From the NCBI GenBank assembly GCA_900323505.1, contig OOIN01000005.1, positions 310,001 through 374,000 on the forward strand: DNA of 64,000 nucleotides, given 5' to 3'. Source of the DNA: Ustilago trichophora. Taxonomy: Eukaryota; Basidiomycota; Ustilaginomycetes; Ustilaginales; Ustilaginaceae. Each line of letters starts with the position of its first letter. The first letter of the stretch is position 1. The position numbers and the translations under genes are program-made. Of this stretch, positions 1 to 64,000 are shown piece after piece. Below the pieces are notes generated by a model that saw nothing but the letters and a program-made list of their open reading frames with translations, ran no database searches and was not told where the DNA came from.

Positions 1-77
1 TTAAAGACATCAGAGAATTGGTCGGTCATAAAGTTCCAATTGAAAGCGTGGAAATGGCTCCAGCTACTAGATTCTAA
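1..77 (+). CDS. 3' end of an unidentified protein-coding gene (partial)
   Basis: In frame from base 3, 24 codons read through to a TAA at 75-77. The peptide ends ...ESVEMAPATRF and looks like real coding sequence (charged and hydrophobic residues alternate, no low complexity). The rest lies left of the window. I do not recognise the family from this tail. The gene converges on the importin-like gene, leaving about 176 bp of T-rich 3' sequence between them. Confidence 0.55.
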   Translation, partial: KDIRELVGHKVPIESVEMAPATRF

Positions 78-253
78 ATGGGGAGTTTTCCTTTTTCTTT
101 CTCTCGCTCATAGAAAAAAGTTGTTGTTGCTCCTGCCATTCTTGTTGTCAAAAGAAAAAAAATTGCAAAAACATACACAGTATCAACATGTTGTACAGTA
201 CTATGAGTAGTGTATGTTTGTGAATGACTTTATGCTAAAAATGCGGAGATTGT

Positions 254-3200
254 TCAAGTGGAACCCATGAGATCCTTCTGAAACATGTTGACTACTAGAG
301 GATCCATTGACTCCAAAACCCTTGTAAAAGCCGGATAGATGGCCTGAGCATGCGACAGTACACCCCTCACATGAACATTCAATTCGACTGTCAAAGTTCC
401 ATCCGCCACCGCAATCCTCTGCGCCCGAGCTGCACCCGGCGAAATATCCTGCAACCATCCCCCCTCCCCCTCCATTCCATCTTCATCATCGAAGAATACA
501 TCTCCCAACTCCATCGACGCAATCGGCGATGTCGGCCTGACATATTTGCTCACATCCAACGGCCTCGACTCGTTCAATTCGGCAAGCATCTCTGACCATA
601 CAGCGATCATTTCTGGTGTACATCCCACTACCGCTTGAGCCACCTCGGCCGCGGTGGTTGGGGAAAATGACTGTTCGTACTCGACAATGGCTGAATCGAG
701 GATCGAGGCGAGGCCGAGGGCTGTCACACGGCGCTTTCGGGTCGAGGCCATGTTTTCGAAGCGAGTGCAGATAAATTGGAGCAAAGGCTGCCAGACGGAT
801 GTCGGCGTGGGGTACTTTTCGTGCGCCACATCGCCCCAAGATGCAGAGACGAGATGGACAAACGAATTCTGCGGACAGTGGTAGGCAATTCGGCAGAGCA
901 GAGACACAAAGTGCGTCGCGATCAACGTGGCATCCTGGAAATGGAGCAGGGCTCCAACCAGTGCAGCAGCCAGTCGAGTCGATTCCAGTGCGCTAATCCA
1001 CATTTCACGAACGTTTGTCCAGTTGGGGAGTGCCACCAACGACTGCACCAGCGTATCGAGCGCAGAGATGGGAGCGAGCACCATCGGATTGGAAGGGTCG
1101 GCAATGATCTGACCAAACGCAATGAGCAGATCGTGTCCGTACGTCTGGAGCATCTCGAGCGGATTCAGCATCGAAATCTCCTCAATGACACGGCACATCT
1201 CGACGCAGTAGTCAGGCTGCACCACTAGATCTTTGGCCAGGTCCAGCAGCTCAAAAAGCGGCTGGGTCATGCTCGGTGTCGAGTGGAGCGCTCGAATCCA
1301 CAGCATCGAGATGGCATCTTTGGCCAGCAGATGCGAGACCTTGGGGTTCAGCGACTCGCGAACGATCGGCGAAACCATATGGTGCACCTTTTGCATCAGG
1401 GCTCCACTGGTACCCGTCGCGGGGAGCATCTCGATCGCACGCAGGACCTTGGAGACAAAGACGATGATCGAAGGTCTAGCTTTGCAATCGGGATCTTCTT
1501 GCTGCCACAGCATGGGGACGAGATCCACGAGCGCATCTGCGTGTGGCGCAATACGAGGACCCATACGTTCGATCAAGATGGACAGTGCATCGGTGCAGAC
1601 CTTGATCGACTCCATCTCGTGCAGATCCGACGCAGCGGCCAGCGTGGCCAAGTTACGCAGCGCTTTAGGCAAGAACAACTCGAACCCATCTGCGTCAAAT
1701 TCGAGCGCGTCTGCGATAGCAGAGATCGAGCGGGCCGCAGCGAGGCGGACAGCAACATCAGTCTGCTCGGGAACGTCTTCAAGCAGATCTACGAGAAGCG
1801 CATACACGTCCAGGCGCGATTCTCGTGGGACTTGCTCGGACCACTCCCACAGCAACCAGGCAATGCGGCGACGAATCACGACCCACATGGGCGATGTGAC
1901 GTTTCCCAAACGAGCCTCGGGGACGAGCTTTGTCGCGATAGCTTGGCCCATGAGGACATCCATACTGGGGCGATCGTCGTCCTCACCGGCTGGAGCGAGA
2001 TGATCGCGGCAGCGACCTACAGCGGCGTAGATGGCATCACGAGCCAAGATGTCGTGCAGGCTGTCAGTGGAGAGGTTGGACGACGATTCAAAGTGTTGCC
2101 AGAGGTGCTGGCCGACGAAACCGACTGGCTTTGTGTGCTGTGCCAGAACCATAAGTGCACGTTCGGCTGCGGGTCGGATGTCGAGCTCGTGATTCTCTTG
2201 CTCCTCGCCAACGGCCCATTCCTCTGGATCAGCTTGCCACCTTTCGAGATCATCGCCGTTGAGACGCATGAGTCGACCTGCGAGCACGTTGGCCGCTTCG
2301 CGTGCAAAGTCGTGGGTGAGGAAGAATCCTCCTTCTGCTCGGTTGCCTTTCCACTGAACGAGGGAGTATTTGAGAAGAACCAGGGATTGAACGACGAAGC
2401 GAGGTGGATGATCGATGATGGCAGAGTGATTGGCGTAATCGTCACGAGGTACAGAGAGGCTCTCGTTTGTCACATCCTCGGCCTGCACCCAGTACCAAGC
2501 CACCACCTCTGACCAGCCTTGCCAGAATGCAGCCTTGCCATTGTCTCGCTGCACTAGCGAGAGGAAGAACTTGCCAAACGAGTAGAGATGCTTGGTCAGT
2601 GCAGTGACGAGAGTCGCCGAGATCAAAGTCGAGGTGGAGGAAGCCTGCGAGCTGCGAAGAAGGCGGAGGTAGGCTAGGCGAGTGTCCTTGAGGATCTGCA
2701 GACAGTGAGGCGTGGATCGAAAGAAGGCTTGAGCCATGTTGGCAGAGCTGCCGCCTTGAGAAGTATTGGATCTCGAGATCATTCCGATGTCTGCAACCGC
2801 AAGACGCGAAATAGCCTTAAGCAAAAGGTGACTGGTGCGCACCTGCTCTGCTCGTAAGGTTGTGTTTGACCAAGTGGAAAGAGTGTTGAGGTCATCGCTG
2901 GCACCGAGTGAAAAGACCTCGGAGAAGTATTGCTGGAAGATGGGGTGAAGGACGGGAAGCAGCTCTCGTGAGAGCTCAGTCATGCGCATCTTGCCTGCAA
3001 GTACACGAACCGATTCAAGCTCCTTGAGAGTCTTTGAGCATACATCAGCCGCACGCATGAGTATAGTAGTGTTGAGTTGGCGTGCGTGTGCAGACGAAGG
3101 GTCCTCGGGTTGATCAAGCTGAGGTGCAGGTGCGAGCGATACAAGGGCGGCATGTGCTTCGACCATGGCCTGCTGCAAGGTGGTGAACAAATCTGGCCAG

Positions 3201-3616
3201 TCGCGAGGATAATCGAGGCGTGCGATGCGGGAGATGGCGACGGAAGCTTGCAATGCAATGGTGCGGTTCGGTTCGCGAAGACATTGGAACAAGGTGTTGC
3301 GTATCGCTTGCTTGGTCTGTGGTGGGATGGTGACGGTGACTCGAGCCATGACACGGCTCCTCCAGAATTTGTCGATGCCATTTTTGAATCGGATGATGGC
3401 GAGGATGCGAATCGAGTCTCTTTGCTCCTGTATTGATGTATTGGACGAGGAGGGTAATTGAAGTTCGGTATCAAAAGCAATCTGAAGTAGCACTAACCAG
3501 AAGTTGGGATCCTTTTCCCATTCCTCGAGTTGAGAGCTGGCCTTGGAGAGGAGCGCTGGATCCGAAGAGGAGGCCAAGCTGAGCACCTGCACCAGCGAGG
3601 CTTTTGCGTCTGTCAT
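254..3616 (-). CDS. KAP120: Importin-beta family karyopherin, importin-11/Kap120 type
   Basis: A single uninterrupted frame of 1120 residues starting at the ATG at 3616. The first 150 residues match the importin-beta N-terminal (Ran-binding) domain: a helical stretch with ASSQLEEWEKDPNFW, then the importin-11-type segment LAIIRFKNGIDKFWR near residue 75 and the HEAT-like REPNRTIALQASVAISRIAR. The remainder is a helical HEAT solenoid ending in an acidic patch (DVFFDDEDGMEGEGG) about 60 residues before the C-terminus. The family carries ribosomal and other cargo through nuclear pores and releases it on binding RanGTP. The length is slightly above the roughly 1000 usual for Kap120/IPO11. Assignment to IPO11 rather than another karyopherin rests on the N-terminal motif. 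The gene is divergent from the G-patch gene. Confidence 0.85.
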   Translation of the reverse strand: MTDAKASLVQVLSLASSSDPALLSKASSQLEEWEKDPNFWLVLLQIAFDTELQLPSSSNTSIQEQRDSIRILAIIRFKNGIDKFWRSRVMARVTVTIPPQTKQAIRNTLFQCLREPNRTIALQASVAISRIARLDYPRDWPDLFTTLQQAMVEAHAALVSLAPAPQLDQPEDPSSAHARQLNTTILMRAADVCSKTLKELESVRVLAGKMRMTELSRELLPVLHPIFQQYFSEVFSLGASDDLNTLSTWSNTTLRAEQVRTSHLLLKAISRLAVADIGMISRSNTSQGGSSANMAQAFFRSTPHCLQILKDTRLAYLRLLRSSQASSTSTLISATLVTALTKHLYSFGKFFLSLVQRDNGKAAFWQGWSEVVAWYWVQAEDVTNESLSVPRDDYANHSAIIDHPPRFVVQSLVLLKYSLVQWKGNRAEGGFFLTHDFAREAANVLAGRLMRLNGDDLERWQADPEEWAVGEEQENHELDIRPAAERALMVLAQHTKPVGFVGQHLWQHFESSSNLSTDSLHDILARDAIYAAVGRCRDHLAPAGEDDDRPSMDVLMGQAIATKLVPEARLGNVTSPMWVVIRRRIAWLLWEWSEQVPRESRLDVYALLVDLLEDVPEQTDVAVRLAAARSISAIADALEFDADGFELFLPKALRNLATLAAASDLHEMESIKVCTDALSILIERMGPRIAPHADALVDLVPMLWQQEDPDCKARPSIIVFVSKVLRAIEMLPATGTSGALMQKVHHMVSPIVRESLNPKVSHLLAKDAISMLWIRALHSTPSMTQPLFELLDLAKDLVVQPDYCVEMCRVIEEISMLNPLEMLQTYGHDLLIAFGQIIADPSNPMVLAPISALDTLVQSLVALPNWTNVREMWISALESTRLAAALVGALLHFQDATLIATHFVSLLCRIAYHCPQNSFVHLVSASWGDVAHEKYPTPTSVWQPLLQFICTRFENMASTRKRRVTALGLASILDSAIVEYEQSFSPTTAAEVAQAVVGCTPEMIAVWSEMLAELNESRPLDVSKYVRPTSPIASMELGDVFFDDEDGMEGEGGWLQDISPGAARAQRIAVADGTLTVELNVHVRGVLSHAQAIYPAFTRVLESMDPLVVNMFQKDLMGST

Positions 3617-4199
3617 CGTGTCGACTCAATGTTCTCTGCTAAGGCTGACGAGGGCAAAAACAGATCAGCAAAGACTTATATGCTGTCGGAATAGCCCGCC
3701 TAAGCAACAGAGAGAGACGGCGGTCGTGAGAATAATCGATTGCCAAGTGTGACTTTAGCAAGGATAGATGAAGGTGTGTTGGTTGTCACATGAAACCGTC
3801 TTGCGAGTTGGCGTGAAGAACAACACCTGGCCTCCAACTGAAATCACCCAACGCAACCGCGGAAAGCGCCGACGAGAAAATTGGCCGTGCATCTGTCTGT
3901 GTTGGAAAGCGCTGGAAAACCAACATCGGGCTTGCCGACCGCAGTTCCTGCTGGTTTCATGCCTCCACTCAGGGTCCAGAGACGAAAAGGTCAGCTGGAC
4001 CGAAAAATTAAGGCTCTCAGTGTCTGCTCAGTCACTGCTTGGCAAAGTGCTCAGCTGACCTCTCCAAGTGACAGGTCTCGGATGGGCCGTGTCTCTTGAT
4101 CCATCGATGTGTCTAGCTCACCCGATGCTCATTTCCACCATCTACGGCACATACGGATACTTTTAATACTTGACTATCGACATGCAATGATATCGCAGA
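3617..4199. promoter_or_regulatory. Divergent promoter region between KAP120-like and G-patch genes
   Basis: 583 bp separate two divergent start codons, so both promoters must lie here. Short open frames are present but are not conserved-looking. I see no repeat, TATA box or RNA gene that I can support. Confidence 0.4.
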
Positions 4200-6248
4200 A
4201 TGGCGCTCAATGCTGTTCACATCCATGCTCGAAGCCGCTCGCCGGACGGGAGCAACCTCGAAAGTACTGGCTGGCAGCGTATACAAGCATCAGCCTCAGC
4301 CTCTCAACAAACATATGAGCGTCGCTCCGCTTCCCCGCCATCACCCATTCCACACAAGCCAGGCCTCGGCAGTCGCTCCACAGACGACTCACGATGGCAC
4401 TCCTTACGCACCGGGGAATCACTCGCTTCCAAGGCGCTTCGCATGCGCCATCGTTTTGTCAGAGCCACCCACTTGAGCGATCCTTCTCTGCCATTTCCAG
4501 ACCACGAAGGCTCACTTTCGGAAAAAAATCTGGACCAGCCAGTCTTCCAAGCGACGACAAGCACGGATACCAATGAGCTGCTCTCCAAGTCGAGTCAGAA
4601 TTCCGCACCGACGCTAGCACAGCTGTACTCGCAATTGGCAAAAGACATGCAAGAGACACAAACACAATCAGTGGCGAGCTCCCTAGCTTCTGGCTCTGGC
4701 AGCGTTGCAGAGCAGGCGCACGAACAAAGCGTAGAGCAAGCGAACCACCATGCACACCGACATCGCCACCATCCAGACGCACGGCATCGATCAGAGTGGT
4801 TTATATCCAGAGCTCTTAGAAAGATGCGGCGAGCTCAACACGCATCTTCGCCCGAGGCCAGCACATCTGCGCTTCTGGTGGGAGATGTTGACTCTGGTGA
4901 TACACACCAAGTCCAAACCGAATCCTCGAGTACTTCGAGACGGCGGCGTTGTGCGCGTTGTGGCGACACTCTTCCTCCCAACCCTACAGCAGAAGATATG
5001 GCACGACATCGTCAAAGTATCGGACATCGGCTGGGTCTCAATGCACCAGTCTCTTCGGCATCGGCTTCCGAGGCGCCTTCACCCGCTGGATCTGAGGCTC
5101 CGACACCTGTACCTCGCTCCAGATCATCCAGCCCGATAGATGTTTCGCTGCTCGAAGCTTCCATGCAGGCCTTGCATCGTAGGTCAGGCAAACTACCACG
5201 ACGGCTGAGCAACGCTCCACGGTGGAAAAAGATAGCACGTGACAATGTTGGCCACAATCTCCTCTCACGCATGGGCTGGAAGGAAGGTATGGGTCTTGGT
5301 GTCCAGGAATGGAAGTGGCAGCAATTGCGTCGCGAGAAACTCAAACGCCAACGATCGAATGCTGTGCGCGCTTTGCTCCAACGTCAATCTTTGGCGATTC
5401 GGGCCAGCTCCGATGCCAGCGTGCAGTACCTCACTTCTCAAAATGCAGAAGCAGGCCCGTCACAGCTTGTTGAACCCGACCCTGTAGGTGCTGATGGCAT
5501 AATTGGACCACAGCCAGGAGCCTCAGAAATCGACTCCGAGTGGATGCAACTCCTACTTCAACAGAGCGTTGCAGCACCAACAGCCGAACAGTCCTCACTG
5601 CAAGTAGCCTTTCCATTTCAATATGATATTCAAGGTGTCGAACAGCAACGCGAAGCAGCTCGAATGTGGTTAGCTAATTTGGCTGGTCCTGACGCCGAGT
5701 GGTTTCAGTTCTTGACGCTTGAAGAACAGCAATCATTGGAGCACGCATTGCTCTCGGGCCAAATCACCCTTCTCGATATTCAAAATGCACTTTTTGCCAG
5801 CGCCCAACCTCAGGTCTCTAGCAACCCTGTCGGCGGTGGCACACGGCCAGGAATGACGGAAGTCGATACCGGTGTGATGGACGACATGATGCCATCAAAC
5901 GCTCTCTTGTATCCCGTCCAGATCGAGCTTCGCACTGACAGAGGCGGCATAGGGTCTCGATCTGTTTCACTGGAAGGCGCAAGCTGCAACAGACAAAGGA
6001 GACGTTCGCGCGACGCTGAAGGCAGCGTAGAGATCCGCCGGCCATCCTCGCCATCGACGGTCATGCTCGACAATGGACAAAAGAAGTCCCGCACAACATC
6101 AACCAGTCGCTCTTCAAAGCCTGTCGGTCGATCACGCTCACATTCTAGCGTATCAAGGAAGCACGCCGGTTCGACGAGGAGACAGCGCGAGCTAGCTTAC
6201 CAGAAGGACAGAAGGGACTGGCTTGACCTGCGAGCGTCACTGTCGTGA
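4200..6248 (+). CDS. G-patch domain protein with a CCHH zinc-finger-like motif (GPANK1-like)
   Basis: An intronless frame of 682 residues from an ATG at 4200. At residues about 250-276 there is a CX2C-X15-H-X5-H motif (CARCGD...ARHRQSIGH). About 70 residues later comes a G-patch (VGHNLLSRMGWKEGMGLG, around 349-366) followed by a basic helix (LRREKLKRQRS). G-patch domains bind and activate DEAH-box RNA helicases in splicing and ribosome biogenesis. A Cys/His motif just before a G-patch recalls GPANK1-type proteins. The N-terminal 240 residues are Ser/Gln/His-rich and the last 100 are Arg/Ser-rich, which suits a nuclear RNA-associated protein. The helicase partner cannot be told from sequence. 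A second upstream ATG at 4187 is out of frame. Confidence 0.75.
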   Translation: MALNAVHIHARSRSPDGSNLESTGWQRIQASASASQQTYERRSASPPSPIPHKPGLGSRSTDDSRWHSLRTGESLASKALRMRHRFVRATHLSDPSLPFPDHEGSLSEKNLDQPVFQATTSTDTNELLSKSSQNSAPTLAQLYSQLAKDMQETQTQSVASSLASGSGSVAEQAHEQSVEQANHHAHRHRHHPDARHRSEWFISRALRKMRRAQHASSPEASTSALLVGDVDSGDTHQVQTESSSTSRRRRCARCGDTLPPNPTAEDMARHRQSIGHRLGLNAPVSSASASEAPSPAGSEAPTPVPRSRSSSPIDVSLLEASMQALHRRSGKLPRRLSNAPRWKKIARDNVGHNLLSRMGWKEGMGLGVQEWKWQQLRREKLKRQRSNAVRALLQRQSLAIRASSDASVQYLTSQNAEAGPSQLVEPDPVGADGIIGPQPGASEIDSEWMQLLLQQSVAAPTAEQSSLQVAFPFQYDIQGVEQQREAARMWLANLAGPDAEWFQFLTLEEQQSLEHALLSGQITLLDIQNALFASAQPQVSSNPVGGGTRPGMTEVDTGVMDDMMPSNALLYPVQIELRTDRGGIGSRSVSLEGASCNRQRRRSRDAEGSVEIRRPSSPSTVMLDNGQKKSRTTSTSRSSKPVGRSRSHSSVSRKHAGSTRRQRELAYQKDRRDWLDLRASLS

Positions 6249-6397
6249 GATTGCGTCACCTTCATTTGTCACGGACCACATAATTCGCGATCGCAGTAGC
6301 GCAAAATGTTATCCAGCATAACGATGGATTGCATTGCCTCGTTGGCTCTTTTGGTGCGATCTAGCGAACGATGTGCCGTTCTGCATCAAAGTGAGAT

Positions 6398-7251
6398 CTA
6401 GATGAGGTTGGCCAGGTTCTCAATACCTTGCTCTTCGAGACGCATGCCCTTCCACTCGTCCATGGGCTTTGCGCCGAGCACCTTGGTGTAGAACGCGATT
6501 GAGGGGCTGCATATCCAACATGACAACACAAATCAGCTAAACGCTCCACTGCCACCATGCTTCGAAAGAAGTGACATACTTACGCGTTCCAAGTCAGCAC
6601 AGACCAATCCATTCGTGCACAGTCCTTCTGCTGAGCAACTTGGCCGAGAGCCTTGAAGAGGAGCTTTCCAACACCCTTGTTGCGCAATGTTGGGATAACA
6701 TATAAGTCTTCAAGGTAGAGCGAGGGTTTGGAGGTCCAGGTAGAGAACGAGTAAAAGTACTGTTGAGAGTTGAAGGGAGACGTGGGCGTCAGTGAATCTG
6801 CAGGAAGAGATCCAATTGGGGGTCTTTGCGGTGAGAAAACCTACAAGTGCCATTCCGACAGGGGTGACGGTGGATTCCTCGTGCTGTTCAGCGATAAGGA
6901 CTTCTGCGTAGCCTTTGTTGAAAACATTCTCCGCGAGCTAGGTCGTGACAAGGTGAAGGGATGACGAAGAGAAGGTAAGCGTGGGCGGGGATTGGCGTGG
7001 GGTAGCCTAGCTGGAGAGGCGAGTACGTACAGTCTCTACAGTAGCCTTGACAGCATCAGGCTCCTTCTCATACTCTGCAAGCTGCTTGATCTGTATTCAC
7101 AAAATCAATGATCCTAGTCAGTGAAGCACTTCTGCATGAAGCCAAGCGAGCATCCTGGTGCACCTACGAAGTCAAGGATGGCAGGGCAGTCGTCCTTGTT
7201 ACCTCTGCGGATGACAAACTGTTTGTCGGAGGAAGTGGCGAGTACAGACAT
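6398..7251 (-). CDS. GNAT N-acetyltransferase, spermidine/spermine (SSAT) type, five exons
   Basis: Assembled from five exons on the minus strand: 7251-7168, 7090-7031, 6937-6845, 6759-6584 and 6506-6398. All four introns (77-93 nt) have GTAGGT, GTACGT or GTAAGT donors and CAG/TAG acceptors. The joined frame is 522 nt, giving 173 residues, the usual SSAT length. It opens MSVLATSSDKQFVIRRGNKD, contains YFYSFSTWTSKPSLYLEDLYV (the family's FFSFSTW...GLYLEDLYV signature) and the acetyl-CoA loop RNKGVGKLLF, and continues into WSVLTWNAPSIAFYTKVLGA. The family acetylates polyamines or thialysine with acetyl-CoA in the cytosol. Substrate cannot be fixed from sequence. It is unusual here for its intron density. 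It is divergent from MED20 with 375 bp between starts. Confidence 0.88.
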
Positions 7252-7626
7252 CTTGAGCGGTGGGAGCAGCGGTATGGGGTGAACGTAGTGAGTGGTAGCG
7301 AAGAAGGAAGTTATGTGCAGTACTCAGCCCGGAGCGAAGTGGTGCGAGGTGGAGGAGGAGTCATGTTTGAGAAGAAGAATGCCTCTTCCCCGCCTTTCGG
7401 CGTCTTTCTCCGCCACGTTAAGCCTTCTGCCCTCCGCGGAGGGTTTGGACGCTCTGACCATGTCAAGAAGCGAATTTCGGAACGCGGGAGAAGACTTTCT
7501 AAGCATTTACACCTTGAGCTATTCGACTTTCGCACGGTCATTTCTTGTCCTTCCTCACCAACACCCACATTCCCTAAGCATCCTTCCACATAGCCACTCG
7601 TGCGTATAGCAAACGGCACCAGCGAT
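7252..7626. promoter_or_regulatory. Divergent promoter region between the acetyltransferase and MED20
   Basis: 375 bp lie between two divergent start codons. The left part is purine-rich on the plus strand, and the last 100 bp before the MED20 ATG are C/T-rich, as is common just upstream of fungal starts. A GTG at 7600 opens the MED20 frame, but it is not a plausible eukaryotic start. Confidence 0.4.
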
Positions 7627-9903
7627 ATGGGAGTCTCAAGTACGGCACGGCTGCCCTCGTTGGGTGCACAATCAATCCCACCCCTCTTCAGTCATCTCCA
7701 GCACACGTCCAACGCCAAAGTTGTCGCACGATGGAGCATCACCATCCGTTCCTTCCGTGCTGTGCCCGTGCCCGCCAACGCTTGGCCCTCTCCTGACCAG
7801 TACGACTCGTCATTCAGCCTCCATACCCCTTCCGCTGATGCAGGTCCCGAGGCAAATAGCGTGAATGCCGGATCTTCCTCGAGCTTCTCCAACGTTGCCG
7901 GATCCGCAGCTGGTGCATCGTCAGGGGCCGGGGGCTCAGGATCATCTTCATCAGGCGCACCGCCACTGACCAAACCACGAACCATGTGGCAGGTCTGGCT
8001 CTCCGATCATCCAGGAGTGGTGTTTGTGATTGTGGAGGATACGGGGAGATCATCACGCGCCAAAGTGTGGAGGGATTGGGAGGTGGCTACGAAGAAGTGG
8101 AAGAAGGACAAGCGCCGTGAGATCGAGGCGAAGAGAAAGAGGGAAGAAAAGGCGCAACAGGACAAGGAGAAGACAAAAGTGCGGGTGAAGGATCTTGAAA
8201 CAAGCGGCTCGACGACTGGTATCGAAGGTGGTCAAGAAGGACTTGATGACAAGCCCGCACCACAAACAGAGGGCGATGCATTATCTGGCGATAAGGCAGA
8301 GCCTATGGACGTTGATACAGTCACATCAGGGGATACTTCTTCTTCAGCACAAGCAGGACCCGCAGTACCTCCGACATTGGCATCCTCAGGCGCGCCGGCA
8401 GAAGAGCAGAAAACAGAAGCGGCCCCCTCTACCACGATCACAGCGCAGGAAGTGCAAGACATCGACGAAGAGCCAATCGAAGAAGCCGGTCCCAAACCCA
8501 AACTTCGTCTCCCCTCCCACACCCGCTACACAGTCTCTGCCCTCACCTCATCCATGTCTTCCATGTTGACTGGTCTCAACCTTCCGCCACCTCACGGTGC
8601 ACCCGTCGGCACAGCCGGACCTGGCGCCTGGGTTCCACGCGGAGCAGCCGTATCCATCGAAGGTCTAGTTCTCGAAATCAACAGTCAAAGCCTCAACGTT
8701 CTCCCCGGCATCTCACCCGCTCTCGCCTCAGTCTCGTCCACCGACGACGCAGCCACATTCTCAACCAACAACGGCAAAGGAACAAGTGGTGTTGGCGGAT
8801 CAGCTGGAGCCGTAGACTGGAGAGTTCGAGTAGGCAGCGTCATGGGCGGAGGCGGGCGTAGTGCAGGTGCTATTGTCGAAGCCGAATTCCTTCCCGTCTC
8901 TACACTCTTGCCAACATCAAAGTTTATGCATGACTTTTTGCATTCTTTGTTCCCGCCTGGTTTGGTACCCCTTCCTGCCCCTGCCACTGGAGCTGCTCCT
9001 GGAATGGCCAATTTGCGTAGTGGTGGTGTTACCGCAAGCGCAAGCACAAATGGCACGCCTCGAATGGCGAACAATGCTGCTTCTCTTGCCGCTGCCAACA
9101 CAAATACTGCACCTACAGCAGGCTCCTCGTTCAACTACACGATCGGAGGCGCGGCAACAACCGCTCCTCCCAACCGAAACTTCAACATCCCGCTGGTATC
9201 GGATCAGCTGTGGGAGGAAGTGGTACCACGATCGGGCGAAGGCTGGAGGAGAAGGATTCTGAAGAGGTCACTTCGGATGAAGGTTGCTTCGCGTGCCCTG
9301 CGGAGAGAGCGTCGCAAGGCCGCTTCGGCCCTCTCCGTTGAAAAGGGGGAGTCGAACAAGGATCTAGCAAAGCCCGCAAATGGCCATGTCAACCCCTTTG
9401 GATGGCACACGTTTGGCTCGGACGACGAGATCTCCCTCCCCATCTCCACGCAGCCCAACAGCGAATGGCAGGACACAGAAGAGCTCTCATCATCCGACTC
9501 TGAATCCGAGCCCGTCCTCCCCACAACCACCACCTCCGCCACCGGTGGCCTAACAGGAACCGCAGTAACCATGCAACCCATCGACGACGAAGACGACGAT
9601 GACGATGACGATCGACCCCTCGGTGCCCCCATTTGGACCAATACCAATCCTGCGCGCTCCATGCCGAACTCTGCAAATTCCCTTCCTGCTTCTGCTTCTG
9701 CTTCTGCTCCAGCCACAGAACAGACGCCTAAGAAGGAGGAGAACTCGGTACAGCTCATTTTCCAGGGTCTCAGACCAGACGACAATGATAGTGAGGTTCA
9801 AGGTGATGATGGAGATGCCGAGGACGGTTGGACGGGGATTGAAAGGGGTAGGAGGATTGCTTTCCAATACGTGCAGATGTTGCGTGCCGAAGGAATTATC
9901 TAG
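7627..9903 (+). CDS. MED20: Mediator complex subunit 20 (MED20/Srb2), enlarged
   Basis: The start is placed at the ATG at 7627, which gives the MGVSS opening typical of MED20, and yields 758 residues. The TRF-like fold is recognisable in pieces: WSITIRSFRAV near residue 38, MWQVWLSDHPGVVFVIVED (about 120-138), SIEGLVLEINSQSLNVL (about 342), DWRVRVGSVMGGGGRSAGAIVEAEFLP (about 397-423), and the C-terminal helix GIERGRRIAFQYVQMLRAEGII, which parallels the yeast Srb2 ending LAYQYVRALEL. Between these lie long Ala/Ser/Thr/Glu/Asp-rich inserts, which roughly triple the usual 210-300 residue length. MED20 sits in the Mediator head beside MED18 and contacts RNA polymerase II. The identity rests on motif order, without a profile search. 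Confidence 0.8.
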   Translation: MGVSSTARLPSLGAQSIPPLFSHLQHTSNAKVVARWSITIRSFRAVPVPANAWPSPDQYDSSFSLHTPSADAGPEANSVNAGSSSSFSNVAGSAAGASSGAGGSGSSSSGAPPLTKPRTMWQVWLSDHPGVVFVIVEDTGRSSRAKVWRDWEVATKKWKKDKRREIEAKRKREEKAQQDKEKTKVRVKDLETSGSTTGIEGGQEGLDDKPAPQTEGDALSGDKAEPMDVDTVTSGDTSSSAQAGPAVPPTLASSGAPAEEQKTEAAPSTTITAQEVQDIDEEPIEEAGPKPKLRLPSHTRYTVSALTSSMSSMLTGLNLPPPHGAPVGTAGPGAWVPRGAAVSIEGLVLEINSQSLNVLPGISPALASVSSTDDAATFSTNNGKGTSGVGGSAGAVDWRVRVGSVMGGGGRSAGAIVEAEFLPVSTLLPTSKFMHDFLHSLFPPGLVPLPAPATGAAPGMANLRSGGVTASASTNGTPRMANNAASLAAANTNTAPTAGSSFNYTIGGAATTAPPNRNFNIPLVSDQLWEEVVPRSGEGWRRRILKRSLRMKVASRALRRERRKAASALSVEKGESNKDLAKPANGHVNPFGWHTFGSDDEISLPISTQPNSEWQDTEELSSSDSESEPVLPTTTTSATGGLTGTAVTMQPIDDEDDDDDDDRPLGAPIWTNTNPARSMPNSANSLPASASASAPATEQTPKKEENSVQLIFQGLRPDDNDSEVQGDDGDAEDGWTGIERGRRIAFQYVQMLRAEGII

Positions 9904-10616
9904 GCTGGTCATGTGCGAGTAAAGGCTGTACGGTAGACTGCTGGTTCTTCACGGTCAAAGGTCGGGGGAGGGCTGTTCTTTGCAATCGCACCGAACTTGC
10001 GTGTCAAAGCATTGATCAATGACTACATTCTCCGTCGACTCACGGCGTCTAGTGACCGAGATGCGACCGACTTCAACGGCTTCCGCAAGCTTTAGGCTCG
10101 CTGCGCCGCATCCGCACTACATTGCTCCGTTGCTCGACTCTCATCGGGAGGAGGAGGACGCATGCATGCTTAGCTTCCCTTTGTCACGTCCTCATTACAA
10201 AATTGATCCGTCGAACCTGCATTGCCGAAAACATTTGTTTGAAGCTCTAAGCTCCTTTTGGTCCATCCTCGAGCTAGAGCAAGCACGAGGCGAAGTGGAA
10301 GAGGTGATGACGATCCGCGGTGACATCCTCAAAGACACCATACAGATGATTTTTTCGTAAAAACATGTCTTCCGACCGCGATCTCACAAATTTGGCCCGG
10401 AAAAATGGTCTCGATTCTGGAAGACTGGAGAATTGTGCGTGCATCTTGCTGCTGCTGTCCGTGCATCTTTTGCGAAATGCGCGTTGCGTGGAATCTGAGA
10501 AGCTCGCTCTCACACATTCCACTTTTGCTCTCACTCCTTTACTTTCTCCCTCCACCTCTCACCACGCATACTTCAACCACATCCTCCCAAACTGCTTCTC
10601 TTTGGTCCTAGCAATC
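9904..10616. other. Intergenic region between MED20 and GET4
   Basis: 713 bp hold the MED20 3' untranslated region and the GET4 promoter. The frame of GET4 stays open upstream to an ATG at 10365, but those 84 residues look like C/T-rich leader and do not belong to the GET4 fold. An ATG-initiated frame of 113 codons at 10019-10360 has no recognisable features and is treated as chance. Confidence 0.4.
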
Positions 10617-11819
10617 ATGAGTTCAGGCTATGAGCTTCACCAGAAGCTTCGAACGAAAACCGTCCGACAAGTCAAGAAGAAACAGTACAGTGAAGCCATC
10701 TCGACCCTCCATTCCGGCTCCCTCGATCTTCTGTCTCAATCCGAGCAAGGATCCGCCTGCGATCTTGCCCTCTACATGATCGACGTATACACCATCTCCG
10801 ATGCCGCTGTTGACTCTGAATCCCGCGATCGAATCACCGACATTCTCGACAAAGCGGCACCCGATTTCTGGCGTAAAAAAGTCATCGATGCTGCCGTCAA
10901 GTGGTCCATCAAGGCTACGGGTGCTTCTACGGGAGACCCGCTGTTGAGGTTGTGGATTGGCAAGATGTATGCCAAAGAAGCAGATTACGAGCATGCAGAG
11001 GCACATTTCTTGGCAGCTTGCGTGGTGACAGAGCAGACGTATGCTGTGGAAAGTGCACCAAAGGCGTATGCGAATGCAATGGTCGAGTGGTTGGGCAAGT
11101 TTGCCCAACAGGCAGCCGAGCAGGAGGGGGAGACTAGGAATGCGGATGCGATTCAGAGGATTGAGGCAGGAAGATTTGCTCTGAGGGCCACGATTCCTCT
11201 GCTTGCCAATCACGCCGTCAGTCAGGCCATCACTTTCCAAGAAACATACTTGACTCAAGTTACCAAATCTCAAAAGAGCCTCCTTTTGCCCGTTACACCC
11301 AACCCTCGCCCTTACGTCCCACCCGGATCGCCCACCCCTTCAACTACCACCAACTCCAACCTGCAGCTCTACCTAACAGCAAATGCAGATCTCAACTTTA
11401 GCCAAATGGCCGTTGCCCTCGTATCCGAGTCGAACAAGCTTCGCACCACTTCATCACGAATCCCCGATTGGCTTCGTAACGCATGGATTAACTTGGTACG
11501 TCAGTACGAACGGGAAGCGCCCGCTTTGATGCATGAAGATGGGGTGAGGGCTGCTATTCCTCAGATTGGTGCCGAATGGTTTGGTTTGCAACAGCCGAGA
11601 AATCAGGGTAACATGTTGAGTGATATGATGGCGAGCTTGTTTGGTGGTCCCAGCAGCGGTGGAAATGGAGGTGGAGAGCAGAAACAACAACAGCAACAGC
11701 AGATTAAGGGTGCTGGAGCGCCACCGAAGCCGATGGCTCCTTTGACAACGACTGCTACAGTAGGTGCTCAAAACAGTGCTGCTGTCGCTGATGACTTGGT
11801 AGATGACGAAATGGATTAG
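10617..11819 (+). CDS. GET4: GET4, Golgi-to-ER traffic protein 4 (tail-anchored protein insertion)
   Basis: The start is set at the ATG at 10617 (MSSGYELHQKLRTKTVRQVKKKQYSEAI), which matches where GET4 proteins begin, giving 400 residues. The N-terminal two thirds form the family's helical repeat solenoid, including LLRLWIGKMYAKEADYEHAEAHFLAA around 100-130. The C-terminal part has LRTTSSRIPDWLRNAWINLVRQYEREAP and a low-complexity tail with a short polyglutamine run. GET4 with GET5 links SGT2 to the GET3 ATPase in the cytosol, delivering tail-anchored proteins to the ER. The gene converges on PRP8, about 305 bp away. Confidence 0.88.
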   Translation: MSSGYELHQKLRTKTVRQVKKKQYSEAISTLHSGSLDLLSQSEQGSACDLALYMIDVYTISDAAVDSESRDRITDILDKAAPDFWRKKVIDAAVKWSIKATGASTGDPLLRLWIGKMYAKEADYEHAEAHFLAACVVTEQTYAVESAPKAYANAMVEWLGKFAQQAAEQEGETRNADAIQRIEAGRFALRATIPLLANHAVSQAITFQETYLTQVTKSQKSLLLPVTPNPRPYVPPGSPTPSTTTNSNLQLYLTANADLNFSQMAVALVSESNKLRTTSSRIPDWLRNAWINLVRQYEREAPALMHEDGVRAAIPQIGAEWFGLQQPRNQGNMLSDMMASLFGGPSSGGNGGGEQKQQQQQQIKGAGAPPKPMAPLTTTATVGAQNSAAVADDLVDDEMD

Positions 11820-12124
11820 TCACTCCAATTCATCTTTTGTATCTTGATAGTCCATTTTTGCACTCGATTCAGCTTCTTCAGAGAATCCATCTTTCGTATT
11901 ACTTTGCTTATGTGTGTGTGTGTGTCAAAATCTTATGTGTCCTTCGCATCCTTGACTCTCTTCACATTCAGCTTCAATTTGACCCCAGTTGAAACTTAGA
12001 TCATTCGCACACACACCTCCTTTTTCACAGCCCTATCCAAGAACCAAAAAAAAAAAAAAAAAAAAAGGAAAGAAACTTATTACAACAAACACCAAAAAGA
12101 TGATGAAAGAAAAAAACCTATCCA
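11820..12124. other. Convergent 3' regions of GET4 and PRP8, with a poly-A tract
   Basis: 305 bp between two stop codons. A TG-dinucleotide run lies near 11912-11926 and a 21-base A run at 12046-12066. No gene is seen. Confidence 0.5.
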
Positions 12125-13643
12125 TCAAGCAAAAGCATCCTGCCAATCTGCCACATCTTGTTTATCATTTGACCAATCATGCGCCGAATTTGTAAAAGTC
12201 AAAAAGTTCTGAGGTCTATGAATCTCATCCCAAAAAGCAGGTGGTCTATCCAACGCCACCTTATATTTCATCCCACTGGTCCATTGAGCCGAAAGACTCA
12301 AACCATAATTCCAAGCACCTCCTTCACTCGGAGTAAGCGTTGTACCCAAAATTCGATCGCTAAGCAACAATTGAACTCGATCCATCATTGTCCCCGCGTT
12401 AAACCCACTACCTCCACCAGCGGCGATCTCGGTATCAGTGGCTTTACGACCCCATTCAAACCCAGCAACGGTCAAATTGTAGGCAGAGAGCGAAACGGAT
12501 CCAGGAGTGAAGGCGGCAGTGATGCAGATCGTGGAGGCTCCCCATTCGGTGTGTGCTGCCATGGTCCGAGCGTGTTGCGCGACATCTTGGGGTGGGAGAT
12601 GCGGGAGGTCCAGAGAGGAAGTTTTGATCCAGCCGAGTGGTTCGAGATCTTTCAAGATGAAATCGTGCTGCGGTAGATCGTCGGGTAGTTCAACTCGGTG
12701 GTTGGAACCACGTTGAGGTACCCAAACGATGACCTTGATCTCCTTGATGCTAGGTGCGTCCGGAGGCGACATGCCGTACATGTATCCAGCTACCTGGGTG
12801 CGAAGATCAGCATTGACGATGAAAGTCTTGAGAATGTTCTTCGGCATAACGTAGGTAAGCGATCCAACGTCATCTTTGATATCGTCATTCGAGACGTAGA
12901 GATGCTGGCATCGAAGAGGCAAGTTGGTAGCGGAAAGTGCTCGAACACGCCAATCGGATTTGGAGCTAAACACCTTGTTTTCGTACTGCGTCGTGGTCAC
13001 CGTCTGGATCTCTTCTCCGTGCACATTGACGGTGCGAGTCTGGGTAGCCGTGACTTGCTGTGCCGCTTCCGCCGTCTTTTCCAACTCGGCCATCTGCTGA
13101 CGCTGCACCGAAGGAGCCTGAATCGTCATACCTAGAATGATATCTCGAATCTCGGATGAAGTCAACGAGTTGACGTTGACATTGTTACGCTTGCCAAAGT
13201 CGGCCAAGATCAGATCGCGGAGCTGGATCTCAACCTTGATCCACTCCTCGTCGGTCAACGTTGGCCAGAGATGGTGCGGTTCAGTGACAACACCAGGATG
13301 CGGGCGCAAGATGATCTTGGCCTTCTCCTGGTTGACGTGCAGCGATCGCAGCAGCAGAATCAGTCGAGAGAAGGCGGTGAAACTGCTGACGTTCGACATC
13401 CAGTTGTCGTACGAAGAGTAAAGCACCATCTGCGGCTGGGTCGCCTTGAGCACAAGATCTCCGATCGCCTCGAGCTTGAGGAATGACTGGAAAGGCAACT
13501 GCAACTCTGATCCGACGATCGACAAGTTGGGGAAGTCGAGCGAATGCGTTTCGAGCGGGTCGAGCATACCTTTGCGCGACACGATGATACGCTTCGGCTG
13601 CTCTTCGACGGGCAAACTGCGCACAAGCGCAATCGTCTCTTCG

Positions 13644-13678
<35 letters not shown>

Positions 13679-16600
13679 TTGACCCGCCCATACCGAAGTG
13701 TGAATGATCTTGAGGAACAATTGACCCGTTCTGGGGTTCAAGATGATGATGGCGCCGTTGATGGGCTTGGTCACCAAGTTACCCTCGAATGTGCGGTGGA
13801 TAGTGACTCGGTAGACATTGGTATCGTCGACAAACCAGATGATCTGGTTGCTGAAGAGCTCGGCGTAGTTGTTCGAGTTGAGGTAGGGCTCTGTCGGTTC
13901 CGAACTGTAGAGCTGTAGACTCTTACGTACACGCTCGCGCAACACGTAGAGCGCCGGATTGGCCTTCATAATCTTGGCCATGGCCTGCTGGATGAGCGGC
14001 TTGCTGCCTGGGAACCAGATACCGTACGCCGAGTGGATGTTGTACGCCAAGTCGATACCCACCAGCGCGCCTGTAGCAGACGGGTAGATCGACGTGTTGT
14101 CACTAGTGTAGTCTAGGAACTTGGCTCGACAGTAGCGTTCGATATCGTGCGAGTCATAGTCACCCCATCGAAGCTGCACATCGACCCACCACTTGTTGCC
14201 GCTCGAACCATCCATCACATCTCGCGAGTCCGTCAACAGCGACGGTCGCGACATGGGCCACTTGTAACTTGCAAACAGCAAGATATCCGAGCTCGACGCA
14301 GTCAGCCTGTACGACTTTCGCGGGTGAATCGTCTCCTTCTGCACCGTCTCGATGGACAATGCCTCCAACTCTTGATCAAAGACCTGACACAAGTCCATGA
14401 CCACCGACTCGTGGATCTTCTGCCACAGATGGGCACGGAAGAGCTGGATGTACGAGATCTTGAGCGAAGGCATCTTACCAGACATGAGCACACCACACAG
14501 ATCGAGCTGCACCTGGAATCCGATGTAGACACTGCTGCGGTTGAGCGTCGGCGACCACCATAGCGTGAATCGACGGTTGGGAATCTGCGAGAGACCGGAT
14601 CGCTGCGCATTGGTGAGACGCTTCTGCTGCATACTCTCTTCGAACGAAGACGACTTTTCCCAGAAGAGACCCTCCCAAGTCGGGTGTCCGGTGGCGGCAA
14701 AGAGCGAATGCTCAAGAATGGTCTCGACACCACCGAGTGCAGCGATCGTGTCGGTACGCAGCTGGTTGAGGTTGTGCAGCTTACCGTCGTGACGCTGGTT
14801 GGTCCATGCGAAGGGTTGCGCCTTGGCGATCTGATACTTTTTGAATTCTTGACGGACACGCCAAAGCTTGTCGTAGGACAAGATGGTACGGTCCTTCTGG
14901 AACAGCGTCGCGATACGGGGCAGACCACGGTGGAACGAGTCTTCCAGATCCTCGAGCGTCAACCGCCTGTTTTGCTCGTTGGCTTCTTTTCGCTTCTGCG
15001 CGTACTCTTGCCAGACACGTGCCGAGTCCTCAAACTCCGAAGCCCAGGGGGTGATGTATCGGTAGAGAGCTGGCAACAGCTGATCCTCTTGATTCGACAG
15101 ACCAGCACGGAAGTGAGTGATACCCGTCGTCGTCTGACGCGAGTACTTGAGATCCGAAGCCGGAATGAGCACATGTCCCATCGAGAGCATGCCCAGACCA
15201 CCGAGTTCCTTGGGCGATGCAAGAATGTGGATGGGCCAACGCGAAGGCATCTTACTGTTGACACCCGACTTGATACGGTTGATGACCTTGTTCTCGCTGC
15301 GAACGAGCAAGTCGAGCATCTCCTCGGTGTTGACCACAGCTTCACGGTAGTACGTCATCAAGGCGATCAAACACGTGTTCCACTTGTTGGCGATCTTGCT
15401 GAAAGGAGCGGCACCAGCCGACATGAGCAGCGCACGGACACGATTGCTAAAGTTGGCAATACCTTCCTCCGATACTCGCAAGAATGCCGTCGATGTACGC
15501 TCACCGGAACTGGCCTGGATCAGCGGCCACACACCATCGCGCGCCACGTCGACATCCTCCTGTCGAATCTTGGGCAGAATGCGCACTTCAAAGCCGAGCA
15601 TCGAGAAGAGCAAGTTCGGATTGTCCTTGCTGTAGACTGAGCAGAAGGTGTCTTCCCATTCGATGGTAGTGAGCGAGCGGGGCAAGCTGTTTTTGACGGT
15701 CCAGAAGACGGCGCGTCCGAGGTTGACGTCGTGCTTGACGAGACGCATGCGTGCATCGCGAGGCCAGCACTTGCGGTTGTTGTAGCCGATGACGTTGCTG
15801 TTGTTCGGATCTGGGTTGGCAGTGAGGTAGCGCTGCACCAGGTCGCGTGCTTCCTCTGCACTGAATCGGTAGAGAATGTGGATGCGATCAATGTAGCGCG
15901 TGTAGAGGCGAACAGGGTGGCGCGTCTCGGTGGCGGTATTTTGGAACTGGAAGAGACCGTTGGGCATGTTGGGCGGGCCTGCCATCTCGTTGGCACGCTG
16001 GAGACCGAGGATGAGCAAGTCGAGTACCAAACCGTAGTACTGAAAGACGAAGGCGCTGAACTGCAATCCGCGAATAAGACCGTACGAGTTGACGTGCGAC
16101 ATATCCTTGAACACAATCGAGATGTTGTTCTTGGCAGTGATGTAGTCGGCCAAGTTGTGGTCCATGATGAGTCGGAGAAGTCGATTCAGCAGTGTGAGGT
16201 CGATCTTCTCGAACACCTTGCTGAGCGTTGTCTCCATGAGCACGTTGCATTGACCCTCGGATGTGTCCCAGATCTCGTGGGCGTTGTTGATACCGTTGCA
16301 CCACTTGTATACAAGCAGGGGCGCAGGCTCCGAATCGCTAGGCTTGATCCAGGCCGGGAAGAGCTGTCGCTTGTCAGCCTCGTACGAGAGGTACTGACTG
16401 AGGTAGGCGTCGGTGATCTTCTCGATCGGCTCAATGTCATAGGTGGGCGTCAACTTGTTGAAGGTGTCAAAGAACTCGAATCCAGCCTCCTTGAAAGCGC
16501 GTTGTGTCAACATCAAGCGCTTGATGCGCGCCAGAGTCTCGTGTGGGTTGTCGAAGGCCTGCTCGATGAGTGCAAGCTCCTCTCGCTGGCTCTGGTTGAG

Positions 16601-19303
16601 ACGACCCTTGACCGAGTAGGCCTCCTTGAGCGAGTCGAGCGCCAGCACCAGATGCTTGACGTCGTGCTTGTTGTTGAGACTGGGGAAGGGGATGGGGCTG
16701 AAGCGACGTGCCTCGAGCCACTGCACTGTAGCTGTGAAAGCGGCGACACCGACCTCGGAAGTGATGTAGGGACCACTCTTGAGATAGTCGGCCTGACGCT
16801 CTTGCTCGGCACGGAGGAAGAGTCGGGTCAATCGCCCCTGATTCTTGCGCACGGCTGTCTTGTCGACGGTAGCTCCGCGGGCAATACGAGCACGCTGCTG
16901 GTGTGCAACCGAGGTCCACCAGTCAAACTTCTGCTTGACGTACCGCAAGATGAGATTCTCGATGGGAGCTGGCAGATTGGGGCTCCATGGCGTATTGCTG
17001 CGGCAGGCACGCCAAGCCTCTTGAAGGTGGCTCATGATAGTCTTGATCTTGTTCTGTCGCATCCCCTCGGGCATAGCATCAAGAATGTCGTGCATGACGG
17101 CGGCACGGAGTTCGAGGTCCATGGCTGATTCGACACGCTGCTTGGTGATCGACTGTGCGCCAGATCGACCAGCTCGTCCCTCGAACTGTCGCGCGAGCAA
17201 GTTGCCGAGCCATCGTTCGAGAAGAGGCACGATACCGCGCAAGAAAAAGATCCAGACACGCCAAGAAGGCGCCCAAAACCCGACACCAGGACCCTTACCA
17301 ACGCCCGCTGCGTTGAAGCGGTAGTAGATGACGTGCTTGAGATCCTTGCAGGCACGAATCTGACGCATCGAGCGGTACTTGTATCGGTAGATACCGGAGA
17401 GCGTGGCGACGTGGTTGAAGAGATACTGCAGGCCGTCGGCAAGCTGGAAAGCATCAATTGAGCCGAGACGGAACTGGACGTGTGCGTCGACCACTAGCTT
17501 CATGACACGACTCAACTCTCGCACCAGATGGAAGGCGTTACCGAATCGACTCTTCTTGCGCTCCTTGGTGGTGAGCGTCTTGGTGGGCTTGAGGTTCATG
17601 TTGTAGTCGAGGTGGAGGTACGAAGCGCCCTTTCGATGGATGAGGAGGTTCATCATGTTGAAAGACTGCTTGGCCACCTGGAGACCTGCCTCGAGCCAGT
17701 CGATCGAGGTGTTCTGGAAGAACTTGGTGTTGTTGAGCTCGCGTAGCAAGTTGGTTCGCTTATGCACCTTTTGTTTGGTGGTATGCAGGCTGTTGTAGAC
17801 GTAGTTCTTGAGCAGCTTCTGGTAACTGACGCGCACCTTGACCGGCTGATTGGGTGGGCAGTGCTCTAGATACCACGGCTGGATGAGGGGCACATCAACG
17901 GCACGACGTGTGCGGCCGCTACGAAGCGAATACGGCTTGGGCGCCCACCAGAGAGCGATGGCATCCGCGGTTAGGTCGTTCTCGAGCGGAGCGTCCTCGA
18001 GGAAAGGCTCAATCTCTTCTGGTAAAGAGAAGGCTACCTCGTCTGGCAACTCGTCATCACCCTCAACATCAGGGCCAAAGACTTGGTCCTCGTGGCTGAG
18101 AACCGGAGTGCCGTCATCGTACTCTGTGCGGAAGGCATTCGAGCTGGCTAGTGTTCGAGCTGAGATGGGATTGATGGCAGGGTCAAAGTAGAAAGCCTGA
18201 TCAATCTCATCGGAACGGATGTAAACATTCTTTGGCTCGTGGTAGGTGCCGATGTGAACGGCGCGTGGCCTGCTGTTGTAGAGATGTGGGAAGGCAACAC
18301 GGTACTCGGTGCGAATCTGCTGGCGAATAATGACCTTGCGGAAGTCGGTGAAATCGGTAAAGTCGTCATCAAAGCCGTCTGTGTCCTTGAAGAGAGGCTC
18401 GAACTTGGGACCGCCGGGGATCGCCATGTTGAGCGCCTTTGCTGTGAAGAAAGCCTTCTTGTCAAAGAGGTAGAACGAGTTGCGATCGCCGGAAGAGGAT
18501 CCATCGCTAAGCAATGTACGGCCCAGACGGTGCAATGTGGCCATTTGTGGCAGGTCGAGGTTCCAAAAGCGGTAGGAAGAGCCGTTGACGTGCTTACGAT
18601 TGTCGATGAGGGGCTTGTGGTCGTAGAACCAGTCGATGACGGCGCCGTCTTCATCCTGGTCCAGCTCGAGCTGAATGGCTTCGAGCGGCTCGACATCGAG
18701 CAAGTTGTCTGAATAGTCGACCACGGGCTCCTCGTCATCGAATGGTGGGAAGCGCATGCGCTTAAAGTGTCGTCGATCGCGCTTCTCCCTTCGCATGGCG
18801 ATCCACATGGTGGCCCATTGAGCGTGAAAGACAGGCTCGATGACCTTGGGGACCTCATTGACAAAGGTGATGGCACCGGTGATGTGGTAGAGGACGGGAA
18901 CTTCGCGAATCTGCTCCCATGGCATTGGGATGTTTTCGAGCACCTTCATCATGGCGTGTGGAAGATACTTGAGTGCACCGAGGTGAACACGCTTGTCCTG
19001 GCGGTACTTTCGGTTTGTCATGTCACCGTGCTCCTTGATGATCTTGCGAAGAACTTCAGGTGGCATCTCTTGCTTGCCTGTGTCTACGAAGCCGGTCTTG
19101 CCTCTGCGGTCGCCAAAGCGACGAGATTGTGTTTGCTGCCATTTGCGCGCTTTGGCCTGTAGCTGGTCTTGTGTGAGGACAATAGGCTCGCGGTATGATG
19201 GGGATGCAGCAGCGACAGCAGAGGGTGGCATACCAGGTGGTGGACCTCTCATGGCAGAAGGTCCTGACGGGGGCGGTCCTCTGTAACCAGGCGGGCCGGA
19301 CAT
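12125..19303 (-). CDS. PRP8: PRP8, U5 snRNP core pre-mRNA splicing factor
   Basis: One frame of 2392 residues with no intron and no intein. It opens with a Pro-rich tail ([15 protein letters not shown]) and reaches the conserved core at about residue 60 ([14 protein letters not shown]). The segment [22 protein letters not shown] lies at about 674-695. The RT-like/thumb, linker, endonuclease-like, RNase H-like and C-terminal Jab1/MPN-like regions follow in the usual order, ending [19 protein letters not shown]8 scaffolds the spliceosome's catalytic RNA core and its C-terminal domain controls the BRR2 helicase. The length matches yeast (2413) and human (2335). Long antisense frames opposite it (for example 15731-17128) mirror this gene's codon bias. 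Its 5' region contains a TATATA box. Confidence 0.98.
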
Positions 19304-19389
19304 GTCTATGTCGAAGCGGGGAGTTGCCCGCAGTGAGGTGGTGATCTTAGCTCAGGTGGTAGTTGGAGTCGATTGGAGCCGTCGGAAGC

Positions 19390-19396
19390 TATATAT
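19390..19396 (-). promoter_or_regulatory. Possible TATA box of PRP8
   Basis: A TATATAG-like run on the minus strand lies about 87 bp upstream of the PRP8 ATG, within the distance expected for a fungal TATA element. This is inferred from position and composition only. Confidence 0.35.
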
Positions 19397-19837
19397 GGAG
19401 GGCCCAGCGAGCGATGTTGGAATCCAGAAGAAAAGGTGCGTTCGAGAGCTCGATTGTCAATGCTAGTGAGTTGCGGTCCAGTAGGAGATTGACACCGTAG
19501 TGCTTGTCGTGAACCGCCGTTCGATCTGCAAGATGCAGTATGATCCACTGCAGGGGCAGCGAAGACTATCTCAGGGTGGGTAAGATAGCTATTCGCCGAA
19601 TGTGATGACGGGGTATTGCTGGCCGGTCGGCTTTGGTGTTGGTAAGAGGTGGAGTTGATGAATGCAACGATCGAATTTTCTTTGTTGCACAAGTAGGGCT
19701 TAAGCTTCTGTGCGATGTCTGTAGATCCGATCGCTAAAATACCAGCCGAACTCGGTGGATGAGAAGGAGAAGAGATGGGTGGGTGGTGGATGTCGACAAG
19801 CGGTTCACGAAGAAGTGGATTGGTTTGTGTTGATCAG

Positions 19838-19838
<1 letters not shown>

Positions 19839-19870
<32 letters not shown>
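19839..19870. repeat. (CTG)n trinucleotide microsatellite
   Basis: About ten and a half uninterrupted CTG units, followed by an imperfect continuation to about 19889. It lies between two divergent genes, so it is probably non-coding. It could expand or contract between strains. Confidence 0.9.
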
Positions 19871-19872
<2 letters not shown>

Positions 19873-20314
19873 GGTTGCTGTTGCTGCTGAGCATCATCAA
19901 AAGTCCAAGAAAGGGAGAGAGAAAGAGAGAGACAGAGCGCGCGCCACCACATTCACGATTTCCATCTTCCGAAATCGTTTTTTTTTTTTTCTTTCGCGCG
20001 ATTTTCGTTTTTTCCCTTAGCATAAATTGACGATGTAACACTTTTGTGTGGAAAATCGGAGCTGCACTGTAAGCGCGGACCACCTCAAAGCCATGTGGAG
20101 TAGAACTCAGCTCTTTGTTGCTCACCTTTCCTCATCCACAGCCTCCAGTATACGACCTCTTCTCAACCAGCGATACACTTTTGAAAAGCCAAATTAAGCC
20201 GCAAGACGGGCGCAATAGTATCTTGACCTCTCACGATTCGATCAACCCCTCACGCACATCGCTTAGGAGCTTGGCGCGGCCGCTCGTCATTTCAAGTTCC
20301 CTCCATAGCCAACG

Positions 20315-20954
20315 ATGGCCTCAGCGAGTGATTCGGGATCTGCTGCAGCAGGCAGCAGCACTGCTCGGCACATCGAAGTGGACGTCGAAGAAGACGTTCG
20401 AGCTGGTGAAGTAGCGCAAGGCACGGATGAAGAGATGGGTGGAGATGCCACGCCTGCCGCTGGAGGAGCGCAAACACCTCAAAGCCAAAACGACCGGTCC
20501 GACTTGGCACCATCATTCTACCAGAACGACAGCCTGAAAAAGCGTCAGACCGGCTCAACATTGGCAGATACAAGCGTCACGGTGATTGATGACGATGATG
20601 ATCTGATGGAGCCGGAGCTGCCTGGTAGAGAGGAAAGGGTAAGTGTTTCAGTTGCACGCTCTTGCAGTGGAACTGGCTCATTTAAGCTCAGCACACTGAC
20701 ACGATACGCTCACTCTTGCTTTATGAATGCTGAATTGCGAAACCTGACCGTATGGGATCGATATGATGCCAGTTTCTCGACGACAAGATTCGAGCTCGCT
20801 ATATCCAAGGTAAGCATACTATCGGCATGCTGGTTAGTGTCTGGATACATTCATTCATGACTGCATAGGCTGACATTATTCATGTTTGACTTGCTCCCAC
20901 GTTGCTGTTTGGCTCCTGACTTCGGCGTGGACAGAAATCGGCGACATCTTTTAG
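20315..20954 (+). CDS. Small acidic protein of unknown function, three exons
   Basis: Proposed exons are 20315-20638, 20773-20809 and 20935-20954. Intron 1 has a GTAAGT donor, a CCTGACC branch-like site and a CAG acceptor; intron 2 has a GTAAGC donor and a CAG acceptor. The joined frame is 381 nt (126 residues). The N-terminal two thirds are disordered and acidic, with a DDDDD run. The spliced C-terminus reads GREERFLDDKIRARYIQEIGDIF, a charged helix that looks far more protein-like than the unspliced reading, which favours this model. I do not recognise the family. The stop codon lies inside a 14-bp tandem repeat. Confidence 0.5.
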
Positions 20955-20986
20955 GCGACATCCTCTAGGCGACATTTTCTAGCGAC
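20940..20986. repeat. 14-bp tandem repeat, three copies plus a partial
   Basis: The units GGCGACATCTTTTA, GGCGACATCCTCTA and GGCGACATTTTCTA lie head to tail at 20940-20981, followed by GCGAC. Each junction creates a TAG. The first unit overlaps the end of the preceding small gene and provides its stop. Confidence 0.85.
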
Positions 20987-21302
20987 GTACGGTAAAGAAA
21001 ACGACTTGTGTCTTGATAATACATTTGCTACCATCCAACGAATAGAATGAGAGTGTGTAGATCGTGTCGCGAGCAGATCCTAGATCGGCTCCTGATCAGC
21101 TTCTTGATGGCGCTCAGCTCGCCCTCGTGCACGTCCTTGGCAGCTTGGCAGGGCTCCGCTGGCCGGTGCGTGTCTGAGCGACATCTCGGAGTTGCCGAGG
21201 CGCCCAATTCACGAAAGTAGGCGTGAGCTCGTCGAGGATTGTTTGCTGCCGTTTGGCATGGATGACGATCAGCATGTCTGTATTACGCTGGTGACGAGGC
21301 AA

Positions 21303-21599
21303 TCACGTGTTGTTGGATCGATTCTGAGGCTGGTTGGGGTTGTGATTCTCCTGCTGCGAGAGACCTGGCTGTGCTCCAGGATCTTCTTGGTCATCGGATT
21401 CCTGTCGAGCATGGTGGTGGTGATGGTGGTGTTGATGATGGTGGTCATGGATCGAACCAGATTCGTCGGGTCGGATCGAGGAGAAGGACGACGAGGTGAG
21501 GTTGGGATTGTGCTGCATCATCTTTGCTCGTCGGTATGCCTTGAGAGTCTCGACGTCGGGTTCCTGTACTGACAGGCTTGTTGGGGGGCGACGGATCAT
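21303..21599 (-). CDS. Hypothetical histidine-rich small protein
   Basis: An ATG-initiated frame of 98 codons. The first half has a plausible charged helix (EPDVETLKAYRRAKMMQHNP). The second half contains a run rich in His (HDHHHQHHHHHHHA) encoded by a GGT/GAT-type repeat, then Gln/Asn-rich sequence. No family is recognised. A second exon to the left could exist, but no splice pair convinced me. Chance coding, especially through the His repeat, is a real alternative. Confidence 0.3.
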   Translation of the reverse strand: MIRRPPTSLSVQEPDVETLKAYRRAKMMQHNPNLTSSSFSSIRPDESGSIHDHHHQHHHHHHHARQESDDQEDPGAQPGLSQQENHNPNQPQNRSNNT

Positions 21600-22159
21600 T
21601 GCGATTGCTGTATGTGCCGTGTTTGGTTTGCTTTGCTTGAAGCAACTGAGAGTTGATGATAGTGTTGGTGTTCAAGATGCGCGATGTGGATTCTTGAGCT
21701 GCAGGGTATTTTTTGTTGCATTTCTTGAGCCTGATTTTCGGCTCGGATTTTGTTTCCTCGAGTCCGAAAAGAAACCCAAAAAGAAAAGAGGAAGAGTGCA
21801 GCAAGCTGTGACCGATGTGGAGAAAAGCGTGGTTGGTGGTGTGTGTGTGTGTGTGTGTGTATGTTGCGCTGTTGAGCATGAAACGGGTGGGACTTGAGTT
21901 CATCTCGGAACATGCGCCATTGGATTCCCACAACCAACTGAGCTATATACTTCATCTCACTCCATCACACCGCTCACACACTTCGGTTCAGCCGTCAACA
22001 GACACTGCGCTGATTTCGACAAGTCACACGCCTTCATAAGCAACAGCCATGATCGCATCGATAACATTTTGAAAAGACTTTTTCTCTCTCGATCCTCATC
22101 TTGCTGTCATTTGATTGATCACCAACACCATCAGCAAGGCTGTATCCTCTGGTCTCAGC
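21600..22159. other. Intergenic region upstream of the WTAP-like gene
   Basis: 560 bp with a GT dinucleotide repeat at 21839-21860, a TATATA-like run near 21944 on the plus strand, and C/A-rich leader before the ATG. No gene is seen beyond the doubtful small frame to the left. Confidence 0.4.
21839..21860. repeat. (GT)11 dinucleotide microsatellite
   Basis: Eleven uninterrupted GT units in non-coding sequence about 300 bp upstream of the next start codon. Confidence 0.9.
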
Positions 22160-23704
22160 ATGTCGGCTCAAAAGCGAAGGCCGCAACAGCCTCAGCATCC
22201 ATATCAATCCAACTATACGCAACAACATCAGCAGCAACAGCAGTTTCCTCAAGACCCCGGCTACTCGCAACAGTATGCTGGCGTGGCAGCACCTTGGCAA
22301 GCAATTCCATCCCATCCTCATCAACAACCTCCGCAGCTCTACTACCAACCTCATCAATACCCCTCTACGGATCCTTACGCATTCGCAACCAGCAATACCC
22401 AGTTCTCCGCCTCGGCCAGTCCCTATCCTCAGCATGTCCAGTATCAGTCTAGCTCTTACTATCCTCAATCGCAACCTTTTGCATTGCCCAATGCAGCAGG
22501 CTACCATAATGCCTACCCGCAAGGCGGATATCTAGCGGCAGCAGCAGCAACTGATGATCCAGTTTCAAGTGATCTCTCCCCCAATCATCTGTCTCCAGGC
22601 TCGCTGTCATCCGGTCACAGCCCAAAACCTAGCGCAGGTCGCTCGCGCCTCAGCAATTTTGTCTTTCCTTCCCAGGCTACAAGTCCAAGCCTCGAGTCGC
22701 ACGTCGCACATCTCAGCCTCACAGCTCCGCTACCGAACAAGCCAACATCTGCAGCTGCATTCTCGCCAAATCCTGGCAGCGCTTCGGCCTCTCGTCCTGC
22801 GTCAGGAATGGCACACTCGTCTCAGCTGAAACCGCTTTCTTCGAACACGCCCGTAGCGTTGGACGAAGCTCGTTCCCACATTTCGCTACGATACCCGCCT
22901 TTGCCAGAGATTCCTGCACGACCTGCCACTCCACCTTTGATACAGCTCCACATAGGTCGGAATCCAACAGCAGATGAAAGCACACCTGCACCCGACCAAT
23001 CGGTCCTCGACTACGTATCCTCCCTCCTCAGCATCATTCACACCTACGAGCAGCGAGATGATCTCCTTCGTCTTCGTACCGAAGCTGTCGGCTTCCAACC
23101 CAAGCAAGCTTATCTCGCATGGCAAGCTTCCCAAGCTACCATTCCCACCAGCCCCACCTCTTCTTCTGATACAGACGCAAACCCAGTGCTAGGCATCCGC
23201 CTTCTCCAGCGTCTAGATGCTCTTCAGCGAGAAAATGACGAACTGGGTCGTCTACTCTCCTCCGCTACCTTATCCACCACCAACACCGATACTCAAGTGC
23301 AAGAATTGCAAAAAGAAATCATCGATAGTCACACCCTGATACAAGCAATGGATAATGCTTTGAGCAATGCCGAAGCTAGAGCTAAAGCTTCGGAACGTGC
23401 ATTGCAAGTTGCTTGTCGTACCAATTCCACCAGTATCCTAGCTGATCAGGCGGAACATGTGAAAAAGATTGCTGGGGGGACTGTTAAAAGTGGTGTTGGG
23501 CAAGGGTCGGGTAGGAGAGGTTCGAAAGGGGTTGTGGTTGGAAAGGATGTTAGTGGGAAAGGGGGGATGGTGCGGGGGGGTAAGGCGGGGCAAGGGGGGA
23601 AAGGTGATGCTAAATATGAGGTTAAAGGCGATTCTTTGGATGGTGGAGTAAAAAAGATTAAATCACAGGCTTTCACAACGACAAAAGATGTTGCAAAAAA
23701 ATGA
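22160..23704 (+). CDS. Coiled-coil protein resembling WTAP/Mum2 (m6A writer complex)
   Basis: The frame opens at a TTG (22115), but the first ATG is at 22160 (MSAQKRRPQQPQ), giving 514 residues. Residues 1-290 are Gln/Pro/Ser/Tyr-rich and disordered. From about 345 to 425 there is a coiled coil, LLQRLDALQRENDELGRLL continuing to QELQKEIIDSHTLIQAMDNAL. The ENDELGRLL element followed by a second heptad block resembles the WTAP/Mum2 core (ENEELGR), which scaffolds the RNA N6-adenosine methyltransferase. The last 75 residues are Gly/Lys-rich and basic, suggesting RNA contact. The assignment rests on one motif and domain order, so an unrelated coiled-coil protein is possible. The gene converges on the flavin monooxygenase gene. 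Confidence 0.5.
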   Translation: MSAQKRRPQQPQHPYQSNYTQQHQQQQQFPQDPGYSQQYAGVAAPWQAIPSHPHQQPPQLYYQPHQYPSTDPYAFATSNTQFSASASPYPQHVQYQSSSYYPQSQPFALPNAAGYHNAYPQGGYLAAAAATDDPVSSDLSPNHLSPGSLSSGHSPKPSAGRSRLSNFVFPSQATSPSLESHVAHLSLTAPLPNKPTSAAAFSPNPGSASASRPASGMAHSSQLKPLSSNTPVALDEARSHISLRYPPLPEIPARPATPPLIQLHIGRNPTADESTPAPDQSVLDYVSSLLSIIHTYEQRDDLLRLRTEAVGFQPKQAYLAWQASQATIPTSPTSSSDTDANPVLGIRLLQRLDALQRENDELGRLLSSATLSTTNTDTQVQELQKEIIDSHTLIQAMDNALSNAEARAKASERALQVACRTNSTSILADQAEHVKKIAGGTVKSGVGQGSGRRGSKGVVVGKDVSGKGGMVRGGKAGQGGKGDAKYEVKGDSLDGGVKKIKSQAFTTTKDVAKK

Positions 23705-23919
23705 TCTTGTACTCTATGTACAGTGCACCACACACACACAAATGGACACTAACTCTTGATGAGATGTTATTGGTGAATGTTTTGTTTTTTTTAAATGCAT
23801 CTTGTTGACCATTTCTTTTGTTTCGATCAAGTGAGTGTGTTGTGGCGAAACCAGAAAAAGTTTACTTGAAGATGGAAGCAATAGGAGGGTTGACGAAAAA
23901 GTTATAAGAGAGGAATGTG

Positions 23920-25641
23920 TTACAAATTTGGCTTTGGCTCCTTCTCAACCCTTTGACTTTGTTTTTGCCTCCAATCTGGATGGACCAACTCGTTGATCAA
24001 ATAACTATACCTGGCCTTATTGTTACCTAGTAGATCGAAAGGATCCATTCTTATTCTCTCTCTGTTTTGTTCCAACCAAATTTTCTTGCTTTTATACATT
24101 TGGTTTTGTCTTTGCTCTCTTTCTTGATCCCATTTCCAATTCCACTTTTGCACTCTTTCTGGATCTACTTTTTTCAACTCTTGATACAATTCCGATGCAA
24201 AATGAAGTTCGGAAGGGGGTCCATCTTTCAAGCTTCCACCCAAGAGATGGTATCCTGCATATGTTGATGGGTTGTTTGGATCCAGAGTCGAGCGACAAGT
24301 CTTACTCCGTTGATTGTAGATATAGCTTAGGCGATCTGTTTCAAACTTGAGCCTGAGAGGTAGGGAAGCAGGGACCGAAGTGATTTTTCCGCTCCAAACC
24401 GCGGTGATCCATGCCGAGATCAAATCGTTAAATGAGAACGGCATTGTGCTGATGACCAATCCAACAAAAGCCAGTGTTAAGCGAGGAAACTTGGAATAAA
24501 GTGCATGGTTGTACATATAAGGTACTCGAGTGCCCTGAAGATGGTCAGGCGTGAGAAGTTCCACTTCGCCAGTGTTCCAGGATCGAGCTGCGTCAGTTAG
24601 GACGTATAGCCATGGATATTTTTGACCGTATCCAGTTCCAAGGATGACATAGTCGACGTTGGAGATGATGCTTCCGTCCAAGAGGGTGAGGTTAAGGGTG
24701 GTACCTCGGTTACTGGGATTTGTCGAGGGAACAAGTTGGTAGTTTGTAATCATACCAACGTCTTTGATCCTTTCATCGGGGAGCGAGGGACACTTTTCGA
24801 CAGGCGCAGTCTTGGAAGATCGATACACCGGATGAGATACCGAGTTGAACGGCGCCAAATGAGCAGCAACCTCGTTGGCCGAATTATTGTTTCCCACCAC
24901 CACCACCTTGTTGCCTACATAAGGCGTCGAGTCTCTGTAATGCTTGCAATGGTGAATATGACCTGCCTTCTTGGCCTCTTGGATTCCAGGGACGTCCGGA
25001 TAGTAGGGCGTGTCGTACCATCCTGCTGCAACAATGACCCTGTCGAACTTGTGCACTTCCACCTTTGGAGTAAAACTCACCGCTCCGGCACCATCTTCTA
25101 CGACATTACTCCTCCAGTCCTTGAGTGTCACTTGCCAGCCTTGGTCCTCGGCGAGCTCTTGAACTCTCAACACCTCGACTCCGCATCTAATATAGCGCCT
25201 GTATGGTTCAGCGAAACCCTTGAGATACTGATGTGTTTCTTGCAAGCTTGGAAAAGTCTCTCCATGAGCAGGAGGGTCAAATTTCTTACCCGAAAACTCG
25301 AGGAACTCGGGCAAAACGTTTCCCCTGAGGTTGAGATATGCAGGGCTAGGCCAATGCGGCTGACCCTTGGGATCGAATAGAGGAGACAAACCTTGGGTTT
25401 TGTCGGCCCCAATGGAACGCTCCAACGAATACGTCTCGTCGGACCAATACCAAACCCCACCGACATCGTCCCTACGCTCCACAAGCAAAGGCTCGAACAG
25501 GGGATAGCTTCCCTCGGAGTCAGATCCGACTTCTTCGACAAGGTTACGAAGTGATACGAGACCGGTAGCTCCACCGCCGACAATGAGAACTCGTTCGGGG
25601 CCTTTAGCGCGCGTACGCGGTAGGATGCGAGTTCCAGCCAT
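23920..25641 (-). CDS. Flavin-containing monooxygenase (FMO/BVMO superfamily)
   Basis: An intronless frame of 573 residues from the ATG at 25641. The FAD-binding GxGxxG appears as VLIVGGGATGL (residues 18-28), with WYWSDETYSLERSIGA and WPSPAYLNLRGNVLPEF typical of FMO substrate-side loops. The FMO fingerprint region reads KAGHIHHCKHY, keeping the Gly, His and Tyr but lacking the usual leading Phe. The NADPH site reads VVVVGNNNSANEVA, with Asn where the second Gly usually stands. The enzyme would use NADPH and O2 to oxygenate an N- or S-nucleophile or a ketone; the substrate is unknown. No signal peptide is evident. No pathway partner is adjacent: RPN11 lies upstream in tandem. Confidence 0.85.
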   Translation of the reverse strand: MAGTRILPRTRAKGPERVLIVGGGATGLVSLRNLVEEVGSDSEGSYPLFEPLLVERRDDVGGVWYWSDETYSLERSIGADKTQGLSPLFDPKGQPHWPSPAYLNLRGNVLPEFLEFSGKKFDPPAHGETFPSLQETHQYLKGFAEPYRRYIRCGVEVLRVQELAEDQGWQVTLKDWRSNVVEDGAGAVSFTPKVEVHKFDRVIVAAGWYDTPYYPDVPGIQEAKKAGHIHHCKHYRDSTPYVGNKVVVVGNNNSANEVAAHLAPFNSVSHPVYRSSKTAPVEKCPSLPDERIKDVGMITNYQLVPSTNPSNRGTTLNLTLLDGSIISNVDYVILGTGYGQKYPWLYVLTDAARSWNTGEVELLTPDHLQGTRVPYMYNHALYSKFPRLTLAFVGLVISTMPFSFNDLISAWITAVWSGKITSVPASLPLRLKFETDRLSYIYNQRSKTCRSTLDPNNPSTYAGYHLLGGSLKDGPPSELHFASELYQELKKVDPERVQKWNWKWDQEREQRQNQMYKSKKIWLEQNRERIRMDPFDLLGNNKARYSYLINELVHPDWRQKQSQRVEKEPKPNL

Positions 25642-25719
25642 CGTGGAAGATCCCTATGCTACAGGAGCCTCCAAATGCTGCCCAGTAGCTCGAGCTGATG
25701 TAAGATAGAGTGGATGTAG

Positions 25720-25737
25720 ATATATATATATATATAT
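25720..25737. repeat. (AT)9 dinucleotide repeat near the monooxygenase start
   Basis: Nine AT units lie about 80-95 bp upstream of the monooxygenase ATG on the minus strand, so the run may also serve as its TATA element. Confidence 0.75.
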
Positions 25738-25830
25738 GTGCTAGGAAAGAAAGAAGAGTTGGTGGTAGAACCAAAAGGGGACGAATTGCACAAAGTAGGA
25801 AGGTGTTGGTACAAATAGGTGGGGTGCACA

Positions 25831-25844
25831 GTACTGTACTGTAC
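25831..25844. promoter_or_regulatory. GTACTGTAC-type element
   Basis: GTACTGTACTGTAC, two overlapping copies of GTACTGTAC, in the monooxygenase upstream region. The same motif recurs through the window. Confidence 0.4.
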
Positions 25845-26439
25845 ATAGCGGGGCCAACCAATGGCAAATTGACTGTTCGGCTACTCTTCCGAGAGTCAAA
25901 AAGCACGTTTTCCAAGGGTTTCCGGGAAGAAATCCTGGCTGTTGTGATTTTTGAGATTGCGCGCTGTGCGAGCACGCAATATTTCCCCACTGGGAAGCGG
26001 TCAAATAAAGAAATGGGCTCGCTTGCTTTGCTTTCGGATTTGACGCTCCAATTTTCCTGGCTTTGCATTGCTCCCGGTCGGCTACTTGCGTTTACCACTT
26101 GTGCATCCGGAGTAGACCAAGATGAACAGCTTAACGGGTCAAATCATGTCGGCAGCTCTGCCGGTCTCTTGCTCGACACATCCGACAATGTGCAGGTGTT
26201 GTAATTGGATTTCTGCTGTCAGAGGCGCTTCAACGTAGGGCAAATCTTAGCAATACTGTACTGTACCCATTGCTGCCTCGGCTGGTCTCATCTTCGCCCT
26301 GGTCTGCTTCTCACCCTCATCACATGTCTCTCTCCACGACCCACAAAAATTGCTCTACACGCACAAAAAGTCAAGTGAAACTGCGATGAATTGCGAGGTA
26401 ACACACTCTCAAAGAATGAGCGGCGAACCTTGACGCTGA

Positions 26440-27375
26440 TTACAACTCTGCCAGCAGCATTGTGCCCAAGCTCTGAACGATTTGATCGCCCATGGTTTGC
26501 TCGACAGCATCCTCCAAATGTCTCTTTGGATCCTGTTTACCCACATGTCTCGTTTTGAGCTGTTCCGGTGTCAGGGTGCTTTCCTCCTGCACCGACTTGT
26601 TGTATGCCTCTGAAAGCTGGAGCATCCTTTCGATGGCCTTTCTGTTGTTCTCCTTGTGCTCGCCGAAATCGCGCAAACGCAGACCTTCGGTCCAGTTGCG
26701 CTTGTGCAGGTTGTTCAACATGCTCTGTTCCAACTCGGTCTTTCGGTAGCCGATGGCGATCGAGTAGTAGTGTCGATTCAGTCCGTGGATGAGCGACTGG
26801 ATCGAGGGCTTGTTGAGATGGCCAATGTTGGAGGTGGTCTGACGTGGTTCTTGACCGAGCATGACTGTGGATGGGTTGATGAGGCGGAAGGCGTCAATGA
26901 CCACTTTGCCTTTGACGGACTGGATGGGGTCGACAACGACGGCGACGGCTCGCGGGTTGAGCTGCTCGAAAGATTGCTGTGTGTTGATATCGACGTTACT
27001 CAACCAACAACCGAATCCAGGGTGAGAGTGGTACCATCCCACCACCATTTCAGGTCGACCGGTCTGCTTGAGCATGTCGAGCATCTTGGTCTGGAATACG
27101 GGGTCGACAGCTTCTACCGAAACACCGGTACCGGACTGAGGCATAGCGAAGACGTCAATGACAGAGACGGTGTAGTCGTCGATAAAGGAACCAAGCATGA
27201 GACCCATGACTTCCATGGGTACACCAGCTCGACCGTGCTTGAGCATCTTGATGAGCGCTAGTGACGAGATGTAGACCATTTCAGCGTTGTCGTTCTGTGG
27301 CGCATCACCGGGCGAACCTCCGGCACCGGGGCCACCGCCCATTCGCGCCTGCTGCATCATTGATTGGAAGTCCAT
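26440..27375 (-). CDS. RPN11: RPN11, 26S proteasome lid deubiquitinase
   Basis: An intronless frame of 311 residues. The MPN+/JAMM metalloprotease signature is complete: Glu55 in [11 protein letters not shown] and [14 protein letters not shown] at 116-129 supply the zinc ligands His116, His118 and Asp129 with Ser126. The length equals human PSMD14 (310) and yeast Rpn11 (306). The C-terminal region ([15 protein letters not shown]...) carries the lid-contact helices. RPN11 cleaves ubiquitin chains from substrates as they enter the 20S core, paired with RPN8. It is divergent from the ARL8-type gene across 927 bp. I saw no PACE/Rpn4-type box (GGTGGCAAA) upstream. Confidence 0.98.
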
Positions 27376-27560
27376 GTTGGGATGTGTATGTGATCAGCAG
27401 TGCGAACTGATTCGTCGAGTAGAGGTACTCCTGATAGACTCGTTGCAATTGGAGTGAGTAACGTTTGCTACGCCAAGCTAAACGAGAGGTCCAACCGTGT
27501 GTTTTGGGTAGATGATAGCTGCTGTGTATGAGCGAGCCGATGATCGTTGTATCCGTAGAA

Positions 27561-27604
27561 TGCGAGTGCGAGTGCGATTGCGATTGCGATTGCGATTGCG
27601 ATCG
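27561..27604. repeat. Hexanucleotide repeat TGCGAG/TGCGAT
   Basis: About seven hexamer units, the first two TGCGAG and the rest TGCGAT, in the RPN11 upstream region. Confidence 0.85.
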
Positions 27605-27931
27605 TTTGTGTAGGATACTCTGGTTGTCGCAGGTGTTGTGGTGATGAGATGCAGACCAAGGTCGAGATGATGGTCGTGCGCAGTGGTTGCTTGAGAATGC
27701 ACCAAAAGTGGAGTTGAGAGCGTTGCCCCCAAAAATCAAAGGCAGCAGACAGGCACAAGACGCCGCTGAAAAGTCAACGCGTCCTTTGGCTGATACGCAG
27801 CCGTGATCGCTGATCCAACACTTTGAATCTTGAGTGCTTATGTAATCAAGCATTGGCATTCATCCTCCACACGCGAGGCTGCAGCTGTGTGTGCTGTTGT
27901 TGAGTTTTTGCTTTGCTGGTTGGTTGGCTGT

Positions 27932-27960
27932 GTACTGTACTGTACTGTACTGTAGTACTG
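27932..27960. promoter_or_regulatory. GTACTGTAC array
   Basis: Four consecutive GTACT units, starting as GTACTGTACTGTACTGTACT, then a broken copy GTAGTACTG. It is the longest instance of a motif found in many intergenic regions here, about midway between RPN11 and ARL8. Confidence 0.5.
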
Positions 27961-28302
27961 TGGTGGTGTGTGTCGATTTTCGACTCGACTGGATCAATGA
28001 TATCACGCCGACTCACAGAGCAGAGCATGGCTTAAACTTACATCTTTGCACCCTTGTTTCACCCTTTCCTTAGCAAGCTACCAAAGCACCCTTTTGCACG
28101 CACCATCACCGATCATCTGCCCTTCAACCTTATCACCGCCTTAGAGTATCATCCTCTCTCCACTCCGACTTGACCTCTCTTTGCTTATCCGAATCCACCC
28201 TTTCCTGGCCTTGTCCTACCACAAATCCATCCTGATCTCTTACACCCCTGATAAGCACCAAGTAGTGGCACTCGTACGGCCCTCATCCTCCCGAGAGCCA
28301 CC

Positions 28303-29037
28303 ATGTCGTCTGGAATCGGCTCCCTCTTCTCCTCTCTCTTCCTATACCTCCGTTCGCTCCTCTTTTCCAAGCATCTCGAAATATGCGTCGTCGGCTTGCA
28401 AGCAGCCGGCAAAACATCCCTCGTCAACCTGCTCTCCTCTGGCCAGTTTGCAGACGAAATGGTCCCCACAGTGGGCTTCAACATGCGCAAAGTGCGATCG
28501 GGCAACACAACCATCAAGGTGTGGGACATTGGTGGCCAACCTCGCTTCCGTAGTATGTGGGAGAGATACTGTCGTGGCGTGTCTGCTATCGTATTTGTCG
28601 TCGACTCTTCAGTTCCATTGCCGAGCTCCAAACCTGAGGCTGCTACAAGCACAACAGCACCGCCTACAAGCACCGCTTCGACAGCATCCGCTGCAACACC
28701 AAAGGAGGACACTCCAGCAGCAGCAACGACAACACCAATCGCAACTACAGCTACAGTGGGACAAAGCACACAAACCGCATCAGCATGGAATGTCGCCACC
28801 GAGGAATTGCATGCCTTGATCGAGAGACCGCATCTCTCCGGTGTACCGCTGCTCGTATTGGCGACCAAGAACGATATCAAGGGAGCAGCAAGGGTGGACG
28901 ATGTGATCCGCGTGATGAAGCTGGATACCATTGCGAATCGAGAGGTCAGTTGCTACAGCATCAGCAGCAAAAACCAGGTCAATATCGATGTTACCCTCAA
29001 GTGGCTCGTTGCCAGGAGCCCTGTCGGTCAGCGTTGA
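28303..29037 (+). CDS. ARL8: ARL8-type small GTPase with an internal low-complexity insertion
   Basis: An intronless frame of 244 residues (ARL8 is usually about 186). The N-terminal amphipathic helix LFSSLFLYLRSLLF fits membrane attachment. The P-loop is GLQAAGKT (31-38), switch regions read VPTVGFNMRKV and WDIGGQPRFRSMWERYCRG (74-92), nearly identical to animal ARL8. After strand VVDSS (99-103) a Ser/Thr/Ala/Pro-rich insertion of about 55 residues (104-160) precedes WNVATEELHALI. The guanine-specificity motif is TKND (188-191) rather than NKxD; Thr is tolerated there in Rho GTPases. ARL8 drives lysosome/vacuole positioning and fusion. The insertion has no splice sites that I could find, so it appears translated. 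Confidence 0.88.
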   Translation: MSSGIGSLFSSLFLYLRSLLFSKHLEICVVGLQAAGKTSLVNLLSSGQFADEMVPTVGFNMRKVRSGNTTIKVWDIGGQPRFRSMWERYCRGVSAIVFVVDSSVPLPSSKPEAATSTTAPPTSTASTASAATPKEDTPAAATTTPIATTATVGQSTQTASAWNVATEELHALIERPHLSGVPLLVLATKNDIKGAARVDDVIRVMKLDTIANREVSCYSISSKNQVNIDVTLKWLVARSPVGQR

Positions 29038-29591
29038 AGGTCAGGAGCTCTTCCATCCTAACCGCCCCGAGGATCGATTCGTTGCATCTGCACATCCACG
29101 CTGTAGAACGTCTCGGTTCTTGGTCGCACCCGCATGGAATGTCTGCTTCCTTTATCTGCACCCTTGTCACCGTTACGATAGCCATTCTCGCAGATTGTTG
29201 TCAGATTGTTCAGTTCTCGCATCATCAATACCCAGCTCCTTGCCCTTTGACCAGAACACACCCTGAACGAATCACTACTGTAGCCGACTGGACCGGTTGG
29301 CTCGAACAGATAATGGCTGCCTTCAGAATCTATGTGTATCTTGAAAGATGCTGAAGGGTGACGACAAAGGTTGAGCCGTCGTTTGTGCAAACATGATGAA
29401 GCGCGTTGCAGCCCTGAATTTTTCCAACAAGAGGCTTGACAGTGTGATTTTGGAAGCAACATGCACGCTCGGACCGCGCTGCCTTGTCCTCTCTCCACAC
29501 CAACACTTCCCACTTCGCAACCATTCAATTTCATTCTTCTCATCCTCCTTCCTCCTTCAGCCCCTCATCATCCTCCAAACGCTGGCCCGTC
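29038..29591. other. Intergenic region between ARL8 and VPS52
   Basis: 554 bp hold the ARL8 3' region and the VPS52 promoter. The last 80 bp before the VPS52 ATG are strongly C/T-rich. The VPS52 frame is open upstream to a TTG at 29484, which is leader, not coding. No gene is seen. Confidence 0.4.
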
Positions 29592-31922
29592 ATGACCGTG
29601 GTCGACGACACCGACGCAGAACGGCTCTCATCCATCGCCACTTCCGCCTCCCAACTCACCTCTTCTTCCTCTAGCACCATCCAACAACTCTACACCTCCG
29701 CCCTTGCCCGACGATCAACCCTCGAACAGCAGCAAGACGCGCAATATCTCTCCCTTGCCCCCACCTTCCTCTCTTTACATCAACAAGCTTCGACGTCCAC
29801 CCAACTGCTCGACTCTCTTGAGACATTCCTCTCTACGTTCCAATCGGATCTGTCCAACCTCTCCACCCACATCAGCGCACTGCAAACCACATCGCACCAG
29901 ATCGATTCGCGACTCGATGCGACGAGAGATGTAGAGATCCAACTTGCAAGCTTTCTATCCGAAATCGCGCTTAGTCCCCGAGTGGTGGATCTCTTCTTTG
30001 AAACCGAGCCGGAAAGTAGACCCGAGTTGTGGCTCAAAGCGGTAAAGCAGCTCGAGAGGGTTCTTGAAGCGACGTCTCCCTCTGCATCCCTTCCCATTCC
30101 CACTTTGGCAGCAGGCGCCAGCTCCGAGGAGTTGGGCGACATTCAAGCGGTCCAAGAAGTCCGAAGCGTCGCGGAAGCATGCAAAAACGTCGTCGCATCG
30201 AAATTGCGTACCTACCTCACTTCCCCACATGCCAGCATTAAAGCCAGCGTAACAACCAACTTGCAAGTATTGCAGACCAGCGTACTGTTGCGACATCACA
30301 AACCGCTATATGCGTTTCTGGCGAGACAGATGCCGAGAGTGGCGATAGATGTACAGAGGAGCTATGTCGCTGCGACACGGTTGTATTTCGAAACGGCTTT
30401 CAGAAGATACGGCAGGAGTCTCGGGGTTGTACGCAAGAGATGGGCTGAATCGAGTGGGTCTGCGCTGATTACCGATCCGATTCCGTCGGGCAGTGGTAGC
30501 GGCAGCAGCTATGCAGCGGGAGCGATTACGGGATTGCAAAATGGCATGGTGTCGCTGTCCAAACTCATGTCGACCAGCAGCACTTCAACTGGCACTGGAG
30601 GGGCATTCTTCAGAGCAGGTGGTAGCAGCACACCTCGCAGCAATCCAGACAACAACAACAACAATGCTCTTTCGACTGGCGACGCAGACTTTATGTCCAT
30701 CCCGGATCCCTGGCTATTCCCCACATCCCGTCTGCAGTATTCGAAACTCGACAGCCCTTCATCCAGCACAGTGCTAGGCTACCTGGCGGACGAAGCGAGT
30801 TTCAAAGCGTGTCCAGAGAATCTGTTCCGCTCGTTGAGCTTGGTATTGATCGACAATGCCTGTTCCGAGTTCTGCTTCTTGGTACGCTTCTTCGAAGGGG
30901 TATCATCGTCTTTGGAAAATGACGAAGAGGCGTCTTCTGCAACTTCGAAGAAGGATCAGAAGAAAGAAGCTGGGCAAGGTGTGGCTTCGGAAGAATCTGC
31001 TAGTGCTGCAGGAGACGAAACTGTGGAAGAAGATAATACCTCGTCCTCGAACAACAACCCTGTTGCCTCCGTTGTCCAACTAAGCCTCTTTGAACAGTCC
31101 AAAATCAAAGGTAGAGGAGCATCCGAAGAGATTTTCAAACAGATCTTTGAACCTGCACTTTCAACCTGGACCAATTTCACCCGATCCTTGCTCCACCCAA
31201 ATGCGTCTTCTGCATCGACGCTTGCTGCTTCTGCAACATCTGTTGTTTCAGGATCCGGTGTTGCAGCAGGCTCCGGCGGAGGATCCATTGGTGGACCAGC
31301 GGGATACTTTTCTTTGTTATCGATGGTACAGCTCAACGATGCCTTGTTAAGCCTCATCAGCAGTAGAGGATGTACCAATGGTGTGGTGGAAAGCGCTTTG
31401 ATGGGGTTCAAAATTGCTGCCTATCCACTACTTAAAAGATTCCTTGATGATCAGATTGGTGCTATTTCGACCTTTACTAATGGCGGCATCACTTCGAATG
31501 CCTCTTCAAGTTCGGGATCTAGTTCGATGTGGGGGATGATCAACAGTCTCACTGGTACCTCATCTACCTCTTCTACTTCCTTGTCTTCACTCGACTCGGA
31601 TTTGGTGGAAGTCATATGCATACGATACACTTCATTATTCACCAAAACACTTTACATTCTTGGTGACATTCCAGATCCAGGTTTGATCACCGCTTTGATT
31701 CGTCTTCGCACCGAGTTGGCAAAACTCTTTACCACCACCATATCAAAAACAACAACAACAACAACAACAATGTGGAACAAAGATTCAAAAACAAAAACTA
31801 TCCGATCCTTGATCACAACTTTAGAAGCTACAACAAGTATAGCAGGTACAGGTTTAAGTAGTCATACCCAAGTACAAAACGAATTCTCTTTTTGGAACGA
31901 ACAACTTAAACTCATCTCGTAA
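29592..31922 (+). CDS. VPS52: VPS52, GARP/EARP tethering complex subunit
   Basis: The start is set at the ATG at 29592 (MTVVDDTDAERL), giving 776 residues. The N-terminal coiled coil reads LLDSLETFLSTFQSDLSNLSTHISALQTTSHQIDSRL (about 75-110), matching the family's FQSDLSxxSxEIxxLQxxS signature, followed by QLASFLSEIALSPRVVDLFFET. The middle has the CATCHR-type LLRHHKPLYAFLARQMPRVAIDVQRSYVAATRLYFETAFRRYGRSL. Ser/Gly/Asn-rich loops interrupt the rod at about 310-360 and 460-530. GARP tethers endosome-derived vesicles at the trans-Golgi. RIC1, a regulator of the same recycling route, lies 7 kb away; this may be chance. It converges on the MAPKKK gene. Confidence 0.85.
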   Translation: MTVVDDTDAERLSSIATSASQLTSSSSSTIQQLYTSALARRSTLEQQQDAQYLSLAPTFLSLHQQASTSTQLLDSLETFLSTFQSDLSNLSTHISALQTTSHQIDSRLDATRDVEIQLASFLSEIALSPRVVDLFFETEPESRPELWLKAVKQLERVLEATSPSASLPIPTLAAGASSEELGDIQAVQEVRSVAEACKNVVASKLRTYLTSPHASIKASVTTNLQVLQTSVLLRHHKPLYAFLARQMPRVAIDVQRSYVAATRLYFETAFRRYGRSLGVVRKRWAESSGSALITDPIPSGSGSGSSYAAGAITGLQNGMVSLSKLMSTSSTSTGTGGAFFRAGGSSTPRSNPDNNNNNALSTGDADFMSIPDPWLFPTSRLQYSKLDSPSSSTVLGYLADEASFKACPENLFRSLSLVLIDNACSEFCFLVRFFEGVSSSLENDEEASSATSKKDQKKEAGQGVASEESASAAGDETVEEDNTSSSNNNPVASVVQLSLFEQSKIKGRGASEEIFKQIFEPALSTWTNFTRSLLHPNASSASTLAASATSVVSGSGVAAGSGGGSIGGPAGYFSLLSMVQLNDALLSLISSRGCTNGVVESALMGFKIAAYPLLKRFLDDQIGAISTFTNGGITSNASSSSGSSSMWGMINSLTGTSSTSSTSLSSLDSDLVEVICIRYTSLFTKTLYILGDIPDPGLITALIRLRTELAKLFTTTISKTTTTTTTMWNKDSKTKTIRSLITTLEATTSIAGTGLSSHTQVQNEFSFWNEQLKLIS

Positions 31923-32255
31923 CCTTTTCATCACTACCAAATCCTTAAATCTTACCAACCATCTTAATTTTTCATACTGTATGAATCCAATTTTTTCCCC
32001 AAAGTTTGTTGCAAAAAAACTCATCGTAACTTTGCCCTCAACAATAACCCCCATCCCATACAAACCAGCTTTAAAAAAAAAAATAGAACAAAACAAAACA
32101 AAAAAATACACCGTACAAGTGATCATAACTTTACAAAACAATGTTGAGATACTGTATATGCATATGTAAAAGTATGATATATTTTCGAGCCAAGAAAAAA
32201 GACACAAAACAAAGAGAAGCAGCTCACAATGACAATGCTAAAGAGTCAAAGTTCT
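31923..32255. other. Convergent 3' regions of VPS52 and the MAPKKK gene
   Basis: 333 bp, markedly A/T-rich with several A runs (32072-32082, 32100-32106), typical of fungal 3' untranslated and polyadenylation sequence. No gene is seen. Confidence 0.5.
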
Positions 32256-35200
32256 CTAGGATTCATCCGGAAGCGTAGATAGCGAGGAATCATTACGAAG
32301 CATAGCCAATCTCTGAGCTTCTTCTTTCTGATACTGTAGATCGGCGACGATGGCCGGATAGCCTGGATGCGAATGATTTGGATGGCCTGGGACGTGTAGA
32401 GGTCTCTGTCCATTTGCCTCGTCTTGATCTGCCGTTTCTTCCTGGTGTTCGAGCTGCATCGTTTCTCCTTGTTCTTGTTCTTGTTCTTGTTCTTGTTCTT
32501 GTTCTTGTTCTTGTTCTTGTTCTTGCTCGATGCCGTTGGATTCGAGCTGCTGCACATTATTATCTTGACCATGTGCAGGATCTGCCTCCTTCTGCTGCTG
32601 TGCCTGTTGCTGCCGGAATCCGAGACTAGCTTTCAAGCTCATACTAGGGTTGTAAGGCGTAGTAATCCCCGTAACTCCTGAACTAGATCCTCCTCCTCCA
32701 CCAGCTTCGCTACTGCTCCATCGACTTCGAGTGCTGTTCAACGACGAAACGTTCCTATCCAAACTCTTGAACAGGCTAGAAGGTTGTACACCAGGCGTTT
32801 GCGGATTTCCAGCACCTTGACCAAACGCATGATGTCCAGCTTCGAGCGAATTTGTCACGCTAGAGCCGCTACTTTGGCTCATGTCATCGTAGCCGACATC
32901 CCCTGGGAGCATCCCTCCGACAGGGACACCTGCGAGCTCTGCCGCTGCTTCAGCTTCGTTCGCCGCATCGAGCTCTTCGATAAGGCTGCGCATCCAGGGG
33001 TCTTCCTTGAGCTGGATCGCCGTCGGTCGCTGTCGGGGATTGATGGTGAGACACTGGCGAATGAATTCGATACCCATGGGTGAGAGTTGGCTGGGATCCG
33101 GCAAGGCTGGATGCTGTTCAGCCATACCGATGTGGAACATGATCGCCCACTCGTTGTCAAAGTTGCTCCAGGGTCGTTTGCCAGTGGCAAACTCGAGTAC
33201 GACACATCCCAGACTCCAAATGTCCGCTGCAGACTGCGGGACGTCGGCGTTGCCCTTGATGACTTCGGGCGACATGTACATGGGTGTTCCCTGCAAGCTG
33301 GCCATGGCGCCTCCAGGACCGCCCTGCTTGCCACCATCGATGCCCTGAGCCATCATGCCGATGTTGCCAAGTCCACCCGTCTTACGAGAGCGTTGAATGG
33401 TGCGACTATTCTTGGCGAGGATCTTGGCAGCGCCGAAATCGACGTACTTGAGCACACCCATGTGATCCAACAAGATGTTGTCCGGCTTAATGTCGCGATG
33501 GATGATACCTTGCGAGTGGAGATAGATAAGACCCTCGAGCATCTGTAGTGTGTATACCTGAATGACAGTCTCGTCTTCGATCCTGCCGTGCTCGAGCAGC
33601 GCTGCAAGCGATCCACCCTGGCAGTACTCCTCGAAGATGTAAACTCGATCGCGGTGCACTTCGATACCGTAGTATTCGACAATATTGGGATGGCTGAGCA
33701 TCGACATGACCTCCATCTCGTCCTTGATCTGCTGATACAGACTCGGTGTAGACGAGATATCCTGGAAGCGGATCTCTTTGACTGCCATGAGTCCTCCACT
33801 GTCGAGGTTGACAGCCAGATAGACTGTACCGAACGTTCCTCCACCAATGAATTGACCTTGCTGCCAGCGAATGGTGATCTTGGATGCCGACTGGGCCAAA
33901 AATTGCAAGCTGCGGTCTTCAAGACGCGTGTCGTCGAGCACCCGTCCAATGAGACGCTGCTCGGCCTCGAGTTCGTGCCTGGCGGCATCCCACTCAAGCA
34001 CCTTGGAGATCCAGCGCTCTTCTGTGGTTTGCATGGCTGCATCGAGCTTGTTGACCAGCATCTGAGCGCCGATACCCGGCCCGACGAGCGATGCCTTGGT
34101 CGCCTGTCCCTGTGAGGCAGCCTCGCCATTGCCCTGCAGCCGCAACGACTGAAAGTCCTCCGACAAGTTCTGTACTGCATCGGCTCCTCCGGCGATAATG
34201 CGGTTGCGTTCGGCCTTTTCGCGTTCCAACTTCTCTTGTTCTTCTTGCGCCTTTGCGACACTGCTTCTGGCACCGAGAATGTCAAAGTGTGAGATCAGCA
34301 GAGCCATGCACGAAGCAACCTTGGCCCGAAGCAAGGCAAAGTCTTGCTCGTTGAGTCTAAAGATGTTTTCGGCCGAGGTGATGTGGTTGGCATTGCCGAG
34401 AGCAGTGACGGCCCATTTGAACGTCTTGCGCTCGCTTGGCACGCAGTCGTCGCAAATGAATGCAATCCAGTCAATGGCAAGGCGACCCAAGGCCAGCGTC
34501 ATTTGATCTCGCAGACGAGCAGACTCGATGAAGGGAAGCGCACGGCGTCCGTGCTCAGCTGCCATCGAGTAGCAATTCTGGATCAACTCGTCGCAGTTGC
34601 CGCCGAGACCGCCCGCTGGATTCTCGCTCGTCGTAGAACGAGGTGTGCCACCTCTAGCACGAGCACGTACACCCAATCCACGGAGCCGGCGACGAATCTC
34701 GGGCACTTTGCGAATGATGGTGTCGGAAAGCATGTAGACGCCCTTGTTGATGTCTTCGAGACCAGACTGGACACGGCTCATGTGTGCCATCTGGTCGTTG
34801 AGCGTCTCGAGTGGGAATGCGGCGTGGCCATCTTCGCTTCCATCATCAACGTCTTCGCCCGTGCCTGTGTGGGCAAAGATGCGCTGGAAGTGGCGCTTGG
34901 CCAACTCGAGGCGTCCCTTGGGTCCATCAGCGATCAGTCGAACTCGTCGGTCTGCAAGCGCAATGTCGACACGAGGCATTATGTGGTGCATCACCTTGCC
35001 AGTCCACATGAACGGGTCACGAGGACTCAAGAGAAGAATGTAGCGAGGGTGCTCATCGGCGTCGTCGTCGGCGACTCCTGCACCGTTGCCGGCAGCAGCA
35101 GCAGCGCCTGTCTGCTTTTCGAACTGTTCACGCAAGGCATTGGCGTTGCCAGCTCCACCTGCGGTTGTGTCTTCACCATCCTCACCATCGACATTGAGCG

Positions 35201-38162
35201 CGTTGGCGGTGGCTTCTGCAGCCAAGGCGGATTCTTCTTCTCCTGGTCGTACACGGTGCAGACATTTGCAGACGAGCTCCTGAATGAGGTCTGGCTTGTC
35301 CTGGAGGCTGGGCTCGGCAATGAGGTAGATACCGTTTTCTTCAAGCGCCTCGGTGTAGACCAGAAAGTAGTCGTGATCAATGAGCGTAAGCATGAAGGAG
35401 CTGAGTGTCATACCTCCAACATTGGTGGCGTCGCTGTGTCCGGCGATCGATTGGTCGTCCGCCTCGAGATAGTCGGCCGAGGGCCGAAGGGTACCGAGAT
35501 CGTACTCTGCTGCATTATCTAGTCGGTTTCGAATGTCACGAGCGAAACCCAGCAGCTTTCGCGAACGAATTCGGACGTTGTCGAAGACGCTGTGGATCCA
35601 CTTGGCTCTGTCCTCGAGAGTGATGAGATCCTTGCTGTTGGGCGCATGACCGGTGGCAGCGCCAGTGCCGAGGTTGGGCGCTTGGTCCGACTTTGCGAGG
35701 CCGACCGGACCGGATGTGGGATTGGGAAGGCGTCGGCCGTGCTGGTCCTGCTGCGTCATGGTCGCGGTGAGCTCACGATTAAAGTAGCGTGCGATACGGT
35801 CAAAGAGCTTGTTGACGAAGCGGGTGATGTTGGTGGCTACAATGATGTCTCCTCCCTCGATCGATTCGACGGCGGTGCTGAGGAAGCGCCATTCGGGCTC
35901 AAGAATCTCGGTCTCTTTGAAGTAGACACTCGCCTTGAGTTTGAGGCGGAGCAGCTTGAAGAAGAATTTGAGGGCACTTCGTAGTACCTCGTCATAGCCC
36001 TCGGCGATGCATGGAGCCAGATCCCAGCCACGTCCTGGATCAGCGACAATGATGCTGGTGTAGTTGAGCTTGACTCTGCAGGCCATGGCAAGCGCTGTTC
36101 GCAAATCGTCTGTGAGTGAATCGACGATGAGGACACTTGGCTCAGCGAGCTTGCCGGCATAGTCGAGTCGCAACCGGAGTGCGCCTTGCATCAGACGAGT
36201 GGGGAAATTGATGAGCGTGACAAGCTCTGGTTCGAACGAGGGCAGTGCCATGAGTTCAAAGTCTTTGTGGAACCTGAGGATGGTCTCCTTTGCTTTGATG
36301 ATGAGCTGATAGAGGCTGGCGAGCGTGCGTTTTTCGAAAGTGGACTGAAGAGAGCCTTCCTTTTGGATCCGCTCAACAAAGGTGCTGTCCTCATCGGCAG
36401 CGGCTCGACCGGACCGTTGCTGCTCTCGCTGCTTGTGACTCTGACTTTCGCTCCTCTTGCGCTCGTTGTCGTAGTCACGAGTGCCATGAGCAGCAATCTC
36501 GAGCGTGTCCGAGCCGGTCCATTTGCGTAGGATGTCAATCTGGAGGCGCAGTGACGTGGTGGTATTGTACCAGCTGTAGAGCGCACTCAGCTTGGCCTGC
36601 ACCTCTGCATCGCCCCACTCCGGTACGATCTCGACGGCACGCCTGGTGGAAGGGAACTGCTCCTCTGCACTGTCGATTCGACCCAGGAGATGGCCGATTT
36701 CGGAGAGCACCGTTTCCTTTTCCGTTTGCCCCTCTGAAGGCGCTGCCGATGCTTGGTCCGACTCGCCCTTTTCCGACTTGGATGGATCAGCGTCGCTGGT
36801 TCCTTCTTTGGTGGTCGAGCCCATCTCGCTGCTGTCACCTCTCGCATTTTGCGAGGCATTGGCAGAGGTGGAAGAGCTTCGACCAGTGCGACTTTCTGCG
36901 GTTGCAATGTGTTCGGCGCGACAGTCGCGCACCTCCTGCACGAGGTTCTTGAGCATTGTGCCAAAGCCGTCTTTGAGACGCTTCTCTTCCTCGTCGATAG
37001 CTCCGCGCTGCAAGCCACGACCACGCAGAGTTGCTTTGATGTCGAGCCAGCGCTGGTAGCTGAGCTCTTGACGTGACAAGTCGGGAGTGTCGACCGAGTT
37101 GATACGCTTGGTCTCGGACTTGAGCACCTCGGAGTTGAGTACGGACCCGAGCATGCTCTGCCATTCCATGCGATGCTGAGGATTGAGAATGGGGGTCTCG
37201 TGCTCGCCTAGATCCGCAGGCGTGTGGAGATCTGCGGGAAAGCTGGGACCGGGAGTCGCAGTGATGCCGACAGCAGAGTCTACGGGTGGAGCCATGGGAT
37301 CGAGAGGTGGGGCGAGCGTACGGGCTGCAGCTGAAGTGGCGGAAGCAGCGGGCGCATTCAAGGGATGACTCTCACCGTCCCAATCGTCACTATCGTCACT
37401 GGCGCTAGCACTGGACCAGCTGAGGACGGTGCTGTTGCCTGGTGGAGGTATTGAGGCTTTGGCTTTGGACTTGTCGTAAGCAGAGCCGCTGCGGGAAAAG
37501 TAGTCATACTCGTCTGCAACGGCTGCTATTTCGGCGCTGCGTGATCTGCGAACGGCTGCTTCATCTGCGCTACTGGCGTAGTGATCGTCGGTATCATCAT
37601 CATCATCGTCGTCGTCGTCGTCAAAGTCGGCTAGAAGCGCTGCATCTTGTCGACGCTGACGTTCTGCTCTTCGCTTTTCGACGTTGACCTGACGTGCGAC
37701 GAGGCTGGTGGTGGGATCGTCAAAGTAGTTGGGGTCTATGGAAAGGTCGCGATCTTCTGGCAAGGGCTGTGCAATGCTGGAAGTGCGCGCACGCGTTGAA
37801 GTTACGTGGCGGAGAGAGGAACTGGAACGAGGTGCACGGCGGGGTTGTGTACGTGTGCCTAGACCAGCTGCAGGAATACGTTGACGACCATCGCCATTGG
37901 AAGCTGTAGCACTGTCGTCGGCAGCAAGGAATTGAGATGGCTCGCCATCGTTGCTGGTTTCTGGCTCTTGAAAGGAGACGCTAGCTACACGTCTTCTGGT
38001 TGGTGAGGCAGCAGAGTCTGGATGAAGCGTAGACTGAGGTGGATGCTGCTCTTGCTCTTCCTCTTGCTCCTCCTCTTCGCGGATGGGATCGTCGACTAGA
38101 GATGAAGGGCCGGCTTGAATATTGCCAAAGGCACTGTCGTTGTCATGGGGTGGTTCTGACAT
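32256..38162 (-). CDS. SSK2: Ssk2/Ssk22/Wis4-type MAP kinase kinase kinase (HOG pathway)
   Basis: The frame is open to a TTG at 38267, but the first plausible ATG is at 38162 (MSEPPHDNDSAFGN), giving 1968 residues. Residues 1-380 are disordered with poly-Asp and poly-Glu runs. The long regulatory region (about 380-1400) is that of Ssk2-type kinases, which bind the Ssk1 response regulator. The kinase domain spans about 1430-1723: GGGTFGTVY, MAVKEIRF (Lys near 1461), HRDIKPDN (near 1552), DFGAAK (near 1573), then a Gly-rich activation-loop insertion before GTPMYMSPEV. The C-terminal 245 residues are disordered with a Glu-Gln repeat. It would phosphorylate a Pbs2-type MAPKK in osmostress signalling. 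Confidence 0.92.
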   Translation of the reverse strand: MSEPPHDNDSAFGNIQAGPSSLVDDPIREEEEQEEEQEQHPPQSTLHPDSAASPTRRRVASVSFQEPETSNDGEPSQFLAADDSATASNGDGRQRIPAAGLGTRTQPRRAPRSSSSLRHVTSTRARTSSIAQPLPEDRDLSIDPNYFDDPTTSLVARQVNVEKRRAERQRRQDAALLADFDDDDDDDDDDTDDHYASSADEAAVRRSRSAEIAAVADEYDYFSRSGSAYDKSKAKASIPPPGNSTVLSWSSASASDDSDDWDGESHPLNAPAASATSAAARTLAPPLDPMAPPVDSAVGITATPGPSFPADLHTPADLGEHETPILNPQHRMEWQSMLGSVLNSEVLKSETKRINSVDTPDLSRQELSYQRWLDIKATLRGRGLQRGAIDEEEKRLKDGFGTMLKNLVQEVRDCRAEHIATAESRTGRSSSTSANASQNARGDSSEMGSTTKEGTSDADPSKSEKGESDQASAAPSEGQTEKETVLSEIGHLLGRIDSAEEQFPSTRRAVEIVPEWGDAEVQAKLSALYSWYNTTTSLRLQIDILRKWTGSDTLEIAAHGTRDYDNERKRSESQSHKQREQQRSGRAAADEDSTFVERIQKEGSLQSTFEKRTLASLYQLIIKAKETILRFHKDFELMALPSFEPELVTLINFPTRLMQGALRLRLDYAGKLAEPSVLIVDSLTDDLRTALAMACRVKLNYTSIIVADPGRGWDLAPCIAEGYDEVLRSALKFFFKLLRLKLKASVYFKETEILEPEWRFLSTAVESIEGGDIIVATNITRFVNKLFDRIARYFNRELTATMTQQDQHGRRLPNPTSGPVGLAKSDQAPNLGTGAATGHAPNSKDLITLEDRAKWIHSVFDNVRIRSRKLLGFARDIRNRLDNAAEYDLGTLRPSADYLEADDQSIAGHSDATNVGGMTLSSFMLTLIDHDYFLVYTEALEENGIYLIAEPSLQDKPDLIQELVCKCLHRVRPGEEESALAAEATANALNVDGEDGEDTTAGGAGNANALREQFEKQTGAAAAAGNGAGVADDDADEHPRYILLLSPRDPFMWTGKVMHHIMPRVDIALADRRVRLIADGPKGRLELAKRHFQRIFAHTGTGEDVDDGSEDGHAAFPLETLNDQMAHMSRVQSGLEDINKGVYMLSDTIIRKVPEIRRRLRGLGVRARARGGTPRSTTSENPAGGLGGNCDELIQNCYSMAAEHGRRALPFIESARLRDQMTLALGRLAIDWIAFICDDCVPSERKTFKWAVTALGNANHITSAENIFRLNEQDFALLRAKVASCMALLISHFDILGARSSVAKAQEEQEKLEREKAERNRIIAGGADAVQNLSEDFQSLRLQGNGEAASQGQATKASLVGPGIGAQMLVNKLDAAMQTTEERWISKVLEWDAARHELEAEQRLIGRVLDDTRLEDRSLQFLAQSASKITIRWQQGQFIGGGTFGTVYLAVNLDSGGLMAVKEIRFQDISSTPSLYQQIKDEMEVMSMLSHPNIVEYYGIEVHRDRVYIFEEYCQGGSLAALLEHGRIEDETVIQVYTLQMLEGLIYLHSQGIIHRDIKPDNILLDHMGVLKYVDFGAAKILAKNSRTIQRSRKTGGLGNIGMMAQGIDGGKQGGPGGAMASLQGTPMYMSPEVIKGNADVPQSAADIWSLGCVVLEFATGKRPWSNFDNEWAIMFHIGMAEQHPALPDPSQLSPMGIEFIRQCLTINPRQRPTAIQLKEDPWMRSLIEELDAANEAEAAAELAGVPVGGMLPGDVGYDDMSQSSGSSVTNSLEAGHHAFGQGAGNPQTPGVQPSSLFKSLDRNVSSLNSTRSRWSSSEAGGGGGSSSGVTGITTPYNPSMSLKASLGFRQQQAQQQKEADPAHGQDNNVQQLESNGIEQEQEQEQEQEQEQEQEQEQGETMQLEHQEETADQDEANGQRPLHVPGHPNHSHPGYPAIVADLQYQKEEAQRLAMLRNDSSLSTLPDES
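32468..32527. repeat. Hexanucleotide coding repeat (CTTGTT)10 encoding Glu-Gln
   Basis: Ten head-to-tail CTTGTT units lie inside the MAPKKK coding region. On the minus strand they read AACAAG and encode an alternating Glu-Gln tract near the C-terminus. The number of units could vary between strains without breaking the frame. Confidence 0.92.
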
Positions 38163-38517
38163 GTTGCAAGTGATCGAGAATGAGTCGAGAGTATCGGTGT
38201 ACGACTGTTGCTGCTGTGTATGCTTGGAGATAATTCCTCTCGCTCGGACGGCTGGTGATACTGGCAAGAGGGCCGCCGTCGAAATTACTATTGGATTGGA
38301 GATCGGAGCTTGAGATGACTAGTACGACCGGGTCATCACGCTGGAGGGCAAGCTCGTCGAAGCGAGAGAGGATTGCGATGTTGATGAGCGATGGCGGTTT
38401 GTGATATGCAACTCAAGCTTGCAAAGCGGCGCGGGGTCACGGGCAGGATGTCGATGCTAACTGCGTATAACGATCAGGTATAGAGTTGCTGTTGGAAAGG
38501 ATCGATGTCGATGTCAC

Positions 38518-38529
38518 TACTGTACAGTA
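38518..38529. promoter_or_regulatory. TACTGTACAGTA perfect palindrome
   Basis: A 12-bp perfect inverted repeat, the symmetric form of the recurring GTACTGTAC motif, about 355 bp upstream of the MAPKKK ATG. Dyad symmetry suits a dimeric DNA-binding protein, but nothing here shows binding. Confidence 0.4.
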
Positions 38530-38945
38530 CTAGTGAATGCAAAGTTGGAGGTGATGATGCAGAAAGCAATGCGGTATCTACTCCCGGCAGTCGGATCTGA
38601 ATCTCTCTCACACACACACACTCTCTCTTCAAGGCAAAGTGCTATACTGTGTGAATTCCGATGCTGCCATGCAGGTCTACGCAGAGACGTACTGTACTGT
38701 AGATGGCGATCTGCGAATTCCAAAACGCGTTGACGGGCTGACAGGCAGCACACTGCCTATAATACAGAGTGGAGGAAAAAGGTCCCGATTTTTGCAAAAA
38801 GGAACGCACAGGACAAGACAGCCCCGATTTTCAGTCTGGGATTGCCGAGCCGTGTCGCACTGTGCTCCGCGTTGGACCTGAGTTGAACCCTAACTTTGCT
38901 TTTGACTTGACCAACACCGACACCGACCGACCGACACACACACGA

Positions 38946-38971
38946 ACACACACACACACACACACACACAA
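38946..38971. repeat. (CA)n dinucleotide microsatellite
   Basis: About 13 CA units in the region between the MAPKKK and RIC1 starts, with a shorter broken CA run just upstream. Confidence 0.85.
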
Positions 38972-39340
38972 ACGCACAAGCCAATTTGGCACTTGCCTTT
39001 GCCTTTCCGTTGACGAAGCCGACTTCCGACCGTGTCCTCGTGATATAGGAAGCGGATCTGCTCCGATACTTCCTCTAGTCGTTAGAGCACTTCTGCGTCT
39101 TGATCACACTCGCACTACAAAGAACATCAAGGCGGTTGCGGGTCAGCTGAAAAGTCACAGTCAATGGTGTTGGCTTGCTAGTTGCACGTCGACTACGCTC
39201 TTGGATGATCCTCCGATCGTGAAACCTTTAGGTCAAGGTGCCAGTCGATATCGATCCTCTCGCCTCCTTTGAATCATTATACCTTCATCCGACTAGATCG
39301 TCAGTTGAGCATCGGCAAATCCCTGATCACCACCATCATC

Positions 39341-42300
39341 ATGTATTGGCCCACCGCATGCGCAGAGAGAATACATCTCTCTCCATCAGGACTCCACCAA
39401 CCCTCCACCTTCTTGCGCTTCGATAAGGATGCCGCACAGCAACTTCCAGCCCCAGACTCCGGCCAACAAGATGCTATTCAAGAGCAAATCATTCAGCTTG
39501 CTCGTTCCCGAAATGGTATGATGTGGGCCACCCTCAGCACTACCACCATCTCCATTTGGTCTGCCCGTCCCGCTCAGGTCGTCACTGCCCTCGTCCGCAC
39601 TCCGCAGAGCATCATCGATTACGGTAATAATGTCCGAATAGAATGGCGTCCAGATGGAAAAGCTCTCCTCGTCGAAACCGATCTCAACTTCCTTTTGTTG
39701 TATAACATCGTTTATCGACACCAAGGCTCTTCAATATACAGCTATATCCCACCTTCTGGCTCTGGCGCCCGCTCACAGTCAGGAGAGCTACTTGCTCCAA
39801 ATCCAAATGCGTTGCGCAACTCACTCGCGCCTGGCGCTGGCGAGAGTGCGGCAGCTGGCGACCTCGGACTTGGTGGTCTCGCAGGGGAGGCTTGCGAGCT
39901 TCGTTTCCGCCTTGTGCTTCGTATCGATGCTGGTCTGCGCTTCGCAACCTCGACAGAGACTCACATGCTCGTCAGCACCACATCTCCGCCTGCAGTCCAG
40001 TGTATTCGATGGCCAAGCGACGATCCCAACGCTCCTCCACCAAACTTCGACGATCCCTTGATTCGAACCCGCACCAGCTTGGCTGCCCAGCTGAATTGGT
40101 TCATATCCAATACAACCGGCAGTCCCGACTCTAGCGACGAGCAGACTCCAGTTCAGATCACACAAATGACCTACTCCCGCCCCATGGACGTCTTTGTCTG
40201 GCTCACCTCTGATGGCCGTGCCTACGTAGCAAATCTCGACTTGCTAGCTGAGGGCGTTTCACTTTGGTCTGGTCGATGTTTCCACGGCGCACCAAAGCAC
40301 CGCAAACGGCCGTCCTCGGCCACAGAGCGCACCTCCGAGCCTCTTGATCTACCCGCTGCTTCCGGCAGCACAGATGGCACAGATCTATCACACAGTGCGG
40401 AGGCAGAAATAGCAGCACCGGTTGTCGAAGAAGCAGACGACTCGACTGCTGTAGACACAGACAAATCTGCAAGTGGAAATCAGTCTCACTCCTCGCTTCC
40501 ACATGATGGTCCGAACGGCAAGGCGCAGGCTCAGACACGAATTGCGGACCTATCGCCAGAGCAGCATGCTCTCAGCGTTTCCATCAATGCCAAGTTCAGC
40601 CTCATCGCCATCGGATTGGCCGATGGAACCGTCGCTGTCTACAACTATCGCGCCCCGGGACGGACACCTCTTCACTCGCATACCCTCTCCGTTCGAGAAG
40701 CGCTCAAGTCGACAGCCAGTTACCTCACTACCGGTTCCGTCCGCTCATTGGCCTGGACCAGCGATGGCTATGCACTCGCCGTTGGCTGCGACAAGGGCTT
40801 GACCATCTGGTCCACGTATGGAAAGCTCATGGGCTGCACACTCCGCGAGGATTGGGAGCTTGCTTCCAAGAACTTTTCAGACGCCTTTATGTTTGGCAGT
40901 CGCGATCTCTTTTGGGGTCCAGGCAACACGGAGCTCTTCATCCTCGCCCTCCCCAAACCAGGGGCCCCACCTTTGCGACCCGACAACCAACTCTTTGTTC
41001 TTCCCTTCTCCAAGTCAGCGGTAGCAGGCCAGCACTCGCCAGACAACACTCGCTTTGCATTCTACCAGACCGACGATAGCTTGCATGTCTATCGCGGCGC
41101 CGACCAGACCGATCTCACCGCCATCACGCCCGAGAGTGATGTCTGGCAACATGTCAAGATTCCACAACCATACCTGGCAGCCAACTGGCCTGTACGCTAT
41201 GCAGCTATTAGTGCCGATGGTAATCTGATCGCCGTAGCAGGCCGGCGAGGATTGGCGCACTACTCGAGCAGCTCAGGTCGATGGAAGCTGCACAAGAGCG
41301 TCGCTCAGGAGCAGTCTTTTGTCGTCCGCGGAGGCATGCAGTGGTTTCAGCACGTTCTCATCGCTGCTTGCGATGCCGGCGGAGAGTACCAGCTCCGCCT
41401 CTACTCGCGTGATACCGATCTCGATTCTACGCACCTCTTAGACTTACAAGTGCTGCCGAGCCCCGTCATCCTCACCTCGCTCTTCGACAACAGTCTGCTG
41501 GTGTATACCGCAGACAACACTTTCTACCATTTTCTCATCGATCTTTCGCAGGACCGCATCCGTCTCCGACTTTGCGGCTCCATCACTTTTGACGGTGTGG
41601 TCGGTGAACCCGCGAGGGTGCGAGGCATGAGCTGGATGATCCCAGAGAGCCAGCAGCGCTTTGGTGATCCCATCGATGATCTCACGGTGGCTACCATCAT
41701 CTTCCTCATCGATGGCAAATTGGTGCTTCTGCGGCCACGTAAGGTTGGGGGCGGTAACGGATTGAACTCATCGCAGAATGCACTCGAGTACTCTGACGAC
41801 CCGCGACACGATCAATATGACCCCTATGGAGACGACGATGACGAGGAGGTCGCATACGGCATGCAGATTCTCGCCGACAAGATCGAGTACTATTGGACGC
41901 ATCTTCAAGGCATCGGAACACTCGAGAATTCGCTGTGGGGCTATGATGGCGGCGGCATCAAGCTGTGGCTCGATGCCCTCCGTATCCCTTCTTCCGATCC
42001 CGACGAGTCTTTCCAGTCGGACGACGAAGACGATGAGCAAGATCAGCTACCAGAATACAAGACGATCGAATCGTCTGTGTACATGCCTCTCGATTTCTAC
42101 CCGCTGTGCGTACTGTTGGAGAAAGGCATTGTGCTTGGCGTCGAGTCCGAAGTCTCGCTGCGACGATCATTGGACTTTGCGCTATGGCGGACCGGCACCA
42201 ACACGCACCTCTTCTTGCACCAGGTTCTGCGCAATTACTTGGAGAAAGGACTCTTGGAAGAGGCTGTCTTCTTTGCTGCGTCGTACCAGGACTTGGTTTA

Positions 42301-43594
42301 CTTTGCTCATGCACTCGAGATCCTCTTGCATGCTGTGCTCGAAGACGAGGCTGATGCAGGTTTGGGAGAAGCCTTGTACGCGCGCAAGGGCTCAGGCAGC
42401 GTGCTACAGAAGGAACGAAGTGCAAGCTCACTGCTCGCTGATGTTGCCGAGGAGGAGGACCAGAACAGTGGTAACGAGCAGGATCAGTCTTTCACTGAGG
42501 CCCCAAGGCAAAATGGCAAGCATCTTGGACTTCCGCGAAGCCGAAGGGGCTCAAGATCTCCATCGCCAAGCCGTACGTCGACGCCTCGTGCCATCTTGCC
42601 ACTAGTTGTCGAGTTTCTGGACCACTTCCCCGAAGCGCTCGAAGTGGTGGTTGGTTGCGCGCGAAAGACAGAAGTCGCTCGATGGGCGTACCTCTTTGAC
42701 GTTGTGGGAGCACCGCGCGTCCTTTTCCAAAAGTGCATCCAAGCCGATCAGCTACGCACTGCAGGCATGTACCTTCTTGTCCTCCACAATCTCGAACCGC
42801 TCGAAGTGTCCATCGCACACACCATTCAGCTGCTCAAGTTGGCCGCGCAGAAGGAGGACTGGTCGACATGCCACGATCTGCTCCGATTCCTTGCCCAGAT
42901 TGACCCTGCTGGCGGAGCGCTTCGACTAGCCGTGGACGAAGCGGGGATATTGGGCGATGGCTCTATTTCAACCGAAACGGCTAGCAATGGAGATGCGCTG
43001 GTGGATTCACAAACCCCACTACGACTGCTTCGCACCACTTCCGCCCCTGTCACCCCTACAAAGCTCGACACCATGACTGAGGAAGAAGAAGAAGAAGGAG
43101 AAGAGGAAGAGAATCCTGCCGCGCCCATCACCCAACAGCCAACGGACACGGTCGCTTCAGCAGCTGCAGACCCTCCACCGCGACCATCATTCCAAAATCA
43201 ACGCTCCAAATCTGCCACCTTGCCCTCGGCCAACTTGCCACAACGCAACATTCCAGATGTTATCATCAATGGTCAATCCCTCACCCCTAGTCTAGCAGCT
43301 ATGGGACTTGGAGGCACGGCAAAGAGACAGTATGCACATGGAATCGGGATGAGTCTGAGCCGTGTTGGATTGCGTAGTTCGGACAGAATCTGGGATACAA
43401 ACAATGCTAATAATGGTGGGACGAGTGACAGTCCCACTTCTCCTAGAGCTAGTTTCGGTTCCACCCGCAGACCTTCGGGCGAGGACGAAAGGTGGTTGTC
43501 AAAGGGTCAATTAAATACACAGCATGATGTGGACGAGGATATAATCGAAGGCGATCGATCGACGAGCACCGTTGGCTCTTTGCCAGATCGTTGA
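39341..43594 (+). CDS. RIC1: RIC1, Rab6/Ypt6 guanine-exchange complex subunit
   Basis: The start is set at the ATG at 39341 because MYWPTACAERI matches the MYF.W...R opening of RIC1 proteins; this gives 1417 residues. The N-terminal 850 residues form WD40-type propellers (for example VRIEWRPDGKALLVET and TTGSVRSLAWTSDGYALAVGCDKGLTIWSTYGKLM), with an acidic disordered insert around 340-400. The RIC1 helical domain starts near 915 with YPLCVLLEKGIVLGVESEVS and runs on to FALWRTGTNTHLFLHQVLRNYLEKG. The tail is Ser-rich with a poly-Glu run. With RGP1 it activates Ypt6/Rab6 for endosome-to-Golgi retrieval. The identification rests on the start motif and domain order. Confidence 0.9.
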   Translation: MYWPTACAERIHLSPSGLHQPSTFLRFDKDAAQQLPAPDSGQQDAIQEQIIQLARSRNGMMWATLSTTTISIWSARPAQVVTALVRTPQSIIDYGNNVRIEWRPDGKALLVETDLNFLLLYNIVYRHQGSSIYSYIPPSGSGARSQSGELLAPNPNALRNSLAPGAGESAAAGDLGLGGLAGEACELRFRLVLRIDAGLRFATSTETHMLVSTTSPPAVQCIRWPSDDPNAPPPNFDDPLIRTRTSLAAQLNWFISNTTGSPDSSDEQTPVQITQMTYSRPMDVFVWLTSDGRAYVANLDLLAEGVSLWSGRCFHGAPKHRKRPSSATERTSEPLDLPAASGSTDGTDLSHSAEAEIAAPVVEEADDSTAVDTDKSASGNQSHSSLPHDGPNGKAQAQTRIADLSPEQHALSVSINAKFSLIAIGLADGTVAVYNYRAPGRTPLHSHTLSVREALKSTASYLTTGSVRSLAWTSDGYALAVGCDKGLTIWSTYGKLMGCTLREDWELASKNFSDAFMFGSRDLFWGPGNTELFILALPKPGAPPLRPDNQLFVLPFSKSAVAGQHSPDNTRFAFYQTDDSLHVYRGADQTDLTAITPESDVWQHVKIPQPYLAANWPVRYAAISADGNLIAVAGRRGLAHYSSSSGRWKLHKSVAQEQSFVVRGGMQWFQHVLIAACDAGGEYQLRLYSRDTDLDSTHLLDLQVLPSPVILTSLFDNSLLVYTADNTFYHFLIDLSQDRIRLRLCGSITFDGVVGEPARVRGMSWMIPESQQRFGDPIDDLTVATIIFLIDGKLVLLRPRKVGGGNGLNSSQNALEYSDDPRHDQYDPYGDDDDEEVAYGMQILADKIEYYWTHLQGIGTLENSLWGYDGGGIKLWLDALRIPSSDPDESFQSDDEDDEQDQLPEYKTIESSVYMPLDFYPLCVLLEKGIVLGVESEVSLRRSLDFALWRTGTNTHLFLHQVLRNYLEKGLLEEAVFFAASYQDLVYFAHALEILLHAVLEDEADAGLGEALYARKGSGSVLQKERSASSLLADVAEEEDQNSGNEQDQSFTEAPRQNGKHLGLPRSRRGSRSPSPSRTSTPRAILPLVVEFLDHFPEALEVVVGCARKTEVARWAYLFDVVGAPRVLFQKCIQADQLRTAGMYLLVLHNLEPLEVSIAHTIQLLKLAAQKEDWSTCHDLLRFLAQIDPAGGALRLAVDEAGILGDGSISTETASNGDALVDSQTPLRLLRTTSAPVTPTKLDTMTEEEEEEGEEEENPAAPITQQPTDTVASAAADPPPRPSFQNQRSKSATLPSANLPQRNIPDVIINGQSLTPSLAAMGLGGTAKRQYAHGIGMSLSRVGLRSSDRIWDTNNANNGGTSDSPTSPRASFGSTRRPSGEDERWLSKGQLNTQHDVDEDIIEGDRSTSTVGSLPDR

Positions 43595-43738
43595 TCCTGA
43601 CCAAATCTTTCGATGCATAGATCTCGGTAACCTCCATGAATCACATCGCAATCACACAATCTGAAACACAAACCCAAACATACATCTTCTTTGTCTGAAC
43701 GGATTCCAGCATATATCGCATTGCCACGCCTAACAAGT

Positions 43739-45997
43739 TTAAATGCTAACCCCGTTCTTACGCCACGCCAACCACTGACCCACAATGATCAAATCAAAGA
43801 CCAATGTCCCGCCCGATCCCAACAAAAAGGGCAAGCTTTCCTGCAGATAAACCCTAGCGTCCTCACCCGAAGCCGCTGGATTGGCTAGTACCGAAATGGT
43901 ATAGAGCAGGTTACCCGAAAATGCCGCGATAAATAGCAGAATCGAAAGCCCGGCAACCGAGCGTCGGATATGATTCTCCCAAATTTGCGGGATGCGCGAG
44001 GTGATGTAGAGCAAAGCGCAGAGCCAGGCGCTCATTCGGCCTACTAATCTGCGCCAAGATGCTGCAGTTTCATCGTCCAATAGGGCAAAGAGTAAGGGGG
44101 TATCGGTGGGGATCGCAGCAGATGAGGTGGATGGGAGGGAGGTGATCATCATGATTCCCAAAAGGACCATGCCGATACTGCGTCTCATGGAGGAAGGAGA
44201 CTTTGTGCCTGCTCGTTTCTTGCTACCCAATGCAGTGGAGGTGGATGCAGTCAAGGGCATCACAGCGAGCCGGTTTGTGTGCGAACGAGAGGAGTTGCTG
44301 CGTGTCATGGTGCGCTTTCGACTGCCATCTTTGAGTGTATCGACGGATTGGTGCATGGGCGCAGAGGGAGAAGACTCTCGCGTCGAATCGTGGGTCCTCC
44401 TCTTTCTTGCCTTCCTGTCGTGGTCAGGTGCCTTGTCGACGTTCCTGACTTCTTCATCGTCGCTGCTTTCATTCGATTCATGTTGGCCGAGGTGATGGTG
44501 CGACATGGACATCCGGTCGGTGTTGTTCCTCAACATTGGGTGCGGGGAGGCGTGTCTTGCTGTGCCGTCGGAAGAAGAGTTGGCGGAAAAGGGCGAAGTT
44601 GTACCATCGCGGCGCATCTCTGCAACGATGGGAGTGACTACGCCTGAAGTGGGTGTGGCATCAATAAGCGTTGCAGTGCGCACCATGTCCCTACCACGCG
44701 GCTCAACGGAAAAGCTGTCGGTGCTGCAGTCCGTGCTGAGGGTTGCTAAGCTGGCAACGCTGTCCGCCATGAGAGCCGGAGCAGCGTCATCGTATGAAGC
44801 AGACCCTCCAGAGATAGACTCTGGCTCCGTCTCTTGATCTTCATCCCTTGCTATTGTCTTGGCTGCCGCATCGGCATCGTCCAAGTCCCTGCTCTCGCGA
44901 GTAGGGCTCAGTGCAGAGGGCACAAAGTCAACATTCCCGACGACCCTTTCCCTGCGGGAGCTCATGGATCTAGGCAAACGAGTACGGCGAGTAGTCGATA
45001 CCTCTCCCTCCCCCGTAGCGGCTAAGAGCGAGCGTGCAGATGCGGCGAGATCGGCTTTCAGCGTCTCTGGCCGACCAAGATCGTTGCTATTGACCCTCGA
45101 TCGCGACCTTGAGGGTGGCTGTGAATGATTCGGCGAGGAAGAAGCTCTCGACTTGCTTCGATAGGAACGCGGTCTCCGATGTGAAAAGTAGTCTTCATCG
45201 GCAAGATGCACATGATGCAGCATGGCCTCGCGCCTTCGTGCTGCCTCCTGTGCCAGCTGTGCCACTGACAGAGCTGCGTCGCTGAGAGCACGGTAGTTGG
45301 CAACAGATCCACCACCTACAGCGGAGACAGTGTCGCTGGATCCTGTCCTGCTAAGGGGCGGTGGATGACGCGATCTGGATCTAGATGAGTCGTGGTGTCG
45401 ATGCTGGGTACGGTCGGCATGGGGCGCATCACCAGGCTTATCTGTTATTGCGGAGGGTATCAATGGTGCATGCGGATCGTGGTGTGTGTGCGCATGGCGA
45501 TGTGGGTGGATGAGCTGTTGCGAGTGCGAGAGGTCTCGCCGTCTGCTTGTGCTGCGAAGATAAGAATTGTGGCGGCTTGTCCTGCCTCCTAGCAGCTCGC
45601 TCGTCTCGGACAGCACCGAGTAGGGATTTGCGGGATAGGGAGAAGTGAGACTGTTGGAGCGCTGCCGAGATTTACTCTTGCTGCGTCGTGCACGTTCCTT
45701 TCTGGATTTGTTCCAATAGAAGATGAATTGGCCCATGATGCACACGTCGATGCAGCAAAAGTAGGTGGCAACAGCGATTTGGAAGGGAAGTTGCTGGGTA
45801 AGGATGCATCCGATGAGATTTGTCGCATCTCCGAGCATCCATTGTGTCAAAAAGACGGGCGAAAGACCATCGACGGATCCGCGCCGATAGTTTTCGTAGA
45901 TCTGAGGTGATTGCGCAAAGAGCCAGACGACAAAGCTAAGTGTACCGGATAGATCCGACACCGTTTGCCTGTCGATGGCGCCTATCCAGCTGAGCAT
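43739..45997 (-). CDS. PQ-loop membrane transporter (YPQ/PQLC2-like) with a large central insertion
   Basis: An intronless frame of 752 residues. The first PQ-loop unit (about residues 8-98) has FAQSPQIYENYRRGSVDGLSP followed by three hydrophobic segments; the second (about 640-750) has SRIPQIWENHIRRSVAGLSI. Two such units forming seven membrane helices characterise vacuolar/lysosomal cationic amino-acid exporters (Ypq1-3, PQLC2). Between them lie about 500 residues of Ser/Arg/His-rich, largely disordered sequence, many times the usual linker; it includes an arginine/serine-rich block after the first unit. This insertion probably faces the cytosol and may be phosphorylated. The gene converges on RIC1, with only 144 bp between stops. 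Confidence 0.85.
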   Translation of the reverse strand: MLSWIGAIDRQTVSDLSGTLSFVVWLFAQSPQIYENYRRGSVDGLSPVFLTQWMLGDATNLIGCILTQQLPFQIAVATYFCCIDVCIMGQFIFYWNKSRKERARRSKSKSRQRSNSLTSPYPANPYSVLSETSELLGGRTSRHNSYLRSTSRRRDLSHSQQLIHPHRHAHTHHDPHAPLIPSAITDKPGDAPHADRTQHRHHDSSRSRSRHPPPLSRTGSSDTVSAVGGGSVANYRALSDAALSVAQLAQEAARRREAMLHHVHLADEDYFSHRRPRSYRSKSRASSSPNHSQPPSRSRSRVNSNDLGRPETLKADLAASARSLLAATGEGEVSTTRRTRLPRSMSSRRERVVGNVDFVPSALSPTRESRDLDDADAAAKTIARDEDQETEPESISGGSASYDDAAPALMADSVASLATLSTDCSTDSFSVEPRGRDMVRTATLIDATPTSGVVTPIVAEMRRDGTTSPFSANSSSDGTARHASPHPMLRNNTDRMSMSHHHLGQHESNESSDDEEVRNVDKAPDHDRKARKRRTHDSTRESSPSAPMHQSVDTLKDGSRKRTMTRSNSSRSHTNRLAVMPLTASTSTALGSKKRAGTKSPSSMRRSIGMVLLGIMMITSLPSTSSAAIPTDTPLLFALLDDETAASWRRLVGRMSAWLCALLYITSRIPQIWENHIRRSVAGLSILLFIAAFSGNLLYTISVLANPAASGEDARVYLQESLPFLLGSGGTLVFDLIIVGQWLAWRKNGVSI

Positions 45998-47793
45998 GTT
46001 GCCGGCTCGAGATCGGAAGCGATCCGACGCTTCGTCACTGGAAGTCGACCGAGCCTGAAGGCCAAGCGAGCAGGTTGCAAGGTAAGGCTCGAAGCGTCGC
46101 TGTCCTAGTGATTGGAGGTCGGCCTTTATATCGTCTCCATCTATCCTTGTCTATGAGCGCTCTAAGTCAGAGGATGCGCTACAGCTGCTATCCTCTCGGC
46201 CCACTCCCAAGTGAGATAAGCAGCGATCTACACAATGTGGAGCAAGCAATGGTGATGGTTGGGAAAGTGTCGACTTGAATATTGCTTTTGCGGGCTGGGT
46301 CAAGCTGAACTGAAATCAGCAACTCGTTATCACGTCTTGCAAAAGGATTAAGCTCCTTATCGTGGCCAAGATAGGCGCTTGAGCTTGCTGAATCACCACG
46401 CGCGTGGTCCTTAGATTTGCAATCTTTGGTCGCTCTCCCAAAGCTTAGTTCAATTCAACTGTTGGATGTAGGAAGAAACGAGATCAACAGCCTCCGATGC
46501 TGTTCTTGAAGGCTATATGCTGATTGTCTAGCCCTGAATGCGAATGACGCTTTATCGAATCTATTGGTTGTCGGCCTTAGTTGATCGAGCAGTGGCGTGT
46601 GGTGAGATCAGGATGCGTTCGTGACGTTCTATGCAGAGAGGGAGACAGTGATGTGTGGAGAAGAGAAAAGCGTGGGGCCTACCGATGGTGGCTTGGGTGG
46701 CAGCTAAGATGGTTTGAGATGTGTATGTGTGTGTGTCGAAATCTGGTTGGCTGGTCAAAGTGGACGGGAGTGGCAGACCCTAGACAAAGAGGCTCGAGAT
46801 GCTCTCGGCAGTGACGCTCGGCTTTGCTGCAAGCAGAGGGAGAAGCGATTTTGGAGTTCGGTGCAGGGTTCTGTGTGTCTGCTTGCTGCTGTTGCTGCTG
46901 CTGCTGCTGTCGTCTGGCGTGTGGTTCGAGAGGGTCCAACAAAAAGTGTGCATCATCAGTCACGAGGGTGAATTTGGCAGGTGAATTTGGCAGAGTGTCT
47001 GGTTGAATTTTGCGTTCTTTTTGCGCTACTTGCTCCTTATCAGTTGACGGTCTAAACGAGGCAGGCAGGCAGCAATAGAGCCGTGGCCCGGAGCTGGCTG
47101 TTCCTTTTTGGTTGGGGCGTGTTCGTGTTCAAGCCTCCACAGAAGCCACAAATTCTCGGCGGATGCGCCGATGCGCGAACCCGATAAGAGAACCATCGCC
47201 GATTTCCCTTTCTGCAGTTTCTTCCCAAGTCTTATTCCACCATCCTCGGCGATGCTGCCGTCCATGACACACCGATACGTGCTGACGAATGCTCAGCTCT
47301 CAGCTGGAGAAGCTTGATAAGGTCCATATTTCGATAAAGTCACAAATTAAGCCCGGCGAGATGGAATCATTTGCAACGCCGCGTAGTTAACCGTTGCGAC
47401 CCTTTCGTCGAGTCCCAATGAGCCCCCAGTGCGCTTCCTGATCCTATCGAACTCCAGCACAGGATGTGCGAGACAACTTTCAGCATCGATATGTCGACGT
47501 GTTCAGGAGAACAATTGACTCCTGAGTGCACATCAAGTGGAAGGAGCGCGCGTTTACCTACCCATCCTCGCTCCGCCACGGCCCCGGCGGCAGCGATCAA
47601 AACGGAGTCCACCCACAGCTCATCAGCTCAACTCAGCTCTTCGTGTCACTGCACTCAGCTAGCCAGGAGGTCTCGGGCATTCAGCGACGACAATCATCGC
47701 TATCAACTCTACGCTGTCGACGACCTCGCGCGACAGAGGGATGGAGAGAAGCAGAGATGCAAGGTGTTGTCGAATGGGACAACCTTTATCTAG

Positions 47794-48342
47794 ATGCGGA
47801 AGGCGCCTCCCGCACCGATCGACAACACGCGCTGCTGGAAGGAGAGCAATCTATCCTTCCTATGCCAATATTTCTTGGTCGCCAACTTCAGATCCATTTG
47901 TGTCCTGACATTTACTCAATCGGCGTTCCTGACTCTGAAGGAAATTGCGGGGAGATTTTTTTTTACCGCCGCTAGCCATGTCTCTGTCGGAACCTATCTA
48001 CTTTTGCTGTACGACGTTGTTCGGCAAAGAATCATGTATAGAAAGAGGGAGCCAACAACTCCGGAGCGTGAATCGCCACCACAGTCGACGGATTTTGAAA
48101 AAGCAGTTCAGCTGAAGTTCACCCAGCCAGCTCGTTGCGGACATCATCCTTTTCGGCGGAGTATGAAATCCTTGTTTTGGTCACCTCTTTCCCCCGCAAA
48201 TCCGTTTCAAGGGCGACTTCTCTGGCAGCTGTCTGTGTTGTGTCAACACAGTTGGCTCTGCACTCCTTCTCTTTCGCACACTTACTGCACTGTGCTGTGT
48301 GTTGTACCTGAGATGAGCCGTCCAACGCCCAATTGCAAATGA
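47794..48342 (+). CDS. Doubtful open reading frame in the gene-poor region
   Basis: An ATG-initiated frame of 182 codons. It has one hydrophobic stretch and no recognisable motif. It overlaps another open frame of similar length on the same strand (47526-47975), a hallmark of chance ORFs. Listed only because nothing better occupies the interval. Confidence 0.12.
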   Translation: MRKAPPAPIDNTRCWKESNLSFLCQYFLVANFRSICVLTFTQSAFLTLKEIAGRFFFTAASHVSVGTYLLLLYDVVRQRIMYRKREPTTPERESPPQSTDFEKAVQLKFTQPARCGHHPFRRSMKSLFWSPLSPANPFQGRLLWQLSVLCQHSWLCTPSLSHTYCTVLCVVPEMSRPTPNCK

Positions 48343-48581
48343 AAAAAGCTCGTCATCTTGTACCTTGGCGTTGACATTATCCTCAAGAATCTGAGACGAG
48401 TATCACTCAGCTCATAACTCCACTAGCCGCTTCTTGCCGACTTTGGAGGATCAGTCACGTTCCCCTCTCCTCTCATACTATGCGCAGCCGCATGCGAGAG
48501 TCTACAAAGACGAAGGCATTTGTGTGTCGCTGATCGAACTTCCGTTGTTTCTGATGTGATGCTGTGTTGCTTGCTTTTCAG

Positions 48582-48605
48582 GTACAGTACAGTACTGCAC
48601 TGTAC
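48582..48605. promoter_or_regulatory. GTACAGTAC array
   Basis: Two overlapping copies of GTACAGTAC running into TGCACTGTAC, another instance of the recurring motif, here deep in the gene-poor stretch. Confidence 0.4.
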
Positions 48606-50135
48606 CGTTCAGAATGAAGAGCCCTGTCGGAGAGTCAGGAACAGAAGAGACCGGCGAGGCACTTGGACCGCCAGTACTTCTTTTTTTGGACGCGTTGTGG
48701 TCCCTTTTTTTGAAGTGAGAGAGAGAGAAAGAGAATCGATCCTGCCAACGCCACCATACAAAAGCCTGTCAATTTTGGTTTGCCGAACAACCGCACGCGG
48801 TCCAAGCGAGACTGTCGCTTCCGGTGCCTTTTGCTGTACTACAACATTGATTCAACTTGCTCGGTTTGATTGTGCACATCAAGCTACGAACAAAAAGGTC
48901 CTTAAGCTGAGTGACCCCCGCTGCAAGAGTTCATTTCCTTGGTCGATGCTGCTCGCATTGTCTTCGAAGCACAGATCGCGCTACCTTATCCTCGTCTTGA
49001 TGATCCACATCAAACTTGAACCTCCGCATTGGAATTAACGCGCAACCTTAAATCTACCGTGTGTAAGTTACTGGACTTATGCCAGATCTGGTGGATAACC
49101 TACAGCCCAAACGCCCAAACGCCAAAAAACGAAGAAAAATACGCAAGTTTTCCAGGATAATTTATTTCTGCCTTCAACAAGTTCCCGCGCTCAGAAACCT
49201 CTTTCGTGGCCACCTGGGCGTAATTTACTGTATTTTAAGGAAGAAGTGAGGCGATGCTCTCTCCGCTCCTATTTCCGATCTTGTCCCTGGTGTATGTATC
49301 TGCGCGTTGCTCTTGATGCCGGGGATGCGGCTTGACCGCTGGTTTGGATGGTTGGTGGTCGGTTGAAATAGCCATGTCTGAGATGCTGCGGCGTGATGCG
49401 CGGGACATGTGGGTATTTGGTATGAGCCTACCATCAAGATTGGGGTTACAGGAAAGCGAGCGCGGACGACAACGAAGGCATGACATTCGGTCCAACTCAA
49501 AACACTGCATACTCACTCCTCGTCTCCTCGGAGAGCATCAAAGTTGTCAAGACACAGAGTATTCGGTGGAGTCGATCGTCCAGCGAATCGCTGCTTTCAA
49601 GTCAAAGCCGAGCCTGCTGCCGAGGATACATGTTTGCATCAGATTGGCACCATCAATCCCACAGCTAGACCCCAATTTCAAGTTCGACTGGCATATTTGA
49701 CAACCCAAGAGAGGTCGATCATGGGCCGCGTTCTTTGCACCTGCCTGTTTACGTGCGTGGTTGCATTCTTTTTGAATGACAGCTGCACAGACGCCATTCC
49801 TGTGGTCGCTAATGATCGCTTGAGAGGCAGAGGTAGACAACCGTAAACCCTAGATCGAAGCTTCTACATCGGCAAAGAGTGTGTACAGAAAATTGTGTTT
49901 GCAAATGTTTTCCACAAGCCACACATTGTGCACAGGCACGCTCCGGACATCATCTGCTGCTGCCTCGTTGTGTCGAGCCTGCTATAGTATGTGTATTGCA
50001 TGCTGTGAATGGCTGGGATAGAAGACCGAGCGACGTTGTTTCGCCTCTGAGGTTCAACTTGCAGTCAATTGCAGCTCCACGCATAGATTCTATGTTATTT
50101 TTTCTTCGACAGCTCGGCAGGGTTACTGGCAAGGG

Positions 50136-50160
50136 TTTTTTTTTTTTTTTTTTTTTTTTT
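50136..50160. repeat. 25-base homopolymeric T run
   Basis: An uninterrupted T tract, the longest homopolymer in the window, followed directly by CCCC. It could be the poly-A tail remnant of a minus-strand retroposed sequence or simple slippage. No retroposed body was recognised beside it. Confidence 0.85.
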
Positions 50161-50507
50161 CCCCTCCGCTCTATACCGGAAGCAGATCCACATCCAACAT
50201 CACCACCAGTGATCCCATCGAAGCACTCTGCAGCAGGGCTTGCATTCAAGGTCAATAACAATTACAACACCAAAGCCTGAGCGATGTTTCCCTGCACGAC
50301 ACGATCGCAAACAAGACGAGAAAAAACGATTGACAACCCACTCTGCTCTTTAAGGTCAAAAGACAAAGGCCCGGTCAATTTTTGTTGAATAGTAGGCACA
50401 CAGCAGTGTGTGGCGCTTAGGTGGGCGTTGGGCATTGCCGTACAGTAGCCTGATCTTTGGTGCGAGCTCAGCAAGCTAACGTTGATTCTGCTGGCAAATT
50501 GGAGAAA

Positions 50508-51194
50508 ATGAAAAAGCTGTTCTCCCAGCTCCGCTTTCCGCTTTCCGCCACCTCAAGCCTCTTGAATCTGAACGACGCCCAGCTGAACTTTAAAAAAAAA
50601 GGAAAAAGACGCAACCACTTGCGGAAGATCAGTACGCAGCCAGCCAGTTATAGGGGAGGTCAATTTCAAGTCTCCCACGCCAAAATTGTGCTCGATGCAC
50701 TGCTGTGCCTTTTTGCGGTAAATTCATGTCAATTTTTTGGTCTCACGCTCTGCATTTATGCAAGGCCTCGCTTAGCGCGTGTGTTGGATCGACCATCAAC
50801 GGGCAGAGCTTGGACCGGATTCTGTGTGCTGTTGAGTACAGTAGCTTTGTATCCTTTTTTTGTTTCTTATTTTATCTTATTTTTTTCGGGCCCACTCCTT
50901 CACCTTGTTTGGGCCCGCTCAAATCCTACATGTGCACTGTCGCAGATCGCCTTGAAGCTTGTTTCTTGGCCATTCAAGCGGAGCAGCACGCCGACGCAAG
51001 CAAAAGCGCTTGGTCACACAAAGCAGCAAAATGGGTTTCTTAGTTCAGCCTTCATTTCCTCATTTCGAGCTCCGATCTTGTCCAGAAAAAGACACACACA
51101 CAGACACTGGTCAACACATACTAGCGACGTTGATCAACGTGGTTGCTCAAACCTCTTTGCGACCATCGACTGCTTCTGCTTCTGTTCAAAGTAG
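50508..51194 (+). CDS. Doubtful open reading frame with hydrophobic centre
   Basis: The frame is open from a TTG at 50457; the first ATG is at 50508, giving 228 codons. The first 25 codons mostly end in C or G, as in real genes here, and the protein has a hydrophobic stretch (ALYPFFVSYFILFFSGPLL). The remainder shows no codon bias, no domain, and overlaps other open frames. More likely chance than gene. Confidence 0.18.
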   Translation: MKKLFSQLRFPLSATSSLLNLNDAQLNFKKKGKRRNHLRKISTQPASYRGGQFQVSHAKIVLDALLCLFAVNSCQFFGLTLCIYARPRLARVLDRPSTGRAWTGFCVLLSTVALYPFFVSYFILFFSGPLLHLVWARSNPTCALSQIALKLVSWPFKRSSTPTQAKALGHTKQQNGFLSSAFISSFRAPILSRKRHTHRHWSTHTSDVDQRGCSNLFATIDCFCFCSK

Positions 51195-52451
51195 CATTGC
51201 TCCCACCTGCTCTGCCTTGTGATTGTTTGCTTGCTTGCATGCGACGTCTATCGACGTTGAATGTCCCCACCGACTCAAGACCCGCTCAATTTCGGCAGTA
51301 TACCGCACTGAATCTTGTTTACGGTAGAGCAAAGATGCCGGGATAAGACAAAATGATTGCCGGCTTGCTGAAAGGTTACAGTACTCTGGAACACAATGCG
51401 CGCGTACCGCGATATCGGTGAGACGTTCTGAACGCTTTGCCCAACTCCGCTGCACACACATTATGTTTCTCCTCTACAAACGCCTCCTCGTCCTCGTCTT
51501 CGCCGCCCAGTCCCGTTTGTACTTGCAAGATAGACATGCAACTTTCATTGCCACATTTTTGTTTGTTGCAATTTCATTCTTCGCCGTCGCATTCGTCGCC
51601 TGTCACACTGCCCATGTAGGTGTCTACCATGCTGAGTCACTGCTGGGCTCATGTTATTCTGGTCTGGTATAAAAGTGAGCATATACGTGCTTGGCTGTTC
51701 CCAGAGCCCCCCTCTTCTATTTCTTCCCTGAAATCACGCCCCGGTCTCACATACACACATACGACGACCCCCTCTCAGCTTCCACATTTCTGACGTCGCT
51801 CCAACGTTTATCAAGCCTTTCGGCTCATATCATAAGCTCGCCCTCAAGCCCTGATGTCCCTTGATTGAACATCACCAATCAGCTTGGCCATTCTCTCTCT
51901 CCTCGTCGCGCTCTACGTCAATTTATATTTGACATTAAAAAGAAGGGAAAGGTTCGACGCGGTCTCTGCACTATTGGACCCCTTGCATTTGTGCTGCAGC
52001 AACATCAGTAAGGGCTCTCCCTTCATCAATCAGCTACTCTATACACTTCCCACCCCCTTGATTTGTTCATCCCCTTCCGACTCTCGATTTGTACCTGCGT
52101 TGCACTTCAAAACCACTGGTACTCTTGTCCATTCGGTCGAGTCTTTCCCATTCAGTGACGTCTCCTGGACGTTTCGCGACACACTCTAGCAAAAGAATTC
52201 CTTGCAGCCGAATCGAAATCCAACCACGACAGCCAACCTCGCGTACCTTGGCGTACCATCATCATTCTTAGATCCGCCGCTGTGTGCGCATCTTCACAAT
52301 CTAGCCTTTACCACTCCCTCGTGACGCCAACGCTTTTCTCTTCTTGCACTTTGCAAGCCCCTTGCTTGTCCTTTCCCAGGTCGGGCCCTTCTTCCCTTTC
52401 ACCGTGGTTCATCATCCGCTCCGACCACGAGTGGCCATCTAGCTTCACACT

Positions 52452-52570
52452 GTAAGTACCGGTCCAGAGCTTGCCGTCTGCTGCGGGAGCACACTCTTCC
52501 GTTCAGCCGTGTTCTTCCCGCCCCCCCTCTCCTGGCAACACAAGCCTCGTTCAATTTCTTTTCTTTCCAG
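52452..52570 (+). other. Candidate 5'-leader intron upstream of the HypX-like gene
   Basis: A GTAAGTACC donor at 52452 and a TTTCTTTTCTTTCCAG acceptor ending at 52570 bound a 119-nt segment in otherwise non-coding, pyrimidine-rich sequence. This could be a 5' untranslated intron of the gene starting at 53611. No clear branch site was found, so support is modest. Confidence 0.25.
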
Positions 52571-53610
52571 TCGACCATCGTCTTGCTTGCTTGCATTGTC
52601 GCGATGCGCCATGCTCTTTCGAGGCATCTGGCCGGCATCGCATTGTGTTCACTCTCCCACGCCCTGCAAGATTCATGGTTAGCATGGATTGCCACGGCCC
52701 AAGGACATGTGAGGCTTACTTGGACTTCATTTCCTCTAGCCAAGCCCTCTTCTGTGTTCATGCGTCTTTTCACCAAGCCGAGACCAACTAGACTAGCTAC
52801 CTTTTGTGAGACCACCTGGCTTCACCTTGCTTTCTTCGTTCGGCCATAAACCAAGCCACATGAAGCCAAAACATTCTATTCTTCTGCATGACACACAATG
52901 CTGTCCTACTGAACTTGGTGTGAGGCCCACTCGCCCACAGTTGCCTCTCCCTGGACAGTGTCTCTTGCATTGGCCCGTCTTCCTCCACGTCCCCTCTCTC
53001 CCCTCACCCTTCCCAGCCCACTGCTCATTTGAGGCGTTCATCCAAGCTTCTCTCTGCGTCCAATCCTTCCACTCTACACTTGAGCCTGCTCCATTCAGCT
53101 GGGGTCACCCACTCTCCAAGCTCCGATCTCTGCCTTGGGTCTGCCTCGCTGCGTTCCGCCGGACCCTTTCGCCCTCACCCCTTGCCCTATGAATCCCATA
53201 ACTAGCCCTTCTAACACACAAGTACATATACTGACGTCGAATAGTCCATCTTTTCTGCTCACCATTCCCTCTCTCCTCCTCAACTTACTCTTTCACTGTC
53301 CTTTCTTGTGCTGGCGACCGCATTCACTATCTCTTCTCTTCGGCATCGGACGTTACTGTACACGCTGTGCTCTTGCTCGCCCTTTCTCTCTCGGCTCTCA
53401 CATTTGGATTCTCTTGATATTTCACATTATTCTCATTGGTTTCGATCTCTCGTCGACACCATCCATCCTGCGCACTCTGTAAACAGCAGATATTTAGCTA
53501 CTCCGGCAAATTTTACCTCCTCGATTGCTGTCGGTCAGCGTTCTTCTTACACGTGGAGCTACACAATCACCCCGCCGGTCCGTAACACGCTCCTGCATCT
53601 CTATCGCGAA

Positions 53611-56600
53611 ATGAAGATCCTCTTCATCTGCACAGCCTTTAACTCCCTCGCACAGGTACGTTTTCCGACCCTTGACCCTGGTCCCTGAGGATCCACTCCC
53701 TTGTTCCCACCACCAATTGTTTGCGCGCCGTCCTCCGCCCAGATCGGTGACCCATCCCCTTATCATTACCCACCAGTGGCCCTCCTGGTGGACAATGGTG
53801 GGCTGGAACTTGGCCCGCGAGCAAGTGGTAACCAGAGTGGAGTTACATCGACTTCATATATGCTGACACAATGGCTTTGAAAACTTTACATCCCACACAG
53901 CGCACTGCACTTGTGCTCCGTGAGAAGGGACACTTGGTTACTGTCGAATATGCACTCTCACCTGCTCTGATGATTGAGGCGGCCGAGCTTGCGCAGCCCG
54001 ACCTCATCATCTGTCCCTTCCTCACCAAGCACGTCCCACCCAAGATCTACAACACGTGGATGACGCTCATCGTCCACCCTGGCCCACCAGGAGACGCCGG
54101 TCCGTCGGCCATCGATTGGTGTTTGATCGGTGACATGGGCGAGTTGCAGGATGCTGACCAGGAATTGACGCTCATTGACGCCAAGCACAGCGCAAAGAAT
54201 GCAAGATCCACCATGCGCAGCCATTGGGGTGTCACTGTGCTCCAGGCGATCGAAGCCTTCGATGCTGGTCCCGTGTGGGCCTTCGACCAGTTTGAGCTGG
54301 GTCCCGACAACGCTTCCATGTCCAAGAGCGACCTCTATCGCGGTCCCGTCACCCGTGCAGCAGTCAATGCTGTACTGGCCGCCGTCGAACGCATCACATT
54401 CTGCGCCGAACAGGAGGCAAAGCAGTCTGGCGCCGAGTCCTACTTGCCTGTCAGCGCATCCGTTGTGGCTCCATCCCACTTTCGATACCAGTGCATCTCT
54501 CGTGGTGTTCCCTTCTTGGGTGGCAGGACGCACGATCGCCCCCTTCTGCGCGCTTCGCAGCGTGACTTTTACCCGCTTCTCCCTCAGAGCAGCGGAAGCA
54601 ACTTCAAGCTCCGTCTGTCGGCCGATGCTATCCTCCAGCGCATCCGCTGTGCCGACTCGCAGCCCGGTATGCTTTCCACTCTCTTTGGCACTCCTCTCTT
54701 CCTCTACAATGCACACATTCAGCGAGACCCTCTCCCACCTGCCGTTGCTGACAGGCACGCGGCTCTCAACCAGGCTGGAACCGTGCTGGCGACCCGCGAA
54801 GGTGCTGTGCTTGTCGATGTCGGAGCTGACTTCCCAATCTGGATTGGTCACCTTCGTCGTCCCAAGGCCAAGGCTGACAAGTACCTTCACCCAAAGCTGC
54901 CAGCTGTGATGGCACTGCTCTCGATGCCCGAGACCGCACGAAGTCTCGGCATGTTCGATGCCAACAAGGTTCCCGAGTGGAGCGCTACCACTGGATTTGG
55001 TAGTGACCCAGCCCAGCCATGGCAGCGACGACCCGGTACCTACCAGCAGGTCTGGATTGATGTTGAGTCGAGTCCCAAGACTAACTCTGCTGTGGCCTAC
55101 GTCCACGCTGACTTTTACAACGGCGCCTTTTCGACTACACAGTGCGAAATCCTGCTCGAGGCGATCAAGTGGGCGCTCGAGGTGCCCAACCTCAAAGCTG
55201 TTGTGATGCTTGGTGGTCCAGGGTATTTCTCCAACGGCATTGCGCTCAACGTGATTGAAGGTTCGCCCGATCCTTCTGCTGAGGGATGGGCCAACATCAA
55301 CGCCATCGACGATTGCGTTCAGGCTCTGCTCGCACCCAAGGGTATTGTCACATTTGCAGCCATGCGCGGTAATGCAGCTGCTGGAGGACTCGCCATGGCC
55401 ACTGCTGCTGACTTTGTGATTTGTGCCGAGTCAGCCGTTCTCAACCCTCACTATCGCGGTCTGGGCCTGTTTGGCTCTGAATGGCACACATACTCTTGGT
55501 ACGAGCGCTGCGGATCGCACGTCGCTGCCAAATTTGCGCGCGAGATGCTGCCTATCAGCTCTCACGAGGCCAAGAAGATCGGCCTGGTCGACCACGTTCT
55601 CGACAACGATGGCCTCACCGCCGATGAGCTCCTCTCATCGATCAAGCAGCTCGTAAACCAGGTCATGGACGCCGATGTGCAACCATCAGGTGCTACCACA
55701 TCCGGCATTGTCTCTTCCGGCGCTCCTTGGACCCGCTCCCTCCGACCAGTCTCGGCAGATGCTTCCAAGTCGACCTTGTTGTCGGAGCAGATCCTGCGCA
55801 ACAAGACTCGCTACCTGGCCTACCTCTTTGCCGAGAACGCAGACAGCAACTTGTCGCTCGAGCAACACTTCCTGCGCTACCGAAAGCACGAGTTGGACCA
55901 GATGACGCTCGACTTTTTCCACCCGCACCGCAATCAGCGTTTTGCTAGCCGATGCACTGGGTTTGTCAGGAAGCTGGTGCCCAGCTCGACGCCAATGCGA
56001 TTTGCACTGCATCGCAGATATTCTGGTGTTGAATGGTCAACTGCCGAAGACTCTTTGGTTTCCTCAAAGCACCTAGACGAGGAGGAGGAGGATGGATTCG
56101 ACGGACTTGCCGAGTACCCCGTTTCTGCTGCTGTCGCTCGTCTTCCCATCGTTCGTCCCGAATTTGTCGTCCATGAGACCACGAAAGGAGCCGTCGAATC
56201 GCGAAAGAACCGCGCCTACAGCGTGGGTCAAGACACTCTCGCCTCGGCCCGGTCTGGCGATGGAGACGCCAACACTCAGCACGGAGAAGGCAGCCAGCGA
56301 AGCTCCACATCCACCGCTCCAACCACTCCACGCGAGTTGAGCCCCAAGGCAGTCCTCTCGCTCGGCGACGAGGAAGCTCAGCGGGTCGAGATCGAAGCAG
56401 AGCAGCTTAAAGTGCATCGCGTTGCTCCAGCCGCTGGCCTCCTGGGTAACGGAGCTGCTATCAAGCGCGGACCCACAGTCATCTCCTTTGTCGCGAATGA
56501 AAAAGCGCAACCCATTGTCAAGGTTCGCACGGAACGCTCTGCTCCCACCAACGTCAGTGTTGATAGCACCAAATCCACCGTGGTCTCGCCAGTAAAAGCG

Positions 56601-57272
56601 AAGGAGAGCACCGACTACGGCAAAAAGTCGCAGAGCAAGATTCAGCGCTTCTTCCAGTCATTAGGTCGCAAGAGTCGGGCCAACCTTCTCGCCGAGTCTG
56701 AACCCACCACTCCCGTCGTCCCTGCCCCCATCAAGACCTCTGAACAGCTCGCACCCGCCTTTACCAAGCCCACTGAGGTAACTCCTTCCGCTTCCCCGGC
56801 TCGCAATGCCAGCACGGATGCAGCGACACGTCAACGTCGTCGATCCTCGATCTCGGACGTCTTTTCGATCCTTCAACAGCGTTCGCCCACACAACACTCT
56901 AGCATGGATTCGGCCAGCAAAACGGAGCGCCGTCGATCTTGGCGACCCACTTCTTCTTCGGGATTGTCGTTGAGCAGCTCGCACGACCGCCACGCCACTG
57001 TTGGGGAGTCGAACAAGTCTCTGCCCCCCACACCTAACGCCAAATCCCAGAGCACTTTCCAGCTCAACGTGACTGCTACTCCCAAAATCGTTGAAGAGAC
57101 TTTTGCAAATGCAGTCTACGAAAAGCACGACGATGGAGCGGATACACCTCCTCGAGAGGGGAGGAAGGGCGAGGGAGATTGCCTATGGAGCTGCTACTAC
57201 TCTGAGGATGGCGTTGTGAGGCAGCAGCACCAGCAGGCGAGGTCACAGCCAAAGGCCGTCTCCGCCATTTAA
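53611..57272 (+). CDS. hypX: HypX-like protein: formyltransferase-like plus enoyl-CoA hydratase-like domains with a fungal tail
   Basis: Two exons, 53611-53655 and 53901-57272 (GTACGT donor, GCTGACA branch-like site, CACAG acceptor), encode 1138 residues. Splicing gives MKILFICTAFNSLAQRTALV, matching HypX openings. The N-terminal half has HPGPPGDAGPSAIDW (74-88) and GVTVLQAIEAFDAGPVWA with Asp136, the formyl-THF hydrolysing module. The C-terminal half has the crotonase oxyanion pieces MLGGPGYFSNGIALN (451-465) and GNAAAGGLAMA (505-515), then NPHYRGLGLFGSEWHTY, retaining Tyr533 and Glu542. Bacterial HypX makes CO from formyl-THF via formyl-CoA for [NiFe]-hydrogenase assembly. Residues from about 690 on are Ser-rich and absent from bacterial HypX. 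No hydrogenase or hyp gene is nearby, so the function here is unknown. Confidence 0.85.
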
Positions 57273-57507
57273 AAGCTCCCAAGAGATTTTTCTGTGCTAG
57301 ATCTTTTCTTTTCTGCTTTGTCCCTAATTTTTACTTGCTTCCGTCTTTGTCCGATGCTTCGTCTCAGCAATGCTATGGGATCCTGATACAATTGCACTGT
57401 GCGGCTTTGTGCCACGTGAGTTCGAGTCTTCAAGGAACAGTTGGCAATGGCGCTGGAGCATGAAAGACGGAAGCAGGGTGACCAAGTCTGTTGTCAGGCG
57501 TGAAAGC

Positions 57508-57524
57508 TACAGTACAGTACAGTA
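57508..57524. promoter_or_regulatory. GTACAGTAC array
   Basis: TACAGTACAGTACAGTA, three overlapping units of the recurring motif, about 235 bp after the HypX-like stop and 1.1 kb before the MFS start. Confidence 0.4.
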
Positions 57525-58533
57525 TCCGATTTAACCCCACCTCACAAGGTGATTCTCCCTCAGGAACACCGGTGGTGCAAGGCAAAATGCAAGCGAGCAA
57601 GCTGTAGCGATCGGCAACCTTTCACACCGACAGGCAACCATGTGCTGTTGGGAAGATGCGCCGAGTGATATATCCGTAGAATAGCCCGCCCGACTGCGAA
57701 AAAGAGGCAACAATTTGGTAGGGTTGACTTCGACGTGGGGACGTGGGGGGAGTGAGTGTGTGGGGCGGGGAGATTTCGCCGAAAATAGCGAATGGGCACT
57801 GTGTCACAGAACAGTCCGCCGGATACACAGGCGCTTTTGGAAATCCAGCGGCTTGGCGATCTTGGATTGGATTTCACCGGCGGTGCCATCCCATTCAATT
57901 CAACGTTTGCCTCGTTTTCCCAGTTGACCCCATCCTCTGGTGTAGCCTTTCTATCATGCTGACTTTGTCAAGTATCGGTGCTGTTGACAAGTTCATGCCT
58001 TGCAGGTGGATGAGAAACCCAGTGAATGGCGGGAGTGGCGGGCAAAGAAGATGCAACAGGATCGGCGGCTTAATGGCGCGTATATAATAATGATGATGTT
58101 CTTCGGAGGAATTTCTGCAGCCACATTTCGCTGCTCTTGGCGTCAAACCCCCACGTCTAGTTGAGCCGCGCCCGGTTTTGACCCCCCGAAAACCTCATTG
58201 CATCGATTTTTCATTGGTGCGCTCTCATTCACACTAAGAACACCGTCATACCCGAGCTTGATTCCTCCCGTCAGATTCCGAAGCCCGTCCGATGAGTGGG
58301 GGCAGCCATTTTTTTTCTCGTTGGTTACCGAGCGATGTGCAGGTTAAGCGAGGCGTGGGGTTGTTAAAACCAATAAATCGTTAGCCGAAGTGAGGGTATA
58401 TCGACCGGCGTTTTGACGATGTGGCTTGTGGTACCAGGGCTGGAAAATTGTGTAGCATTTGGCTGTGCCCCCACTCGATTGCTGTACGACCCCAGAGAAT
58501 GTGGGAAGCTGTACCCCGCACCAAAAAAAATTC

Positions 58534-58540
58534 ATATAAG
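58534..58540 (+). promoter_or_regulatory. Possible TATA box of the MFS gene
   Basis: ATATAAG about 95 bp upstream of the MFS start codon, followed by C/T-rich leader containing three TTGCTACCC copies. Inferred from position only. Confidence 0.4.
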
Positions 58541-58634
58541 ACAGCTCATTAGTTTTTCTCCCCCACACTCCGCAAAACCTTTGCTACCCTTGCTACCCTT
58601 GCTACGAGCTTCTCAAACCAGCACAGCATCGACA

Positions 58635-60248
58635 ATGGGCGAAAAGCTCGCCACCAAGACCCCTCTCGAGGGCTCTCACGCCTCTACAGCGGCACAACAA
58701 GATACCCAAGATGCAATTTCCATCGACCACGTCAACGAAATCTCGTCTGGCGTTGCCGCTCTGGATCCTAACTCTGAGGAATACAAGGCCATGGAGAAGC
58801 GCCTCGTTCGGAAGATCGACCTGAGGCTAATGCCTATCATCGTGGTTCTATACGTCCTCAATTACCTTGACAGAAATAGTATTTCGACGGCTCGCGACAA
58901 CGGCCTCGTCCGCGATCTCAAGCTCAAAGATCAGGAGTATCAGACGGCGTTGTCCATTCTCTTCGTCGGTTACATCACGTTCCAGATCCCGTCCAACATG
59001 CTCATGACCAAGCTCGGCAGGCCGTCGCTGTATATTCCTACCTTTGTCGCTCTGTGGGGAGCGGTGTCCGCCTGCACCGCCGCAGCCACAGGATACCATT
59101 CCCTGCTTGCCATCAGGATTTGTTTGGGTGTAGTGGAAGCACCATTTTTCCCAGGATCGCTGGCGCTGTTGGGCTATTTTTACAAGAAAGAAGAGATGGC
59201 AACGAGAACGGCATTGCTTTTCAGCGGCAGTATCATCAGCAACGCCTTCAGCGGACTGATTTCTGCTGGGATCCTGTCCGGTATGGAAGGAAAAGCAGGT
59301 CTTCCATCTTGGAAATGGCTTTTCATTCTCGAGGGATCTATCACGGTCGTCATTGCAGGATTGGCCGTGTTCATCTTGCCCGATATGCCAGGCAATTCCA
59401 AATTTTTGACTCCCGAAGAACGACAACTCGCAGTCAACCGACTTTCGCTCGATGCTGGAACCTCTCTCGTTCCTACGGATGAAGGCACCGCGACACAGGG
59501 ATTTTTGATGGCGGTCAAGGATGTCAAGGTTTGGATCCTCGCCATTATGCTCACTGCTGTTACAGTGGGTGTCGGCTTCAACCAGTTCTTCCCTACCATC
59601 GTCGGATCGCTTGGCTACTCGCACACCGTCACTCTTCTCCTCACCGCACCCATCTGGTTCTTTGCCTTCCTTGCGTGTCTCGCCAACGGTCTTCACTCCG
59701 ACCGGTCCCAAGAGAGGACGCTTCACATCATTATCCCCCTGATCTTTGGCATTGTTGGTTTCATCATTGCTTCGACTACAACCAGCCTCGGTGCTCGCTT
59801 CTTCGCCCTATTTATCGAGGCTTCGTCCTATGCAGGCTATACGTGTGTACTCGGCTGGATCGCTCCTTCCATCCCCACGCCGAAATACAAGAAGGCCGTA
59901 GCTCTCGCCCTCATCAACGCCTTCTCTCAGCTCGGCAACATCAGCGCCAGTTACGTCTGGCCCAAGAAATGGGGTCCTAAGTACTGGCAGAGCAACACCA
60001 TCAGCAGTGCAATGTTCGTTGCTTGCATCGTGCTTGTACTGGTACACAGGACCATGCTCAAGATGGAGAACAAGGAGCTGGACAAGATCAAGGCGGACCT
60101 GCTCAACGGCCGGATCGTCGCCGACGAGGACGAGGAGGCGATTAAGAAAGGTCTCGACCCTGAATCGGGTGTTGCAACGGATCCCGCGGCCAAGAAGAGA
60201 CAAATGAAGATTGCGATGGCGAAAAGCTCGTTCCGCTACATGCTCTGA
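58635..60248 (+). CDS. MFS permease, Dal5/Tna1-type anion:cation symporter family
   Basis: The start is set at the ATG at 58635 (MGEKLATKTPLEGS), giving 537 residues; the 74 upstream codons in frame are leader. A cytosolic N-terminus leads to LVRKIDLRLMPIIVVLYVLNYLDRNSISTARDNG, the signature of the allantoate/nicotinate permease (ACS) family, then SILFVGYITFQIPSNMLMTKLG and RICLGVVEAPFFPGSLALLGYFYKK. Twelve membrane segments can be drawn, with a central loop (LTPEERQLAVNRL) between helices six and seven. The family imports organic anions such as allantoate, nicotinate, biotin or pantothenate with protons. Substrate is not predictable. It lies downstream of the HypX-like gene on the same strand; shared function is speculative. 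Confidence 0.9.
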   Translation: MGEKLATKTPLEGSHASTAAQQDTQDAISIDHVNEISSGVAALDPNSEEYKAMEKRLVRKIDLRLMPIIVVLYVLNYLDRNSISTARDNGLVRDLKLKDQEYQTALSILFVGYITFQIPSNMLMTKLGRPSLYIPTFVALWGAVSACTAAATGYHSLLAIRICLGVVEAPFFPGSLALLGYFYKKEEMATRTALLFSGSIISNAFSGLISAGILSGMEGKAGLPSWKWLFILEGSITVVIAGLAVFILPDMPGNSKFLTPEERQLAVNRLSLDAGTSLVPTDEGTATQGFLMAVKDVKVWILAIMLTAVTVGVGFNQFFPTIVGSLGYSHTVTLLLTAPIWFFAFLACLANGLHSDRSQERTLHIIIPLIFGIVGFIIASTTTSLGARFFALFIEASSYAGYTCVLGWIAPSIPTPKYKKAVALALINAFSQLGNISASYVWPKKWGPKYWQSNTISSAMFVACIVLVLVHRTMLKMENKELDKIKADLLNGRIVADEDEEAIKKGLDPESGVATDPAAKKRQMKIAMAKSSFRYML

Positions 60249-60824
60249 TCATAGTTTCCTTTGGAATGTCCATGTATTCTCTGTCTCGCCGCTTCAGAAC
60301 GGATTACAACCGCTTGTAATGATGCTTCTGAGATGATACAGGCTGTGTGTGAGTGTTAGAATCCTATGACTGACGTTTGGCAGTAGCACAAACGATTAGC
60401 ATGTCGAAACCTTGAGTCAGTTCAGCGTTGAGTGACGGGCGAGGAGAGCACAGCGGTAAAATACAGTTGCGTCCAATACTGCCTCTCATTCTTGTGAGGA
60501 GGCTTAGATTTGTGAAAAAAGACTGGCATGGAGCCTCATTGATATTTGGCTCAGAATACGGATATGGGGCAGTATTGGACGCAACTGTATCTCGCGGATC
60601 GGAAAAATTTCCCGATTTGATTGAAGTTTGAGTCGCGCTCTATCTAACACCTTGGCACTCCACTTGAACACCAGTTACAACGTCCCACTCAAACCTCTCT
60701 TCTTGACTCGCTCGATCCACTTGACTGCGATCCCGGCCATGCCGGCTCACATCACTGCTTTCACAAATAAATAGCTGCCAATAGGTAAGTCTAGTAGCAG
60801 CGACTTCCGGTACATTGAGACACC
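60249..60824. other. Intergenic region between MFS and MDM12, carrying a small inverted-repeat element
   Basis: 576 bp with the MFS 3' region, a 124-bp TIR element (60464-60587) and about 235 bp of MDM12 promoter. A GTAAGT at 60785 just before the MDM12 ATG has no matching acceptor in the remaining 35 bp. Confidence 0.5.
60462..60589. mobile_element. MITE-like element, 124 bp, TA-flanked with 20-bp perfect terminal inverted repeats
   Basis: The left terminus CAGTTGCGTCCAATACTGCC (60464-60483) is repeated as an exact inverted copy at 60568-60587, and both ends are flanked by TA (60462-60463 and 60588-60589). TA target duplication with CAGT termini is the pattern of Tc1/mariner-superfamily elements. 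The 84-bp interior is non-coding and itself has short inverted repeats (GAGGCT/AGCCTC). It sits in the MDM12 promoter. Identity with other copies in the genome was not tested. Confidence 0.75.
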
Positions 60825-62156
60825 ATGTCTCTCGACCTAGACTGGAGTCTCCTCGACGACGAGCTATCGGTCCGGTTTCTGGAAACTATCAACCGTGCGC
60901 TCGAAGCATCTGCCTCCAAGCGACCCTCGTTCCTCGGCGAACTGCATTTCGAGAACCTCCAATTTGGTTCTGATCCTCCTGATGTGGCGATTCGCTCGAT
61001 AACTGATATTTGGCCAGACTTTGTCTCCATCGACGATCCGCCGTTGCGGCGTCGAGGTGCCAGACATGCCACACCCGCAAGCAATGCCACAACACTAGTC
61101 GAGTCTCCGACAGAGACTCTTCCGCCTCATCATGGCAGCGTAGGGATGGGAGCGATCCCTCTGCGCACCTATACCCAGTTCGACGACGCTGCGCCGCCAA
61201 ATCGCATTCATGGACCGCCCAGCGTTGTTTCGGCCAGTGTGCCAGGGACTCCGGCCGCAGGAATCGGTGGTGGACCGAATGGATACTATCAGCAATGGTC
61301 GACAGCGCTTGCTTCACGAGGCATCAGATCGGCTGGGTTGGGCGGAGCCGCATCGTTGCCACAAACGCAGGTGACGAGCCCGATAGACTCAGTACCGCCT
61401 TCTCCAGGATACTTTCAACACTGGCAACAGACGACAGCTGGACTGGGACAATATTCGGCAAACAACTCGAGGCAGACGAGCTTCGATGCATCCTCCTTTC
61501 GAGGTGGCGGACCTGGCCCGCAAAGCAGTGTAAGCCAAATCGGCGTCAAGCGCGATAGCAACAGCTTGCACCCACCGCATCCATCTGGAGGAATGTATGG
61601 CGGACGACCTTTTATGCGATCCACTCCAACGGCATCCTTCCGCTCGCTGTCGGGGCAAATTTCACCCGGAGACGATCGGGAAGTAGCGCCTTCCCCATCT
61701 TCATCCCCACAACTACCCTCGCTGCAAATGCGACTTTCTCTCGTCTGGCCAACGACAACTTTCCGACTCACTGTCTCGACCAGTCTTCTGATCAACTACC
61801 CAAGTCCAGCATTCATGTCACTACCACTAACCCTGTCAGTGACAGGCTTTGTTATGCGCTCCGGTCTCATCGTGGCTCTTGAAGGCGAGCATCAACGAGC
61901 TCACGTCTGCTTGGTGGAAGAAGAGCAGGAGGGAGAAGAAGACATGAATGCAGGAAAGAGGCTCAGTCCAGGGATGAATATACTTCCGACAGTGACGTTT
62001 GAAAGCGAAGTTGGAGAGCACGAAAAGCACGTCCTGAAGAATGTCGGAAAGGTGGAGAAGTTTGTTGCCGAAGTGATGCGGAAGGGGTTGGAAGACGAGT
62101 TGGTGTATCCGAACTACTATACCATTGACTTGCCGGCGAGCAAAGATCGTACCTAA
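60825..62156 (+). CDS. MDM12: MDM12, ERMES complex subunit
   Basis: An intronless frame of 443 residues. It opens MSLDLDWSLLDDELSVRFLETIN, the typical MDM12 start, and continues FLGELHFENLQFGSDPPDVAIRSITDIWPDF, the first half of the SMP lipid-binding domain. After a disordered Pro/Ser/Gly insert (about 90-300) the SMP fold resumes with LQMRLSLVWPTTTFRLTVSTSLLINYPSPAFMSLPLTLSVTGF and ends KVEKFVAEVMRKGLEDELVYPNYYTIDLP. ERMES tethers ER and mitochondria; MDM12 bridges MMM1 and MDM34 and carries phospholipid. The long central insert is common in fungal MDM12. Confidence 0.96.
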   Translation: MSLDLDWSLLDDELSVRFLETINRALEASASKRPSFLGELHFENLQFGSDPPDVAIRSITDIWPDFVSIDDPPLRRRGARHATPASNATTLVESPTETLPPHHGSVGMGAIPLRTYTQFDDAAPPNRIHGPPSVVSASVPGTPAAGIGGGPNGYYQQWSTALASRGIRSAGLGGAASLPQTQVTSPIDSVPPSPGYFQHWQQTTAGLGQYSANNSRQTSFDASSFRGGGPGPQSSVSQIGVKRDSNSLHPPHPSGGMYGGRPFMRSTPTASFRSLSGQISPGDDREVAPSPSSSPQLPSLQMRLSLVWPTTTFRLTVSTSLLINYPSPAFMSLPLTLSVTGFVMRSGLIVALEGEHQRAHVCLVEEEQEGEEDMNAGKRLSPGMNILPTVTFESEVGEHEKHVLKNVGKVEKFVAEVMRKGLEDELVYPNYYTIDLPASKDRT

Positions 62157-62911
62157 TGTAGGAAAAGAAAATGGTGCAATCAAATTCCTAGCGTTGGCTT
62201 GCGACGGTCCTCGTCTGTGCCTTGACGACGGCTCTGATTGCCGTTTGTCTCCAATTTCACAGTCTTTGCAGTCAAGAAGATGTGTGGTTCGCTACGGGTA
62301 TAGCCGAGATATCTGGCTTGCTCCTTTGCTGTAAGGAAGCAAAACGGTATGTCTCTGTGACTTCGGAAAGTACCGGTGGATATGATGATCCCCATTCGCA
62401 TCATCTTCGTGACGAGTCTGAACCATGGAGGCAATAGATACCTTTGTAAAGCCGGACTGATCATGTTGAGATCAATGCTCACTCGGCCGACACATTGTGC
62501 CCGCTATATGGAGAGCTGTGTACTGTATCAGATAAGGCATCTGCGGCCCAGCGTCAGTTCGTTAAAAAAAAAAAAAAAAAAGACTGCAATTTCCACCAAC
62601 CAGATTCGAGCCATTTGGCCTTGGCGAGTCACTTTCAAACAGCATGCTCAGTACTCAGTCTCCGCCGCCTGCCAGTCCTTACACCATTCGGATCAACATC
62701 AATCGTGCTCGCAAGCAGACTGTGTCCCGGATGAGGCACACTGAAGCAGCTGTGAGTGTATGATCGAGTATGAGCAGGAATGAGTGTTCGTTGCTTCACC
62801 AACGATTCCGGAGTTTAGCCTCGCATCTGAAGTCGAAAAAACGAAAAGCACTCACTGACTGCACCACAGAAGCGAGGCCTTTTTTTCGGTAATAAAAACA
62901 AAATTAAAACA
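62157..62911. other. Intergenic region downstream of MDM12
   Basis: 755 bp with an 18-base A run at 62564-62581. On the minus strand this run follows GGCTCGAATCTGG, which faintly recalls a tRNA B-box plus terminator, but no cloverleaf can be drawn. No gene is seen. Confidence 0.45.
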
Positions 62912-63445
62912 TACAGTCAACTCGCGATCTTTGAATGCCTCAATAAATGAATATTCCACATATTGGATAAGAATTTGGCTGGACATTTTTGGGCGCAGCC
63001 AATTATCAAATAAATTCGCTTTTCAGATAATGGATAGGTTAGCTGCAGCCCCAAATTTGAATAACCCAGCAAATGTCAATACAAACCACAGCTTAGTCTT
63101 GTTATTGTCTGAATGGATACAATGTGAGTCTTAATCACTCACTGGAAGTTGCCAGTTTTATAGATTTGACCTCTTTTTAGCCATAAGAATGGACACAGCT
63201 CTATAAAAAAAAATGAAGGAATTGCAGCAATTTGTGATGGAAAAGGGGGAAAACAAAACAATGTTAATTCAAAGTTATTGGAAGTCCCTACTCAGGGAGA
63301 TACAGACTGCACAGCTAAAAAAATGCGAAGCTAACATAAATCAGTCAATTTTTCCAAATTTCTGGCTCTCAATAATTAAATATTTCACATAATGAATAAA
63401 ATATGCCTCCGCCCAAAAATATTCAAAGATCGCGAGTTGACTGTA
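62912..63445. mobile_element. Non-autonomous DNA transposon, 530 bp, Tc1/mariner-pogo type
   Basis: The 23-bp terminus at 62914-62936, beginning CAGTCAACTCGCGATCTTTG, recurs as an exact inverted copy at 63421-63443, with TA on both flanks (62912-62913, 63444-63445). An ATTTTTGGGCG subterminal block (62985-62995) recurs inverted at 63410-63420, directly against the right terminus. A roughly 35-bp AT-rich block starting CTCAATAA recurs in direct orientation near 62940 and 63368. The interior is far more AT-rich than the neighbouring genes and lacks a transposase, so mobility would need a source in trans. Confidence 0.85.
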
Positions 63446-63898
63446 CCAAAGACGGAGAGAGAAGGAATAATCCACACGGCGTGATTTGCCACACTCGACG
63501 GCCAACCTCTTTGAATTCTTTTCGTGCAATTTACCGCTTGTCAGGCGAGAACGGCGTTGTCATACTACTGTACTGTGCTGGCTCAGAATTGGCGAAAATC
63601 CCAAACTTCAGCTCCCTACGCCTTATCCCCACCACAGATCCGTCCAAGTCACACTACTTTATGCCTTCGCAATCCGTCCTTCTTGTGTCCCTCCACCACC
63701 ATCTCCGCACTTCGAAAGCTTGTTATCATCTTTATTATCGGCTTCATTATCCTCTGCGGTCGACATAGCTCCTCCCGCTTCCTGCATCACCTGCCTCCAA
63801 AACTTACAGCAAACGAGCGTCGCCTCGGTCAAAGACACACCGCTTCAGTCTCATTCGCAACACCTACAGCACCCGGCCCTCGTTGATTTTTTGCAAAC
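63446..63898. promoter_or_regulatory. Promoter and leader of the right-edge gene
   Basis: 453 bp between the transposon and the last ATG. It contains a TACTGTACTGT element (63566-63576), and the final 250 bp are C/T-rich leader. No gene is seen. Confidence 0.4.
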
Positions 63899-64000
63899 AT
63901 GTCTCCTCCCGTGGCCACCGATACTACCTTCTCGCACAACTCCAATGGCGTAGTCTCGTCCACATGCGTTGACCCTAGCGGCACTGTGCTCGTTATTGGC
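63899..64000 (+). CDS. N-terminus of a probable NAD(P)-binding enzyme (partial)
   Basis: An ATG at 63899, in good context after a C/T-rich leader, opens 34 codons to the window edge: MSPPVATDTTFSHNS, then SSTCVDPSGTVLVIG. The final GTVLVIG is how many Rossmann-fold short-chain or 3-beta-hydroxysteroid dehydrogenases begin (VLVIGGxGFxG), for example the sterol enzyme ERG26. The glycine motif lies beyond the edge, so the family is a guess, but coding status is likely. Confidence 0.6.
   Translation, partial: MSPPVATDTTFSHNSNGVVSSTCVDPSGTVLVIG

Follow-up and report, generated by a model that had tools for sequence, protein, structure and literature searches.

Gene structure and sequence of the smut HypX

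The window, a 64,000-nucleotide stretch of the Ustilago trichophora genome, contains at positions 53611 to 57272 one two-exon gene that encodes, under the splice model adopted, a protein of 1,138 amino acids. The first-pass annotation had recognized here the two-part order of HypX, a formyltransferase-like half followed by a crotonase-like half, and this identification was confirmed, with Aquifex HypX as the best solved match. The gene has the following features.

53611..53655, + strand: exon 1, residues 1 to 15, where the formyltransferase half begins (splice model; N-terminus the same in P0001)
53656..53900, + strand: intron, GT-AG (GTACGT...CACAG), with a branch-point-like CTGAC (splice model)
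53901..57272, + strand: exon 2 including the stop codon, residues 16 to 1138 (splice model)
54075..54095, + strand: HPGPPGD, with His74 and Asp80 of the formyl-transfer triad (alignment; residues named in PMC6802093)
54261..54263, + strand: Asp136 (Aquifex Asp109), formyl-transfer base (alignment)
54615..54872, + strand: Formyl_trans_C domain, residues about 254 to 339 (Pfam PF02911, E 6.7e-5)
55119..55670, + strand: crotonase (ECH_1) domain, residues about 422 to 605 (Pfam PF00378, E 8.5e-21)
55452..55481, + strand: Tyr533 to Glu542, candidate decarbonylation pair (Aquifex Tyr416 and Glu426; alignment)
56022..57269, + strand: Ser/Ala-rich tail of 416 residues, with no counterpart in the bacterial proteins examined
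57192..57200, + strand: CYY motif near the C-terminus, residues 1113 to 1115 (motif count over the listed proteins)

Six alternative splice choices also keep the frame open, and the one chosen yields the HypX N-terminus. The predicted start is identical to that of U. trichophora UTRI_01701_B (P0001), a protein of 1,138 amino acids that is 92% identical to the window protein. The genome that includes the window (38.8 Mb, 45 contigs) carries a second HypX copy on contig C8, 92% identical to the window copy on contig C5; its exon 1 is the same and is followed by GTATGT, and P0001 matches its exon 2 letter for letter. The transporter gene downstream of HypX has a counterpart at the matching place on C8, with 96% identity. 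Given the diverged HypX copies and the matching transporter, the assembly appears to contain two diverged chromosome sets. Pairwise counts between the two HypX copies gave a dS of 0.41 and a dN/dS of 0.047 for the 707 codons of the core and a dN/dS of 0.198 for the 416 codons of the tail. The pair is under purifying selection, and the value for the core rules out a degenerate relic. A chance fusion or misassembly is ruled out by the presence of the two-half protein in many fungal genera, and the diverged C8 copy, with an identical exon 1 and a matching transporter downstream, also speaks against it.

Five distinct Aquifex HypX sequences lead the PDB sequence search (E 9e-80 to 2e-75) and single crotonases come after them, at E about 1e-5 or weaker, so the best matches are not separate formyltransferase (FMT) and crotonase (ECH) proteins. 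The phmmer alignment with Aquifex HypX comprises three in-register segments that run from residue 16 to about residue 599 and cover both halves, with the formyltransferase-then-crotonase order of HypX/HoxX along the chain; a fourth, C-terminal segment (residues 672 to 722) is also in register and is not significant alone (3.3 bits). The Pfam scan of the window protein returned only ECH_1 and Formyl_trans_C, the N-terminal formyltransferase model giving no match, and the 25 NCBIfam matches shown (of 42) were all under the cut-off.

The catalytic residues of Aquifex HypX are H74, D80, D109, Y416, and E426 (PMC6802093). They correspond to H74, D80, D136, Y533, and E542 of the window protein, and the numbering that the first-pass annotation gave for Asp136, Tyr533, and Glu542 is therefore correct. 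Conservation was assessed in an alignment of 120 fungal-type proteins (the best 120 of 473, every named organism being a fungus) and 87 bacterial rows. Residues H74, D80, and D136 are invariant in all 119 fungal-type rows that cover them, fragment P0029 being without this stretch, and Y533 and E542 are invariant in all 120; each of the five is invariant in the 87 bacterial rows. Five of the six coenzyme A (CoA) contacts (Q15, R131, S194, Q195, N306, and R542) are kept, and R542 is replaced by Lys, as in Cupriavidus; the contacts were mapped through L014, an Aquificaceae relative whose numbering lies within one of that in PMC6802093, rather than through A. aeolicus itself. Two contacts are changed in the Nocardia row used (N306 to G and R542 to N) and one in the Peribacillus row (Q195 to N). 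The window protein thus has the domain order and catalytic residues of Aquifex aeolicus HypX (PDB 6J0P) and Cupriavidus necator pHG1 HypX/HoxX, together with most of the CoA contacts and the C-terminal core segment. It differs from them in an extra loop of about 30 residues ahead of the Asp136 motif and in a long tail with the CYY motif, and neither the [NiFe] large subunit nor HypD is matched in the smut genome. As judged from its sequence, the window protein is a HypX with near certainty.

Past the core, the fungal-type proteins have a variable tail, and that of the window protein may, to judge from its composition, be disordered. A CYY motif lies near the tail end in 153 of 174 listed fungal-type proteins (from two listings, the best 120 of 473 and the best 120 of 1321), compared with a mean of 0.17 after the last 130 residues were shuffled, and in none of 87 bacterial HypX proteins. 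The motif is found 58 to 460 residues past the core and 2 to 37 residues before the end. Six of 10 Tremellomycete proteins examined have WPCLV at the corresponding end. Our guess is that the CYY end docks a partner or folds back on the core.

Distribution and phylogeny of fungal HypX

HypX is not peculiar to one smut, as the first-pass annotation might have suggested, and the family spans the Ascomycota and Basidiomycota. The relatives in the two listings (again the best 120 of 473 and of 1321) come from smuts, rusts, Tilletia, Rhizoctonia, Ceratobasidium, Kwoniella, Cutaneotrichosporon, and many Pezizomycotina. Some of these proteins carry the database name hydrogenase maturation factor hoxX. 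In a full-text literature search covering few subscription journals, no paper with fungal HypX as its subject was found by title or looked-up passage. A rice-blast paper has hoxX in its reference list only, the hypX of a Penicillium paper is a gene of a tyrosine cluster, and a paper on Aspergillus urease names other Hyp factors.

Two trees, of 83 and 92 rows, were made by a quick method. The 15 fungal rows group together as a single clade (SH-aLRT, 100) with a stem length of about 0.9, and no bacterial sister to this clade was found in either tree. The bacterial rows are the 80 nearest loci (best 80 of 580) and 7 plasmid rows, with 19 near-duplicates, judged by name, omitted; two of these were restored in the 92-row tree, in which L139 to L141 retained an untrimmed N-terminal extension. 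The bacterial transfer proposed in the first-pass annotation is possible, but it would be old, with the fungal clade on a long stem and without a bacterial sister among the rows used. Recent transfer or contamination is ruled out by the fungal clade, the intron, and the separation of Ascomycota and Basidiomycota in the tree. P0030, labeled EukProt, was rejected as a sign of a wider eukaryotic range, because it groups with rusts.

Search for hydrogenase and formyl-THF genes in the smut

In the 38.8-Mb smut genome, neither the [NiFe] large subunit (PF00374) nor HypD (PF01924) was matched; the same searches matched 5 and 4 of 14 control genomes, respectively. The remark in the first-pass annotation that [NiFe] hydrogenase and hyp genes are not seen here thus holds genome-wide for these two proteins. 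Because neither is matched, the smut protein is a HypX by protein family and is not a hydrogenase maturation factor here.

The same genome contains two copies of PurU above the curated cut-off. PurU acts on 10-formyl-tetrahydrofolate (10-formyl-THF) with a His/Asp site. Neither PurU, a formyl-THF deformylase, nor the hydrolase domain of FDH has a crotonase half, and their products differ from those of HypX. The substrate 10-formyl-THF and the His/Asp site are shared with HypX by both PurU and the FDH hydrolase domain (for the latter, see PMC6802093). With PurU already present, a further enzyme that simply hydrolyzes formyl-THF would be superfluous; this and the invariance of the Tyr/Glu pair proposed for decarbonylation weaken the hydrolase role offered in the first-pass annotation. 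Its other option, CO or formyl-CoA made for another purpose, may still hold.

Genomic neighborhoods of bacterial HypX

A scan of bacterial and archaeal genomes gave 580 HypX relatives, of which the best 80 were taken as loci. Hyp or hydrogenase genes accompany HypX at 47 of these loci and a gene of the MHYT gas-sensor family does so at 12, while none has both and 21 have neither. This exclusion has a Fisher p of 6e-6, the 80 loci being related to one another and between 3.6 and 17.8 kb in length. A hyp/hydrogenase call required at least one BLAST match, with E below 1e-5, to Cupriavidus and Kitasatospora proteins, and only L021 was called on a single reference. MHYT calls were made with a profile from the MHYT proteins of the same loci (E below 1e-30); weak matches to it (E 1e-3 to 6e-6), in frames overlapping HypX in L009, L046, L050, L051, L061, and L077, were left uncounted. 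Bacterial HypX thus splits by neighborhood, one part lying with hydrogenase or hyp genes and another with MHYT. Of 49 genomes searched for PF00374, 43 match, some weakly, and 6 do not. In two Nocardia genomes (G014 and G039), the weak match shares a contig with HypD at a distance of about 10 kb and could represent a genuine, divergent hydrogenase subunit.

The arrangement and the output domains of the MHYT partners vary. MHYT lies downstream of HypX on the opposite strand in Kitasatospora and Streptomyces and upstream of it in Actinocrispum. In Peribacillus (L035), an MHYT-PAS-GGDEF-EAL gene begins about 60 bp downstream of HypX, and in a Methylococcaceae metagenome-assembled genome (L017) an MHYT-PAS-histidine kinase-receivers gene follows a response-regulator-like gene; by Pfam, the Nocardia partner at L023 has no output domain. 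The distribution of MHYT over the HypX tree requires 8 changes, 7 of which strong branch support makes unavoidable, with gain and loss indistinguishable. Within the Peribacillus family, HypX was found in 1 of 43 genomes, namely the query's own.

The linkage was followed further in the genus of Nocardia flavorosea, where HypX was found in 61 of the 118 genomes, as 62 genes in 63 rows. MHYT is adjacent to HypX in 36 of the 50 loci read, downstream on the same strand in 34 and upstream on the opposite strand in 2; at the other 14 it is not in the stretch seen, and 30 of the 50 loci extend at most about 1.5 kb past HypX. No hyp or hydrogenase gene was found at any of the 50. These loci are related and not independent, and four of them (L023, L026, L051, and L055) are also counted among the 80 loci. 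The other 12 genes all fall within a distant group of 15 (38 to 42% identity); of the 3 members of this group that were read, 2 have MHYT. At an assumed density of three or four MHYT genes in 8 Mb, about 0.2% of genes would have an MHYT neighbor within 2 kb by chance. MHYT matches occur somewhere in all 61 Nocardia genomes with HypX. A plasmid copy (L143) is without MHYT, and its downstream neighbor has no Pfam match. HypD is present in 42 of the 61 genomes. It is absent from 17 of the 36 MHYT-linked genomes compared with 2 of the 14 others (p 0.05, counted by hand), and because the remaining 19 of the 36 have it, HypX may have a hydrogenase role in those 19.

HypX occurs in 15 of the 38 genomes of the L017 family (titled Methylococcaceae), as 20 genes in 21 rows, one gene being split in two. 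None of these 21 loci, which are 3.5 to 4.8 kb long, has hyp genes. Formate-THF ligase (FTHFS) lies downstream of HypX on the same strand in L159, L163, and L164, and FolD lies directly upstream in L162, so that 4 of the 20 genes have FTHFS or FolD beside them; MHYT is found at two loci of the family, L146 (the same as L017) and L147. With FTHFS or FolD and MHYT as neighbors in different bacteria, both sides of the HypX reaction are marked, the supply of formyl-THF by the former and a CO-responsive sensor type by the latter.

Other neighbors include an acyl-CoA dehydrogenase gene at 6.5 kb in Acaryochloris, 2.4 kb in Mycetohabitans, and 0.3 kb in Shewanella (L013), and regulators of the GlxA type (DJ-1/PfpI plus AraC helix-turn-helix by Pfam) near L152, L156, L065, and L082. 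The bacterial HypX genes without hyp neighbors, in Nocardia, Peribacillus, Acaryochloris, Mycetohabitans, and methanotrophs, resemble those of fungi in that hydrogenase and hyp genes are absent from the stretch seen. Unlike the fungal genes, they often stand beside MHYT, FTHFS/FolD, or GlxA-type regulator genes, and their products are without the CYY tail and are not sister to the fungal clade.

MHYT proteins in bacteria and fungi

The MHYT domain of CoxC from Afipia carboxidovorans senses CO through copper (PMC11347149). CoxC is an MHYT-LytTR regulator that shares its MHYT domain with the HypX neighbors and regulates the cox genes for aerobic CO oxidation (PMC11347149). That paper mentions neither HypX nor hydrogenase. 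A full-text literature search found no paper containing both MHYT and HypX, and MHYT is mentioned in none of the 19 papers with three or more of five related terms.

A six-frame search of the smut genome found one MHYT gene, on contig C12, so MHYT is not adjacent to either HypX copy (C5 and C8). Its product is 100% identical to U. trichophora UTRI_02367 (1,055 amino acids), which matches PF03707 in two stretches (E 1.9e-17) with the motifs MHFI, MHYS, and MHYI; no further Pfam domain was found in the 701 amino acids scanned. Smuts, rusts, and Tremellomycetes have relatives of this protein, and ascomycetes have more distant ones (120 matches among 8,000 candidates). An MHYT protein of Aspergillus fumigatus has been listed (PMC3576715), and an MHYT kinase of Taphrina has been described (PMC4007546). 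By the names among the listed matches, at least 22 basidiomycete species, including U. trichophora, have both HypX and MHYT; Puccinia graminis, Tilletia indica, and Kwoniella heveanensis are among them. Exobasidium, Jaminaea, and Cryptococcus gattii have MHYT and are not among the HypX matches listed (best 120 of 473 or 1321), and Rhizoctonia has HypX and is not among the 120 MHYT matches listed. These one-protein species mean little, because the HypX listings hold the best 120 and the MHYT candidates were limited.

Possible functions of HypX without hydrogenase

Formyl-CoA is the intermediate of HypX (PMC12134894). Fungal HypX likely forms formyl-CoA, and it probably goes on to form CO, although with less assurance. 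The gene would then encode a true HypX that works without hydrogenase as a formyl-THF decarbonylase. Its CO would not be built into a [NiFe] site and could instead serve as a messenger of folate one-carbon status, which a copper-binding MHYT membrane protein would read. We tentatively favor this reading, in which a formyl-THF decarbonylase acts independently of hydrogenase and MHYT proteins are the probable sensors of its CO; its chance falls somewhat short of even. For bacteria, CO as the signal and MHYT as its receptor would be the most economical account of the neighborhoods, and its chance is close to even. Extending the CO pairing of HypX and MHYT to fungi is reasonable but weakly supported, and we regard it as doubtful. 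Equally doubtful is the full proposal that the two proteins are a writer and a reader of CO, in which HypX would turn 10-formyl-THF into CO for a copper membrane sensor, the parts standing side by side in bacteria and both being kept in fungi.

HypX might instead drain surplus 10-formyl-THF and free THF, with CO or formate as the leaving group and no signaling involved. The FTHFS and FolD genes beside HypX in the L017 family agree with such a valve, as do the invariant formyl-THF triad and the 33 of 80 loci (best 80 of 580) with no hyp or hydrogenase gene in the stretch. However, the smut already has its two PurU copies for this purpose, and a valve does not predict the recurrent linkage to MHYT, so that this alternative, too, appears unlikely.

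The linkage to MHYT might also be regulatory for O2 or NO, in which case the pair would say nothing about CO. MHYT has been proposed to sense O2, CO, or NO, an MHYT protein mediates NO-induced dispersion, and O2 competes with CO on CoxC (PMC11347149), while HypX is used under oxic conditions (PMC12134894). Nevertheless, a CO-forming enzyme beside a domain type with a demonstrated CO response is the simplest match, and the scanned Nocardia partner (L023) has no other Pfam domain for regulation. We regard this O2 or NO alternative as quite improbable.

Slightly less probable still is that the enzyme halts at formyl-CoA and supplies it to acyl or oxalate metabolism. The versatility of crotonase folds counts for this, together with the acyl-CoA dehydrogenase genes near HypX in Acaryochloris, Mycetohabitans, and Shewanella. 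Formyl-CoA is indeed on the path of the HypX reaction, but it is reported to stay bound to the enzyme (PMC12134894), and the Tyr and Glu proposed for decarbonylation are invariant in the 207 sequences compared. Finally, it is very unlikely that CO is a ligand for an undescribed fungal metal centre, in parallel to [NiFe] assembly: the known role of HypX (PMC6802093, PMC12134894) and, as a guess, a Cys-containing tail end that could dock a partner agree with it, but there is no candidate metalloprotein, and the smut genome has no match to HypD, which belongs to the known acceptor scaffold.

To our knowledge, and by the literature cited, HypX serves in hydrogenase maturation. A conserved fungal branch in which no hydrogenase was found, together with bacterial branches tied to a CO-responsive sensor type and to folate genes, points to a second use of enzymatic CO. 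If the reading of HypX as a decarbonylase whose CO is sensed is true, it would provide a heme-independent route to endogenous CO and an enzyme-receptor pair open to direct test, and the label of hydrogenase maturation factor on the fungal proteins would be misleading. Should HypX and MHYT indeed write and read the signal as a pair, CO would be a dedicated folate-derived messenger in hydrogenase-free organisms.

Neighbors of bacterial HypX genes

Genes encoding MHYT domains, which are gas-sensor membrane domains, adjoin HypX at 12 bacterial loci where hydrogenase neighbors are absent, including those of Nocardia (L023), Peribacillus (L035), and a Methylococcaceae metagenome-assembled genome (MAG) (L017), as well as L015, L026, L044, L046, L047, L050, L051, L055, and L061. 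The output domains of these HypX-linked MHYT proteins differed in each of the three that were scanned (L017, L023, and L035). In the Methylococcaceae, the family of L017, a gene for formate-tetrahydrofolate ligase (L159, L163, and L164) or FolD (L162) adjoins HypX at four loci, and some members carry two or three HypX copies per genome. A GlxA-type regulator gene (DJ-1/PfpI plus AraC) lies near methanotroph HypX at eight loci, as assigned by Pfam for L065, L082, L152, and L156 and by eye for L057, L153, L157, and L163.

HypX is plasmid-borne in Mycetohabitans (L004, megaplasmid) and Acaryochloris (L003), and the annotated stretch around each of these two genes contains no hyp genes. A cluster of an acyl carrier protein (ACP) and an amino acid-ACP ligase is located near the Mycetohabitans HypX.

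C-terminal regions and duplicate copies of HypX

A short motif near the C-terminus of the window HypX, beyond the variable tail, is conserved and common to other fungal HypX proteins:

57192-57200, forward strand, CYY motif (residues 1113 to 1115)

The C-termini of 6 of 10 Tremellomycete HypX proteins contain WPCLV. The HypX frame of a Chloroflexi MAG (L042) has 888 amino acids, including an additional C-terminal part of approximately 300 amino acids.

In the smut genome holding the window, contigs C5 and C8, and likewise C1 and C2, share genes at similar coordinates. Only one MHYT gene was found in this genome. The HypX copies on C5 and C8 differ with a dS of about 0.4, which, together with the contig pairing, resembles a hybrid or a strongly diverged dikaryon.
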